Shown here one piece after another: positions 1 through 40,274 of a stretch of 40,274 bases of DNA (position 1 is the first letter of the stretch; the number at the start of each line of letters is the position of its first letter). A program made the translations under genes and the position numbers. A model generated the notes under the pieces. The model did no database searches and was not told where the DNA came from. It worked only from the letters and a program-made list of their open reading frames with translations. The stretch is from positions 1 to 40,274 of the forward strand of contig JASEGT010000014.1 of the NCBI GenBank assembly GCA_030018005.1. The letters are read 5' to 3'. This DNA is from Actinomycetota bacterium. GTDB lineage: Bacteria; Actinomycetota; Aquicultoria; Aquicultorales; Aquicultoraceae.

Positions 1-352
1 ATTCGAGACGACCGTTACCTAAATCGGCAATACGTCAAATCTAGACCTTAGGGAATGACCGTTTCCTTAACATAAATATTGTTTTGAATTTGACAGTTAC
101 AAATGGGGTAATTAATAAATATGGCGGGCTTGCTCAGGCATTCGATGTCAGCGTGTGATCTATTTTGTCCTCGGGCACCAAGCCGGTTCGGGTTTCAAAC
201 TAAGCGAACGGAGGTGGCAGGGTTTTCCGCGGAAAGAACCTTATTTGCCTGTGTTTATTAGACAAACCGTATAGTTCGGTCTTTTAAGGAGCGGTAGCGT
301 AATTGAGGCGCGGGCCTCATATGCCCTTTTATTAAGCAGAAGGAGATGTAAG
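1..352. other. Leader/intergenic region before the SQR-like gene
   Basis: No convincing coding region is seen. The stretch holds a possible promoter (about 90-118), a perfect 12-bp palindrome TTTCCGCGGAAA at 224-235, and a short hairpin with arms TGAGGC (304-309) and GCCTCA (314-319) followed by a pyrimidine-rich run. The ribosome binding site AGAAGGAG sits just before the ATG at 353. If transcription starts near 125, the untranslated leader is over 200 nt, long enough to hold a regulatory RNA. I do not recognise a known riboswitch. Confidence 0.4.
90..118 (+). promoter_or_regulatory. Possible sigma-70-type promoter for the SQR-like gene
   Basis: A perfect TTGACA (90-95) is followed after 17 bp by TAATAA (113-118), a poor -10. 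The -35 is good and the surroundings are AT-rich, but the -10 matches consensus at only three positions, so this is tentative. Confidence 0.3.
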
Positions 353-1588
353 ATGGCAAAAAACATTCTGATTCTTGGAGGCGGCAACGGCGGAACGATG
401 ATCGCCAACAAACTCAGACATGAGCTCTCGACAGAGAATTGGAACATCACCGTTATCGACAGAGATAACCGGCATATTTATCAGCCGAGTATGCTGTTGG
501 TACCATTCGGCCTCGATGACGCTAAGAAAATCGTCAAGCCGAGAAACAAGTACATCAAGCCCGGTATTAATTTCGTAATGGACGAGATTACTAATATTGA
601 TACCGAGAACAAGAAAGTCTCGACAAAGAGCGGCACGGTCTTCGAATATGATTTTATGGTTATCAGCACGGGCTGCCACCCGGACCCGACTGAGGACGAA
701 GGCCTTGCTGAAGCGATGGGCAACGACGTCTTCACCTTCTATGACCTGGATAGCTCGATACAGCTGGGCAAAGCGCTCAAGGAATTCCAGGGCGGCAAGC
801 TTGTTATCGATATCTCGTCGCTGCCCATCAAGTGCCCGGTGGCACCGCTTGAGTTCGCGTTCCTGGCCGACTGGTATTTCAAGACTAGAAAGATGCGCGA
901 CAAAGTCGACATCCATTTCGTAACGCCTGGTCCAGGTGCATTTACTAAGCCGAAAGCAACGAAGGTGCTGACGAAGATAGCCGAGGAAAAGAACATCAAC
1001 ATTACGGCGAACTTCGGCCTCGGCTTGGCAAACGGCGAGGAAAAATGGATTGAAAACTTGCAGGCGAGCGAGCGAATCAATTACGACCTGCTCGTCTCCA
1101 TACCGACCACCATCGGAGACAAAGCCATCAGCGACTCCGGTATCGACGACGGTATGGGTTATGTACCGACAGACCATCACACCCTGAAGGCCAAGAAGCA
1201 TGACAACGTCTATGTTCTCGGTGACGCGACAAACGTCCCGACTTCGAAAGCGGGCTCGGTCGTCCACTACGAGGTAGACGTGGTCCTTTACAACATCCTC
1301 AGCGAGATATGCGGGGGTGAGGCGATGCCGATGTTCGACGGCCATGCGACCTGATTTATAGTTACCGGGGCTGGAAGCTCCGTACTAATCGACTTCAACT
1401 ACAAAGTCGAGCCGCAACACGGCAAATTCCCATACGCATGGGGTCCGATGCAGCTACTCAAAGATACCAGGGCAAACTGGTACGGCAAGAAGGCGTTTAG
1501 CTATCTCTACTGGACCGCCCTGCTCCCGGGACGTCACCTCGGCGAGTCGTCGATGCCGTTCTGCGGCAAGGACGTCGACCACGAATAG
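353..1588 (+). CDS. Sulfide:quinone oxidoreductase-like flavoprotein, candidate selenoprotein (TGA at codon 334)
   Basis: An FAD-dependent oxidoreductase of the SQR family, which oxidises sulfide to sulfane sulfur at a cysteine pair and passes electrons to quinone. The N-terminus has the FAD-binding GGGNGG motif (residues 9-14); VYVLGDAT (287-294) is the second FAD motif. Cys161 in PIKCPVAPLEF matches the middle redox cysteine. After DGHAT (329-333) the reading frame meets TGA (1352-1354) exactly where relatives have the third redox Cys (GHA-x-C-F-I). The same frame then stays open for 77 codons of family-like sequence (FIVTG, LIDFNY, LLPGR) to TAG at 1586-1588, giving 411 residues, normal for the family. 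A hairpin suited to a bacterial SECIS follows the TGA. The start has a good Shine-Dalgarno, AGAAGGAG. Selenocysteine at 334 is inference; the alternative is a nonsense mutation that would remove the last 77 residues. Confidence 0.8.
1361..1385 (+). promoter_or_regulatory. Candidate bacterial SECIS hairpin
   Basis: Seven nucleotides after the TGA begins a hairpin: CGGGGCU (1366-1372) pairs with AGCUCCG (1376-1382) with one G-U pair, closing a GGA loop (1373-1375). The lower stem extends to G1361-C1385 if U1362 and C1365 bulge out. The loop starts with two G residues about 19 nt after the UGA. This agrees with the known bacterial pattern: a short apical loop with G at its start, some 16-37 nt downstream, and a bulged base below it. 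Assignment depends on selenocysteine insertion being real here. Confidence 0.6.
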
Positions 1589-1635
1589 TAAGTAGAATGC
1601 CGCGAGCATGATGCCGCGTACGCAATGTTAAATTA

Positions 1636-1668
1636 GGATAAAGGTCGCGAGAGCGGCCTTTATCCTTT
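1636..1668 (+). terminator. Rho-independent terminator of the SQR-like gene
   Basis: A 13-bp stem (arms 1636-1648 and 1653-1665, one G-T pair) with a GAGA tetraloop is followed by TTT and a pyrimidine-rich tract. It lies about 50 bp after the TAG at 1586, not after the TGA at 1352. That fits the longer reading frame being the real gene. Confidence 0.85.
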
Positions 1669-1677
1669 CCCCTGTCT

Positions 1678-1706
1678 TTTTCATATGCATCGATTTCGCA
1701 TATAAT
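1678..1706 (+). promoter_or_regulatory. Promoter for the BPL_N-like gene
   Basis: A perfect TATAAT (1701-1706) is preceded after 17 bp by TTTTCA (1678-1683). It lies immediately after the preceding terminator and about 60 bp before the TTG start at 1769. Confidence 0.55.
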
Positions 1707-1768
1707 CGGAGCTGCAAGCCGATGATGGTGGGCGTTATCGTTGTTAGCCGAGAACCCGGAGGAGACCG

Positions 1769-3094
1769 TTGACAGATTCTTCGCACGACGACAAAACGAG
1801 AACAACAGATAGCGACGCTGCCGCTATAAACCAGCGGCAGAGCGCTAAAACAGCACTCTTCTGGGATGAATCGTTTCTCTGGGGACTTATCGCTTATGAA
1901 ACGTTGAGCGCGCTCGACGCCGATTTCGACCTTGTGACTGCCGCCGACATCAGGGAAGGCGCGCTCGACTCATATGACATACTGTTCGTTCCCGGTGGTT
2001 GGGCGAGCAATAAAATCAAAGCTCTTCGTACAGATGGTGTTGAGCGCATTCGCAGTTTTGTTGAGAATGGTGGTTCTTACCTGGGTTTCTGTGGTGGCGC
2101 CGGGCTGGCGCTCGCACATGAAAACGGGCTGGCGCTCGCACCCATCGGCAGAAAACCTACGCACATGCGCGTACCGAGCTTTAGCGGCAAAATCGAGCTT
2201 CGAGAGCTTGCGTCGAAGCACCCGATGTGGGACGGCATAGCTGAAGGAAGCTCTTTTTACGCCTGGTGGCCAGGGATGTTCTCGGTTCAGAAAACTGACG
2301 GTATCAAAATCCTCGCGCGCTATGGAGAGCCCGAAGAAGGATCATACGTAGCCGACCTGATGGTCGAGCCTTCCGTCGACTGGGATAGACATGAACACGA
2401 GTATCGCACCAACTTGGACCCGGCGCGCATTAAAAGCGAACCGGCGGTTATCGAGACGACCTACGGGGCCGGCAGAGTGCTCTTATCCTACCTCCACTTC
2501 GAGACGCCCGAGGACAGCTTGGGGCACAGAGTCCTCCTTAACATGCTCTCATATCTCGGGTCGGGCAAAAAACCCCTGTCAAAAGAGCACGCGCCGGACA
2601 GCCAAGCCAAAGCCACACCCTCGCCTATTGTCGGTGATAGCGCAAAAGCCGCCACTGCGACCCGAGCCCTGGAAGCTACCACCCTCGACCTAATAGATTT
2701 CGGCGAGGAGCTTGGTCTATGGTTTTGGAGAAAACCCTGGATTATCCAATGGCTGCGCGGTGTCAGGGGCATCGAATACTGCACGCTCTATATAATGCTA
2801 AGAACACTCTCTGGGTTGGTGTCGGAACAGGCGGACGACAATGTGCATCTTAGGAGTGCACTCGAAGAAGTTTACCCGCTAGTCATATCTTTCACAGACA
2901 ACGCCAAGAAGCTGCTCGAACTTGAAAAAAGAGCGATTGGGCAAGGATATATCACGCCGCTAAAAAGCGACGACCCCGAAATACAGGCCTTAAGGGAAAA
3001 GCTTTTCTCAAACGCGAAGAGCTTCGGTGGTTCCTTTAAAGACATCCTCGACAAAATAGATGCGTTGGTGCTCGTGCTTCTTCGAAGCCGATAA
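1769..3094 (+). CDS. BPL_N / class-I-amidotransferase-like protein with extra C-terminal domain
   Basis: Residues about 28-260 form a flavodoxin-like amidotransferase fold of the type called BPL_N (biotin-protein ligase N-terminal-like). It has the strand-turn FVPGGWAS (73-80) and a nucleophile-elbow motif GFCGGAG with Cys108. A variable Ser/Ala/Pro linker (about 265-295) leads to a helical C-terminal part of about 150 residues that I do not recognise. The start is TTG with the strong Shine-Dalgarno CGGAGGAGA. A 17-bp sequence is repeated at 2101-2117 and 2125-2141, encoding GLALA twice next to the nucleophile. The substrate is unknown. The gene is convergent with tusB, with only 3 bp between stop codons. 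Confidence 0.75.
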   Translation: MTDSSHDDKTRTTDSDAAAINQRQSAKTALFWDESFLWGLIAYETLSALDADFDLVTAADIREGALDSYDILFVPGGWASNKIKALRTDGVERIRSFVENGGSYLGFCGGAGLALAHENGLALAPIGRKPTHMRVPSFSGKIELRELASKHPMWDGIAEGSSFYAWWPGMFSVQKTDGIKILARYGEPEEGSYVADLMVEPSVDWDRHEHEYRTNLDPARIKSEPAVIETTYGAGRVLLSYLHFETPEDSLGHRVLLNMLSYLGSGKKPLSKEHAPDSQAKATPSPIVGDSAKAATATRALEATTLDLIDFGEELGLWFWRKPWIIQWLRGVRGIEYCTLYIMLRTLSGLVSEQADDNVHLRSALEEVYPLVISFTDNAKKLLELEKRAIGQGYITPLKSDDPEIQALREKLFSNAKSFGGSFKDILDKIDALVLVLLRSR

Positions 3095-3097
3095 AGC

Positions 3098-3391
3098 CTA
3101 AGTCCAAGTCGTCGGCTTATGCTCTTCGATAAGCTCGACAAATCCCGTGTAATCTACCTCTTTGATACCGGCAATGACATTCGTCACACCCCGCGCCAAA
3201 AGGTCTTCCTTCAAAGCATAAACGGTGAAGTCCTTCATGATGGACTCCATCTTTTTCTCGAGTGCAGTCCCCGCCATTGCGCCGTAGACCGCGTCCTCTA
3301 TGAGCAGAATCGGCGAGCCTTTCTTGGCGAATTTCACGCAGCTGTCCAGGCTGGTTGAAACATATGGCGACCTATTTACTAAATGAAGCAT
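3098..3391 (-). CDS. tusB: Sulfurtransferase complex subunit TusB/DsrH family
   Basis: A 97-residue DsrH/TusB-like protein, third gene of a DsrEFH-type set that relays sulfane sulfur as a persulfide. It opens with MLHLVNRSP, typical of the family, and has SLDSC with Cys18, matching the conserved cysteine of DsrH. The ATG is preceded by GAGGAGG. It follows tusC with a 44-bp gap. No DsrC/TusE acceptor or DsrAB is visible in the window, so the acceptor protein must be elsewhere. The name follows fold and order; whether it works in tRNA thiolation or sulfur oxidation cannot be told here. Confidence 0.85.
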   Translation of the reverse strand: MLHLVNRSPYVSTSLDSCVKFAKKGSPILLIEDAVYGAMAGTALEKKMESIMKDFTVYALKEDLLARGVTNVIAGIKEVDYTGFVELIEEHKPTTWT

Positions 3392-3435
3392 CGTGCCTCC
3401 TCATCTCCGACTAAAATTAACACTAACAACTATCA

Positions 3436-3801
3436 CTAAAACGGTAATACCACGTCTTGCTCTTCCATAAGCTTGGTTATGGTCTCCGTGTCGACCACTT
3501 CGGCCCCGACAATCAAATCATCTGCGGTCAAGCCCCTGGCCTCCATTGATTCCTTGTCCACATACAGCTTCTCGATATCATACATTTCAAGCACTCTAAA
3601 TGTCGGCGAGAAGTCCTTGATGCCTGCCGCAGAGGTATCCATTCCCTTCTTTATCGAATATACGCCGTCGTCGACGAATATTATCGTGATATCCTGCTCG
3701 TACGCGCCCATAATCAATACCGACTCGAGGCCTTCAAATGAATATATCGTCCCGTATGGTGCTTTACGCATCATAATCATTATCTTACTAATATCGCTCA
3801 T
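3436..3801 (-). CDS. tusC: Sulfurtransferase complex subunit TusC/DsrF family
   Basis: A 121-residue DsrE-superfamily protein with the DsrF pattern: IMIMMRKAPYG near the N-terminus, then a middle segment ITIIFVDDGVY. I choose the ATG at 3801 because AAAGGTGG lies 8 nt upstream; a GTG at 3813 overlaps that site and is unlikely to be the start. It sits 20 bp after tusD and 44 bp before tusB, clearly one transcript. No cysteine is present, as in other DsrF/TusC subunits, which are thought to be structural. Confidence 0.85.
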   Translation of the reverse strand: MSDISKIMIMMRKAPYGTIYSFEGLESVLIMGAYEQDITIIFVDDGVYSIKKGMDTSAAGIKDFSPTFRVLEMYDIEKLYVDKESMEARGLTADDLIVGAEVVDTETITKLMEEQDVVLPF

Positions 3802-3821
3802 GAGGTTATCCACCTTTCTTT

Positions 3822-4181
3822 TTAAGATGCTCCGAACGTTACAAACCGGTCAGCATTAATAGCCATTTCGGTCAACTGACCGAGACCCGAGATTCTAAAC
3901 CCAGGCGCCAGCACATCGTCATTGATACCCCTGCGCTTCGCAGCGGCAATGCAGACTACCAGGTCGACGCCTTTTTCACCTATCTCAGACCATCTCTTAA
4001 CAATGTTACGGTCATCCTGCTGCGGGTCGGTCAATTTCGTGGAATTGATAACTCCGTCGTGATAAAAGAAGACGCCTACGATTTCGTGCCCTTTTTCCAT
4101 AGCGGCTTTCACGAACTGATAGGCGCTGTCGGAAGACTCGTGTTGATACGGACCCTCTTGAACCATAACGCCGAACTTCAT
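3822..4181 (-). CDS. tusD: Sulfurtransferase complex subunit TusD/DsrE family
   Basis: A 119-residue DsrE/TusD homologue and first gene of the operon. The catalytic cysteine is Cys77 in LVVCIAAAKRRG, matching the persulfide-carrying cysteine of DsrE. Start choice: GGAAGGAG lies 8 nt before the ATG at 4181 but only 2 nt before the ATG at 4187, so MKFGVMVQ is preferred over MSMKFG. The order D-C-B equals dsrE-dsrF-dsrH. A promoter with a CsoR/CstR-like operator lies about 95 bp upstream, suggesting induction by reactive sulfur species or metal. Confidence 0.88.
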   Translation of the reverse strand: MKFGVMVQEGPYQHESSDSAYQFVKAAMEKGHEIVGVFFYHDGVINSTKLTDPQQDDRNIVKRWSEIGEKGVDLVVCIAAAKRRGINDDVLAPGFRISGLGQLTEMAINADRFVTFGAS

Positions 4182-4274
4182 ACTCATCGCTCCTTCCAAA
4201 TGGTTAAATCTACGATGTTGCCAAGACAGGGCCGCCTGTTGGGCCGGTAATTCGATTATGCAAAAACTAAACTA

Positions 4275-4303
4275 ATGATATACCCCGTAGGGTATCGTGT
4301 CAA
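4275..4303 (-). promoter_or_regulatory. Promoter of the tusDCB operon
   Basis: On the reverse strand a perfect TTGACA (4303-4298) is followed after exactly 17 bp by TATCAT (4280-4275), five of six matches to the -10 consensus. The 17-bp spacer is almost entirely occupied by the palindrome listed next, so a bound repressor would block RNA polymerase. Confidence 0.8.
4280..4295. promoter_or_regulatory. CsoR/CstR-like operator inside the tusDCB promoter
   Basis: Perfect inverted repeat ATACCC-CGTA-GGGTAT. Operators of the CsoR/RcnR repressor family (copper-sensing CsoR, persulfide-sensing CstR) are AT-flanked GC tracts of this shape; that resemblance is from general knowledge. With sulfurtransferase genes downstream, a persulfide-sensing CstR-type repressor is the more attractive guess. 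No such repressor gene lies in the window. Confidence 0.6.
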
Positions 4304-4704
4304 TAGCTTATACCGCGCTAAGCTGCTCTACTTCTAATTATACCCGTACTGCCATAGCCCATAGCTATCTAGGCGCAGGCTAAAACACTATACGTTATCA
4401 TACTATTTTACTATATATATTATCCCAAGAACGTTAACGATGATGCTCTCGCTTCACTTGCTCTCCTGCGCCGATACCTACTCACACGCAAGGCTCCCGA
4501 TATCTCTAGTTAAGCAAGCAAGCGAAGTTTTTGCAACCGCAGGAGGTGGGCGCGGGCTTGCAACAGCCCGGAGTCTGCGAGGCACATCATTATTTCGATG
4601 GTGCTGGTCTTCCGGCCCAGTGCCGCGCTTTTCGATGCTCAAGGTCGGCAGTCGTCCGCCGATAATTTCAAATAGATGGCACGCTTGTAGTTTGGGAGGC
4701 TACT
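4304..4704. other. Intergenic region with structured leader before the two-CW gene
   Basis: No credible gene is seen. An AT-rich stretch (4380-4430) could hold a promoter. From 4553 to 4664 several stems can form: CGGGCT/AGCCCG (4553-4558, 4565-4570); GGTGCTGG/CCAGTGCC (4600-4607, 4617-4624), followed by GCGCTTTT; and TCGGC/GCCGA near 4645-4664. The second stem competes with pairing of 4582-4588 to 4597-4604, as in an attenuator. No known riboswitch is recognised. Confidence 0.35.
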
Positions 4705-4902
4705 GTGAACTGTTGGGAATACATGAAATGCGGCCGTGACAAGACTAATGATTGCCCCGCCTACCCATTACACGGGCATATTTGCTGGTTGGTAGCCGGC
4801 ACGATGTGCGGCGGCATTGTGCAAGGCACCTATGCGCAAAAGGTCGAAAGCTGCATAGAATGTGATTTTTATAAGGCGGCCAAAAACCTTCAGAAGAAGT
4901 AA
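4705..4902 (+). CDS. Small cysteine-rich two-CW domain protein
   Basis: A 65-residue protein with the paired NCWE/CW signature: MNCWEYMKCG at the start and ICWLV in the middle, plus seven cysteines (3, 9, 17, 27, 35, 50, 53). The last two form a CxxC-like pair, CIEC. This matches small proteins named two-CW domain proteins, of unknown function, probably binding metal or an Fe-S cluster. The start is GTG with GGGAGG 5 nt upstream. It stands alone between a structured leader and the reverse-strand pit gene. Confidence 0.75.
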   Translation: MNCWEYMKCGRDKTNDCPAYPLHGHICWLVAGTMCGGIVQGTYAQKVESCIECDFYKAAKNLQKK

Positions 4903-5044
4903 TGAGCCTCTCTCCCAAGCGAAGACTCCAGGTAGGCCACGAGTTGCGCAAAGAGCGCCCGTTCCCTCGGTCGCAATGCCGAAAAGCGTCGATACCACCC
5001 TGGGCGAAATCTTGCTCGCCTGCATAAAGCCGGGTACTTGACCA

Positions 5045-6037
5045 CTAGAGCCAGCGCATGGCAATTATCGTTAGGGCCGCTATCGACGCCGACGCCGGTA
5101 TAGTAAAGACCCATGCCCATACGATACGCGAGGCCAGTGGCCACCTGACCGCCGTAAATCTTTTTGTGGATCCTACACCGACGATAGAGCCGGTAATCGT
5201 GTGGGTGGTGGAGACAGGGACTCCCAATGACGATGCGAAGAAGAGTGTGATGGCGCCCGAGGTTTCGGCGATGAAACCTCCGACCGGCTTCAATTTGGTA
5301 AGCTTAGAACCCATTGTCTTAACGATCCTAAAGCCGCCCATGAGAGTTCCGACGCCCATGGTAGTGTACGATATTAGCACTACCCAGTACGGGATAGCGA
5401 AAGAACCTTCGATATAGCCGGCCGAATAAAGAAGAGCGCTTATGATACCGACTGTTTTTTGCGCATCGTTGCCGCCGTGCCCCAGACTATAAGCCGCGGC
5501 TGAAAAGAGCTGGGCTTTGCGAAAAAACTTGTTGCCCTTTTCAGCATCTATATTCTTCAGCAATGAAAAGAGCACGTTCGAAAAGATTACCGCCAGAATA
5601 AAGCCGAACATCGGTGATAGGACGATGAACATCACGGTCTTGCTTATCCCCGAGTAAACCAGTGCTGAGGGGCCTATCTTTACCATAGCCGCGCCGATGA
5701 GAGCGCCGATGAGAGCGTGGGAAGAACTCGAAGGAATCCCCTTCCACCAGGTAATAAGACCCCAGATAATGGCACCTATCAGAGCGCTGGCTATGATTGA
5801 ATTGTCGATGACATCGGGCATGACAATCCCTTTGCCGACCGTCTTGGCAACGTGAAGGCCAAATATGAACAGCGCTGCAAAATTGAAGAATGCGGCCCAT
5901 ACTACCGCATGGCGAGGGGTCAGCACCCTAGTAGCTACCACGGTGGCGATAGAGTTCGCGGCATCGTGGAAACCGTTAATGAAATCAAAAACCAGGGCCA
6001 CAGCAATTATAAGGATTACTATTTCCAGGTTAGGCAT
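5045..6037 (-). CDS. pit: Inorganic phosphate transporter, PiT family
   Basis: A 330-residue integral membrane protein of the PiT family, which imports phosphate (or metal-phosphate) with a cation. Both family signature repeats are visible: GFHDAANSIATVVATRVL near residues 22-39, and a C-terminal copy PVSTTHTITGSIVGVG. SSSSHALIGALIGAA lies between. Several hydrophobic segments alternate with charged loops such as KNIDAEKGNKFFRKAQ. The ATG overlaps the end of the upstream DUF47 gene by 8 bp, so the two are translationally coupled. The length is at the short end of the family but both repeats are present. Confidence 0.92.
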   Translation of the reverse strand: MPNLEIVILIIAVALVFDFINGFHDAANSIATVVATRVLTPRHAVVWAAFFNFAALFIFGLHVAKTVGKGIVMPDVIDNSIIASALIGAIIWGLITWWKGIPSSSSHALIGALIGAAMVKIGPSALVYSGISKTVMFIVLSPMFGFILAVIFSNVLFSLLKNIDAEKGNKFFRKAQLFSAAAYSLGHGGNDAQKTVGIISALLYSAGYIEGSFAIPYWVVLISYTTMGVGTLMGGFRIVKTMGSKLTKLKPVGGFIAETSGAITLFFASSLGVPVSTTHTITGSIVGVGSTKRFTAVRWPLASRIVWAWVFTIPASASIAALTIIAMRWL

Positions 6038-6647
6038 GTTTAAGGATAATTCCTTCGATTGTCAGGGCAGCTTCGCGGCAGAAATCGACAGCATCTTCCA
6101 GGTCTTCGTAGATGTCTTTCCATTTTATGACTTCCATAACATCGGTGCCGTTAGCAAAGAGCTCGGCTATGCCCTTTCTGTAAATCTTATCCGCCGCTTG
6201 CTCGCTCTTTTTAATCTTATCCATAAGCTCGTAATTGCACTGCATCTTCTTTAGGCTGCTCGTAAGCCCGGATAACAGTTTTGTCGAAACCATAAGCTCC
6301 TCTGTCAAGCCGATAGCCGCTTTAGTGATCGACTTGACATTATAGAGAGTGATTTTCTCCGCTATCGAGTCTATCGAATCTAAAATCGAGTCGATGGTGC
6401 TCTTTAGCTCATGAATATCCTCCGAGTCAAACGGCGTTACAAAGGTTTTGGCGAGTTTATGAGATATTTCAGCAACGATAGCATCACCCTTATGCTCGAG
6501 TTCGGTTATCGCCTTCGAGTTTTCGGCTGCTTTCTCTGGATTTTCGAAGCTGTCGTTCAATAGAGCAGCGGCTTCGATGAGGTTGTCCGCCGCTTTGGCG
6601 AAGAGCTTGAAGTAGATATCGTTTTTGGGTATCAGATTTAGTTTCAT
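6030..6647 (-). CDS. DUF47 family PhoU-like phosphate transport accessory protein
   Basis: A 205-residue, highly helical protein of the DUF47/PhoU-like family, starting MKLNLIPKND with family-typical FFKLFAKAADNL-type helices. The hallmark ExxGD segment ITELEHKGDAIVAEI is at about 48-62. These proteins are usually encoded just before a PiT transporter and are thought to modulate it. Here the stop overlaps the pit start. No strong Shine-Dalgarno is visible before the ATG at 6647, but the start fits homologues as I know them. Confidence 0.88.
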   Translation of the reverse strand: MKLNLIPKNDIYFKLFAKAADNLIEAAALLNDSFENPEKAAENSKAITELEHKGDAIVAEISHKLAKTFVTPFDSEDIHELKSTIDSILDSIDSIAEKITLYNVKSITKAAIGLTEELMVSTKLLSGLTSSLKKMQCNYELMDKIKKSEQAADKIYRKGIAELFANGTDVMEVIKWKDIYEDLEDAVDFCREAALTIEGIILKHA

Positions 6648-7315
6648 ACCGTTTTAAAACTAACATACAAGTCCTAGAGGAACAAGGCATACGGCTCAAA
6701 AAGAAGTCGCCAGTTATTGCGGCTGCCGTTCCATCAGCACCTTTAATAATGTCTTACGTATAATTACTTATAGACCATGCATCAGTTTTATCTCGGTCTT
6801 CAAAATCTTGGTATTTATTACCACTCTGTTCCACTTTGGTCGTTTCGCCAAAGCTACTCAGCCGGTCTCCCACAGCAAATAGTCATATTTGCGTTACCTG
6901 GAATCTGAAGTAACAGCTAAACGGCTTGATGGCTGTCGGAAACCCTGAAAAAGCGTAGGTGCACGTTTAGAAGTTATTACCTTTGCTGCGAAGATATGGT
7001 TGTCCTAGCATGTAGGAATATACCCGAGGACGATCAGCCGCAAGGACAAAGACAGATCAGTTGTACAATACCTTCAGCTTGCCCACAACGAGAGAAACCA
7101 AAAAGCCAAGCCCAAGCTAATGGAGTTTTCACAATTTTGGATGAGGCTCGGGTTGTCGAGATCCAAGGTTGGAGGCTGGCCTAGTGTCTGCAAAGACTGG
7201 TGTCCGCACAAATGGTTTTAACAACACTAATTTGCTTGTTGCTTCTTACAATTCTTCTTGCACCTTAGCTCAGGTAGGCGTTTAAGCCACAGCTTTGCGA
7301 TATTCATCTAAGTAT
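6648..7315. other. Gene-poor stretch, nothing recognised
   Basis: I see no convincing gene, tRNA or insertion sequence on either strand. A 62-codon frame at 6996-7184 (+) lacks a Shine-Dalgarno and looks like chance. Base composition is more AT-rich than the flanking phosphate operon and continues into the accessory stretch to the right. Confidence 0.5.
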
Positions 7316-8218
7316 TTAAATATTTCGAGGGCGTACTCTGAGTCTAATTATCTGGGATTGGTTAAAATCTGTGACTTTTAAACTAAATTTTATATATTGT
7401 GGCTGTCCGGGAACAACTCCACCAGGATTAATATCGAGGATTGTCCATCTGAAGTGTTTATCCGTAGAGCTTAGAGCCTCAATATCAACGAGGGGCTGCT
7501 CACCATAGCGAGTTGCATTTTCGGAAAAGACGACTGGCTTTTCGGTTATAAGCTCATATATGCCATTTGCCTCTACTTTTTGCGGTATTGTTACAGCTTC
7601 GGGAACGGGTTCTGCAGAGCCATGTTGTCTTGGTTCAAGCTTTAAACTATCAATGATTGCAAGTGCTTCCTTTTTGGAGTTTGCTATCGCTCGACCATTC
7701 AAAAACAGGTCTAATCGGTACTGGGTGCCACCACTTTGAAATATTAAAGAATATGCTTCCGTGGGCCCCTTTGCTTTGCTGGTGTGTTTGAGGCTAGTCT
7801 TTTCTAGCCTATCAGGTAGGTTGTCGATGTCTCCCGGACCTTCCAGGTTCCAAATCATTAGGAACGCCCCGTCTGTCGGCACTTGCAGTTGAGCAATTTC
7901 CGGACTCCAGCTAGAACCGCCATCTTGATTAGAATGTGTGCCGGGCCAGAATCCCTCGCGGTTGAAATTATTTACTGACACGGTGCCAAAACCTCGCGCA
8001 AAAAACCGCTTCTGTGAGGATATTGTCCAGCCACCCGGATAACGAAAACTAAAGTCCTGTCCTTTAAAGATACCGTATGCTGGACGCTTAATCGGCACTT
8101 CTGATTCCTGTTCTTGCGGTGCTTTTATTGATGTACCTTTTGGTGGGGTTGTTTGTTGCGTGCACGATACGCTGAGCAGGGCAACCAAGAGAAGAAAGAA
8201 GAATCCTGTGCGTTTCAT
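7316..8218 (-). CDS. Secreted lipoprotein of unknown function
   Basis: A 300-residue protein with a lipoprotein signal: MKR, a hydrophobic core FFFLLLVALL and the lipobox LSVSC with Cys19 as the lipidation site. A Pro/Gln/Glu-rich linker follows. Residues about 50-195 resemble the PsbP/MOG1-like type of secreted domain (FSFRYPGGWTI near the start), but this is only an impression. The C-terminal part ends in beta-rich sequence (IKFSLKVTDFNQ). AAGGAG lies 5 nt before the ATG, and a -10 TATAAT is close upstream. Codon use is AT-richer than in the neighbouring housekeeping genes. No named function. Confidence 0.75.
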   Translation of the reverse strand: MKRTGFFFLLLVALLSVSCTQQTTPPKGTSIKAPQEQESEVPIKRPAYGIFKGQDFSFRYPGGWTISSQKRFFARGFGTVSVNNFNREGFWPGTHSNQDGGSSWSPEIAQLQVPTDGAFLMIWNLEGPGDIDNLPDRLEKTSLKHTSKAKGPTEAYSLIFQSGGTQYRLDLFLNGRAIANSKKEALAIIDSLKLEPRQHGSAEPVPEAVTIPQKVEANGIYELITEKPVVFSENATRYGEQPLVDIEALSSTDKHFRWTILDINPGGVVPGQPQYIKFSLKVTDFNQSQIIRLRVRPRNI

Positions 8219-8250
8219 ATAGGCTCCTTAGTACTTGGAACGGCAGCTTA

Positions 8251-8280
8251 ATTATAATACAGCTTCATTGCAAAGGCCAA
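8251..8280 (-). promoter_or_regulatory. Promoter of the lipoprotein gene
   Basis: Perfect TATAAT (8256-8251) with TTGGCC (8280-8275) 18 bp upstream on the reverse strand. It lies about 30 bp before the ATG at 8218. Confidence 0.5.
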
Positions 8281-8624
8281 GGTGATCGATTTCCGCGCGA
8301 ACACAATAAACTTACCATAACGCTATAGGACTACTCCTGTGCTGCAGGCCTAAGTCTCCACGTGGTTTAATAGCCCTTTTGGCCTAAGCTGCTGCTTTGA
8401 GATCGAGAGATAGAAAACAACTTATCCATCATGCGCTTACCTAACAGCAATATTGACTAGGTTACCTTAACTCTTGATGTATTGAAAGTCCAAAGTAAGC
8501 CGATTGTACGAAATAAACATTAGCGGGTCAGGTCCCAATTTGGGCCTGTTGCCAAAGTGTAGAAATCTTAGCCGCGAGCGGCAAAATAAAAGATATCAAA
8601 ACATGCATGAAAAACCCGTACAGG
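8281..8624. other. Intergenic, possible insertion-sequence scar
   Basis: No gene is seen. A near-palindrome, GGTCCCAATTTGGGCC, at about 8531-8546 lies some 80 bp beyond the end of the transposase fragment and could be an IS terminal repeat remnant or a terminator. There is no second copy to confirm it. Confidence 0.3.
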
Positions 8625-8909
8625 TTACAAGCCATTTCTAACCAGCTTCTTTAGATTAAGAGTTGTCGCAGTCAGTAGCACTTGTATTTCCATCTTCTCA
8701 ATGCCCCGTAGCTTTGCTCTCGCAAGACCGTGAAATGACTTCGCTTGACCAAAAAGACCCTCAATAACCGTTTTTCGCAAACCAAACAGCACGGCACCCT
8801 CATCTGATGCGAGCCACGCACGAGCTTTTTCTACGCAATCGCTATCATAGCGTGTAATCGTTCCAGCCTTTGTCTTTTCCTGTATGCATTGGTTTTTCTG
8901 TAAATTCAT
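8625..8909 (-). pseudogene. C-terminal fragment of a DDE transposase (IS1182-like)
   Basis: Ninety-four codons match the end of an IS1182/DDE-type transposase: the final catalytic Glu region IEGLFGQAKSFHGL, then ARAKLRGIEKMEIQVLLTA and TLNLKKL. The catalytic N-terminal two thirds, with both Asp residues, are missing. It cannot be an active transposase and is read as a remnant. Seventeen bp separate it from a second, unrelated transposase remnant in the same orientation. Confidence 0.75.
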
Positions 8910-8925
8910 TCCCCAAGCTTGAACC

Positions 8926-9392
8926 CTAGATGAGCACTAGGTTTGCCTCTGGCTGTGTGCTTATCTCCACGACTGTTTCCTTTAAGCACATATCCAGATA
9001 CTTTATACCCGAAAACCATTTTTCCATTTGTTCAGCAACCGGGGCTGCACTCAGCTCTAATACCACTTCCGTTTGGAAGGACTGCCATCGCCAGCGCCTT
9101 CTCGCTTCGCGGTATCTACTAAAGAGCGCTGCAGGGAAAGTGCTGTCTCTATCCGTTGGCACGGCGAGTGCAATATCGCCGCCCAAGTGTGGAGCACCCT
9201 AGGCCTGTCGCCATCACAATATCTTTGACGCTCAACATACCTTTCATAGGTGTCAGCCTGTAAATACTCGGTGATCGCCGCTTCAAAATTACGCTTGACA
9301 GAAATTATCCACCATGACCCACAGAAAATCTTTGTCTTAAGCAGTGCATCGTACAAAACGTCGCGCGAATCCATACGAATGTTGTGCGCCAT
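8926..9392 (-). pseudogene. Frameshifted N-terminal fragment of an IS256-type (mutator) transposase
   Basis: The start is intact, with AAGGAG 6 nt before the ATG at 9392. The first frame reads EYLQADTYERYVERQRYCDG then RPRVLHT, as in the N-terminal region of IS256-family transposases. The match then continues in another frame from about 9186 with GGDIALAVPTDRDSTFPAAL and RYREARRRW, equivalent to the conserved G-x-L-x-V-P-R-D-R segment. A frameshift near 9185-9205 therefore breaks the gene. The catalytic domain is absent; the frame ends at 8926. Confidence 0.65.
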
Positions 9393-9600
9393 CGTATTCT
9401 CCTTTATATAGCATGCTTGTCACTTCCTAATCTTGAGGAACGATGGCTCGTTTTTCAACTAAAAGCCTTTTTATAGAAGTTTGGAGAATGCCCAACTAGG
9501 AAATAGTGGTATGCATCATGATTATGACCCTATTTTCGTATGATAGCTTGGTCATAACGCGCTAATTGGTTTTAATCGAATTATTCTTGGGAGGTGGTTC

Positions 9601-9657
9601 ATGGCTTTAAGCTTTTTCTATAACAATTTAAGTGTTTTCAAAGAGGAGGTCACATGA
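9601..9657 (+). CDS. Possible 18-residue leader peptide coupled to the next gene
   Basis: An ATG at 9601 has a very strong Shine-Dalgarno (GGGAGG, 6 nt upstream). It encodes MALSFFYNNLSVFKEEVT and stops at TGA 9655-9657, overlapping the ATG of the next gene as ATGA. This geometry is typical of translational coupling. No family is recognised. It may be a regulatory uORF or may have arisen because the region carries two ribosome binding sites by chance. Confidence 0.4.
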   Translation: MALSFFYNNLSVFKEEVT

Positions 9658-10352
9658 AAAGGCAATCAAAAATCCTTTGCCTCGCGATAACTGCACTTTT
9701 GCTAGTAGTACCCGTGCAATATGCTTATGCAGCGCATGGCGCAGCGTATATCACTGCAAGCAGCGAGTTCGGCGGTTCTTATGCTGAATGGGGGCAAACA
9801 TGGTATCCCGACCCAGGCTCATTACCACATCACAATAACCACACGCTGTGGTTTTGGACCAATGGTACAACCGGTTATTCGGCCAACTACATCAGTTTCG
9901 TAGCACTTGGTTATTGGCATGGCGCCATTCGAAACTTCAGTGCTGATTGGAATGGTTTTTATTGGGAACGTCAGATTGCAAACGGTGATGGCACGTATTT
10001 TTATGACTATAGGGGCACATCCGCAGTTCTTCCAGGTGCAAATGGAACGAATCACACCTTTACGGTCCAATCCGAGTATATAAACGGTTATCCTGGTGTA
10101 CGTGGATACATTGATGGAACGCGGATAATCGAATTTCAACAACCTGGACCCCATAAACAAACGCAAGTTGGGCTTGAATCAACTTTATCCAACGCTCAAC
10201 TTGGCCATACATACCCACAATACCTTCAATATAAATCCGCTGGCGTATGGAAGTACTGGAACTATGGGGCCATAAGAGCCAATAGTCCATATAGATGGGC
10301 TTGGCGAGATGGCGTGTACTATAAGGGAGATGATTGGAACTCTAACTATTAA
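9654..10352 (+). CDS. Secreted aromatic-rich protein of unknown function
   Basis: A 232-residue protein with a Sec signal peptide (KR, hydrophobic core ILCLAITALLLVVPV, likely cleavage after AYA at about residue 26). The mature part is rich in Trp, Tyr, Gly, Asn and His, with beta-type stretches such as HTLWFWTNGTTGYSANYISF, suggesting an extracellular beta-sandwich. I recognise no catalytic motif. AAAGAGGAGG precedes the ATG. It is followed 38 bp later by a membrane-anchored protein, and the region before it resembles that before the Amidase_6 gene at 35967. It is AT-richer than neighbouring housekeeping genes, consistent with an accessory gene. Confidence 0.65.
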   Translation: MKRQSKILCLAITALLLVVPVQYAYAAHGAAYITASSEFGGSYAEWGQTWYPDPGSLPHHNNHTLWFWTNGTTGYSANYISFVALGYWHGAIRNFSADWNGFYWERQIANGDGTYFYDYRGTSAVLPGANGTNHTFTVQSEYINGYPGVRGYIDGTRIIEFQQPGPHKQTQVGLESTLSNAQLGHTYPQYLQYKSAGVWKYWNYGAIRANSPYRWAWRDGVYYKGDDWNSNY

Positions 10353-10390
10353 TAAAAAGATCTATTTTAAGATTTATCGTGGAGGTTGTC

Positions 10391-10975
10391 ATGCACAGTA
10401 AAAAGCAGTTATTAGTAGCTTTGCTGTCACTTGCGGTAATTGCAGGTATTATGACCACAGCTTTAACTTTTATCTCGGGTCAGCCTGCTAAAGCTACCGA
10501 TATCGCGATATCTGAGGGAAGCGCAGGCCATGATCCTTCAGAAGTCGCGACAAAAGCAATATTGCCGACAAATGTACTTAAGCCGACAGGCGGCCCATTT
10601 AAGAAAAAAGAGGATATGATAGCAAAAGCGAAGGATCCAAAGGTAAGTCTTGATACAAAATTCTCAGGTCGCGAAGAGGCATTCTTAATGACAAACGGCG
10701 AATTTAGGAATTCTCAAGCGCGTCTTACGGGCCACAAAATAGCGGATAACGATATTGATGACAACAAAGAGATTTGGGTAGTTGTCGTGGGCGGAGACTT
10801 CGATCAAACATGGCGAAGCAGCCCAGGTGATGATCATGACTATGCATCGACAAAATGGTTAATTATTACCTATGATGCTGCTACCGGAGATCCTGTCGGA
10901 TTATCAACGGGGCCTGGAGTATGGCCGGATGCTTTTATTAATGAAGCAAAATATCATCAGCTGCAGGCCAAATAG
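10391..10975 (+). CDS. Membrane-anchored or exported protein of unknown function
   Basis: A 194-residue protein. An N-terminal hydrophobic segment (about residues 6-28) acts as a signal or anchor. The exported part is hydrophilic with a beta-like core IWVVVVGGDFDQTW and a C-terminal segment TKWLIITYDAATGDPVG that looks like a PepSY- or peptidase-propeptide-like beta strand pair, though this is a weak impression. I chose ATG 10391 because GGAGG is 5 nt upstream; the in-frame GTG at 10379 has no such site. It probably forms a two-gene unit with the secreted protein before it. Confidence 0.6.
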   Translation: MHSKKQLLVALLSLAVIAGIMTTALTFISGQPAKATDIAISEGSAGHDPSEVATKAILPTNVLKPTGGPFKKKEDMIAKAKDPKVSLDTKFSGREEAFLMTNGEFRNSQARLTGHKIADNDIDDNKEIWVVVVGGDFDQTWRSSPGDDHDYASTKWLIITYDAATGDPVGLSTGPGVWPDAFINEAKYHQLQAK

Positions 10976-10992
10976 TAGTTTGCCAAATCCTC

Positions 10993-11035
10993 GCGCTTGG
11001 AAGCCCTAGTCGTTTAGCATTGGGCTTCCAAGCGC
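10993..11035. terminator. Long perfect hairpin at the end of the secreted-protein pair
   Basis: Arms of 14 bp (10993-11006 and 11022-11035), perfectly complementary, with a 15-nt loop. It lies between the end of the forward unit (10975) and the end of queF (11121, reverse). No T-tract follows on either strand, so it may be a Rho-assisted or bidirectional terminator, or an RNA-stabilising stem. Confidence 0.55.
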
Positions 11036-11120
11036 ACTTATGAACCATAAAAGCACAACTTCCCCAGGTTTTAAACCGAGACGACGGAACAACCGCAAGC
11101 CTAATCCCATAATTCCCGAA

Positions 11121-11495
11121 TTATTCTCTTCTCGCTTCCGCGACCGATGTGATTTCGATTCCTCCGCGTGGCTTTTGTATTACAGTCACCTTGCACCAGA
11201 ATGGGTTACACGCAGCATAAAAATCATTCGCTATTTTGTCAGCCAGAGATTCACAGAAACAGCCTTCGTCTCTGAAGCTCCAGAGGTAGAGCTTGAGGCT
11301 TTTGCTCTCTATGCATAGCTTGTCGGGAGCATACTCGATTGTTACCGTTTCCCAGTCAGGTTGGCCTGTCACCGGGCAAAGGCTCGTAACTTCATCGCTT
11401 TGCAAAATAACCGTATGCACGCTCGATGGCTTTTCAAAGGTTTCAAGAGCCTTTATCGGCTCGCTTGTAGTTTTGCCAAGAATATTGAAGTCCAT
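11121..11495 (-). CDS. queF: NADPH-dependent 7-cyano-7-deazaguanine reductase QueF
   Basis: A 124-residue single-domain QueF, which reduces preQ0 nitrile to preQ1 in queuosine synthesis. The nucleophile Cys40 lies in SLCPVTGQPDW, and the QueF signature ESKSLKLYLWSFRDEG is intact. The length fits the short, single-domain (tunnel-fold) type. It is the last gene of a queC-queD-queE-queF operon; 19 bp separate it from queE. Confidence 0.93.
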   Translation of the reverse strand: MDFNILGKTTSEPIKALETFEKPSSVHTVILQSDEVTSLCPVTGQPDWETVTIEYAPDKLCIESKSLKLYLWSFRDEGCFCESLADKIANDFYAACNPFWCKVTVIQKPRGGIEITSVAEARRE

Positions 11496-11514
11496 ATAAC
11501 CTCCTGCGTTTCTC

Positions 11515-12087
11515 TTAGTCGATACCTATAAGCTTATGAAGTTGCACGCTCAATCTCCAGCTAGGATTCGCCTTTACGAAATTCACACAGAGCGCCGTCA
11601 TGTCTTCTCTATTGCTTGCCGGCTGCAGCGAATGATACTCTCCCCATTTTTCAAATGCCTTAGCTCTCTCAAGAGCCTCCTTAGAGTCGATGACCATTTT
11701 TATCTCGTTGGCCTGCTTCAACATGAGGCTGTCCGGCTCCGTTTCACTCTTAGGGCTCACCACAAGCCAGTCGCAGGCAACAGGCTTGTAAATCGTGCCG
11801 TTGGTCTCGATTTGGACGTCCAGACCTTCGCGTTTAAGCAGCTCGGTCAATGCCTGCAAATCCTGCATGAATGGTTCTCCGCCGGTTATGCAGACCCATT
11901 TCGAGACATACTTCTTTGCCTCAAGAACGACCTCGGGTGCACTCAATTCATATCCCGAATCAAACGCATAGCTCGTATCGCAAAACTCACAACGCAGATT
12001 GCAGCCGGCCAAGCGCACGAAAACCATCGCTACCCCGGTGTTCTTGCCCTCCCCCTGGATGGAGTAAAAGACCTCGCTAATCTTCAA
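11515..12087 (-). CDS. queE: 7-carboxy-7-deazaguanine synthase QueE (radical SAM)
   Basis: A 190-residue radical SAM enzyme that turns 6-carboxytetrahydropterin into 7-carboxy-7-deazaguanine. The cluster motif CNLRCEFC (Cys29, 33, 36) has the CX3CX2C spacing. FYSIQGEG at the N-terminus and ITGGEPFMQ are family motifs. It starts with TTG and overlaps the end of queD by 11 bp, so the two are coupled. The protein is on the short side but the QueE core is complete. Confidence 0.93.
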   Translation of the reverse strand: MKISEVFYSIQGEGKNTGVAMVFVRLAGCNLRCEFCDTSYAFDSGYELSAPEVVLEAKKYVSKWVCITGGEPFMQDLQALTELLKREGLDVQIETNGTIYKPVACDWLVVSPKSETEPDSLMLKQANEIKMVIDSKEALERAKAFEKWGEYHSLQPASNREDMTALCVNFVKANPSWRLSVQLHKLIGID

Positions 12088-12415
12088 AATAAGTAGCTCC
12101 CGAGCGACTCGATTCCCAAACGGTTACCCTGTACACACCCGGTATTTTCGGCTTCAACCCACTGTAAAAATAGTGCGCCATATTCTCGGCGGTCGGATTC
12201 TGGATAATATCGTTCAAGAGCGAATGGTCGGGCAGAAGTTCTCTCAATATGGCTTTGACGTCAATAAAATCGATTACCATACCATCCCTTAACCCCCCTG
12301 ATCGTATCGTGACCTCTACGACCCATGTATGACCATGCAGATTGGCACAGGGGCCGGAATGTCCCGGTAAGTAATGGGCTGCGGCAAACTCTTCACGAAC
12401 ATGAATCTCAAACAT
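12077..12415 (-). CDS. queD: 6-carboxytetrahydropterin synthase QueD
   Basis: A 112-residue QueD/PTPS family member making 6-carboxytetrahydropterin from dihydroneopterin triphosphate. Zinc-binding His14 (AAHYL) and His27/His29 (NLHGHTW) are present, with catalytic Cys23 in GPCANLHGH. I start at the ATG at 12415, one base after the queC stop; longer in-frame readings run into queC and are shadows. Its 3' end overlaps queE. Confidence 0.92.
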   Translation of the reverse strand: MFEIHVREEFAAAHYLPGHSGPCANLHGHTWVVEVTIRSGGLRDGMVIDFIDVKAILRELLPDHSLLNDIIQNPTAENMAHYFYSGLKPKIPGVYRVTVWESSRSGATYFED

Positions 12416-12416
12416 A

Positions 12417-13106
12417 TTAACTCTCACCCACCATCCGGTAAACAATAGGGTCGACCAGTCTATTAGCCTTAAATGCCTCAAGCCGAGATATACAGGTCGC
12501 ACACTTGCCGCACGCCTCTTCCCCGCCCTGGTAACACGACCACGTAAGTTCAAACGGTGCACCTAGCTCATGCCCAAGCTTTACTATCTCAGCTTTGGTA
12601 AGCCATTCAAGCGGAGTAATTAGGCGCACCTTATAATACGTCCCGACCCAGACCGCGTTTTTCATTGCGCCGAGAAACTCGGGCGTGCAGTCCGGGTAGG
12701 CCCAGTTCAGCGCATCTTCGGCATGAGCGCCAAAATAAACAGCCTGGGCATTTACCTTCAGTGCATAAGCTGTTGCGACAGAAATCAACACTCCATTTCT
12801 AAATGGCACATACGTCGAAACCGGCCCACTCTCTCCGGGATATGGCCCCGAAGAAATCTCTCTATCCTCGTCGACAAGTGTTGAGCCGGCTCCTTCAAAT
12901 AACTCCGCAGCGAGCTTGACCGTTTCATAGCTTTCCAGGCCAAGATAATCAGCGATTTCTCTTGCGGCCTGGGATTCTTTTGAGTGTTTTTGTCCGTAGA
13001 GGATATTGAGCGCGGCCACTTGGTCGGCTTGATAATTACGGGCTGCGAGCAGCGCGCAGACCATTGAATCAAGGCCGCCAGACAACAGAACAACCGCTTT
13101 CAACAA
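12417..13106 (-). CDS. queC: 7-cyano-7-deazaguanine synthase QueC
   Basis: A 229-residue PP-loop ATPase that converts 7-carboxy-7-deazaguanine to preQ0 using ATP and ammonia. SGGLDS (9-14) is the PP-loop. The C-terminal zinc site is in SCYQGGEEACGKCATC. TTG start with GGGG 6 nt upstream (a second TTG follows directly). It is the first gene of the operon, about 85 bp after tRNA-Pro on the same strand. GTP cyclohydrolase, needed for the first pathway step, is not in the window. Confidence 0.93.
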   Translation of the reverse strand: MLKAVVLLSGGLDSMVCALLAARNYQADQVAALNILYGQKHSKESQAAREIADYLGLESYETVKLAAELFEGAGSTLVDEDREISSGPYPGESGPVSTYVPFRNGVLISVATAYALKVNAQAVYFGAHAEDALNWAYPDCTPEFLGAMKNAVWVGTYYKVRLITPLEWLTKAEIVKLGHELGAPFELTWSCYQGGEEACGKCATCISRLEAFKANRLVDPIVYRMVGES

Positions 13107-13157
13107 TACTACCCCCGTTTAGATATGGCACCGAGCCAACGTTCAGTGAAAGCATAA

Positions 13158-13175
13158 ATGGCTCCGCAGAGCCAT
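13158..13175 (-). terminator. Terminator-like hairpin after tRNA-Pro
   Basis: A perfect 7-bp stem ATGGCTC/GAGCCAT with a 4-nt loop, 14 bp after the tRNA 3' end and followed on the reverse strand by a T-rich tract. It may end the tRNA transcript or act as a processing stem before queC. Confidence 0.5.
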
Positions 13176-13189
13176 TCTCTTGAGCTTTG

Positions 13190-13263
13190 TCGGGGCGACA
13201 GGATTTGAACCTGCGACCACACGGCCCCCAGCCGTGTGCGCTACCAAACTGCGCTACGCCCCG
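13190..13263 (-). tRNA. tRNA-Pro (anticodon GGG)
   Basis: A complete cloverleaf: acceptor CGGGGCG pairs with CGCCCCG, D-stem GCGC, anticodon stem CACGG/CCGTG with loop CTGGGGG (anticodon GGG), and T-arm GCAGG-TTCAAAT-CCTGT. The C1-G72 acceptor pair and G-rich start fit proline tRNAs. CCA is not encoded. It lies upstream of queC on the same strand. Confidence 0.95.
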
Positions 13264-13281
13264 TATCTATCACGCAGAAAC

Positions 13282-13290
13282 ATTATAGCA
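13282..13290 (-). promoter_or_regulatory. Extended -10 promoter for tRNA-Pro
   Basis: TGC-TATAAT on the reverse strand (TATAAT at 13287-13282) forms an extended -10, with a weak TTTAAT 17 bp further up. It lies 19 bp before the tRNA 5' end. Confidence 0.6.
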
Positions 13291-13565
13291 AATCTTGATT
13301 GAGCATTAAACCACAGCGCGCACTATTGTTCTGCCGGCAGGCTACCAATCGATACGCGTTCGATAGACGTGACGATAGAGTCTGTAATCGACGACCGCAG
13401 TTTTCGGCGAAATTGTGCTGCTAAAATTCATTTTGGCGTTTAAGCGCGCTATATAATTCTACGCACATTAAATTATAATTTAGCGTTTAAAACTATTCGC
13501 ATCAGGATATAGGTTTATGCAAGGCCTGTACATATCACGCGGGCTACCGTATAAGGATTGTGGGC
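13291..13565. other. Intergenic region upstream of the RsbW-like gene
   Basis: No gene. It contains a TATAAT at 13452-13457 without a good -35, a perfect 14-bp palindrome TAAATTATAATTTA at 13469-13482, and the sigma-B-like promoter at 13485-13510. Confidence 0.5.
13485..13510 (+). promoter_or_regulatory. Sigma-B-like promoter before the RsbW-like gene
   Basis: GTTTAA (13485-13490), a 14-bp spacer, then GGATAT (13505-13510), one mismatch from the known sigma-B pattern GTTTAA...GGGTAT. It lies 55 bp before the start of an RsbW-like kinase, the kind of gene that stress sigma factors often autoregulate. Confidence 0.5.
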
Positions 13566-14060
13566 ATGATAGGCATAAACGATTATCGAACATCGATTAT
13601 CCAACGTTTACTGGGAAGAAATAACGACAAGGATACCTCGAGATGTCCGATGCTCTGCAAGGCGCTGGTCGTAAGGAGTGACTCGAAGAACTTAATTATA
13701 GCGAGGGACTTCTCCGGCCAACTCGCGCACGACTGCGGGTTTACCGCCGATGCCGTTTTCGAAATTAAGCTGGCAGTCAGCGAAGCCCTATCCAACGCGA
13801 TACTCCATGGCTCGCCCCGCGGGTGTAAGAGCATCGTCAGATTGGCTTTCCTCTGCGACAACTACAGGTTAAGCATTACCATAACCGACGAGGGTGCCTT
13901 CGGACACTTGCCGCGCAATATGAGTTCCAGCTCCGAGGGCGGGCGTGGCCTAAAGCTCATCGCCCGGTATATGGATACGTTTTCGATTAAACCTACGGCT
14001 TTAGGGACCAGAGTCACTTTGGTCAAAATAAAAGACAACGACAATGAAGCTTGCGCATAA
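13566..14060 (+). CDS. RsbW-like anti-sigma factor / serine kinase (HATPase_c)
   Basis: A 164-residue protein ending in a GHKL ATPase domain of the RsbW/SpoIIAB type, which binds a sigma factor or phosphorylates an anti-anti-sigma protein. The N-box AVSEALSNAILHG, the metal-binding DEG (ITITDEGAFG) and the G-box EGGRGLKLIARYMD are all present. I choose ATG 13566, 8 nt after AAGGA, over GTG 13560. The first 35 residues, with two cysteines (CPMLC), form an extra N-terminal segment. No sigma factor or STAS partner lies next to it, so its target is elsewhere. The nearby giant PP2C protein could oppose it. Confidence 0.82.
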   Translation: MIGINDYRTSIIQRLLGRNNDKDTSRCPMLCKALVVRSDSKNLIIARDFSGQLAHDCGFTADAVFEIKLAVSEALSNAILHGSPRGCKSIVRLAFLCDNYRLSITITDEGAFGHLPRNMSSSSEGGRGLKLIARYMDTFSIKPTALGTRVTLVKIKDNDNEACA

Positions 14061-14093
14061 GCGATTCTATTTTGCCTGCCCACCGATAAACTA

Positions 14094-14124
14094 TTGACGC
14101 TTCGCGGTTTATTTTTGATATAAT
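14094..14124 (+). promoter_or_regulatory. Promoter of the winged-helix-like gene
   Basis: TTGACG (14094-14099), 19-bp spacer, TATAAT (14119-14124), the latter preceded by TGA to give an extended -10. Confidence 0.65.
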
Positions 14125-14146
14125 AGCGGGTAAGTAATTTGAAACA

Positions 14147-14165
14147 CGCTAATATTAATTTAGCG
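14147..14165. repeat. Inverted repeat, possible operator
   Basis: CGCTAA and TTAGCG, perfectly complementary, separated by TATTAAT, about 25 bp after the -10. The size and position fit autoregulation by the downstream protein if it binds DNA. Confidence 0.45.
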
Positions 14166-14191
14166 CACGCTATTCTAAGACGGGTGTCATT

Positions 14192-14875
14192 ATGAGATAT
14201 TCGCTTCCGACCAACGAGGTTTCGGCACAAAACCAGCTTTCGCTCATTAAGATCTATGTTCAGAAAAGCGGTAACGGCGCGAATCCGGTTAGAATCGAAG
14301 AGATAAAGGCGCTCTCTCCCGTCAAAAGCGACCGGATTTCAAAATGCCACCGCTTTCTAGTCGACATCGGCCTGCTCACCAAAGAGGGCCATAAATACCG
14401 GCCCACAAAAGAAGCGGTACGAATAATCAACTACTTCGCAGACGGGGAGAACTACTCGGCCCAGGAGCGGCTGCGTGCGCTCGTCGCCGAGACATGGTTC
14501 GGCTCATTCATACACGAGCTATTACACCTGGTAGGCTCGATCGATAAGGATTCGCTGATTCAAAGAATGCTCGTCGAAGCAAAACTTCCCGATGTCGACC
14601 TCAACAGAGAAAAGGCGGCTGTCCTGATAGACTGGCTGTTTGCGGCCGATTTTATCGAGAAGAACTCGAGCGAGCGCTTTATTCTAAACGAAACACCGCT
14701 GCTACCCGAAAGCGTACCGGCACCAACGCCAACGATGCCCGCTTCGACCGTCCTCGAACAGGTCAAGGACAGTAAGGGTATGAAGATAAACGTCAATGTC
14801 GAACTATCGCTCGATGAGTTAAGCCCGCAGATGAGGAGCGAGCTAATGCAGCTCATCAAGAGCAAGCTCGCGTAA
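14192..14875 (+). CDS. Winged-helix-like protein of unknown function
   Basis: A 227-residue soluble protein that I do not recognise with certainty. Residues about 12-80 read like a winged helix (LIKIYVQKSG, then IEEIKALS and SKCHRFLVDIGLLTKEGHKYRPTKEA, the last resembling a recognition helix and wing). A second helical domain (90-165) also ends in a wing-like LIDWLFAADFIEKNSSERFIL. A Pro/Thr-rich linker leads to a C-terminal module INVNVELSLDEL and a helix, as in some DUF5343-like proteins. An operator-like inverted repeat lies in its leader. It ends 4 bp before the convergent giant sensor gene. Confidence 0.6.
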   Translation: MRYSLPTNEVSAQNQLSLIKIYVQKSGNGANPVRIEEIKALSPVKSDRISKCHRFLVDIGLLTKEGHKYRPTKEAVRIINYFADGENYSAQERLRALVAETWFGSFIHELLHLVGSIDKDSLIQRMLVEAKLPDVDLNREKAAVLIDWLFAADFIEKNSSERFILNETPLLPESVPAPTPTMPASTVLEQVKDSKGMKINVNVELSLDELSPQMRSELMQLIKSKLA

Positions 14876-14879
14876 CTGT

Positions 14880-17800
14880 CTATTCGCCATTGAGTTCAAT
14901 TCTCTTGCTTAGCTGAACGGCCGTCCCACGGTCGGTAGTAATAAAATCGATGGCGTCGACGAGTTCCTGCATCAGGAAAATGCCTCTCCCCCTGTCTCTT
15001 ATCAGGTCCGGAGGCCGCCACTCGGCAAGGTTGGGATTGTAGCCTATGCCATTATCGGTGATGCGTATCTTAAAGCAATCATCCCCTAAGGCGCATGTAA
15101 CGCGAATATTGTTGTTCTCGCCGTCCGGGGACTGACCGTGCATGACCGAGTTGGTCACAGCCTCACATACCGCGACCAGCACATCGGAGATGTCACTTCG
15201 CGGCATCTCCGCTTTATTCAGCTCTTCCGCGACGAAACGCCTGACATCGTTGACGGCGACCGGCTTGTTGGCTACGACAAGCTCGCTCGAAGCCGGTTCT
15301 TCCGCCTCTTTGGTAGACTTTAAGACGACTATCGTGAAGTCATCGTTCAACTCTCCCGCTGAGAAAGCTATGGTTCGCCTGTAAATCAAATCTGTAAGCT
15401 GCTGGGCACTTAACATCACGTTCTTCTTGACAAGCCGTTTCAAGCGGTCTAAGCCGAAACACCCGCCGCGCTTGTCTCGTATATCGGTGACACCGTCGCT
15501 GAGAAGCACCAAAATATCATCCGCCCCCAAGACTACTTGCTTCTGGTCGATAAAGAGGTTCTCGCGTATTCCTAGCGGAGTCTGCGGATCCCAAAGATAT
15601 TCGACCACCCCTTTTGAGGCTAGAAGAGGCGGCAAATGTCCGGCATTGGCATATACAAAAGTCGATGTCTTCGAGTTATAAACTCCGTAGATGGTCGTAA
15701 CAAAGACCTCGGGCGAGGTGTCCTCCCACAATATCTGGTTTACGGCACGGAGCGGCGAAATGATCGAATCCGTGCTGGCCGCAGCCGATCGCAGAATATA
15801 TTTATGCATCGAAACTAGTAGCGCGGCGGGTAGGCTTTTGCCCGCAACGTCTCCGATAGCGATACCGAGCTTTTCGTTGTCTAGTGGTATGAAGTCGAAA
15901 TAGTCCCCACCGATTTGTTTTGCCGGTTTGCAGATAAAGCCGATATCAAGCCCTTTGACATAGGGTTTAGCTCGCGGCAACAGATTGTTCTGCACTTCGG
16001 TCGCGACCCGGAGGTCGTGGCGATATACCTCCAGCTCGTGGTCTTTTGTAATATCACGCACCGAGCCTATCGCCGCCCTCTTGCCGCCGTGTTCTATCAG
16101 CGAATGGCCTATTTGGACGTAACGCAGCTCGCCGTTTTTAAGACGGATGTTCGATTTGACGCTCGGTTGCTTCGAGGCTTCCTCCGTTATCATAGGGCAT
16201 TGCTCGCAGACCGTTCCCTCGACGAAGACGCCCTTGAATACATCGAAACACTTCTTGCCTATGACCCGTGAAGCTTTCTTACCCGTCATCCGCTCCAACG
16301 CGGGGTTGAACAACTCTATATTGAAGTCCGCATCGACCATGAAGACTCCTTCAGTCGTGCCCTCGATCACGACTGAACTCTTTGCTTTCTCTTCGAGGAG
16401 TTCGATAGATATCTCCGCCTCGCGCCGCGCTATCTCCTCCTCTACAACGCGCCCGTAAAGCTGGTTGTTTCGAATCGCTATCGCGCACTGGTTCGTAAAC
16501 AACGTTATGGACATGATCCGCTCCTGCGTGAAATAGTCTTTCTCCGTCGAAAAGAGCTTCACTACACCGAGCGATTTACCCTTTACGATGAGCGGGATAA
16601 TAACAGCCGACCTGAAAACCCCGCCGAAATCGATACACATATTCTCGCTGGAACTGTTGTCATTAGAATCATCTATGGTGATCTGGCGTTTTTCTCGAAG
16701 CGCCCTCACTATCGCGTAATCACTCGTAAAGCAGAGGTGGGTCTCTTTGAACGACGTTTCCGGTAAACCCCAAACGTATGCCAGGTCCAGCTCGTCCAAA
16801 CCGCGATTGCTCAAGAAGATGCACCCGTTTTCGACACTAAACATCTTGTCTATCGCCTGGGCTATGCGCTCGAATATTGAATTCAGGTCGATTTCGCTGG
16901 TTACGATTTCAGATACCTCGAGTGCGGTCGCGAGATTCTCGGCCCGGGCTCGCGTCTCCTCGTACAAGAGTGAATTGTCTATGGCGATAGACGCCTGTGT
17001 GGCAAAGATCTGCAGCAATTCCAAATCATTCTCGAACTGCTCTTCGTTGTCCGCTTTATCAGCCGACATGCCAAGGATACCTAAGACCTTGTCCTTCGCG
17101 ACCAGAGGGATACCCAGGAACGACGGGAAGAACTCTTCTATCAAGCCATCCCCTAAAACCAACCCCCGGTCTTCAGCTGTGTCGGGTATGTAGAAGAAAG
17201 TCTTCTCCTTCAAGACCATCGCTCGCTTGTTCTCTGCAAGCACGAGCCTTTCATTGGGATAATGCTCGACACCGCCGAGAATGCTCTGCGAAACCTTAAA
17301 GATATCTTCTGACTGGTCGTAAAGGGCTATGAAGACCGATTTCGACTCGGCGAAATCAGCGACCGCGTCGATGATAGATTTCTCGATAAACTTACTATCA
17401 TGGGATCCATTGAGTTTCTGGCTGATCGAAAATAGGCTTTTTAATCCTTTTGCCCTATATTCGAGCTGTCTATAGAGGCGTGCGTTGTCGATTGCGATGC
17501 CGGCTTGCACGCTAAAAAAGCGCATTATCGTCAATTCCTCGGCCGTAAAGTTACGCTCAACGGTTTCAAACGCATGTATCGCGCCGAGCTCGTTGCCGAA
17601 GATGACGAGGGGCACCGATAAAATCTGCCGGATTTCTTCATCCCCATACTTTAAGGAATACTCTTTTGCAATCGACTCCAATTCATCAGAACCTATAACC
17701 GAAACATCGCTGTGGTCTATGGCTCGCTGTGTCAATGTGCGAACGAATTGGGCTTGAATGTTTTGTGAGCCCGACCCGGCTTCATAGACAAGACACCGCG

Positions 17801-20033
17801 AGCGCTTGTTTTCGTCTGTAAGCGCGACGCAAGCTCTCTCCACTCCCAGCAGGGCCGAGGTATAATTTAGTATCTGCTCGATGACCTCTTTCAACTCTAG
17901 CGTCGAGATAATCAACTGCCCGATTTTATTGGCGATTTCGAGCGCCCGGGCGTTATTGCTCAAATCACGATAGAGAGTGGCGTTTTGAATTGCGATGGAA
18001 GCCTGGTTGGCCAGGGTCGTAATGACTTCCTCGTCTGCGCCGGTAAATAGCGTGCCGTCCTTTTTAAAGCTGACCATAACGACACCGCAAGGTTTCATAT
18101 CCTGGCCTACTAAGGGAACTCCCAGGAATCCGCGGAGAGGTCGGTCGGTCGGCCTCTCTCCCGCTTCCTGTAACAGCGTTATATCGTCTAGACGGACCGG
18201 TTTGCCCGTCCGCAATATCTGCGCATACGCCTTCTCGGTATAAGATGCCGTTTTGCCTTGCGTATCCGTCAGTGCCCGCTCACCCAGACTCGGGTCGATA
18301 CTGGTCGTTCGATGCTCGAAGTGGCTGGTGTCGGAGTTGTAGAGAGCAGCTGCGGCCATAAGCGAGCCGGCGGCTGATTTGGCAGCCGCCACTATCTCTT
18401 TCATCAACTTCGCTATATCTGTTTCAGCGACTATGCGCGAGGTATGCGCGTGCAGCGTTTTCAGCTCTTCGGCTTTTTTCGTGGTTTCATTGAAGAGGTC
18501 TATGTTTCTAAGCGACGCGGCCACCGGGCCGGCCAACGACTGCAGCAATCGCACATCGTCGTGCTCGAATCTTGAAGAAGCCCGGCTGAAGACCTCGAGG
18601 ACACCTATTACTTTATCGTCCTGTTTTATGGGTACACCCACATAGGACTTGAATTTCTCCCGGTTCAGCCATGGGCGCTCATAAAACCGGCTATTTGAGC
18701 GTATGTTGCGGATGACTAACGGTCTCCCTTTTTTGATGATAGCCGATGCAGGGTCGAACTTGAGCGGCACATTCCCGTAACCTTTAAGGATTTTGTTCAA
18801 TCCCGAAGCCACCTGAAACTCGAGCTTATTATTGTTTATCAGCAGCAAATCGCAGAGTTCGGCTTCCATAACCGCCATTGCGGCCTGGGTTATCTGACGG
18901 GTGAGGCGTTTAGGGTCCAGGGTGCTCCCCATGGCCCGCCCGAGCTGCATCAGACTCGCTTTCGCCAGCAAGTCGCGCCGCTTTATCTTGTCATAGGCAC
19001 GCTTTCGAACGATGCCCACACTTACATGCTCTTTAACCAGATTGAGCAATCTGCGGTTCTCCGGCTTGTCCAAAACCGTGCGTGGTATGTATAAAGCCAA
19101 AATTCCAAGTCGCACACCACTTGCTTTAAGCTCTATCACCTCGAATCCGTAGCCCCGTGTGACCACATCGTCTGAGAGGCAAGCCCGCAGGCTGTCGCTT
19201 ACGTCGCTGCGCCTGTCGATGACGATCGGGTGGTCGCCCGCAAAACCCCGGCTGGCTATTTCGGTGTAGGACCGTTCATCTTCGGTATTGAGCATAATGA
19301 TGCCGATTTTCGCTTGGAGTAAAGCGAGCGTCGAGTCGATCACGCTTGTCAGAACCGAATCGAGGTTCTTATCGATCTCAAAACTATTCTGAATCATATT
19401 GATAAAAACATTTTGCTTCTCAGCTTTGATGTCCTTCATCTGGTCAAACTGCCCTTGCGCGAACGATGCGAGGCTGAACTCGATGAAGCTTAGGTGAGCC
19501 ATAAACTCCTCGCTAGACATGAACCCGGCGTTACTTAAAGCATCCTTGGCTTGGTCCGGATTTAAACCATTTATGGCACAGTCGGATTCGATTCTGTCAT
19601 CATCGCTGTGTTCGCCGGTCGAGCAACCAAGCCACATCGCGCCTACCATTAGATCGTTCATCTTTATCGGAAGCCAGCCGCGAAACAGACCAAATGCCCC
19701 CTGGTAGACAACTCTCGACTCAGACTTAAGAGCCTGTAAATATGCTTCCGCATCCGGTCTGGCTAATAGATCGACAGCGGTTGGCTCGCGTCCTTGAAAA
19801 ATCGTGTCGATGAAGACTTGCGGCACGTTTATGGACGCGGCGACGATAGAATACGAACTCGCGACAACCACGATTGACATATCGGTGACAGCTGCATAGC
19901 TATCTATAAGTTGCTGCCAGAATTTATTATCGAGCAAGCCCAGGGCGGGGTTTTTCTCGCTAGCTAGTAGTTCTTCAAACTCCTCGAGATAGGCCAACTG
20001 CTCGAGGACGGGGTTACTATCGTTACCTGACAT
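14880..20033 (-). CDS. Giant PocR-like/multi-GAF/PAS sensor with PP2C (RsbU-type) phosphatase and RsbW-type ATPase domains
   Basis: About 1717 residues. Order by eye: PocR-like ligand domain (about 30-190), six GAF domains (about 210-340, 370-515, 540-690, 710-855, 875-1025, 1045-1195), PAS (about 1210-1330), SpoIIE-type PP2C phosphatase (about 1345-1575) and a HATPase domain (about 1590-1715). PP2C metal motifs GGDYFDF, GDVAGKSLPAAL, SDGVTD and DDFTIVVL are intact. The ATPase domain keeps EAVTNSVMHG, DNGIGYNP and RGRGIFLMQ. It has no transmembrane segment, so it is a cytoplasmic sensor. In partner switching PP2C removes phosphate from an anti-anti-sigma factor and RsbW-type domains put it on; here both are on one chain. 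ATG 20033 is chosen by domain content and AGGGGG upstream; an in-frame GTG at 20114 is possible. Confidence 0.85.
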   Translation of the reverse strand: MSGNDSNPVLEQLAYLEEFEELLASEKNPALGLLDNKFWQQLIDSYAAVTDMSIVVVASSYSIVAASINVPQVFIDTIFQGREPTAVDLLARPDAEAYLQALKSESRVVYQGAFGLFRGWLPIKMNDLMVGAMWLGCSTGEHSDDDRIESDCAINGLNPDQAKDALSNAGFMSSEEFMAHLSFIEFSLASFAQGQFDQMKDIKAEKQNVFINMIQNSFEIDKNLDSVLTSVIDSTLALLQAKIGIIMLNTEDERSYTEIASRGFAGDHPIVIDRRSDVSDSLRACLSDDVVTRGYGFEVIELKASGVRLGILALYIPRTVLDKPENRRLLNLVKEHVSVGIVRKRAYDKIKRRDLLAKASLMQLGRAMGSTLDPKRLTRQITQAAMAVMEAELCDLLLINNNKLEFQVASGLNKILKGYGNVPLKFDPASAIIKKGRPLVIRNIRSNSRFYERPWLNREKFKSYVGVPIKQDDKVIGVLEVFSRASSRFEHDDVRLLQSLAGPVAASLRNIDLFNETTKKAEELKTLHAHTSRIVAETDIAKLMKEIVAAAKSAAGSLMAAAALYNSDTSHFEHRTTSIDPSLGERALTDTQGKTASYTEKAYAQILRTGKPVRLDDITLLQEAGERPTDRPLRGFLGVPLVGQDMKPCGVVMVSFKKDGTLFTGADEEVITTLANQASIAIQNATLYRDLSNNARALEIANKIGQLIISTLELKEVIEQILNYTSALLGVERACVALTDENKRSRCLVYEAGSGSQNIQAQFVRTLTQRAIDHSDVSVIGSDELESIAKEYSLKYGDEEIRQILSVPLVIFGNELGAIHAFETVERNFTAEELTIMRFFSVQAGIAIDNARLYRQLEYRAKGLKSLFSISQKLNGSHDSKFIEKSIIDAVADFAESKSVFIALYDQSEDIFKVSQSILGGVEHYPNERLVLAENKRAMVLKEKTFFYIPDTAEDRGLVLGDGLIEEFFPSFLGIPLVAKDKVLGILGMSADKADNEEQFENDLELLQIFATQASIAIDNSLLYEETRARAENLATALEVSEIVTSEIDLNSIFERIAQAIDKMFSVENGCIFLSNRGLDELDLAYVWGLPETSFKETHLCFTSDYAIVRALREKRQITIDDSNDNSSSENMCIDFGGVFRSAVIIPLIVKGKSLGVVKLFSTEKDYFTQERIMSITLFTNQCAIAIRNNQLYGRVVEEEIARREAEISIELLEEKAKSSVVIEGTTEGVFMVDADFNIELFNPALERMTGKKASRVIGKKCFDVFKGVFVEGTVCEQCPMITEEASKQPSVKSNIRLKNGELRYVQIGHSLIEHGGKRAAIGSVRDITKDHELEVYRHDLRVATEVQNNLLPRAKPYVKGLDIGFICKPAKQIGGDYFDFIPLDNEKLGIAIGDVAGKSLPAALLVSMHKYILRSAAASTDSIISPLRAVNQILWEDTSPEVFVTTIYGVYNSKTSTFVYANAGHLPPLLASKGVVEYLWDPQTPLGIRENLFIDQKQVVLGADDILVLLSDGVTDIRDKRGGCFGLDRLKRLVKKNVMLSAQQLTDLIYRRTIAFSAGELNDDFTIVVLKSTKEAEEPASSELVVANKPVAVNDVRRFVAEELNKAEMPRSDISDVLVAVCEAVTNSVMHGQSPDGENNNIRVTCALGDDCFKIRITDNGIGYNPNLAEWRPPDLIRDRGRGIFLMQELVDAIDFITTDRGTAVQLSKRIELNGE

Positions 20034-20125
20034 ACACGCGGTGCCCCCTATAAACCTACAAAACATCTGATTCGAAGCCGGTATAGTAAACTTACAAGCG
20101 GTAGCAAAAAGCACTAAATATTTAA

Positions 20126-20151
20126 TTACCCCGCAAGAAGATTTTTTAAAC
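20126..20151 (-). promoter_or_regulatory. Sigma-B-like promoter before the giant sensor gene
   Basis: On the reverse strand GTTTAA (20151-20146), a 14-bp spacer, then GGGTAA (20131-20126). The -35 is perfect and the -10 one base off the sigma-B pattern. The predicted start, near 20119, leaves an 85-nt leader to ATG 20033, or is nearly leaderless for GTG 20114. Confidence 0.55.
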
Positions 20152-20560
20152 CTTTATCCATATCGGTATGCGCTTGCCATGCAAGCCTAACACCTGCGCA
20201 TTTAAAGTCACTCTTTAATCTTATAGCAAATAATCGGCACCACTTGAAGTAAAACCGGAAAACCCGAGTTCGCTTTAGAGTAGACGAACGGTCGCAGATA
20301 ATGCGCTTTTATGCCAAACATCGATTTATGCTTTTCGGCAAAACACCATATCAGACAAGCGTTGCTACATAAGCGGCATTACACTAAAGCTCATTCGAAA
20401 TAGAACAGCCGCATGAGGCGTTGAGATTCGTCTTAGCTTGCTCTGTTGGACAACGGCAAGCTATATTACCGTTAGCCAACCGTTGCACATATTATGGCAG
20501 CGGTCACTAGACCAGACGACAGTTTCAATAATGCCGCAATTACGTCTTTCTCGGCAAGAC
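20152..20560. other. Divergent-free intergenic stretch, no gene seen
   Basis: Apart from the promoter at its left edge and the terminator at its right, I see no supported feature. A frame at 20438-20869 (+) runs antisense into the glycosyltransferase gene and is rejected. Confidence 0.5.
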
Positions 20561-20595
20561 AACGAAAAGACCGGGATAATCCCGGCCTTTTCGTT
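20561..20595 (-). terminator. Terminator of the GT4 glycosyltransferase gene
   Basis: Fifteen-bp arms (20561-20575 and 20581-20595) with one mismatch and a 5-nt loop. The outer part is AACGAAAAG/CTTTTCGTT, giving T-rich 3' ends on both strands. It lies 31 bp after the reverse-strand gene. Confidence 0.8.
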
Positions 20596-20626
20596 CAAAA
20601 TACTGTGCATTTTAGCACCTGGCAAC

Positions 20627-21676
20627 CTAAGCGGCTGTTGCCGCCTTATTGCTCTTTCTTTCTTTTTCGAGTATACGCGTGTAGGCTTCAATATACCGCT
20701 CGACCATACGAGCGGTACTGAAATTCTCCTCGACATGGCGACGACAGTCGGCTGGCTGGATTTGGTCCACCTTATTAAGCGCCTCTACCATATCTTCGGT
20801 AGTGTCGCAGATAAACCCGGTCTTACCGTGAGCGATGATCTCGGGAACCGAGCCGTTATTGACGGCTAACACGGGTGTTCCGCAAGACATCGCTTCTGCC
20901 ATTACCAGCCCGAACGGCTCCGGCCACTGTATCGGGAATAAAAAACAGCCGGCCTTCTTGAACAATTCGATCTTTGTTTCGGTGTCGACTTCTCCCATGA
21001 GCTCGACGTTTGGTGCAAGCAAGTGCTTTACTTCCTTCTCAAAGTAAGCCTTCTCGTGCGGCTCGGTCATCTTCGATACCATAACAAGCTTCTTGCCGGT
21101 CTTCTTCGCCACTTCTAACGCGACATGAGCCCCCTTCTCAGGATTCATGCGCCCGAGGAAAAACATAAAATCTTCCTTTTCGTCATTGAACTGGTATTTG
21201 TCGACTTCGATACCGTTATATATCGTGCCGACAAAATTGAGGTCACCGAATCGCTCCCTTTGAAAATCGCTGATGCCGTTGAAATAGATACGGTCCTTAA
21301 TCTTGCCGTAGAAACTCCGAGCATCGTCGGTGGCCGGCCCATGGAGCGTATGGATAACCGGAACATCGGCAAACGCCCCGATGACAGGGCCTATCAGCCC
21401 GCTGTGGTCATGGACGATGTCGAACTCGTCCGACTTCAAATAAGCCTGCATTACATGGACGAGGTCCGGGAACGTCTGGCCGATGAGCTCGCTCGGGGCG
21501 ACGTCGTACGCGCTTATGAGCTTGGCTTTTGTTTCAGAATCTCCTGAGGCGAAGAGCGTGACGTCGTAGCCTTTTTCTACGAGGCCCCTGGTGATACAGT
21601 GAACGACATATTCTATGCCGCCGTATCCTTTGGGAGGTATCGCGTACCAAATAGGTGCAATCTGTGCAATCTTCAT
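20627..21676 (-). CDS. Glycosyltransferase family 4 protein
   Basis: A 349-residue GT-B fold glycosyltransferase. The N-terminal half has the acceptor-side pattern PPKGYGGIEYVVHCITRGL and DIVHDHSGL. The C-terminal half has the nucleotide-sugar site: FLGRMNPEKGAHVALEVA, then the E-x7-E motif in PEPFGLVMAEAMSCGTPV. The start at 21676 is supported by GAGGAG 8 nt upstream and by MKIAQIAPIWY being the usual opening; an upstream in-frame start is ignored. The substrate is not evident. The gene is divergent from treT, which suggests shared use in osmolyte or polysaccharide synthesis. Confidence 0.87.
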   Translation of the reverse strand: MKIAQIAPIWYAIPPKGYGGIEYVVHCITRGLVEKGYDVTLFASGDSETKAKLISAYDVAPSELIGQTFPDLVHVMQAYLKSDEFDIVHDHSGLIGPVIGAFADVPVIHTLHGPATDDARSFYGKIKDRIYFNGISDFQRERFGDLNFVGTIYNGIEVDKYQFNDEKEDFMFFLGRMNPEKGAHVALEVAKKTGKKLVMVSKMTEPHEKAYFEKEVKHLLAPNVELMGEVDTETKIELFKKAGCFLFPIQWPEPFGLVMAEAMSCGTPVLAVNNGSVPEIIAHGKTGFICDTTEDMVEALNKVDQIQPADCRRHVEENFSTARMVERYIEAYTRILEKERKSNKAATAA

Positions 21677-22093
21677 TACTTCATCTCCTCTTTCATGTGT
21701 GATATGACTAAGCTTCAAATCTGCTTTGTTTGATTATGTCGCATCTAGTTCTTCAGATACCGTGATAGAATCCGATACGTTTAGTAGAAATATCGTCCTG
21801 GCCTAAAGGGACTTTAGATATTTTTGATACGAACTACTTAAGAGCTTTGAAAATTCAATAGAATCGCGTATTATGTGCTTTTTGGGGCACGAAACCGTAA
21901 AAGGCCTCGGATAAAAGCAAGCGCGGGCAGCATGCAGCTCCTTTGCGCAGCACGTCAAGGAGGATTCCCGTCCTAAAACTTAGAGGGTGCTATGATTGGT
22001 AAGCGCTTCTATGGTTAGGCGGAAAAGCAATTCTATTAGATGGGTTTGTACAGCTTTAAATGGGAATAATCGAACGAGAAGGAGAGTGATAAT
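21677..22093. other. Divergent intergenic region between the GT4 and treT genes
   Basis: No gene. A possible stem CTCCTT/AAGGAG (21938-21943, 21957-21962) and other GC-rich stems lie at 21895-21980. They are upstream of the predicted treT start site, so they may belong to another transcript. No known riboswitch is recognised. Confidence 0.35.
22044..22067 (+). promoter_or_regulatory. Sigma-B-like promoter before treT
   Basis: GTTTGT (22044-22049), 12-bp spacer, GGGAAT (22062-22067): GTTT is followed 14 bp later by a -10 one base from GGGTAT. It is 26 bp before the ATG, leaving a short leader with the AGAAGGAG site. Confidence 0.45.
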
Positions 22094-23341
22094 ATGTTAA
22101 CATCCGTGCCTATGGGTATTAAGTCGCTCCAGGAGTATGAGCACATTGTCGACGAGGAGATAATCGAAAAGGTTCGCGAGCTTGGCCGCGACCTTAAGGG
22201 CGCCCGAATCCTCAATATAAGCTCGACGGCTTTTGGCGGGGGCGTCGCTGAGCTTCTTTACACGCTGATACCGCTGATGAAAAACGTCGGTCTCGATGCG
22301 GACTGGCAGGTAATCCCCGGAAGCGAGGACTTCTTCACGGTGACCAAGCTCTTCCATAACGCCCTTCAAGGCATGGAGCTAATGGCCACCCCCGAGATGA
22401 TAGATACCTACTTAAAACAGAATCTCAATAATGCGGAGCTCTTTGGCGGCGAGTATGACGTTATCATGGTCCACGACCCCCAACCGGCCGCTATGCTCTC
22501 CTATCTGGAGAAGCAGGGTAAGAGAACAGGTAAATGGATTTGGCGCTGCCACATTGACCTGACCGCTGCGCAACAAAGCGTCTGGGGTTTTCTCGAACCA
22601 TATATCGAACAGTATGACGCGGCCGTCTTCACGATGGCGCAATATGTAAAAGACGGCTTCAAAATGGACAAAATCGCCATCGTTCCGCCGACCATCGACC
22701 CGCTAAGCTCAAAGAATATGGATATCAGCGAGGAGACTATAGAGAGCGTCCTCCACAGGTACCACATAGACCCGAATCGGCCCATCGCTACGCAGGTATC
22801 GAGGTTCGACCCTTGGAAGGACCCGCTCGGCGTCATCGATGCATATCGTATCGCTAAGAAAGAATTCCCCAAGTTGCAGCTTCTAATGATAGCCTCGATG
22901 GCAAGCGATGACCCGGAAGGGTTCCACTATTACGAAAAGACGTCGCGGCACGCCGCGGGCGACCCCGATATCTTCTTGCTGTCAAACCTTGAAGGAGTCG
23001 GCAATCTCGAGGTCAATGCATTTCAGCGCGCTTCGCAAGTCATCATCCAGAAATCGACACGTGAAGGCTTCGGGCTGGTCGTAAGCGAGGGCTTGTGGAA
23101 AGAGCGCCCGGTAATCGGCGGCGATGTCGGGGGCATACCCCTTCAGATAATCAACAACGAGAACGGTTATCTCGTGAGCGACACAGAGGATTGCGGCAAC
23201 AAACTGGCGCAGCTGTTGCGAAACCCGGAAAGGTCGGCGGAAATGGGCAAACTTGGCAGAGAACATGTCCGCAAGAACTTCTTAAGCCCGCGCCAACTCG
23301 CCGATTATATGGAGCTCTTCAAGTTCTTGCATATAGGCTAA
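22094..23341 (+). CDS. treT: Trehalose synthase (TreT-like, GT4 family)
   Basis: A 415-residue GT-B enzyme matching TreT/trehalose glycosyltransferring synthase, which joins NDP-glucose and glucose to trehalose. Marks of this group are SSTAFGGGVAELLYTL, DADWQVIPGSEDFF and VTKLFHNALQG in the N-terminal domain. The C-terminal domain has TQVSRFDPWKDPLGVIDAY and the donor-site REGFGLVVSEGLWKERPVI with the E-x7-E spacing. AGAAGGAG lies about 9 nt before the ATG. A GT20 gene follows 119 bp later, so two routes to trehalose-type products sit side by side. Assignment by motif only; a related trehalose phosphorylase activity cannot be excluded. Confidence 0.87.
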   Translation: MLTSVPMGIKSLQEYEHIVDEEIIEKVRELGRDLKGARILNISSTAFGGGVAELLYTLIPLMKNVGLDADWQVIPGSEDFFTVTKLFHNALQGMELMATPEMIDTYLKQNLNNAELFGGEYDVIMVHDPQPAAMLSYLEKQGKRTGKWIWRCHIDLTAAQQSVWGFLEPYIEQYDAAVFTMAQYVKDGFKMDKIAIVPPTIDPLSSKNMDISEETIESVLHRYHIDPNRPIATQVSRFDPWKDPLGVIDAYRIAKKEFPKLQLLMIASMASDDPEGFHYYEKTSRHAAGDPDIFLLSNLEGVGNLEVNAFQRASQVIIQKSTREGFGLVVSEGLWKERPVIGGDVGGIPLQIINNENGYLVSDTEDCGNKLAQLLRNPERSAEMGKLGREHVRKNFLSPRQLADYMELFKFLHIG

Positions 23342-23364
23342 TTAAGCTTGGATATCGGTCGTTC

Positions 23365-23373
23365 TGATATAAT
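23365..23373 (+). promoter_or_regulatory. Extended -10 promoter for the GT20 gene
   Basis: TGATATAAT pattern (TATAAT at 23368-23373), no clear -35. The leader to TTG 23461 is about 80 nt and contains the small palindrome GCCCTTTTGGGC at about 23385-23396. Confidence 0.5.
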
Positions 23374-23460
23374 AGACCCAGCTAGCCCTTTTGGGCCTAT
23401 GTCGCAAAGTTCGCAAGCAAGACGCCCGGCGCATCGGCTTATCTGAAATGGTGATATAAA

Positions 23461-24969
23461 TTGCAAAGCAAAGAAAAGGCTCGCGTACGAAGTCTCAAGA
23501 AACTCCTTGCCGATAGGTCGATAATCCTTGTTTCAAATCGGGGTCCCATTCAGTTCGATTATGATGAAGCGGGAGAGATCGAAGCCAAACGAGGCGGCGG
23601 AGGACTCGTTACGGCAATGACCGCCGTCAGCGAAGAAACTCATGCGACCTGGGTATCGGCGGCAATGACCGATGCGGAGCGCTCGCTGGCGCGAGAGCGG
23701 GCCACGCTGGCTTTTCCTAAAGAGAACCCGCTCTACCACCTGCGCATGATAGACATCCCGGAGTCGATGTACAACCGGTATTACAATGTCATCAGCAATC
23801 CGCTCCTCTGGTTTGTACAGCATTATATTTGGGACCTGGCGAAAAACCCGTCGATTACGAGCGAGGTTCACGACGCCTGGCATAACGGTTACGTCGCAGC
23901 TAATAAGATCTTCGCCGAGGCCGCCGTGGATGCGTGCCAAGGACATGAGCGTCCCATCATCATGCTCCAGGACTACCACCTTTACACTGCGGCGAAACAT
24001 ATACGCGAGATGACCGATAAACCCCTGCTCTTCCACTTTACACACATCCCATGGCCGGAACCCGACTATTTAAGCGTTCTGCCTCGAAAATTCAGGGTCG
24101 AGCTGCTCGAAGGCATACTCAGCAACGACCTGGTCGGATTTCAGTCTCGTCGCTATGCCAATAACTTTCTGCTGTGCTGCCGGAAGCTTATGGACTGCCG
24201 CGTGAACTGGAGACGGCGGACTGTCCGCTGGAGAGGACGGGATGTGTATGTGCGCGCCTACCCGATTTCTATCGATCACAAATCGCTGCAGACCCTTAGC
24301 GAGACCGGCCCCGTCAACGACTACGAAACACAATTGGAGAAGGATTATGAGGGTCTCAAACTCATCGTGCGCTCGGACCGGAGCGACCTTTCGAAAAACA
24401 TAGTCCGAGGTTTCCGGGCGTTCGAGACGCTCTTGGAAAAACACCCTGAGCTGGCAGGCCAAGTCAAATTCCTCGCTCTTCTCTACCCCACCAGGGAGAA
24501 CATTAAGGAATATACGGATTACCGTCTTGAGATTGAGCAGGCGGTAGCTGACATAAACAACCGCTTGAAGACCGGCGACTGGACGCCTATCTACCTGCGC
24601 CTCTACGATAACTATGAGGAATCGGTCGCCGCCCTAAAAGTCTACGATGTCTTACTGGTAAACCCGATATATGACGGGATGAACCTGGTGGCCAAGGAGG
24701 GGCCCGTCGTCAACAAGCGAAATGGCGTGGTGGTGCTGTCGGAAAACGCGGGAGCCAGTGAGGAGTTACGCGATGCGGGTTTGATCGTAAACCCGTTCGA
24801 TATCGACGGGACAGCGGATGCGCTTTACCAGGCGCTTACTATGTCCGAGAGCGACAAAGCGACGCGGTCCGCTATTATGGAAGAGATTATCACGCGCAAC
24901 AACTCCATCAAATGGCTCCACTACCAGCTCAAGGATATCGTCAAGCTGGAGAAGAAAAAACCAAGCTAA
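23461..24969 (+). CDS. otsA: Trehalose-6-phosphate synthase-like glycosyltransferase (GT20)
   Basis: A 502-residue GT20 family protein, normally making trehalose 6-phosphate from UDP-glucose and glucose 6-phosphate. N-terminal SNRGPI and RGGGGLVTAM match the donor-binding start. IIMLQDYHLY and FHFTHIPWPEPDYLSVLP correspond to the family HDYHL and LHIPFP motifs. DLVGFQSRRYANNFL and the C-terminal NPIYDGMNLVAKEG and LSENAGASEEL are conserved. Start TTG at 23461 with GGTGAT upstream. No OtsB phosphatase is adjacent, and substitutions such as HIPWPEP for HIPFPSS leave room for another acceptor. Its last 4 bases overlap the end of the convergent aldolase gene. Confidence 0.82.
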   Translation: MQSKEKARVRSLKKLLADRSIILVSNRGPIQFDYDEAGEIEAKRGGGGLVTAMTAVSEETHATWVSAAMTDAERSLARERATLAFPKENPLYHLRMIDIPESMYNRYYNVISNPLLWFVQHYIWDLAKNPSITSEVHDAWHNGYVAANKIFAEAAVDACQGHERPIIMLQDYHLYTAAKHIREMTDKPLLFHFTHIPWPEPDYLSVLPRKFRVELLEGILSNDLVGFQSRRYANNFLLCCRKLMDCRVNWRRRTVRWRGRDVYVRAYPISIDHKSLQTLSETGPVNDYETQLEKDYEGLKLIVRSDRSDLSKNIVRGFRAFETLLEKHPELAGQVKFLALLYPTRENIKEYTDYRLEIEQAVADINNRLKTGDWTPIYLRLYDNYEESVAALKVYDVLLVNPIYDGMNLVAKEGPVVNKRNGVVVLSENAGASEELRDAGLIVNPFDIDGTADALYQALTMSESDKATRSAIMEEIITRNNSIKWLHYQLKDIVKLEKKKPS

Positions 24970-26138
24970 AGGTCGGCGGCTAGAATCTCGAAATAGCGCC
25001 TGCGACAGAGCGCTTCCACTTGAACCAACCCGCTAAAAGCATCTTTAAAATCATTGGTACCCGCGCAGAACAGCCCATGGCCATAGACCAGCGCCCTTCC
25101 ATATTCCTTGACTATCGGCGGCACCGTTTTAGCTATTCCACCCGCGCCGATCTCGCCGGAGACGATTGGGACACCATCAACGAACCTTGTCTCCGGACAG
25201 TCCTTGCCGCAATCGACGATATCGCAGGCCGCGCGCTTCTCGCAGCGCATCGACATAATGACCGAGAATTTGGGATGGCCGTGGATGATGGTCGTGTAGC
25301 TCGAAGTCTCATATATGCGCCTGTGAACGGGCAGCTCGGACGATGCGGTAATCCCGTAGGTCGAGGAGTTGTCCATCGGGACCGGGTCGATCAACCCTTC
25401 CAGCTCATCCAGGGATGCGCCGGTCTGCGAGATATAGATGATGCCATCGTCGAAGAGGCTAATGTTGCCGAAGAACGAGTCGACGAGACCGCTCTCGACG
25501 GTATAGCGACCGACAGCGCATATCTCATCTATGATTTCGGGGCGCGCGGTAAGCGGTCCCTCGCGAAAAGCCGGTTTTTCAATATCATACGGCTGCGCCC
25601 AGTCTTTTTTGAAACGCTTCAACACCTCTTGCTCGCCGGGAAGTTTCCATCCATATTCTAAGAGCTCCAGCAAATATTTGATGAAGGTCGCGTGAAATAT
25701 CGATGAGTATGTGATATATGCCTGTTCGAGCGTTACGGTGCCGATAGCCACAAAGCCGACCCCTTCGATTATAAGGCCTTTTCTCTCGCGCAAGATCGCC
25801 GCGATAGCCTCGCTAAGCGCGCCCGCCTCGCCCGCCTCGCTTCTCCTTATAAACGGGATATCGTGGAGAAAGGTCTTGACCTCGCTATCCTTCGGGTAAA
25901 TTCGCGAATCGCCCGCAGGCGTGCGCGCGATAAGATAGTCGGCAAACGGCAACGTGGGCGCGGCTAGAAGCAGGCCGACGACACTAAGCTCATCGAGGAC
26001 CGCCTCGAAAACCGGTTTCCAGTCATCGTCTTTGGAGACAATCAGCTCATCATCGAGCGCGTAAAAGCGTATCGACCCGGGCATTGCCAGGCCGTCTTTG
26101 AACAGTTTGTTGGTGTATTTTTCGATTTGGTCGCGCAA
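24966..26138 (-). CDS. Class II aldolase/adducin family protein, duplicated domain
   Basis: A 390-residue protein. Residues about 195-390 form a class II aldolase domain with GNISLF, IIHGHPKFSV and VYGHGLFCAG as metal-binding regions. The first 170 residues look like a second, degenerate copy (LHDIPFI, then GLIIEGVGFVAIGTVTLEQAY). Between the metal-binding regions is a four-cysteine insert, RCEKRAACDIVDCGKDC, that could hold zinc or an Fe-S cluster. Such aldolases cleave or form sugar phosphates with an aldehyde product. The next gene upstream in the operon is an aldehyde oxidoreductase, which could oxidise that aldehyde. TTG start with AGAGG 7 nt upstream. Confidence 0.8.
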   Translation of the reverse strand: MRDQIEKYTNKLFKDGLAMPGSIRFYALDDELIVSKDDDWKPVFEAVLDELSVVGLLLAAPTLPFADYLIARTPAGDSRIYPKDSEVKTFLHDIPFIRRSEAGEAGALSEAIAAILRERKGLIIEGVGFVAIGTVTLEQAYITYSSIFHATFIKYLLELLEYGWKLPGEQEVLKRFKKDWAQPYDIEKPAFREGPLTARPEIIDEICAVGRYTVESGLVDSFFGNISLFDDGIIYISQTGASLDELEGLIDPVPMDNSSTYGITASSELPVHRRIYETSSYTTIIHGHPKFSVIMSMRCEKRAACDIVDCGKDCPETRFVDGVPIVSGEIGAGGIAKTVPPIVKEYGRALVYGHGLFCAGTNDFKDAFSGLVQVEALCRRRYFEILAADL

Positions 26139-26218
26139 GAATCAACCTCTTCCTCTTAGGGTTGCCGCTTTTTACGTAGTTTCGCCGCTTAGTGCTTGCG
26201 GTTTCCTTCTATTGCTTA

Positions 26219-27931
26219 CTACTCAAAACACCCGTTGGCGTCTAAGCCACGCATCTTATAATATTTCTTAAGCTCCTCGACAAAACGAGCCTCATCAATA
26301 GGCGGTATCTCTATGCCGTCGCCGGAGGTCCCCGCTTCGTTAAAGAAGCGCTCTGGTAGCATGTCGTCCTTGGCCGAGAAGCCGTTATCACAGTTGAAAC
26401 GCCGCTCTTCTTCGACGATACTCGCCCCAATTTTGAGCAGGCTTTGTGCTGAGTGCTCTACTCCGGTGACTCCCGTCAGGATGTGCGCGTATTCTTCGAG
26501 CGAGGCCGCCAGGATTGCGAACTTGCAGGTAAGAAGCGAATCGGCTACCGCATTCGTATCTTCGGCGATTTTGATGATGCGCGCCTTACCCGAGAATGAA
26601 AACCGGTCGGTGGCCACGGGTTTTCGCAGAATCTCGTTCGCGATAGGATACGCGCGCAGGTGGCAGCCGCCGCGATTGCTCGTCGCATAAGCCAACGCCA
26701 TGCCGTAGGCGCCGCGCGGGTCATAAGCGGGCAGCTCCAAACCCTTGACCGACATCGAGAGCTGCGGCACTCCGAGCGATGCGCAGACTCTGGCCGAGCC
26801 GCGCGCCAGGTCATCCCCCTCTCCTTCTCGCACAGCCGTCTTCTTGACGAGCTCTATTATCTCATCCGGCGCGAAAAACCTGCCTTTAACCTCACCGTAG
26901 GCGGCAATCGTAGACGCCATGCTTATCGTGTCCATACCAAGCGCGTTACATAGCTCGTTTGATTTGACTATAGAGTGTATATCGCTGTTGTTGTTGAGCG
27001 CGCCGAAGTGCGACGCGGTCTCGTATTCGGGGAGCGCTTTGCCGCACAAGTCGACCTTCTTGCACCGTATCGGGCAACCGAAGCAGCCCTCTTTCTTCGC
27101 CTGATAGGTCCGCTTAAGCGCCGGTCCCGCGTAATTGCTCGCGTATTCAAAATAGGTCTTGCTGAAATTGGCGGTCGGAGTCATCCGGCGCTGCTTCATC
27201 AGGTCGACCAGCGCCGGCGTGCCGAATTCGCTAATCCCAAGTTCGCCGAAGATTATCGGTGATGCCTTAAAGAGGCGCATGACATCCTCGCGGCCTTTCT
27301 TAAAAACGGCCTCGTCGGCTACGAGTGTTTTAGCGCTCCCGTCGACCACCACTGCTTTGAGGTTTTTAGCGCCCATTACAGCGCCCAGTCCCCCGCGCCC
27401 TACCGAATTCGCTGCATTTACCATGATGTTTGCGAAGAGCACGCCTTTTTCGCCCGCCGGGCCTATCGCCGCGACACTGCCGAATTCCATTAGCGCGGTC
27501 ATCGTCTCAACGGTATCGCGCCCCCATAGCGACGACGCGTCATCGACCGACGATTCCTCGCCGGCCACCCTAAGGTATGCCGGTCTGTCGCTCTTGCCTG
27601 TAATCATAAGGGCATCGAGCCCCGCTGCCTTTAACTTGTGCGCGAAGAGGCCGCCGCAAGAGGAGTCGTAAATCGTCCCCGTGAGTGGACTGCGCGAGAC
27701 CACCGACATCCTAGCCGATGTCGGCGATGAAGTGCCGCAGAGCGGCCCTACGGCGAAGATAAGCGGCATATCGGGGTCGAACGGGTCGAGCCGGTAAAAA
27801 TCGCGCATAAGACGAACGCCCAGACCCCTTCCACCCAAAGACCCCAATAAGACATCTTCGGGGATATCTTCGCGGTGCGCCGCGCCGCTCGTCAAATCGA
27901 CTTTGAGTATCTTTCCCGTCCAGCCAAACAC
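26219..27931 (-). CDS. aor: Aldehyde ferredoxin oxidoreductase family protein
   Basis: A 570-residue tungstopterin enzyme of the AOR family, oxidising aldehydes to acids with ferredoxin. The start GWTGKILKVDL and GGRGLGVRLM are typical. The [4Fe-4S] ligands are in GCFGCPIRC (CX2CX3C) and a fourth Cys in LLTCKF. NSVGRGGLGAVMGAKNLKA binds the pterin. The length is slightly below the usual 600 or so residues. GTG start with GGTGAG upstream. It lies in a reverse-strand run with an ornithine-cyclodeaminase-like gene upstream (150 bp) and the class II aldolase downstream (80 bp). Needs tungsten or molybdenum cofactor genes elsewhere. Confidence 0.9.
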   Translation of the reverse strand: MFGWTGKILKVDLTSGAAHREDIPEDVLLGSLGGRGLGVRLMRDFYRLDPFDPDMPLIFAVGPLCGTSSPTSARMSVVSRSPLTGTIYDSSCGGLFAHKLKAAGLDALMITGKSDRPAYLRVAGEESSVDDASSLWGRDTVETMTALMEFGSVAAIGPAGEKGVLFANIMVNAANSVGRGGLGAVMGAKNLKAVVVDGSAKTLVADEAVFKKGREDVMRLFKASPIIFGELGISEFGTPALVDLMKQRRMTPTANFSKTYFEYASNYAGPALKRTYQAKKEGCFGCPIRCKKVDLCGKALPEYETASHFGALNNNSDIHSIVKSNELCNALGMDTISMASTIAAYGEVKGRFFAPDEIIELVKKTAVREGEGDDLARGSARVCASLGVPQLSMSVKGLELPAYDPRGAYGMALAYATSNRGGCHLRAYPIANEILRKPVATDRFSFSGKARIIKIAEDTNAVADSLLTCKFAILAASLEEYAHILTGVTGVEHSAQSLLKIGASIVEEERRFNCDNGFSAKDDMLPERFFNEAGTSGDGIEIPPIDEARFVEELKKYYKMRGLDANGCFE

Positions 27932-28081
27932 TATATCTCACCACTCTCCTAGCATGCTGCTTCCAACGTTACCAGGAAGGATGCGGGGCGGTCAAACATG
28001 CATGCACATCATCTGTGAAGGTTTAGTTCTTTGCTTAGCGGAGTCGCGTTTCCAAAAATAAGCTCAACGCAGCTGCGAGGA

Positions 28082-29044
28082 TTATCCCAGCATATCGAAC
28101 TCGTAGCCGATGCCCTCACGCTTGGCGGCTTCGAAGAGCATGCGCGCGGTCGCGATATCCTGTATGGCAAGCCCGGTAGAGTCAAAAACTGTTATCTCGT
28201 CGGCTTCCCGCCCCTTTTTCGCGCCGATTACTATCTCGCCGAGCGTCGCGTAGATGTCTCCCTCATGAAAGAGCCCGCCGCTTAGGGCCACGTTAATCTC
28301 TCCGCTATGCTTGGCTTGGGCCACATCATCGACGACCACTTTGGCGTCATTTAGGATTTGGGGGTCAAGCTCTTGTTTGCCGGCCGCGTCAGCGCCGATC
28401 GCATTGATGTGCGCGCCTGGTTTAACCCAGCCGCGCTCGACGATGAACGCCCGCACCGGCGTCGTCGTGGAGACTATATCGCAGGCGGCGGCCTCGTCGA
28501 TAGAGGCCCGCTCGATGGGCAGCTCTGGAAACTCGATTGCCAAAGCATCGATTTGCTCCTCTACCGGGCTCCATATCTTGATTTTTGTGAAGCTGAAGTA
28601 GTTCGTCACCGCGAGGAGCTGGGTCCGCGCTTGCGCCCCGGCTCCGACAAGGCCCAGCGTCCGCGAATCGGGCCGCGCCAAGTACTTTGCGGCAACACCG
28701 CCGGAAGCGCCGGTCCGGTAATTGGTCAGCTCGGTCGCGTCCATGATGGCTAGCGGGAAACCGGTCTGGGGGTCGCTGTAGATGATGGTCGCCATCACGG
28801 TCGGCAGCGCTTTCTTCGGGTTGTCGGGATAGACGCTTACCCACTTTATCCCCGCCGAGCCCTCGACGTAGGCGGGCATCGCGCGAAAATCGCCGTTGAA
28901 TTGATTTAGCGTGAGATAGAGTTTGGACGGCATCTGCACCGCGCCGTTTCCATAATCGCGAAACGCGGTCTCGACCGCGACAAGGACATCTTTCATCCGC
29001 ATTATGCTGTGGATATCCGATGCGGTAAGCAATCTCGTCTTCAT
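28082..29044 (-). CDS. Ornithine cyclodeaminase / mu-crystallin family protein
   Basis: A 320-residue NAD(P)-dependent enzyme of the OCD/mu-crystallin family (ornithine cyclodeaminase, alanine dehydrogenase or ketimine reductase activities). Key regions: the substrate-binding segment GIKWVSVYPDNP, MDATELTNYRTGASGG, and the Rossmann motif GLVGAGAQARTQLLAV near residue 130. The ATG at 29044 is preceded by GGAAAGGTGAG, so I do not use an in-frame ATG 57 bp upstream. The exact substrate cannot be read from the sequence. It follows a small unknown gene by 17 bp. Confidence 0.85.
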   Translation of the reverse strand: MKTRLLTASDIHSIMRMKDVLVAVETAFRDYGNGAVQMPSKLYLTLNQFNGDFRAMPAYVEGSAGIKWVSVYPDNPKKALPTVMATIIYSDPQTGFPLAIMDATELTNYRTGASGGVAAKYLARPDSRTLGLVGAGAQARTQLLAVTNYFSFTKIKIWSPVEEQIDALAIEFPELPIERASIDEAAACDIVSTTTPVRAFIVERGWVKPGAHINAIGADAAGKQELDPQILNDAKVVVDDVAQAKHSGEINVALSGGLFHEGDIYATLGEIVIGAKKGREADEITVFDSTGLAIQDIATARMLFEAAKREGIGYEFDMLG

Positions 29045-29061
29045 ACTCACCTTTCCAACCC

Positions 29062-29367
29062 TTAGCCGGCGGTCGAATCGGTATTTGTCTCGAATCGCCA
29101 TCCGCCGACGTCGAGGCGGAGCAGGTTTTCGCGGCGGGAGACACGCGCTTGCTCCCTGTCGGATAGCTCGACCGGGACAACCTTTAAAAGAAGCTCATAT
29201 AGGTCGCTTGGGTCGCTGAGCTTGACGACCTTTCTCTGGTAGGCGATTTCGCAGCGCTCGGCTCCGAGCCGCCCTACTATGTCTTCGACCTTCTCGACGC
29301 TCCACTTCTGCGCCCCGGTCTTCTCCGACATCTCTATTCTGACTTGACTACTTAGCTGACCTGGCAC
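29062..29367 (-). CDS. Small conserved-looking protein of unknown function
   Basis: A 101-residue charged, soluble protein with no signal peptide and no family I recognise. The core reads VEDIVGRLGAERCEIAYQRK then LYELLLKVVPVELS, like a small alpha/beta fold. GTG start with AGAAGGAG 9 nt upstream. It ends 17 bp before the ornithine-cyclodeaminase-like gene and is therefore probably its operon partner. A TATAAT (29429-29424) lies about 55 bp upstream. Confidence 0.6.
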   Translation of the reverse strand: MPGQLSSQVRIEMSEKTGAQKWSVEKVEDIVGRLGAERCEIAYQRKVVKLSDPSDLYELLLKVVPVELSDREQARVSRRENLLRLDVGGWRFETNTDSTAG

Positions 29368-29620
29368 CCGATAAATCTCCTTCTGTCTTTAAAACCCTGA
29401 AACCGAGGGTGGTTCTCGGGCTTATTATAGTGTAATCTCCCAGTGCTGCCGTAGGTATATTATTTCGGCAAACGGAACGATTGTAGGACTAACGGCGTGA
29501 TTTCACCTATGAAAGGATACGGAGTCTACCCGAGATGAGCACATTTCTGCGCAAAAGCCCGGCAATCCTCAATCCGAGAGCACAGTTCCCAAGCTATGGC
29601 CGACATCAAAGGCGTAAAGA

Positions 29621-30643
29621 CTACTGAACCGGCCTGAAGTAGTGTCCGGTTGTCGATTCGAAGTCACGTGGGAACAACTGCTCCGCCCGCCTCATCACCT
29701 CGGATATGTCGTCGACATCATGGCGAATCAAATCTACTGCCTCTTTATACACAGATGTAATGCCACCCACTATCTGCGGCTCATAACGATCTAGAACCAG
29801 CCTTACCGATGTGACTCCGGCATCGATTATCTCTTTTATGTTAGGCAAGAGATAGAGTTCGCGCGAATTATAGATGTGCGAGCGGCATCTGGTATCCTGT
29901 TCGACCGGAAACCGGAAATTCTTGTTGTCCTCGATGTAGAACATGCGCGACTCACACGCCGCGCAACTCTCTTTCCCCGCGCTGACGACGCAATGCTCGG
30001 ACGTCATGACCTCCAGCCAGCCGTGGACGATTGCCTCCAGCTCGACATCGACCGCGCCCGCAATATCCCTGATCTGTTCAAGCGCCAGCTCTGCGGATAG
30101 ACATATCCTAGAGGCCCCGTCATCGCGAAAGAGCCTGGTGCTAAGCGTGTTGAAATTGTTGATATGATAATCCATGAAAACAGGTAAGCCGAGCGCTTCG
30201 GCTTCCTGAGCGACGCCGAAATTGTCTACCAGCAACGCGTCGAGCATCTCCTGATTGCTCCGCGCGTATTCCATAAAAGCGACGAGTTCGGCCTGGTGGA
30301 GAATATTGCCGCTCGCCAATGCAACACGAACTTTTTGCGGCGCCGCGATTTTTGAGATCTCCTCGATGCTCGCTCTGGCCTGCCGCGTGAAACCAGGTTT
30401 AACATAGAGCCAATCGGCCCCGTTTTCGACGGCCTTGGCGGCCTGCTTCACCGTACTTATATCGACGCTAATCACCGGTTTGCGCCGCGCGACCGATCTT
30501 TCCGGCACCATATCCTCTAGGAGACGCTGCCGCGCTTTGCCGACCGACACCTTCGTGCGAGGCTGCGCCTTCAACCTGACTACGTCGAGAGCATCTATCA
30601 GCTCGCGGCGGAGTTCATTGAGCCGGCCCAACGGCACCATCAC
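29621..30643 (-). CDS. U32 family peptidase, C-terminal part (frame -1 of the upstream gene)
   Basis: A 340-codon frame that continues the U32/DUF3656 protein encoded just upstream. It holds the collagenase-like second half: TVKQAAKAVENGADWLYVKPG, HGWLEVMTSEHCVVSAGKESCAACESRMF with several cysteines, and a final GHYFRPV. Matching sequence reads upstream of its first GTG in the same frame to about 30748 (GERRTLSEADVIAQLDRLGN), so it is not an independent gene. Read through a -1 shift at 30748-30754 the two parts make one 837-residue protein, usual for the DUF3656-containing U32 group. Confidence 0.75.
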   Translation of the reverse strand: MMVPLGRLNELRRELIDALDVVRLKAQPRTKVSVGKARQRLLEDMVPERSVARRKPVISVDISTVKQAAKAVENGADWLYVKPGFTRQARASIEEISKIAAPQKVRVALASGNILHQAELVAFMEYARSNQEMLDALLVDNFGVAQEAEALGLPVFMDYHINNFNTLSTRLFRDDGASRICLSAELALEQIRDIAGAVDVELEAIVHGWLEVMTSEHCVVSAGKESCAACESRMFYIEDNKNFRFPVEQDTRCRSHIYNSRELYLLPNIKEIIDAGVTSVRLVLDRYEPQIVGGITSVYKEAVDLIRHDVDDISEVMRRAEQLFPRDFESTTGHYFRPVQ

Positions 30644-32133
30644 GCCTTCTCCGACCCGGATATCCCACGCCGCGGCCTCATAGACCGTATTGCCGAGCCG
30701 GTCGAGCTGCGCGATGACGTCGGCTTCGGAGAGCGTCCGTCGCTCGCCTTTTTCCGCTTTAAATCGCTTACGACCCGGGCCGCCTCGTTTGGACGCCCGC
30801 TCACGTGGGCAGCAATCTCGACCGGCTCACCAATCTCAACCCTCGCCGACAGCTCGATCGGCGTCTTTTGGGCGCTGCCGCCGGTTATCGCCGCGCGCGC
30901 GGCTTGTATCAGCCGCTCGTTATGGACCCTGAAAACCCGGTCGCCCGTGTTTATCTTGTGCCGTTTCTCGTCGATTATTATGACCGCTTTTGAACCCGCT
31001 GGGGCGCACTCGACCTGCTTTTCATCGACAAAAAGCTTTTCGACTTTGTTGCGCACGCGGCCTCCCCGGCTCACCCACACCTCTATCTCGTCGCCGACAC
31101 AGAGTTCCCGATTTATCTGCAAGCCAAGCCTGGCCGTATAGACATCGAGGTAGGTAACCCTTCCGAGAAGGATGCCTCGGTCGCTCGGCCTGAAATAGCT
31201 CATGAGCCGGTCGTCCTTTATCCCTTTGAAATAGCCTTCGGTAAAACCTCGGCTAAAGACCTCGCGCAGCTCATCGAGCTCGGTTTCGGAGACCTCAAAC
31301 CCATCCGGGTCTGCAAAATATCTGTCGATTGCATGCCTGTATACGCGCACCACCGTAGCGACATACTCGGGCGATTTCATCCGCCCCTCGATTTTAAGCG
31401 CGCTTACACCGCTCTGGGCAAGTTGGGGAATAAGGTTGATACCAGCCAGGTCCTTGGTGCTTAAAATATGGTCCCCCGGCGTCGGCCAAACCTCGTCTTT
31501 TTTGCCCGCCGAGAGCAGCTTATAGCTCATGCGACACGCCTGCGGACACATGCCTCGGTTGCCGCTCCGGTTGCCGACCATGCTGCTGAATAGGCACTGC
31601 CCCGAATACGAGAAACAGAGAGCACCGTGGATAAACGTCTCTATCTCAACGCCGGTCGAACCGCATATCTCTTTAATCTCGTCGATTGCCAGCTCGCGAG
31701 CGAGCGTGATTCGTGACGCACCGGCCTCTTCGAGCATCTTGACCATCGAGAGGTTGTGGGTGTTCATCTGGGTGCTCGCGTGTATCTTAAGCTCGGGGAA
31801 ATACTCTTTGACCAGCTTGAATATACCCCAATCCTGAATGATGACCGAGTCGACCCCCGCGTTGTTGATGCGCGCCAGGCTCTCGACCGCCGAATCCAGC
31901 TCTCCGTCGGCTATTATCGTGTTGAAGGCGACGTATATCTTGACGTCCTTGAGATGGGCTTCCCTTACGACATCATCCAGTTCGTCGAGGCTGAAGTTTT
32001 CGGCCTGCCTGCGCGCGCTGAATTTATCGACCCCCAAATATATAGCCTCGGCCCCGCTGTTAAGCGCCGCATAAAACGCACGCTTAGAACCGGCGGGCGC
32101 GAGAAGTTCGAGCTTTTTTCCGGATACATTCAA
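30640..32133 (-). CDS. U32 family peptidase / tRNA-hydroxylation-type protein, N-terminal part
   Basis: Members of this family (such as TrhP and RlhA) take part in RNA hydroxylation and carry an Fe-S cluster; others were named peptidases or collagenases. The first 460 residues look normal: LELLAPAGSKRAFYAALNSGAEAIYLG, then the cysteine cluster in GALCFSYSGQCLFSS and GMCPQACRMSY, and SALKIEGRMKSPEYVATVV. After residue 462 the frame gives low-complexity Arg/Ser sequence unlike the family, while the correct continuation lies in frame -1. TTG start with GGGAG 7 nt upstream. It is either a real single-base deletion, a sequence error, or programmed slippage. Confidence 0.78.
   Translation of the reverse strand: MNVSGKKLELLAPAGSKRAFYAALNSGAEAIYLGVDKFSARRQAENFSLDELDDVVREAHLKDVKIYVAFNTIIADGELDSAVESLARINNAGVDSVIIQDWGIFKLVKEYFPELKIHASTQMNTHNLSMVKMLEEAGASRITLARELAIDEIKEICGSTGVEIETFIHGALCFSYSGQCLFSSMVGNRSGNRGMCPQACRMSYKLLSAGKKDEVWPTPGDHILSTKDLAGINLIPQLAQSGVSALKIEGRMKSPEYVATVVRVYRHAIDRYFADPDGFEVSETELDELREVFSRGFTEGYFKGIKDDRLMSYFRPSDRGILLGRVTYLDVYTARLGLQINRELCVGDEIEVWVSRGGRVRNKVEKLFVDEKQVECAPAGSKAVIIIDEKRHKINTGDRVFRVHNERLIQAARAAITGGSAQKTPIELSARVEIGEPVEIAAHVSGRPNEAARVVSDLKRKKASDGRSPKPTSSRSSTGSAIRSMRPRRGISGSEKA
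30748..30754 (-). other. Frameshift site in the U32 gene
   Basis: On the reverse strand the site reads G-AAA-AAG, zero-frame codons AAA AAG after CGG. Slipping back one base here joins the two frames exactly. The A5 run resembles the dnaX type slippery site A-AAA-AAG but with G in the first position. A lost A from an A6 run would explain it equally well. Confidence 0.55.
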
Positions 32134-32424
32134 AGAGACTCTCCCAACTAAACAGTTCTTGATTTAACCTGCACGCATGTTATTGTACACTCTATTCCCT
32201 GCTTGCGCGCTATCTTTATTACTGAATACCACTATCTCACAGCGCGCACAGTCATTACCGTCCGTCGAACCGGTGCGACCCCTTCTTCCAACCTATCCGA
32301 CATGACAGGCTTTTATAAATATTTCCCATTTGGCAATTGAAGTCACGACTTTCGGGTATCTAAAAAACGATGGATATCGTGTAGATAAAACGCGTCGTTT
32401 TGCTAGCGAAGAGAGTGATGGTAG

Positions 32425-34722
32425 TTGAAGCGCTATATATTGTTAGCTCTGGTAGGATTTTTTGTGACGGTCACGCTGGCGAACGCGGCGGCCACCGCGG
32501 CGGGCGACTTTGCTAAGGACCAGGATGAAAAGATAGTTCGCAGCGCGCAGCGCTCTTATATCCATGCCAGCGACGGAACAATTCTGGCGCGCCTCTACTT
32601 CGAGAATCGTGAAGACGTTCCGCTGGACGAAGTTCCGAAACACATCCAGGATGCTATCATCGCTATCGAGGATGAGCGGTTCTACTCCCACAACGGGGTC
32701 GACTACTACGGTATCGCCCGTGCGCTTCTGGCCAACATCAAGAGCCACCGCATCGTAGAGGGCGGCAGCACGATAACCCAGCAATATATTAAAAACACTA
32801 TCGGGGAAAAGGATAAAACCCTGGCCCGCAAGCTAAAAGAGGCCATCCTCTCTTACCGGCTCGAGAAGAAATATTCCAAAGAAGAGATTCTCGAGGCATA
32901 TTTGAACACCATCTATTTCGGGCAGGGTGCTTACGGTGTCGAGGCGGCCGCGCAGGTCTTCTTCGGGAAAAAGGCGAGCGAGATGACCATAGCCGAGGGG
33001 GCGCTCCTGGCAGGCCTGACAAAATCGCCGCTCGAATTTTCACCATACACCAACCCGGACAAGGCATTTTACAGGCAGACGGTCGTCTTGAACAGGATGG
33101 CTAAACTCGGCTTTATTACGATCGCAGAAGCCGAAGCGGCCAAGACAGAAAAGCTGATACTCGTGCCGAAAAAAGAAGAGGTCGTTCTCGCACCATACTT
33201 CGTCGAGCATGTTAAGCAAGAGCTTATACAGGAATACGGTGTGGAGAAGGTCTTTACCGGCGGGCTCCATGTCTATACAACGCTGGACATTCGGGCCCAA
33301 AAGAACGCTGAATACGCGATAGCCTCGACGCTCAACCGCAAGAAAGACCCGGAGGCGGCGCTCATCTCCGTCTGCCCGCAAAACGGGTACATCGTGGCGA
33401 TGGTGGGCGGTCGCGATTTCAACAATGTCAAATACAACCTGGCGGTTCAAGGTAAACGCCAACCGGGGTCGTCGTTTAAGATGTTCGTGCTGGTAACCGC
33501 GCTCGAGCAAGGATACGGACCGAACGACCGTTTCAATTCGGCATCCCCGCAAGTAATAAGAATATCACCAAACCCCAAGGACGACCCGTGGAAAGTGCGG
33601 AACTGCGAAGGAAGCGGCCATGGCATGATGACCCTGCGCGACGGCTCGGTCAACTCTGTCAACACAGTCTATGCCAACGTGACCATGAAAGTGGGGGCAC
33701 AAAATATCGTCAAGACCGCAGCCAAAATGGGAATCAAAACACCGCTCGACCCATACCCATCGATTGGAATCGGCGGGCTAACTGTCGGTGTCTCGCCGCT
33801 TGAGATGGCCTCGGCCTACGGGACGCTCGCAAACGGCGGCGTCCACGTAGAGCCTATCGCTATAACAAAAATAGTCGACTTCGACGGCACCGTCATAAAG
33901 CAGGCAAAGCCCGAGGGCAAGCAGGTGATGGACAGTAACACAGCCTATCAGGCCAGCGACATACTCCGCGGCGTCGTCGAGCGCGGTACCGCGACAAGAG
34001 CGAGAATCGGCCGCCCGGTGGCGGGCAAGACCGGCACCAACCAGCTCTATCGCGACGCCTGGTTCGTCGGCTATACACCGACGCTTGTCACCGCCGTGTG
34101 GATGGGTCATCCCGAGGCGCAGATATCGATGTACAATGTCCATGGGCGCAGGGGTTTTGGCGGCATCATTCCGGCAACGATATGGGCGAAACACATGCGT
34201 TCGATGGTAAAAGGAACACCGGTACTCGACTTTCCCAAACCCGATTGGAGTAAGAACAATAAGAGCAGGTCTATCAACTCGGCTTCCTGGCTTAACAGAA
34301 TAAAAGCATTGCTCGAAGAGAAAAAAGAAGAAATCAAGGATGAATTTTCTCAGCAAGCGCAAGAAGAAGGCGAACAGCAAGCTACGCCGCCGAGTACGCA
34401 ATCTGAGCCGAGCGGACCTAAGCCCAAGAAGACTAAACCTGCAAAAAAATCAAAGCCAGAGCACGGCGCAGACATAATCAGCCAACCAGAGACAGCATAC
34501 CAGCCATCCCCGCCGTCATTACCGGCGATACAGCCAGCTCCAGCGCCTGCCCCTCAACCGTCACAGCAGCCGCAACCCGCGCCGGTCGCGACCCAGCCCG
34601 AAGTACCGGCGCCCGACCCGGCACCCATCACTTCCGAGCCGCCACCGGGCAATACCGGTGATAACGATAGCGGCGGCTCTGGGAGAAACCGGATTCCCAC
34701 CTTACCGCGCAGGCATTTTTAA
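32425..34722 (+). CDS. Class A penicillin-binding protein (PBP1A-type)
   Basis: A 765-residue bifunctional cell-wall synthase with an N-terminal membrane anchor or signal (about residues 3-22). The glycosyltransferase domain (GT51, about 50-220) has IEDERFYSHNGVD, with catalytic Glu82, plus GGSTITQQYIKN and LEAYLNTIYFG. The transpeptidase domain (about 310-590) has SSFK (Ser349 to Lys352), SVN (about 411-413) and KTG. A Lys/Glu-rich then Pro/Gln-rich tail of about 150 residues extends outside the cell. TTG start, weak ribosome site. The DUF1287 gene follows on the same strand and may share the transcript. Confidence 0.93.
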   Translation: MKRYILLALVGFFVTVTLANAAATAAGDFAKDQDEKIVRSAQRSYIHASDGTILARLYFENREDVPLDEVPKHIQDAIIAIEDERFYSHNGVDYYGIARALLANIKSHRIVEGGSTITQQYIKNTIGEKDKTLARKLKEAILSYRLEKKYSKEEILEAYLNTIYFGQGAYGVEAAAQVFFGKKASEMTIAEGALLAGLTKSPLEFSPYTNPDKAFYRQTVVLNRMAKLGFITIAEAEAAKTEKLILVPKKEEVVLAPYFVEHVKQELIQEYGVEKVFTGGLHVYTTLDIRAQKNAEYAIASTLNRKKDPEAALISVCPQNGYIVAMVGGRDFNNVKYNLAVQGKRQPGSSFKMFVLVTALEQGYGPNDRFNSASPQVIRISPNPKDDPWKVRNCEGSGHGMMTLRDGSVNSVNTVYANVTMKVGAQNIVKTAAKMGIKTPLDPYPSIGIGGLTVGVSPLEMASAYGTLANGGVHVEPIAITKIVDFDGTVIKQAKPEGKQVMDSNTAYQASDILRGVVERGTATRARIGRPVAGKTGTNQLYRDAWFVGYTPTLVTAVWMGHPEAQISMYNVHGRRGFGGIIPATIWAKHMRSMVKGTPVLDFPKPDWSKNNKSRSINSASWLNRIKALLEEKKEEIKDEFSQQAQEEGEQQATPPSTQSEPSGPKPKKTKPAKKSKPEHGADIISQPETAYQPSPPSLPAIQPAPAPAPQPSQQPQPAPVATQPEVPAPDPAPITSEPPPGNTGDNDSGGSGRNRIPTLPRRHF

Positions 34723-34793
34723 CAATAATCGCAATTTCGAGTAGAATATGAGTAAATCATAGGCTTGCATCTCGAACTGCGAAGGGGGCTGCG

Positions 34794-35531
34794 ATTAATA
34801 ATATAAGCTACTGTATCTATGCGATATTCTTAATACTCCTCGTCTACCTGGCCTCATCGATACCCGATTTAGCCGGCGACATTAACGGGTCCGCTAAGAC
34901 GCTTGAACAAGCCATAAGGTCGGCCCCGCAAAATATGCGCCGGCCGCAGACGATTTCTGTTCCGCGCATCCTAGCCGACCACGACGAGGACGGTGACGGG
35001 ATAGACGACCTTGAAGATATCGTGCTAGGCGCCAGGGCCGAGACTGAGCGCCGGCCTGAGTATAGAAACGCATATTATAAAGGCGGCTATCCGCCAAATG
35101 AGGAGGGCGTTTGTACCGATGTTATCTGGCGGGCGTTCAAGGACGCCGGCTATGATTTGAAAACGGTGCTTGACCGAGACGTGGCCGCCAATACAAGAGC
35201 ATATCCGAGGGTCGAGGGTAAGCCGGATCCGAATATCGACTTCAGGCGGGTGCCGAACCTCGTTTCGTTTTTCAAGCGCCACGCCACGGAACTGACAACG
35301 GAGGTTGTGCCCGGCGACGAAGCCAACCTTGCCCGGTGGCAGGGCGGCGATATTGTCGTATACGCCAAGCCATACCCGCACATCGGCATAGTCTCCGATA
35401 GACGAAAGGCGGACGGCGTGCCCCTGCTTATCCATAACGGCGGCCCCCACGCGACCGAGGCGGACCAACTCCTCAGCTGGCCCAGCCCAATCATCCATCA
35501 CTTCAGGTTTCCAAAAACGCAAAGCGACTAA
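34794..35531 (+). CDS. DUF1287 family exported protein, apparent ATT start
   Basis: A DUF1287 protein: GVCTDVIWRAFKDAGYDL holds the conserved Cys, and ARWQGGDIVVYAKPYPHIGIVSD holds the His region, as in NlpC/P60-like folds. The domain covers about the last 160 residues. Just before it is a calcium-loop-like DHDEDGDGIDD. The first ATG in frame (34935) would cut off a clear signal peptide, IYAIFLILLVYLASSIPDLAG. No ATG, GTG or TTG lies upstream in frame before the TGA at 34749. An ATT at 34794 has AAGGGGG at 5-nt spacing and is the best start, giving 245 residues. If ATT is not used, the gene starts at 34935. Confidence 0.75.
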   Translation: MNNISYCIYAIFLILLVYLASSIPDLAGDINGSAKTLEQAIRSAPQNMRRPQTISVPRILADHDEDGDGIDDLEDIVLGARAETERRPEYRNAYYKGGYPPNEEGVCTDVIWRAFKDAGYDLKTVLDRDVAANTRAYPRVEGKPDPNIDFRRVPNLVSFFKRHATELTTEVVPGDEANLARWQGGDIVVYAKPYPHIGIVSDRRKADGVPLLIHNGGPHATEADQLLSWPSPIIHHFRFPKTQSD

Positions 35532-35966
35532 GCGCAAATTTTGGATAACTGCATCATAGTCAGAGCTGCCGGCACATAAGATATCTTCTTTTCTGTGCTG
35601 TGTCATGTTGTCGTAGTATTATTACACAGGCGACTAATTATCTAAATTGCCGATAAACATTTCACAAGCTCCTGCTGGCAAAATACGAAATGGGGCTTTA
35701 AGAGACAAGCCACCGGAGTAATATGACCGCCCTATCTTATCGATAATAGCTTTATATAATCATATGTAGAATATCTAAGATATTGCTTGACATTCTCTCT
35801 CTCTGGTTATTATAAGCTGTAGTATGGCGTACGAGCACGGTAGCGCTATAGCTTGGCATTATACTGCTTCTCCGAACGTTAACAGAGGGGGTGATTGCCT
35901 TAGAGTGTTTTCTGATCAGCAATTAATGTATCGAAATCGTTTCATTAAGCAGGAAAAGGGGGTAAC
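35532..35966. other. Intergenic region upstream of the Amidase_6 gene
   Basis: No gene. AT-rich, with the promoter at 35787-35816 and a 150-nt leader. The leader has an extra purine-rich site (GAGGGGG, 35884-35890) and a block at 35886-35930 resembling the leader of the secreted-protein gene at 9654. Confidence 0.5.
35787..35816 (+). promoter_or_regulatory. Promoter of the Amidase_6 gene
   Basis: Perfect TTGACA (35787-35792), 18-bp spacer starting with a CT-repeat, and TATAAG (35811-35816), five of six matches to the -10. Confidence 0.7.
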
Positions 35967-36635
35967 ATGAGAAAAATCGCTTTTGTTTTATTGGTTATCA
36001 TAAGTACTTTGCTTATGGCGCAAACGGCTTTTGCTTGGTGTAAGTCGTGTGCGGTAAATTATGCTGACTCGTATGCTCTAAACCCAAATCCAAACTGGCC
36101 AAACTACTATAATGATGGTGGGGATTGCACAAACTTCGTATCACAATGTCTAAATTATGGCGGTATTGGAATGGATACAAACTACACTGACCCCAACAAA
36201 TACTGGTATATGGTTAAGAATATTCATAATGCTTGGATATCCGGATATCCTTGGATAAGAGCTCATGAATCCTACGAGTATTTCCGAACAAGCTCGCGCA
36301 CTGCCTCATATCGTTACTTTATTAATTCGTATGATTGGCAGTCGGCTACAAGTAGGCCAATACCACCAAATAACAACACAAGCCTTAATAATAGCGACAT
36401 AGTCAGCCTTGACTTTACTGGCGACGGAAGGCGTGATCACAATATGATAGTAACAAGGCAAAACACAACCGATGTGTATAATAGCGCCTACGCGGGTGAT
36501 CTAGTCAATTACCGAACGAGTTCGCCCTCGCTAAACAGGAAGCATATTATTTGGCATGTTAAGCATAGACTGAGCGCTTCAGAGCTGGCTACGACTGTAG
36601 TTTACGCCTGGGGACTTAACTCGACTCTAAACTAG
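35967..36635 (+). CDS. Secreted amidase-domain protein (Amidase_6-like)
   Basis: A 222-residue secreted protein. Signal peptide of about 22 residues (MRKIAFVLLVIISTLLMAQT, cleavage after AFA). The mature part matches the putative amidase family Amidase_6: ALNPNPNWPNYYNDGGDC, then TNFVSQCLNYGG, with the catalytic Cys in GDCTNF and a His in DHNMIVTRQ. Likely a papain-like hydrolase acting on peptidoglycan or peptide amide bonds outside the cell. Rich in Asn, Tyr and Ser and AT-rich in codon use, unlike most of the window. AAAAGGGGG precedes the ATG. A membrane-anchored protein follows 13 bp later. Confidence 0.85.
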   Translation: MRKIAFVLLVIISTLLMAQTAFAWCKSCAVNYADSYALNPNPNWPNYYNDGGDCTNFVSQCLNYGGIGMDTNYTDPNKYWYMVKNIHNAWISGYPWIRAHESYEYFRTSSRTASYRYFINSYDWQSATSRPIPPNNNTSLNNSDIVSLDFTGDGRRDHNMIVTRQNTTDVYNSAYAGDLVNYRTSSPSLNRKHIIWHVKHRLSASELATTVVYAWGLNSTLN

Positions 36636-36648
36636 CAGGTGGCATAAG

Positions 36649-37359
36649 ATGAAAAAAACAATCACCAAGGTTTCCATAGCAATGGTTGCTTTGCTTGTTG
36701 TTATTTCTGTTGGCATGATTCTTACGCTTGGTGCGGGCGACAAAGGAGCGAGCGAAAAGGAAGTAAACGAAATGAAAAAGGCGCTTGAAAGTCATCTAGA
36801 GCTGCCTTATGCATCTACGTTTGAACTTCGAAAGGAAATGCTTGTTTTTGAAGCAATACCAAAGGAGCATAAAGAAAAAGCTCGCAATAGGCTTTATCGG
36901 GATCTGTTAGAGGTTACAGCAGAAGATTATTCAAAAAGAGTTGCCGAGAATTTTGTGGGCTTAATTGAAGTTTTGGAGCAGGAATATGGGGAGCGCATAA
37001 TTGATGGTGGCCAAAAAGTCTTAGCAATTGAAACGATTGAATTAGAAAGTCCTGACAAGGCACATATTATAGCCATTGTTTGGAGTGGAAGCAAATACGG
37101 AAAGTTTAACAAAGCAATGAAAAAGACTGAGCCTTTATACGCAGCGGATAATACTGTTGTAAAGCGCTATCCCATGCAAAAAATTGACGGCAAGTGGAAG
37201 GTCTCGGGCATAGAGTCCGTCGTAAAAGGCGTTCCAATGGATGACGATAATAATACGTATGGTCCACCAACACCAGAGGAAGCAAAAGCGCGATTCAAGG
37301 ATGTGTCTCTAACCTGGGATGAAAAGATAAGACGAGGTATTCCTTTCGGCGATAACTAA
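36649..37359 (+). CDS. Membrane-anchored extracytoplasmic protein of unknown function
   Basis: A 236-residue protein with one N-terminal hydrophobic helix (about residues 8-29) followed by a Lys/Glu-rich domain. The domain contains alternating helices and a beta segment AHIIAIVWSGSKYGKF, ending in a compact KIDGKWKVSGIESVV, like small exported proteins with an NTF2- or DUF-type fold. No motif is recognised. It is only 13 bp after the amidase gene, so it is probably co-expressed and may guard or anchor it. AT-rich codon use like its partner. A strong terminator follows at 37426. Confidence 0.65.
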   Translation: MKKTITKVSIAMVALLVVISVGMILTLGAGDKGASEKEVNEMKKALESHLELPYASTFELRKEMLVFEAIPKEHKEKARNRLYRDLLEVTAEDYSKRVAENFVGLIEVLEQEYGERIIDGGQKVLAIETIELESPDKAHIIAIVWSGSKYGKFNKAMKKTEPLYAADNTVVKRYPMQKIDGKWKVSGIESVVKGVPMDDDNNTYGPPTPEEAKARFKDVSLTWDEKIRRGIPFGDN

Positions 37360-37425
37360 CGACAGCAGGACAGAACAAGTCTAAAAAGGGCGCATACTGA
37401 AGTTTACATCATGAAAATGTGGAGT

Positions 37426-37459
37426 AAAAAGCTGCGGTTCGTGCAACCGCAGCTTTTTT
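37426..37459. terminator. Strong bidirectional terminator
   Basis: Arms AAAAAGCTGCGGTT (37426-37439) and its complement (37445-37458) with a 5-nt loop, then a run of T. The A-rich left flank makes it work for the reverse-strand NIF3 gene as well. Confidence 0.9.
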
Positions 37460-37521
37460 CAATCTATTACCAACTTGCTCGCCCAAGCCGTCGGGTGCAA
37501 GTTTTCAGTTATAGGACCTCC

Positions 37522-38472
37522 CTATCGCTCTACGCGAACCAAACCCGCTCCGGCGATTATGTTGACGCCTTTTGCTTTGAGCTTATCGAGGAATAGGTTC
37601 ATGCCGATGGCGTCGCTCGCGATATGGCCGGCTACCACTAGGTTGATATGGCTTTTGCCCGCCTTTTTGCGGAGCTTCTCGCTAAAGTGCATCCCGATAA
37701 TCGTGCCAATACCCGCGTCGGCGAGCTTCTCCATCGCGGCTTCGGGGCCTTCGGTGCCGCCGGTCATGTCTACCACTATCTTTCCGGTACGCTTGCCGGC
37801 ATCGCCAACGAGAACATTCGGCCCCGCCTTGTCTTTAGCCGCCGCTTTGTACTCGGGTATCTCCTTGAGGGCTTTGACGACATCACCGAGCGTCTCCGGA
37901 GCCTTAGCGTCGATATGTTTCTGTACGAAGTCGGTGACAAGATTGTCGCACGGTGTATGGCAACACATGAACGAAAACCCGAGCAGACGCGCCGCGTCGA
38001 TCGCCCGGTTGTGGTTTATCGGCATAAGCCCCCGCTGTACCTCGGTCAGCCTCTCGCCGATGAGCGCGTCGCCGATATTGATAGGAACCCCCAGCGTGGC
38101 CCAGATGTCGGCCTGCATCCCCATCACCTCGGCGAGCGCCGCCAACGCTTTGCCTTCAGGATGGTGCGCAAGAATCAGGTCTATACCTTCGCCCCTTTCT
38201 CTAAGCCTATCCGCAAGGACAACTTCTTGCGCCTCCATATCGATACCGGTGAATATCCCATTTATCTCAGCTTCCGGGTCACCGGTTAAGATTCTGGTGT
38301 CGGCATAGGGATTGGTCAGCGAGTCGGTGTCGAAGAATTCTTTTTCGTCGTCTTTCAGACCGTCGTAGGCTTCTTTTTTCTTCGCTAGCGACTTTTCGAC
38401 CTCGGCCTTACCGCGAGGGTCGTACTCCATTCCAAGCTCCACGGCAAGTTCGTATATCTCACGCAACTTCAT
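37522..38472 (-). CDS. NIF3-like (NGG1p-interacting factor 3 family) protein
   Basis: A 316-residue protein of the NIF3 group. The metal-binding pattern is visible: GIDMEAQEVVLADRLRERG, ILAHHPEGKALAAL and, near the C-terminus, GIGTIIGMHFSEKL and VVAGHIASDAIGMNLFLD. NIF3-like proteins bind two metal ions; their physiological role is poorly defined. An N-terminal stretch of about 60 charged residues (KKKEAYDGLKDDEKEFFDT) precedes the fold. ATG with TGGAGGA upstream. It follows the glycosylase gene by 63 bp. Confidence 0.88.
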   Translation of the reverse strand: MKLREIYELAVELGMEYDPRGKAEVEKSLAKKKEAYDGLKDDEKEFFDTDSLTNPYADTRILTGDPEAEINGIFTGIDMEAQEVVLADRLRERGEGIDLILAHHPEGKALAALAEVMGMQADIWATLGVPINIGDALIGERLTEVQRGLMPINHNRAIDAARLLGFSFMCCHTPCDNLVTDFVQKHIDAKAPETLGDVVKALKEIPEYKAAAKDKAGPNVLVGDAGKRTGKIVVDMTGGTEGPEAAMEKLADAGIGTIIGMHFSEKLRKKAGKSHINLVVAGHIASDAIGMNLFLDKLKAKGVNIIAGAGLVRVER

Positions 38473-38535
38473 CTTCGTCCTCCATTAATCTAATCTGCCA
38501 TATATTAAAATCCAACAAACAGGATAATTCGACTA

Positions 38536-39144
38536 CTATTTACTGACGAACAGACTTCCTTCATCGTAGAAACGCAACAACATGTCTTCACCTTTTGAAA
38601 TACCTATCCGGGGACTCGCTTTAACCGTGCGTGTCTCTAGCGTGCCGTTCGCGATATATAGCCGGCTCTCGGGAACGGTCATATCGACCTCGTTGTCCGC
38701 CAAATCTATACCCAGAGCTTTGGTGAGCTTGCCGGGGCCGCTCGTAAGGTCAACCGATTTTTTCACCGGTCGATTCTTCTTCATTATCTCGATACCCGAG
38801 ACCGGCTCAAGCGCCCTTATCAATACCGCACCGGCGCGCCCTTCTAGACCCGTAACTACATTTAAAAGGCAGTGAACACCGTAATTTAGGTAGACATAAG
38901 CCATCCCGGCGCGCCCGAACATAATCGCGTTCCTCGGCGTCATGCCGCGACAAGCGTGGCTGGCGGGATCGCCTTCGCCAAAATAGGCCTCGACTTCGAC
39001 AATGCGGCCGACTACGATCGCCCCCAGTGCACGCCTGACCACCATTCGTCCAATGAGGTCGACGGCGACTTGATCCGGGTCGCGCTCGTAAAAACCGACC
39101 GGCAACGGCCTATGGTGTTGATGGTTAAGAATATTCAGGGACAT
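38536..39144 (-). CDS. mpg: DNA-3-methyladenine glycosylase (AAG/MPG type)
   Basis: A 202-residue AAG/MPG-type glycosylase that removes alkylated purines from DNA. VDLIGRMVVRR, then the catalytic Glu in IVEVEAYFGEGDPASHACRG, TPRNAIMFGRAGMAYVYLNYG with the base-intercalating Tyr region, and LTSGPGKLTKALGI are all present. The ATG has no Shine-Dalgarno; an extended -10 ends 8 bp before it, so the mRNA appears leaderless. It probably forms an operon with the NIF3-like gene. Confidence 0.93.
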   Translation of the reverse strand: MSLNILNHQHHRPLPVGFYERDPDQVAVDLIGRMVVRRALGAIVVGRIVEVEAYFGEGDPASHACRGMTPRNAIMFGRAGMAYVYLNYGVHCLLNVVTGLEGRAGAVLIRALEPVSGIEIMKKNRPVKKSVDLTSGPGKLTKALGIDLADNEVDMTVPESRLYIANGTLETRTVKASPRIGISKGEDMLLRFYDEGSLFVSK

Positions 39145-39152
39145 CGAGAAGA

Positions 39153-39161
39153 ATTATAACA
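39153..39161 (-). promoter_or_regulatory. Extended -10 promoter giving a leaderless glycosylase mRNA
   Basis: TGT-TATAAT on the reverse strand (TATAAT at 39158-39153), 8 bp before the ATG (39144). Transcription should begin within 2 nt of the start codon. No good -35. Confidence 0.65.
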
Positions 39162-39257
39162 TATGACGCGGACCAATAAATCATCGCGAGATTCTTCTGT
39201 CGCCCACCATTTCCCAAAACAACATTTCCCCGAGATAAAAGCTTTAGCCTTAGGCTT

Positions 39258-39300
39258 CAGAGCAAGCATCTTGGTGAGTTTTCCGGCCCTGCGGGTTAAG
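39258..39300 (-). pseudogene. Possible short remnant of a second MPG glycosylase copy
   Basis: The segment shares CAGAGC, TTGGTGAG and CCGG blocks in the same order with 38713-38748 in the mpg gene. In translation it gives LTRRAGKLTKML against LTSGPGKLTKAL. It is too short to be certain and could be chance. Confidence 0.25.
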
Positions 39301-39541
39301 TTTTGCAGCGAACAGAGATAACGCCGCAGCAAAAAGAGATATTTACCGCTCTAAAGATCAAAGAACCGCCGAAGTTCTACGACATTACCCCGTAGGCACT
39401 ACACGCATTTTAGCCGCTCTCTATCCTTGATTGATAACGCCCGGTTTGGGGCGGCATTTGCCTACTAACTGTCGAAGTTCGGAATAACAGGCCATGCCAA
39501 TCGCTAAATGAATTGATCAAACAATCCAACGGGTAAAACTA

Positions 39542-39571
39542 TTGACAGCTTGCTGGGCAAGCTAATATAAT
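39542..39571 (+). promoter_or_regulatory. Strong sigma-70-type promoter
   Basis: Perfect TTGACA (39542-39547) and perfect TATAAT (39566-39571), 18 bp apart. It should drive the small secreted protein at 39843 and the gene after it, with a leader of about 265 nt. Confidence 0.82.
39547..39563. promoter_or_regulatory. Inverted repeat in the promoter spacer (operator candidate)
   Basis: AGCTTGC-TGG-GCAAGCT, perfect 7-bp arms, sitting exactly between -35 and -10. This position suits a repressor or a DNA-distorting activator. Confidence 0.55.
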
Positions 39572-39582
39572 AGGCTTCAATT

Positions 39583-39600
39583 CTACGTATATATACGTAG
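39583..39600. repeat. Perfect 18-bp palindrome in the early transcript
   Basis: CTACGTATATATACGTAG, about 12-30 bp after the -10. It is likely a second operator or a transcript-start hairpin. Confidence 0.55.
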
Positions 39601-39842
39601 CTATCATAGGTAATATGCCTATTCTTACCCCAAAAGCAAAATCTTGCTCTGGCGACCATCGTTCGGATACAAACCGCTAAACTCACAAGCGGACAATACC
39701 ACGCATAATAACGTGCGCGTCATACGCGCTAATAAGGATATTGCGCAGCATACGTGCAAAGAAAGGAGTGATCATAAGACGCAACGAGAATCATGCAGAA
39801 CGATGCAAGAGAAAGTCACACTCAACCAAAGGAGGTAGCAGA

Positions 39843-40148
39843 ATGTCAGCAAGAATCAAACAAGCCAGTATGTTTGCCCTAGTCTGTCTAATCGTAGCAG
39901 GCCTTGCCCTGGGAGCATATGCCGCAACGGGCAGCGGCGCTAAGGCAGAGGGCAAACTCACCAAAAACCCCAAGCAGAGCGTCGGCAAGAACTGGGGGGA
40001 TAGGCCCGGCTCGATAAAGCCGAACGGTACCCCCAAACCAAAGAAGAATCTGTTCAACAAGGCCGACGCAGCAGCCGTAGAACCCGGCGACGCCAAACTC
40101 AAAGCAGACGCGGCGGCCCCTGTCGGCCCCGACCAAGAGAGAGACTAA
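39843..40148 (+). CDS. Small secreted low-complexity protein
   Basis: A 101-residue protein with a signal peptide (ARIKQ, hydrophobic ASMFALVCLIVAGLALG, cleavage near AYA at about residue 28). The mature part is rich in Lys, Ala, Pro and Gly (KPNGTPKPKKN, ADAAAVEPGDAKLKADAAA), probably disordered. AAAGGAGG is 6 nt before the ATG; longer in-frame readings upstream lack such a site. It precedes an exported protein by 15 bp and may be its partner at the cell surface. No family recognised. Confidence 0.65.
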   Translation: MSARIKQASMFALVCLIVAGLALGAYAATGSGAKAEGKLTKNPKQSVGKNWGDRPGSIKPNGTPKPKKNLFNKADAAAVEPGDAKLKADAAAPVGPDQERD

Positions 40149-40163
40149 AGGAGGGAGCGGAAA

Positions 40164-40274
40164 TTGAAGCAAGAAATGAGCTACTGGCTGAAAAGCAATT
40201 GGATGCGAAGGGTAGCAATAGTCATTGTGTTTACCCTTCTGTTTAACCCGATAGTCGTTGACCTGACTCCCCTC
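40164..40274 (+). CDS. Truncated exported protein at the window edge
   Basis: Thirty-seven codons open to the end of the window. TTG 40164 has AGGAGGGAG 6-7 nt upstream; an ATG at 40176 is an alternative. The residues give a positively charged start then VAIVIVFTLLFNPIVV, a signal peptide or membrane anchor. The gene continues beyond the window, so no function can be assigned. Confidence 0.55.
   Translation, partial: MKQEMSYWLKSNWMRRVAIVIVFTLLFNPIVVDLTPL

Follow-up and report, generated by a model that had tools for sequence, protein, structure and literature searches.

Does an in-frame TGA codon end translation of a sulfide quinone reductase (SQR) gene, or is it read as selenocysteine (Sec)? 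The question is raised by a gene in a 40,274-nucleotide stretch of DNA, referred to here as the window, from the groundwater actinobacterium Candidatus Aquicultor (genome 2.19 Mb, 99.4% complete). Under translation table 11 the SQR open reading frame ends at 1354 and gives a protein of 333 amino acids. When TGA is translated as Sec, positions 353–1588 give 411 residues ending at a TAG codon, with Sec at position 334; this is the only TGA in the frame. The original prediction, made from the letters of the window, had placed the TGA at a redox cysteine of an SQR frame and had counted 77 family-like codons between the TGA and the TAG. The features of the gene and of its surroundings are collected in Table 1.

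Table 1. Positions of features in the window, with the evidence for each
Feature	Position	Strand	Evidence
Shine-Dalgarno-like AGGAG, 7 nt 5′ of ATG	341..345	+	Direct sequence reading
Sec-SQR gene (proposed), 411 codons + TAG, one in-frame TGA	353..1588	+	Translation, NF049943 score, AlphaFold2 model
Cys108 codon	674..676	+	Alignment of Sec and Cys orthologues
Codon of Cys161, the invariant partner (Cys201 in human SQOR)	833..835	+	Alignments
TGA, probable selenocysteine codon 334 (human Cys379)	1352..1354	+	Translation, alignments
77 codons 3′ of TGA, purifying selection	1355..1585	+	dN/dS
SECIS-like hairpin CGGGGC-UGGAA-GCUCCG	1366..1382	+	Folding and covariation
Terminator-like hairpin 3′ of TAG	1636..1665	+	Fold −23 kcal/mol, z −5.2
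DsrH/TusB-like gene, sulfur-carrier trio	3098..3391	−	Pfam DsrH, 98 bits
DsrE/DsrF-family gene	3436..3813	−	Pfam DsrE, 89 bits
DsrE/DsrF-family gene	3822..4199	−	Pfam DsrE, 112 bits

The read-through protein contains a Pyr_redox_2 domain (PF07992) and a weak match to FCSD_central, and its best sequence match in the PDB was human SQOR (E 4e-47). An AlphaFold2 model, in which Cys stood in for Sec, had a pLDDT of 91.5 and a pTM of 0.90, and human SQOR was also its best structural match (PDB 6oi5 and 8dhk, TM 0.88–0.90). The domain match and the model together point to the FAD-binding fold with two dinucleotide-binding domains that characterises SQR. The modelled fold fits a functional read-through product, and does not in itself prove insertion of selenium. 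Alignment with human SQOR, whose residue numbers were derived by hand by shifting the chain index by a constant 40, paired Cys161 with Cys201 and position 334 with Cys379. Cys161 and the Cys or Sec at position 334 were the only invariant cysteine columns in the SQR alignment, and are therefore the probable redox residues flanking the flavin. The catalytic trisulfide of human SQOR is held by Cys201 and Cys379, the latter bearing the persulfide that goes on to an acceptor (PMC11039317). The original prediction had proposed Cys161 and Sec334 as a sulfur-handling pair, and had put the TGA at a redox cysteine; the alignments bear out both proposals.

The SQRs of Acidithiobacillus ferrooxidans and Aquifex aeolicus have the same fold as the model (TM ~0.8) and use three cysteines. 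The window SQR differs from them in that none of its Cys residues has the spacing expected of the first cysteine in that set. Cys108 was considered for that role and rejected, as it lies 53 residues before Cys161, compared with 32 for the A. ferrooxidans pair, which we take to be Cys128 and Cys160; A. ferrooxidans variants of Cys128 and C160 are named in the titles of the structure matches. All seven full-length Sec orthologues of the window gene (clade A) have Cys108, which is absent from each of 17 Cys orthologues; it may be a resolving cysteine for Sec334.

Nine Aquicultor-family genomes have an orthologue of the gene (63–99% identity; seven genes full-length, two split over contigs), and all nine have TGA at codon 334. 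The nearest homologues beyond these orthologues (42–45% identity) have Cys at this position, as do all other homologues examined outside the second Sec clade described below. An in-frame UGA aligned with the Cys of homologues is the pattern by which bacterial selenoproteins are predicted. Among 396 Actinomycetota genomes searched, TGA at the Sec column was confined to the family to which the window belongs; the flags raised in other families of the phylum, where checked, fell elsewhere in the gene, with Cys at 334. A search of plasmids for the window SQR gave only distant homologues, with at most 37% identity among the matches listed. For the codons after the TGA, dN/dS was 0.067 against G009, 0.089 against G010 and 0.114 against G008, the three relatives for which the comparison is informative, synonymous change being high and not saturated. 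These values indicate that the codons 3′ of the TGA are evolving under purifying selection. Taken with the nine genomes and with a second SQR paralogue that has TGA in the matching column, they show that the codon is not accidental. The original prediction had held that the residue at position 334 in homologues, and the state of the sequence after the stop in relatives, would bear on its claim. The homologues divided into orthologues with TGA and more distant proteins with Cys, no decay was found after the stop, and both the count of 77 codons and their family-like character agree with our results.

Genes for Sec decoding were found in the same genome. The selB gene (380 bits, cut-off 242), selA and a tRNA-Sec gene with anticodon TCA adjoin one another on contig C48, which also carries selD, so that the whole set that the original prediction named for a search is present. 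The selD gene itself has an in-frame TGA, at ...ATKSGU, and so does the gene for FdhA, at CARLUHS. RF2 was detected over its cut-off, and TGA closes selA as well as other genes; UGA is therefore a stop codon in this organism unless recoded. In the genes of this genome (G000) that were sampled, comprising the window and the fetched loci, the stop codons were 35 TAG, 27 TAA and 12 TGA. TAG is thus the commonest stop in this sample, which is unusual for a bacterium of ~51% GC. In two related genomes, second, partial SelB-like matches (~206 bits) were present besides the full selB (G007, C5:69417-70289; G010, C42:73-945).

The UGA in the window is followed by a hairpin with a six-pair stem, the loop of which starts 17–18 nt 3′ of the UGA. 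Across the orthologues the loop is UGGAA or CGGG(A/C). In seven aligned orthologues 95% of the stem cells were paired, compared with 36–50% when the partner strand was slid by 1–3 columns; two stem pairs had changed on both sides, with pairing retained, and RNAalifold recovered the same stem. Hairpins with a GG-containing loop were also found 17–18 nt after the UGA in the SelD and FdhA genes of the same genome, and the second SQR paralogue has a GG-loop hairpin at the same distance. The energy of the hairpin was −7.4 to −10.3 kcal/mol in four of five clade A Sec sequences tested. The fifth, from G008, has an interrupted stem (−1.2 in a simple scan) and a good overall fold. None of the five Cys homologues tested gave a comparable hairpin with an energy below −2.2 kcal/mol. 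When sequences were taken singly, significance was modest: z ranged from −0.3 to −3.0 in clade A, and 3.5–9% of synonymous resamplings folded as well for four of the five sequences, with 57% for G008. It is therefore covariation and recurrence that carry the argument for the hairpin, and on structure prediction and covariation it is a candidate SECIS-like element with a G among the first two loop bases.

The reading that we favour, at a probability of roughly 0.93, is that the window gene encodes an SQR in which UGA 334 is translated as Sec by the organism's own SelA, SelB, tRNA-Sec and SelD, with the downstream stem-loop directing insertion. The modest single-sequence hairpin signals count against this, as does G009, which keeps the clade A TGA even though a search of its assembly (97% complete) turned up neither selB nor a strong tRNA-Sec. 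If instead the TGA were a real stop, as the table 11 gene call has it, the gene would be a pseudogene or would encode a truncated protein of 333 residues. Such a protein would lack both the residue needed for catalysis and the modelled C-terminal helix, the same TGA is present in nine genomes, and decay of the gene is ruled out by the dN/dS of the codons beyond it; termination at codon 334 is highly improbable. Reassignment of UGA to an ordinary amino acid throughout the lineage would fit the scarcity of TGA as a stop: of 74 genes sampled only 12 end in TGA, fewer than in either other stop codon, and two of these are selenoprotein genes. We rejected it because RF2 is present and TGA serves as the stop of selA and other genes; the genome also has a tRNA-Sec with anticodon TCA, and every in-frame TGA that was encountered lay at a known or plausible Sec site. 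Its probability is accordingly minute. The window comes from a fragmented assembly of 128 contigs, and a sequencing or assembly error could have turned TGC or TGT into TGA, but this is refuted by the relatives, in which separate assemblies with genes 63–99% identical all have TGA, and its probability is negligible.

The window gene belongs to a selenoprotein SQR family that is already catalogued. Its product matched NCBIfam model NF049943.1 (SQR_III_seleno, 'type III sulfide quinone reductase, selenoprotein subtype') over the full length, with 613.7 bits against a cut-off of 525. A 2026 review (PMC13188914) lists NF049943 with the motif HxxU and credits it to deep-Sep (PMC12013277). The deep-Sep work of 2025 predicted Sec in an NAD(P)/FAD-dependent oxidoreductase of Desulfosediminicola that has Cys homologues and a SECIS-like element (PMC12013277). 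That protein, compared here by its description only, is from a different phylum and is not called an SQR in the deep-Sep paper. The HxxU motif is present in the window protein as H331-A-T-U334 (GHATU), and nothing essential differs from the NF049943 family. The remark in the original prediction that it was aware of no described SQR selenoprotein has thus been overtaken by the model and by these two papers. Many Cys orthologues from Actinomycetota also score above the NF049943 cut-off, and therefore the case for Sec rests on the TGA, the hairpin and selection, and not on the score. The assignment to type III, as against types I, II and IV–VI, comes solely from the name of NF049943; among solved structures the best relative is that of human SQOR, which is mitochondrial, has ~26% identity to the window protein, and uses Cys rather than Sec.

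A second SQR paralogue was found on contig C101 of the same genome (L002, 347–1498, minus strand), adjoining a gene for an Rrf2-type regulator and a short repetitive ORF that is presumably DUF1641-like. It has a TGA in the same column as Sec334, within the motif YSGHIIU-P (GH-I/V-I-U-P in the clade as a whole), and scored 348 bits against NF049943, below the cut-off. This paralogue forms clade B together with genes of G001, G003, G007 and G010 that have TGA, and of G009 and G007 that have Cys. On the SQR tree the Sec label needs three changes, and the relevant branches are strongly supported; separate gains of Sec in clades A and B, with a later return to Cys in G009, would be consistent with this count. 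On the tree the Cys gene of G009 and the Sec gene of G010 are sisters, and between them the energy of the hairpin falls from −8.0 kcal/mol in G010 to −0.7 kcal/mol in G009. In G000 the clade B hairpin is weaker (−3.7 kcal/mol) and is not the minimum-energy fold. G009 has Cys in its clade B SQR and TGA in its clade A SQR; it may have lost Sec decoding recently, or a single assembly gap may account for the missing genes, because the sel genes are adjacent. What appears to be new is that the genome also holds a clade B Sec paralogue, which falls short of the NF049943 cut-off and has in G009 a Cys-reverted relative that has lost the hairpin. We lean slightly towards the view that the Aquicultor family has two Sec-SQRs of separate origin, with clade B representing an uncatalogued, independent gain of Sec followed by reversion to Cys and decay of the hairpin in G009.

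Beyond the Sec-SQR gene the window has a BPL_N-domain gene and then the DsrE/DsrE/DsrH trio. In the closest relative, G002 (L075, 6122–17962), a DsrEFH-like trio also lies near the orthologue, with TusA and AprB, identified by Pfam, on the other side; on that side there are also genes that we take to be AprA and two HdrA/Qmo-like genes. The neighbourhood of the G005 orthologue differs, and linkage to sulfur genes is therefore not fixed. Downstream of the TAG, the hairpin at 1636–1665 has 13 bp and a pyrimidine-rich tail after it. It was not among the predictions of a terminator scan of the window, and for this reason we grade it as terminator-like rather than proven. The original prediction had put the natural terminator after the TAG and not after the TGA; the hairpin and its z-score agree with that position.

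The sulfur genes also bear on what the enzyme does. Sec might be inserted into a protein that mainly catalyses something other than sulfide oxidation, such as the reduction of polysulfide or sulfur, or the handling of selenide, in a sulfate- or sulfite-reducing cell. The presence of DsrA in the window genome would suit such a role, and so would the neighbours of the gene in the closest relative, which include TusA, DsrEFH, AprAB and the Qmo-like genes. Against it, the protein agrees with SQR at each of the two catalytic Cys/Sec positions and in its fold as a whole, and the curated family bears the SQR name. We consider a reaction of this kind unlikely, while giving it some weight.

For the preferred reading, that of a Sec-containing SQR, this analysis establishes the frame, its conservation and the selection on it, the hairpin, the decoding machinery, the homology and the fold of the model; Sec insertion itself, enzyme activity and the sulfur acceptor are inferred. 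Cys161 and Sec334 would face the flavin, where human SQOR has Cys201 and Cys379. On the pattern of the human enzyme, HS− would attack a sulfur bridge between Cys161 and Sec334. The sulfane sulfur would stay on Sec334 and then be passed to an acceptor, which might be a thiol, sulfide or polysulfide, or a TusA/DsrE-type carrier encoded nearby. Cys161 would form the flavin adduct, and its persulfide would deliver electrons to FAD and from there to the quinone pool; the Sec334 selenolate would close the catalytic cycle.

Without UGA recoding, genes of this type are annotated as truncated proteins of 333 amino acids. With selenium in the residue on which the sulfane sulfur is carried, the enzyme would constitute a natural test of the advantage of Se over S in sulfide oxidation. 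The exchange of Sec and Cys at one residue in paralogues of one lineage provides matched pairs for such a comparison, for example the G010 Sec and G009 Cys proteins of clade B. If the two Sec-SQRs did arise separately, selenium would have been selected recurrently at the position that carries sulfane sulfur, tied to a sulfidic, sulfur-cycling life.
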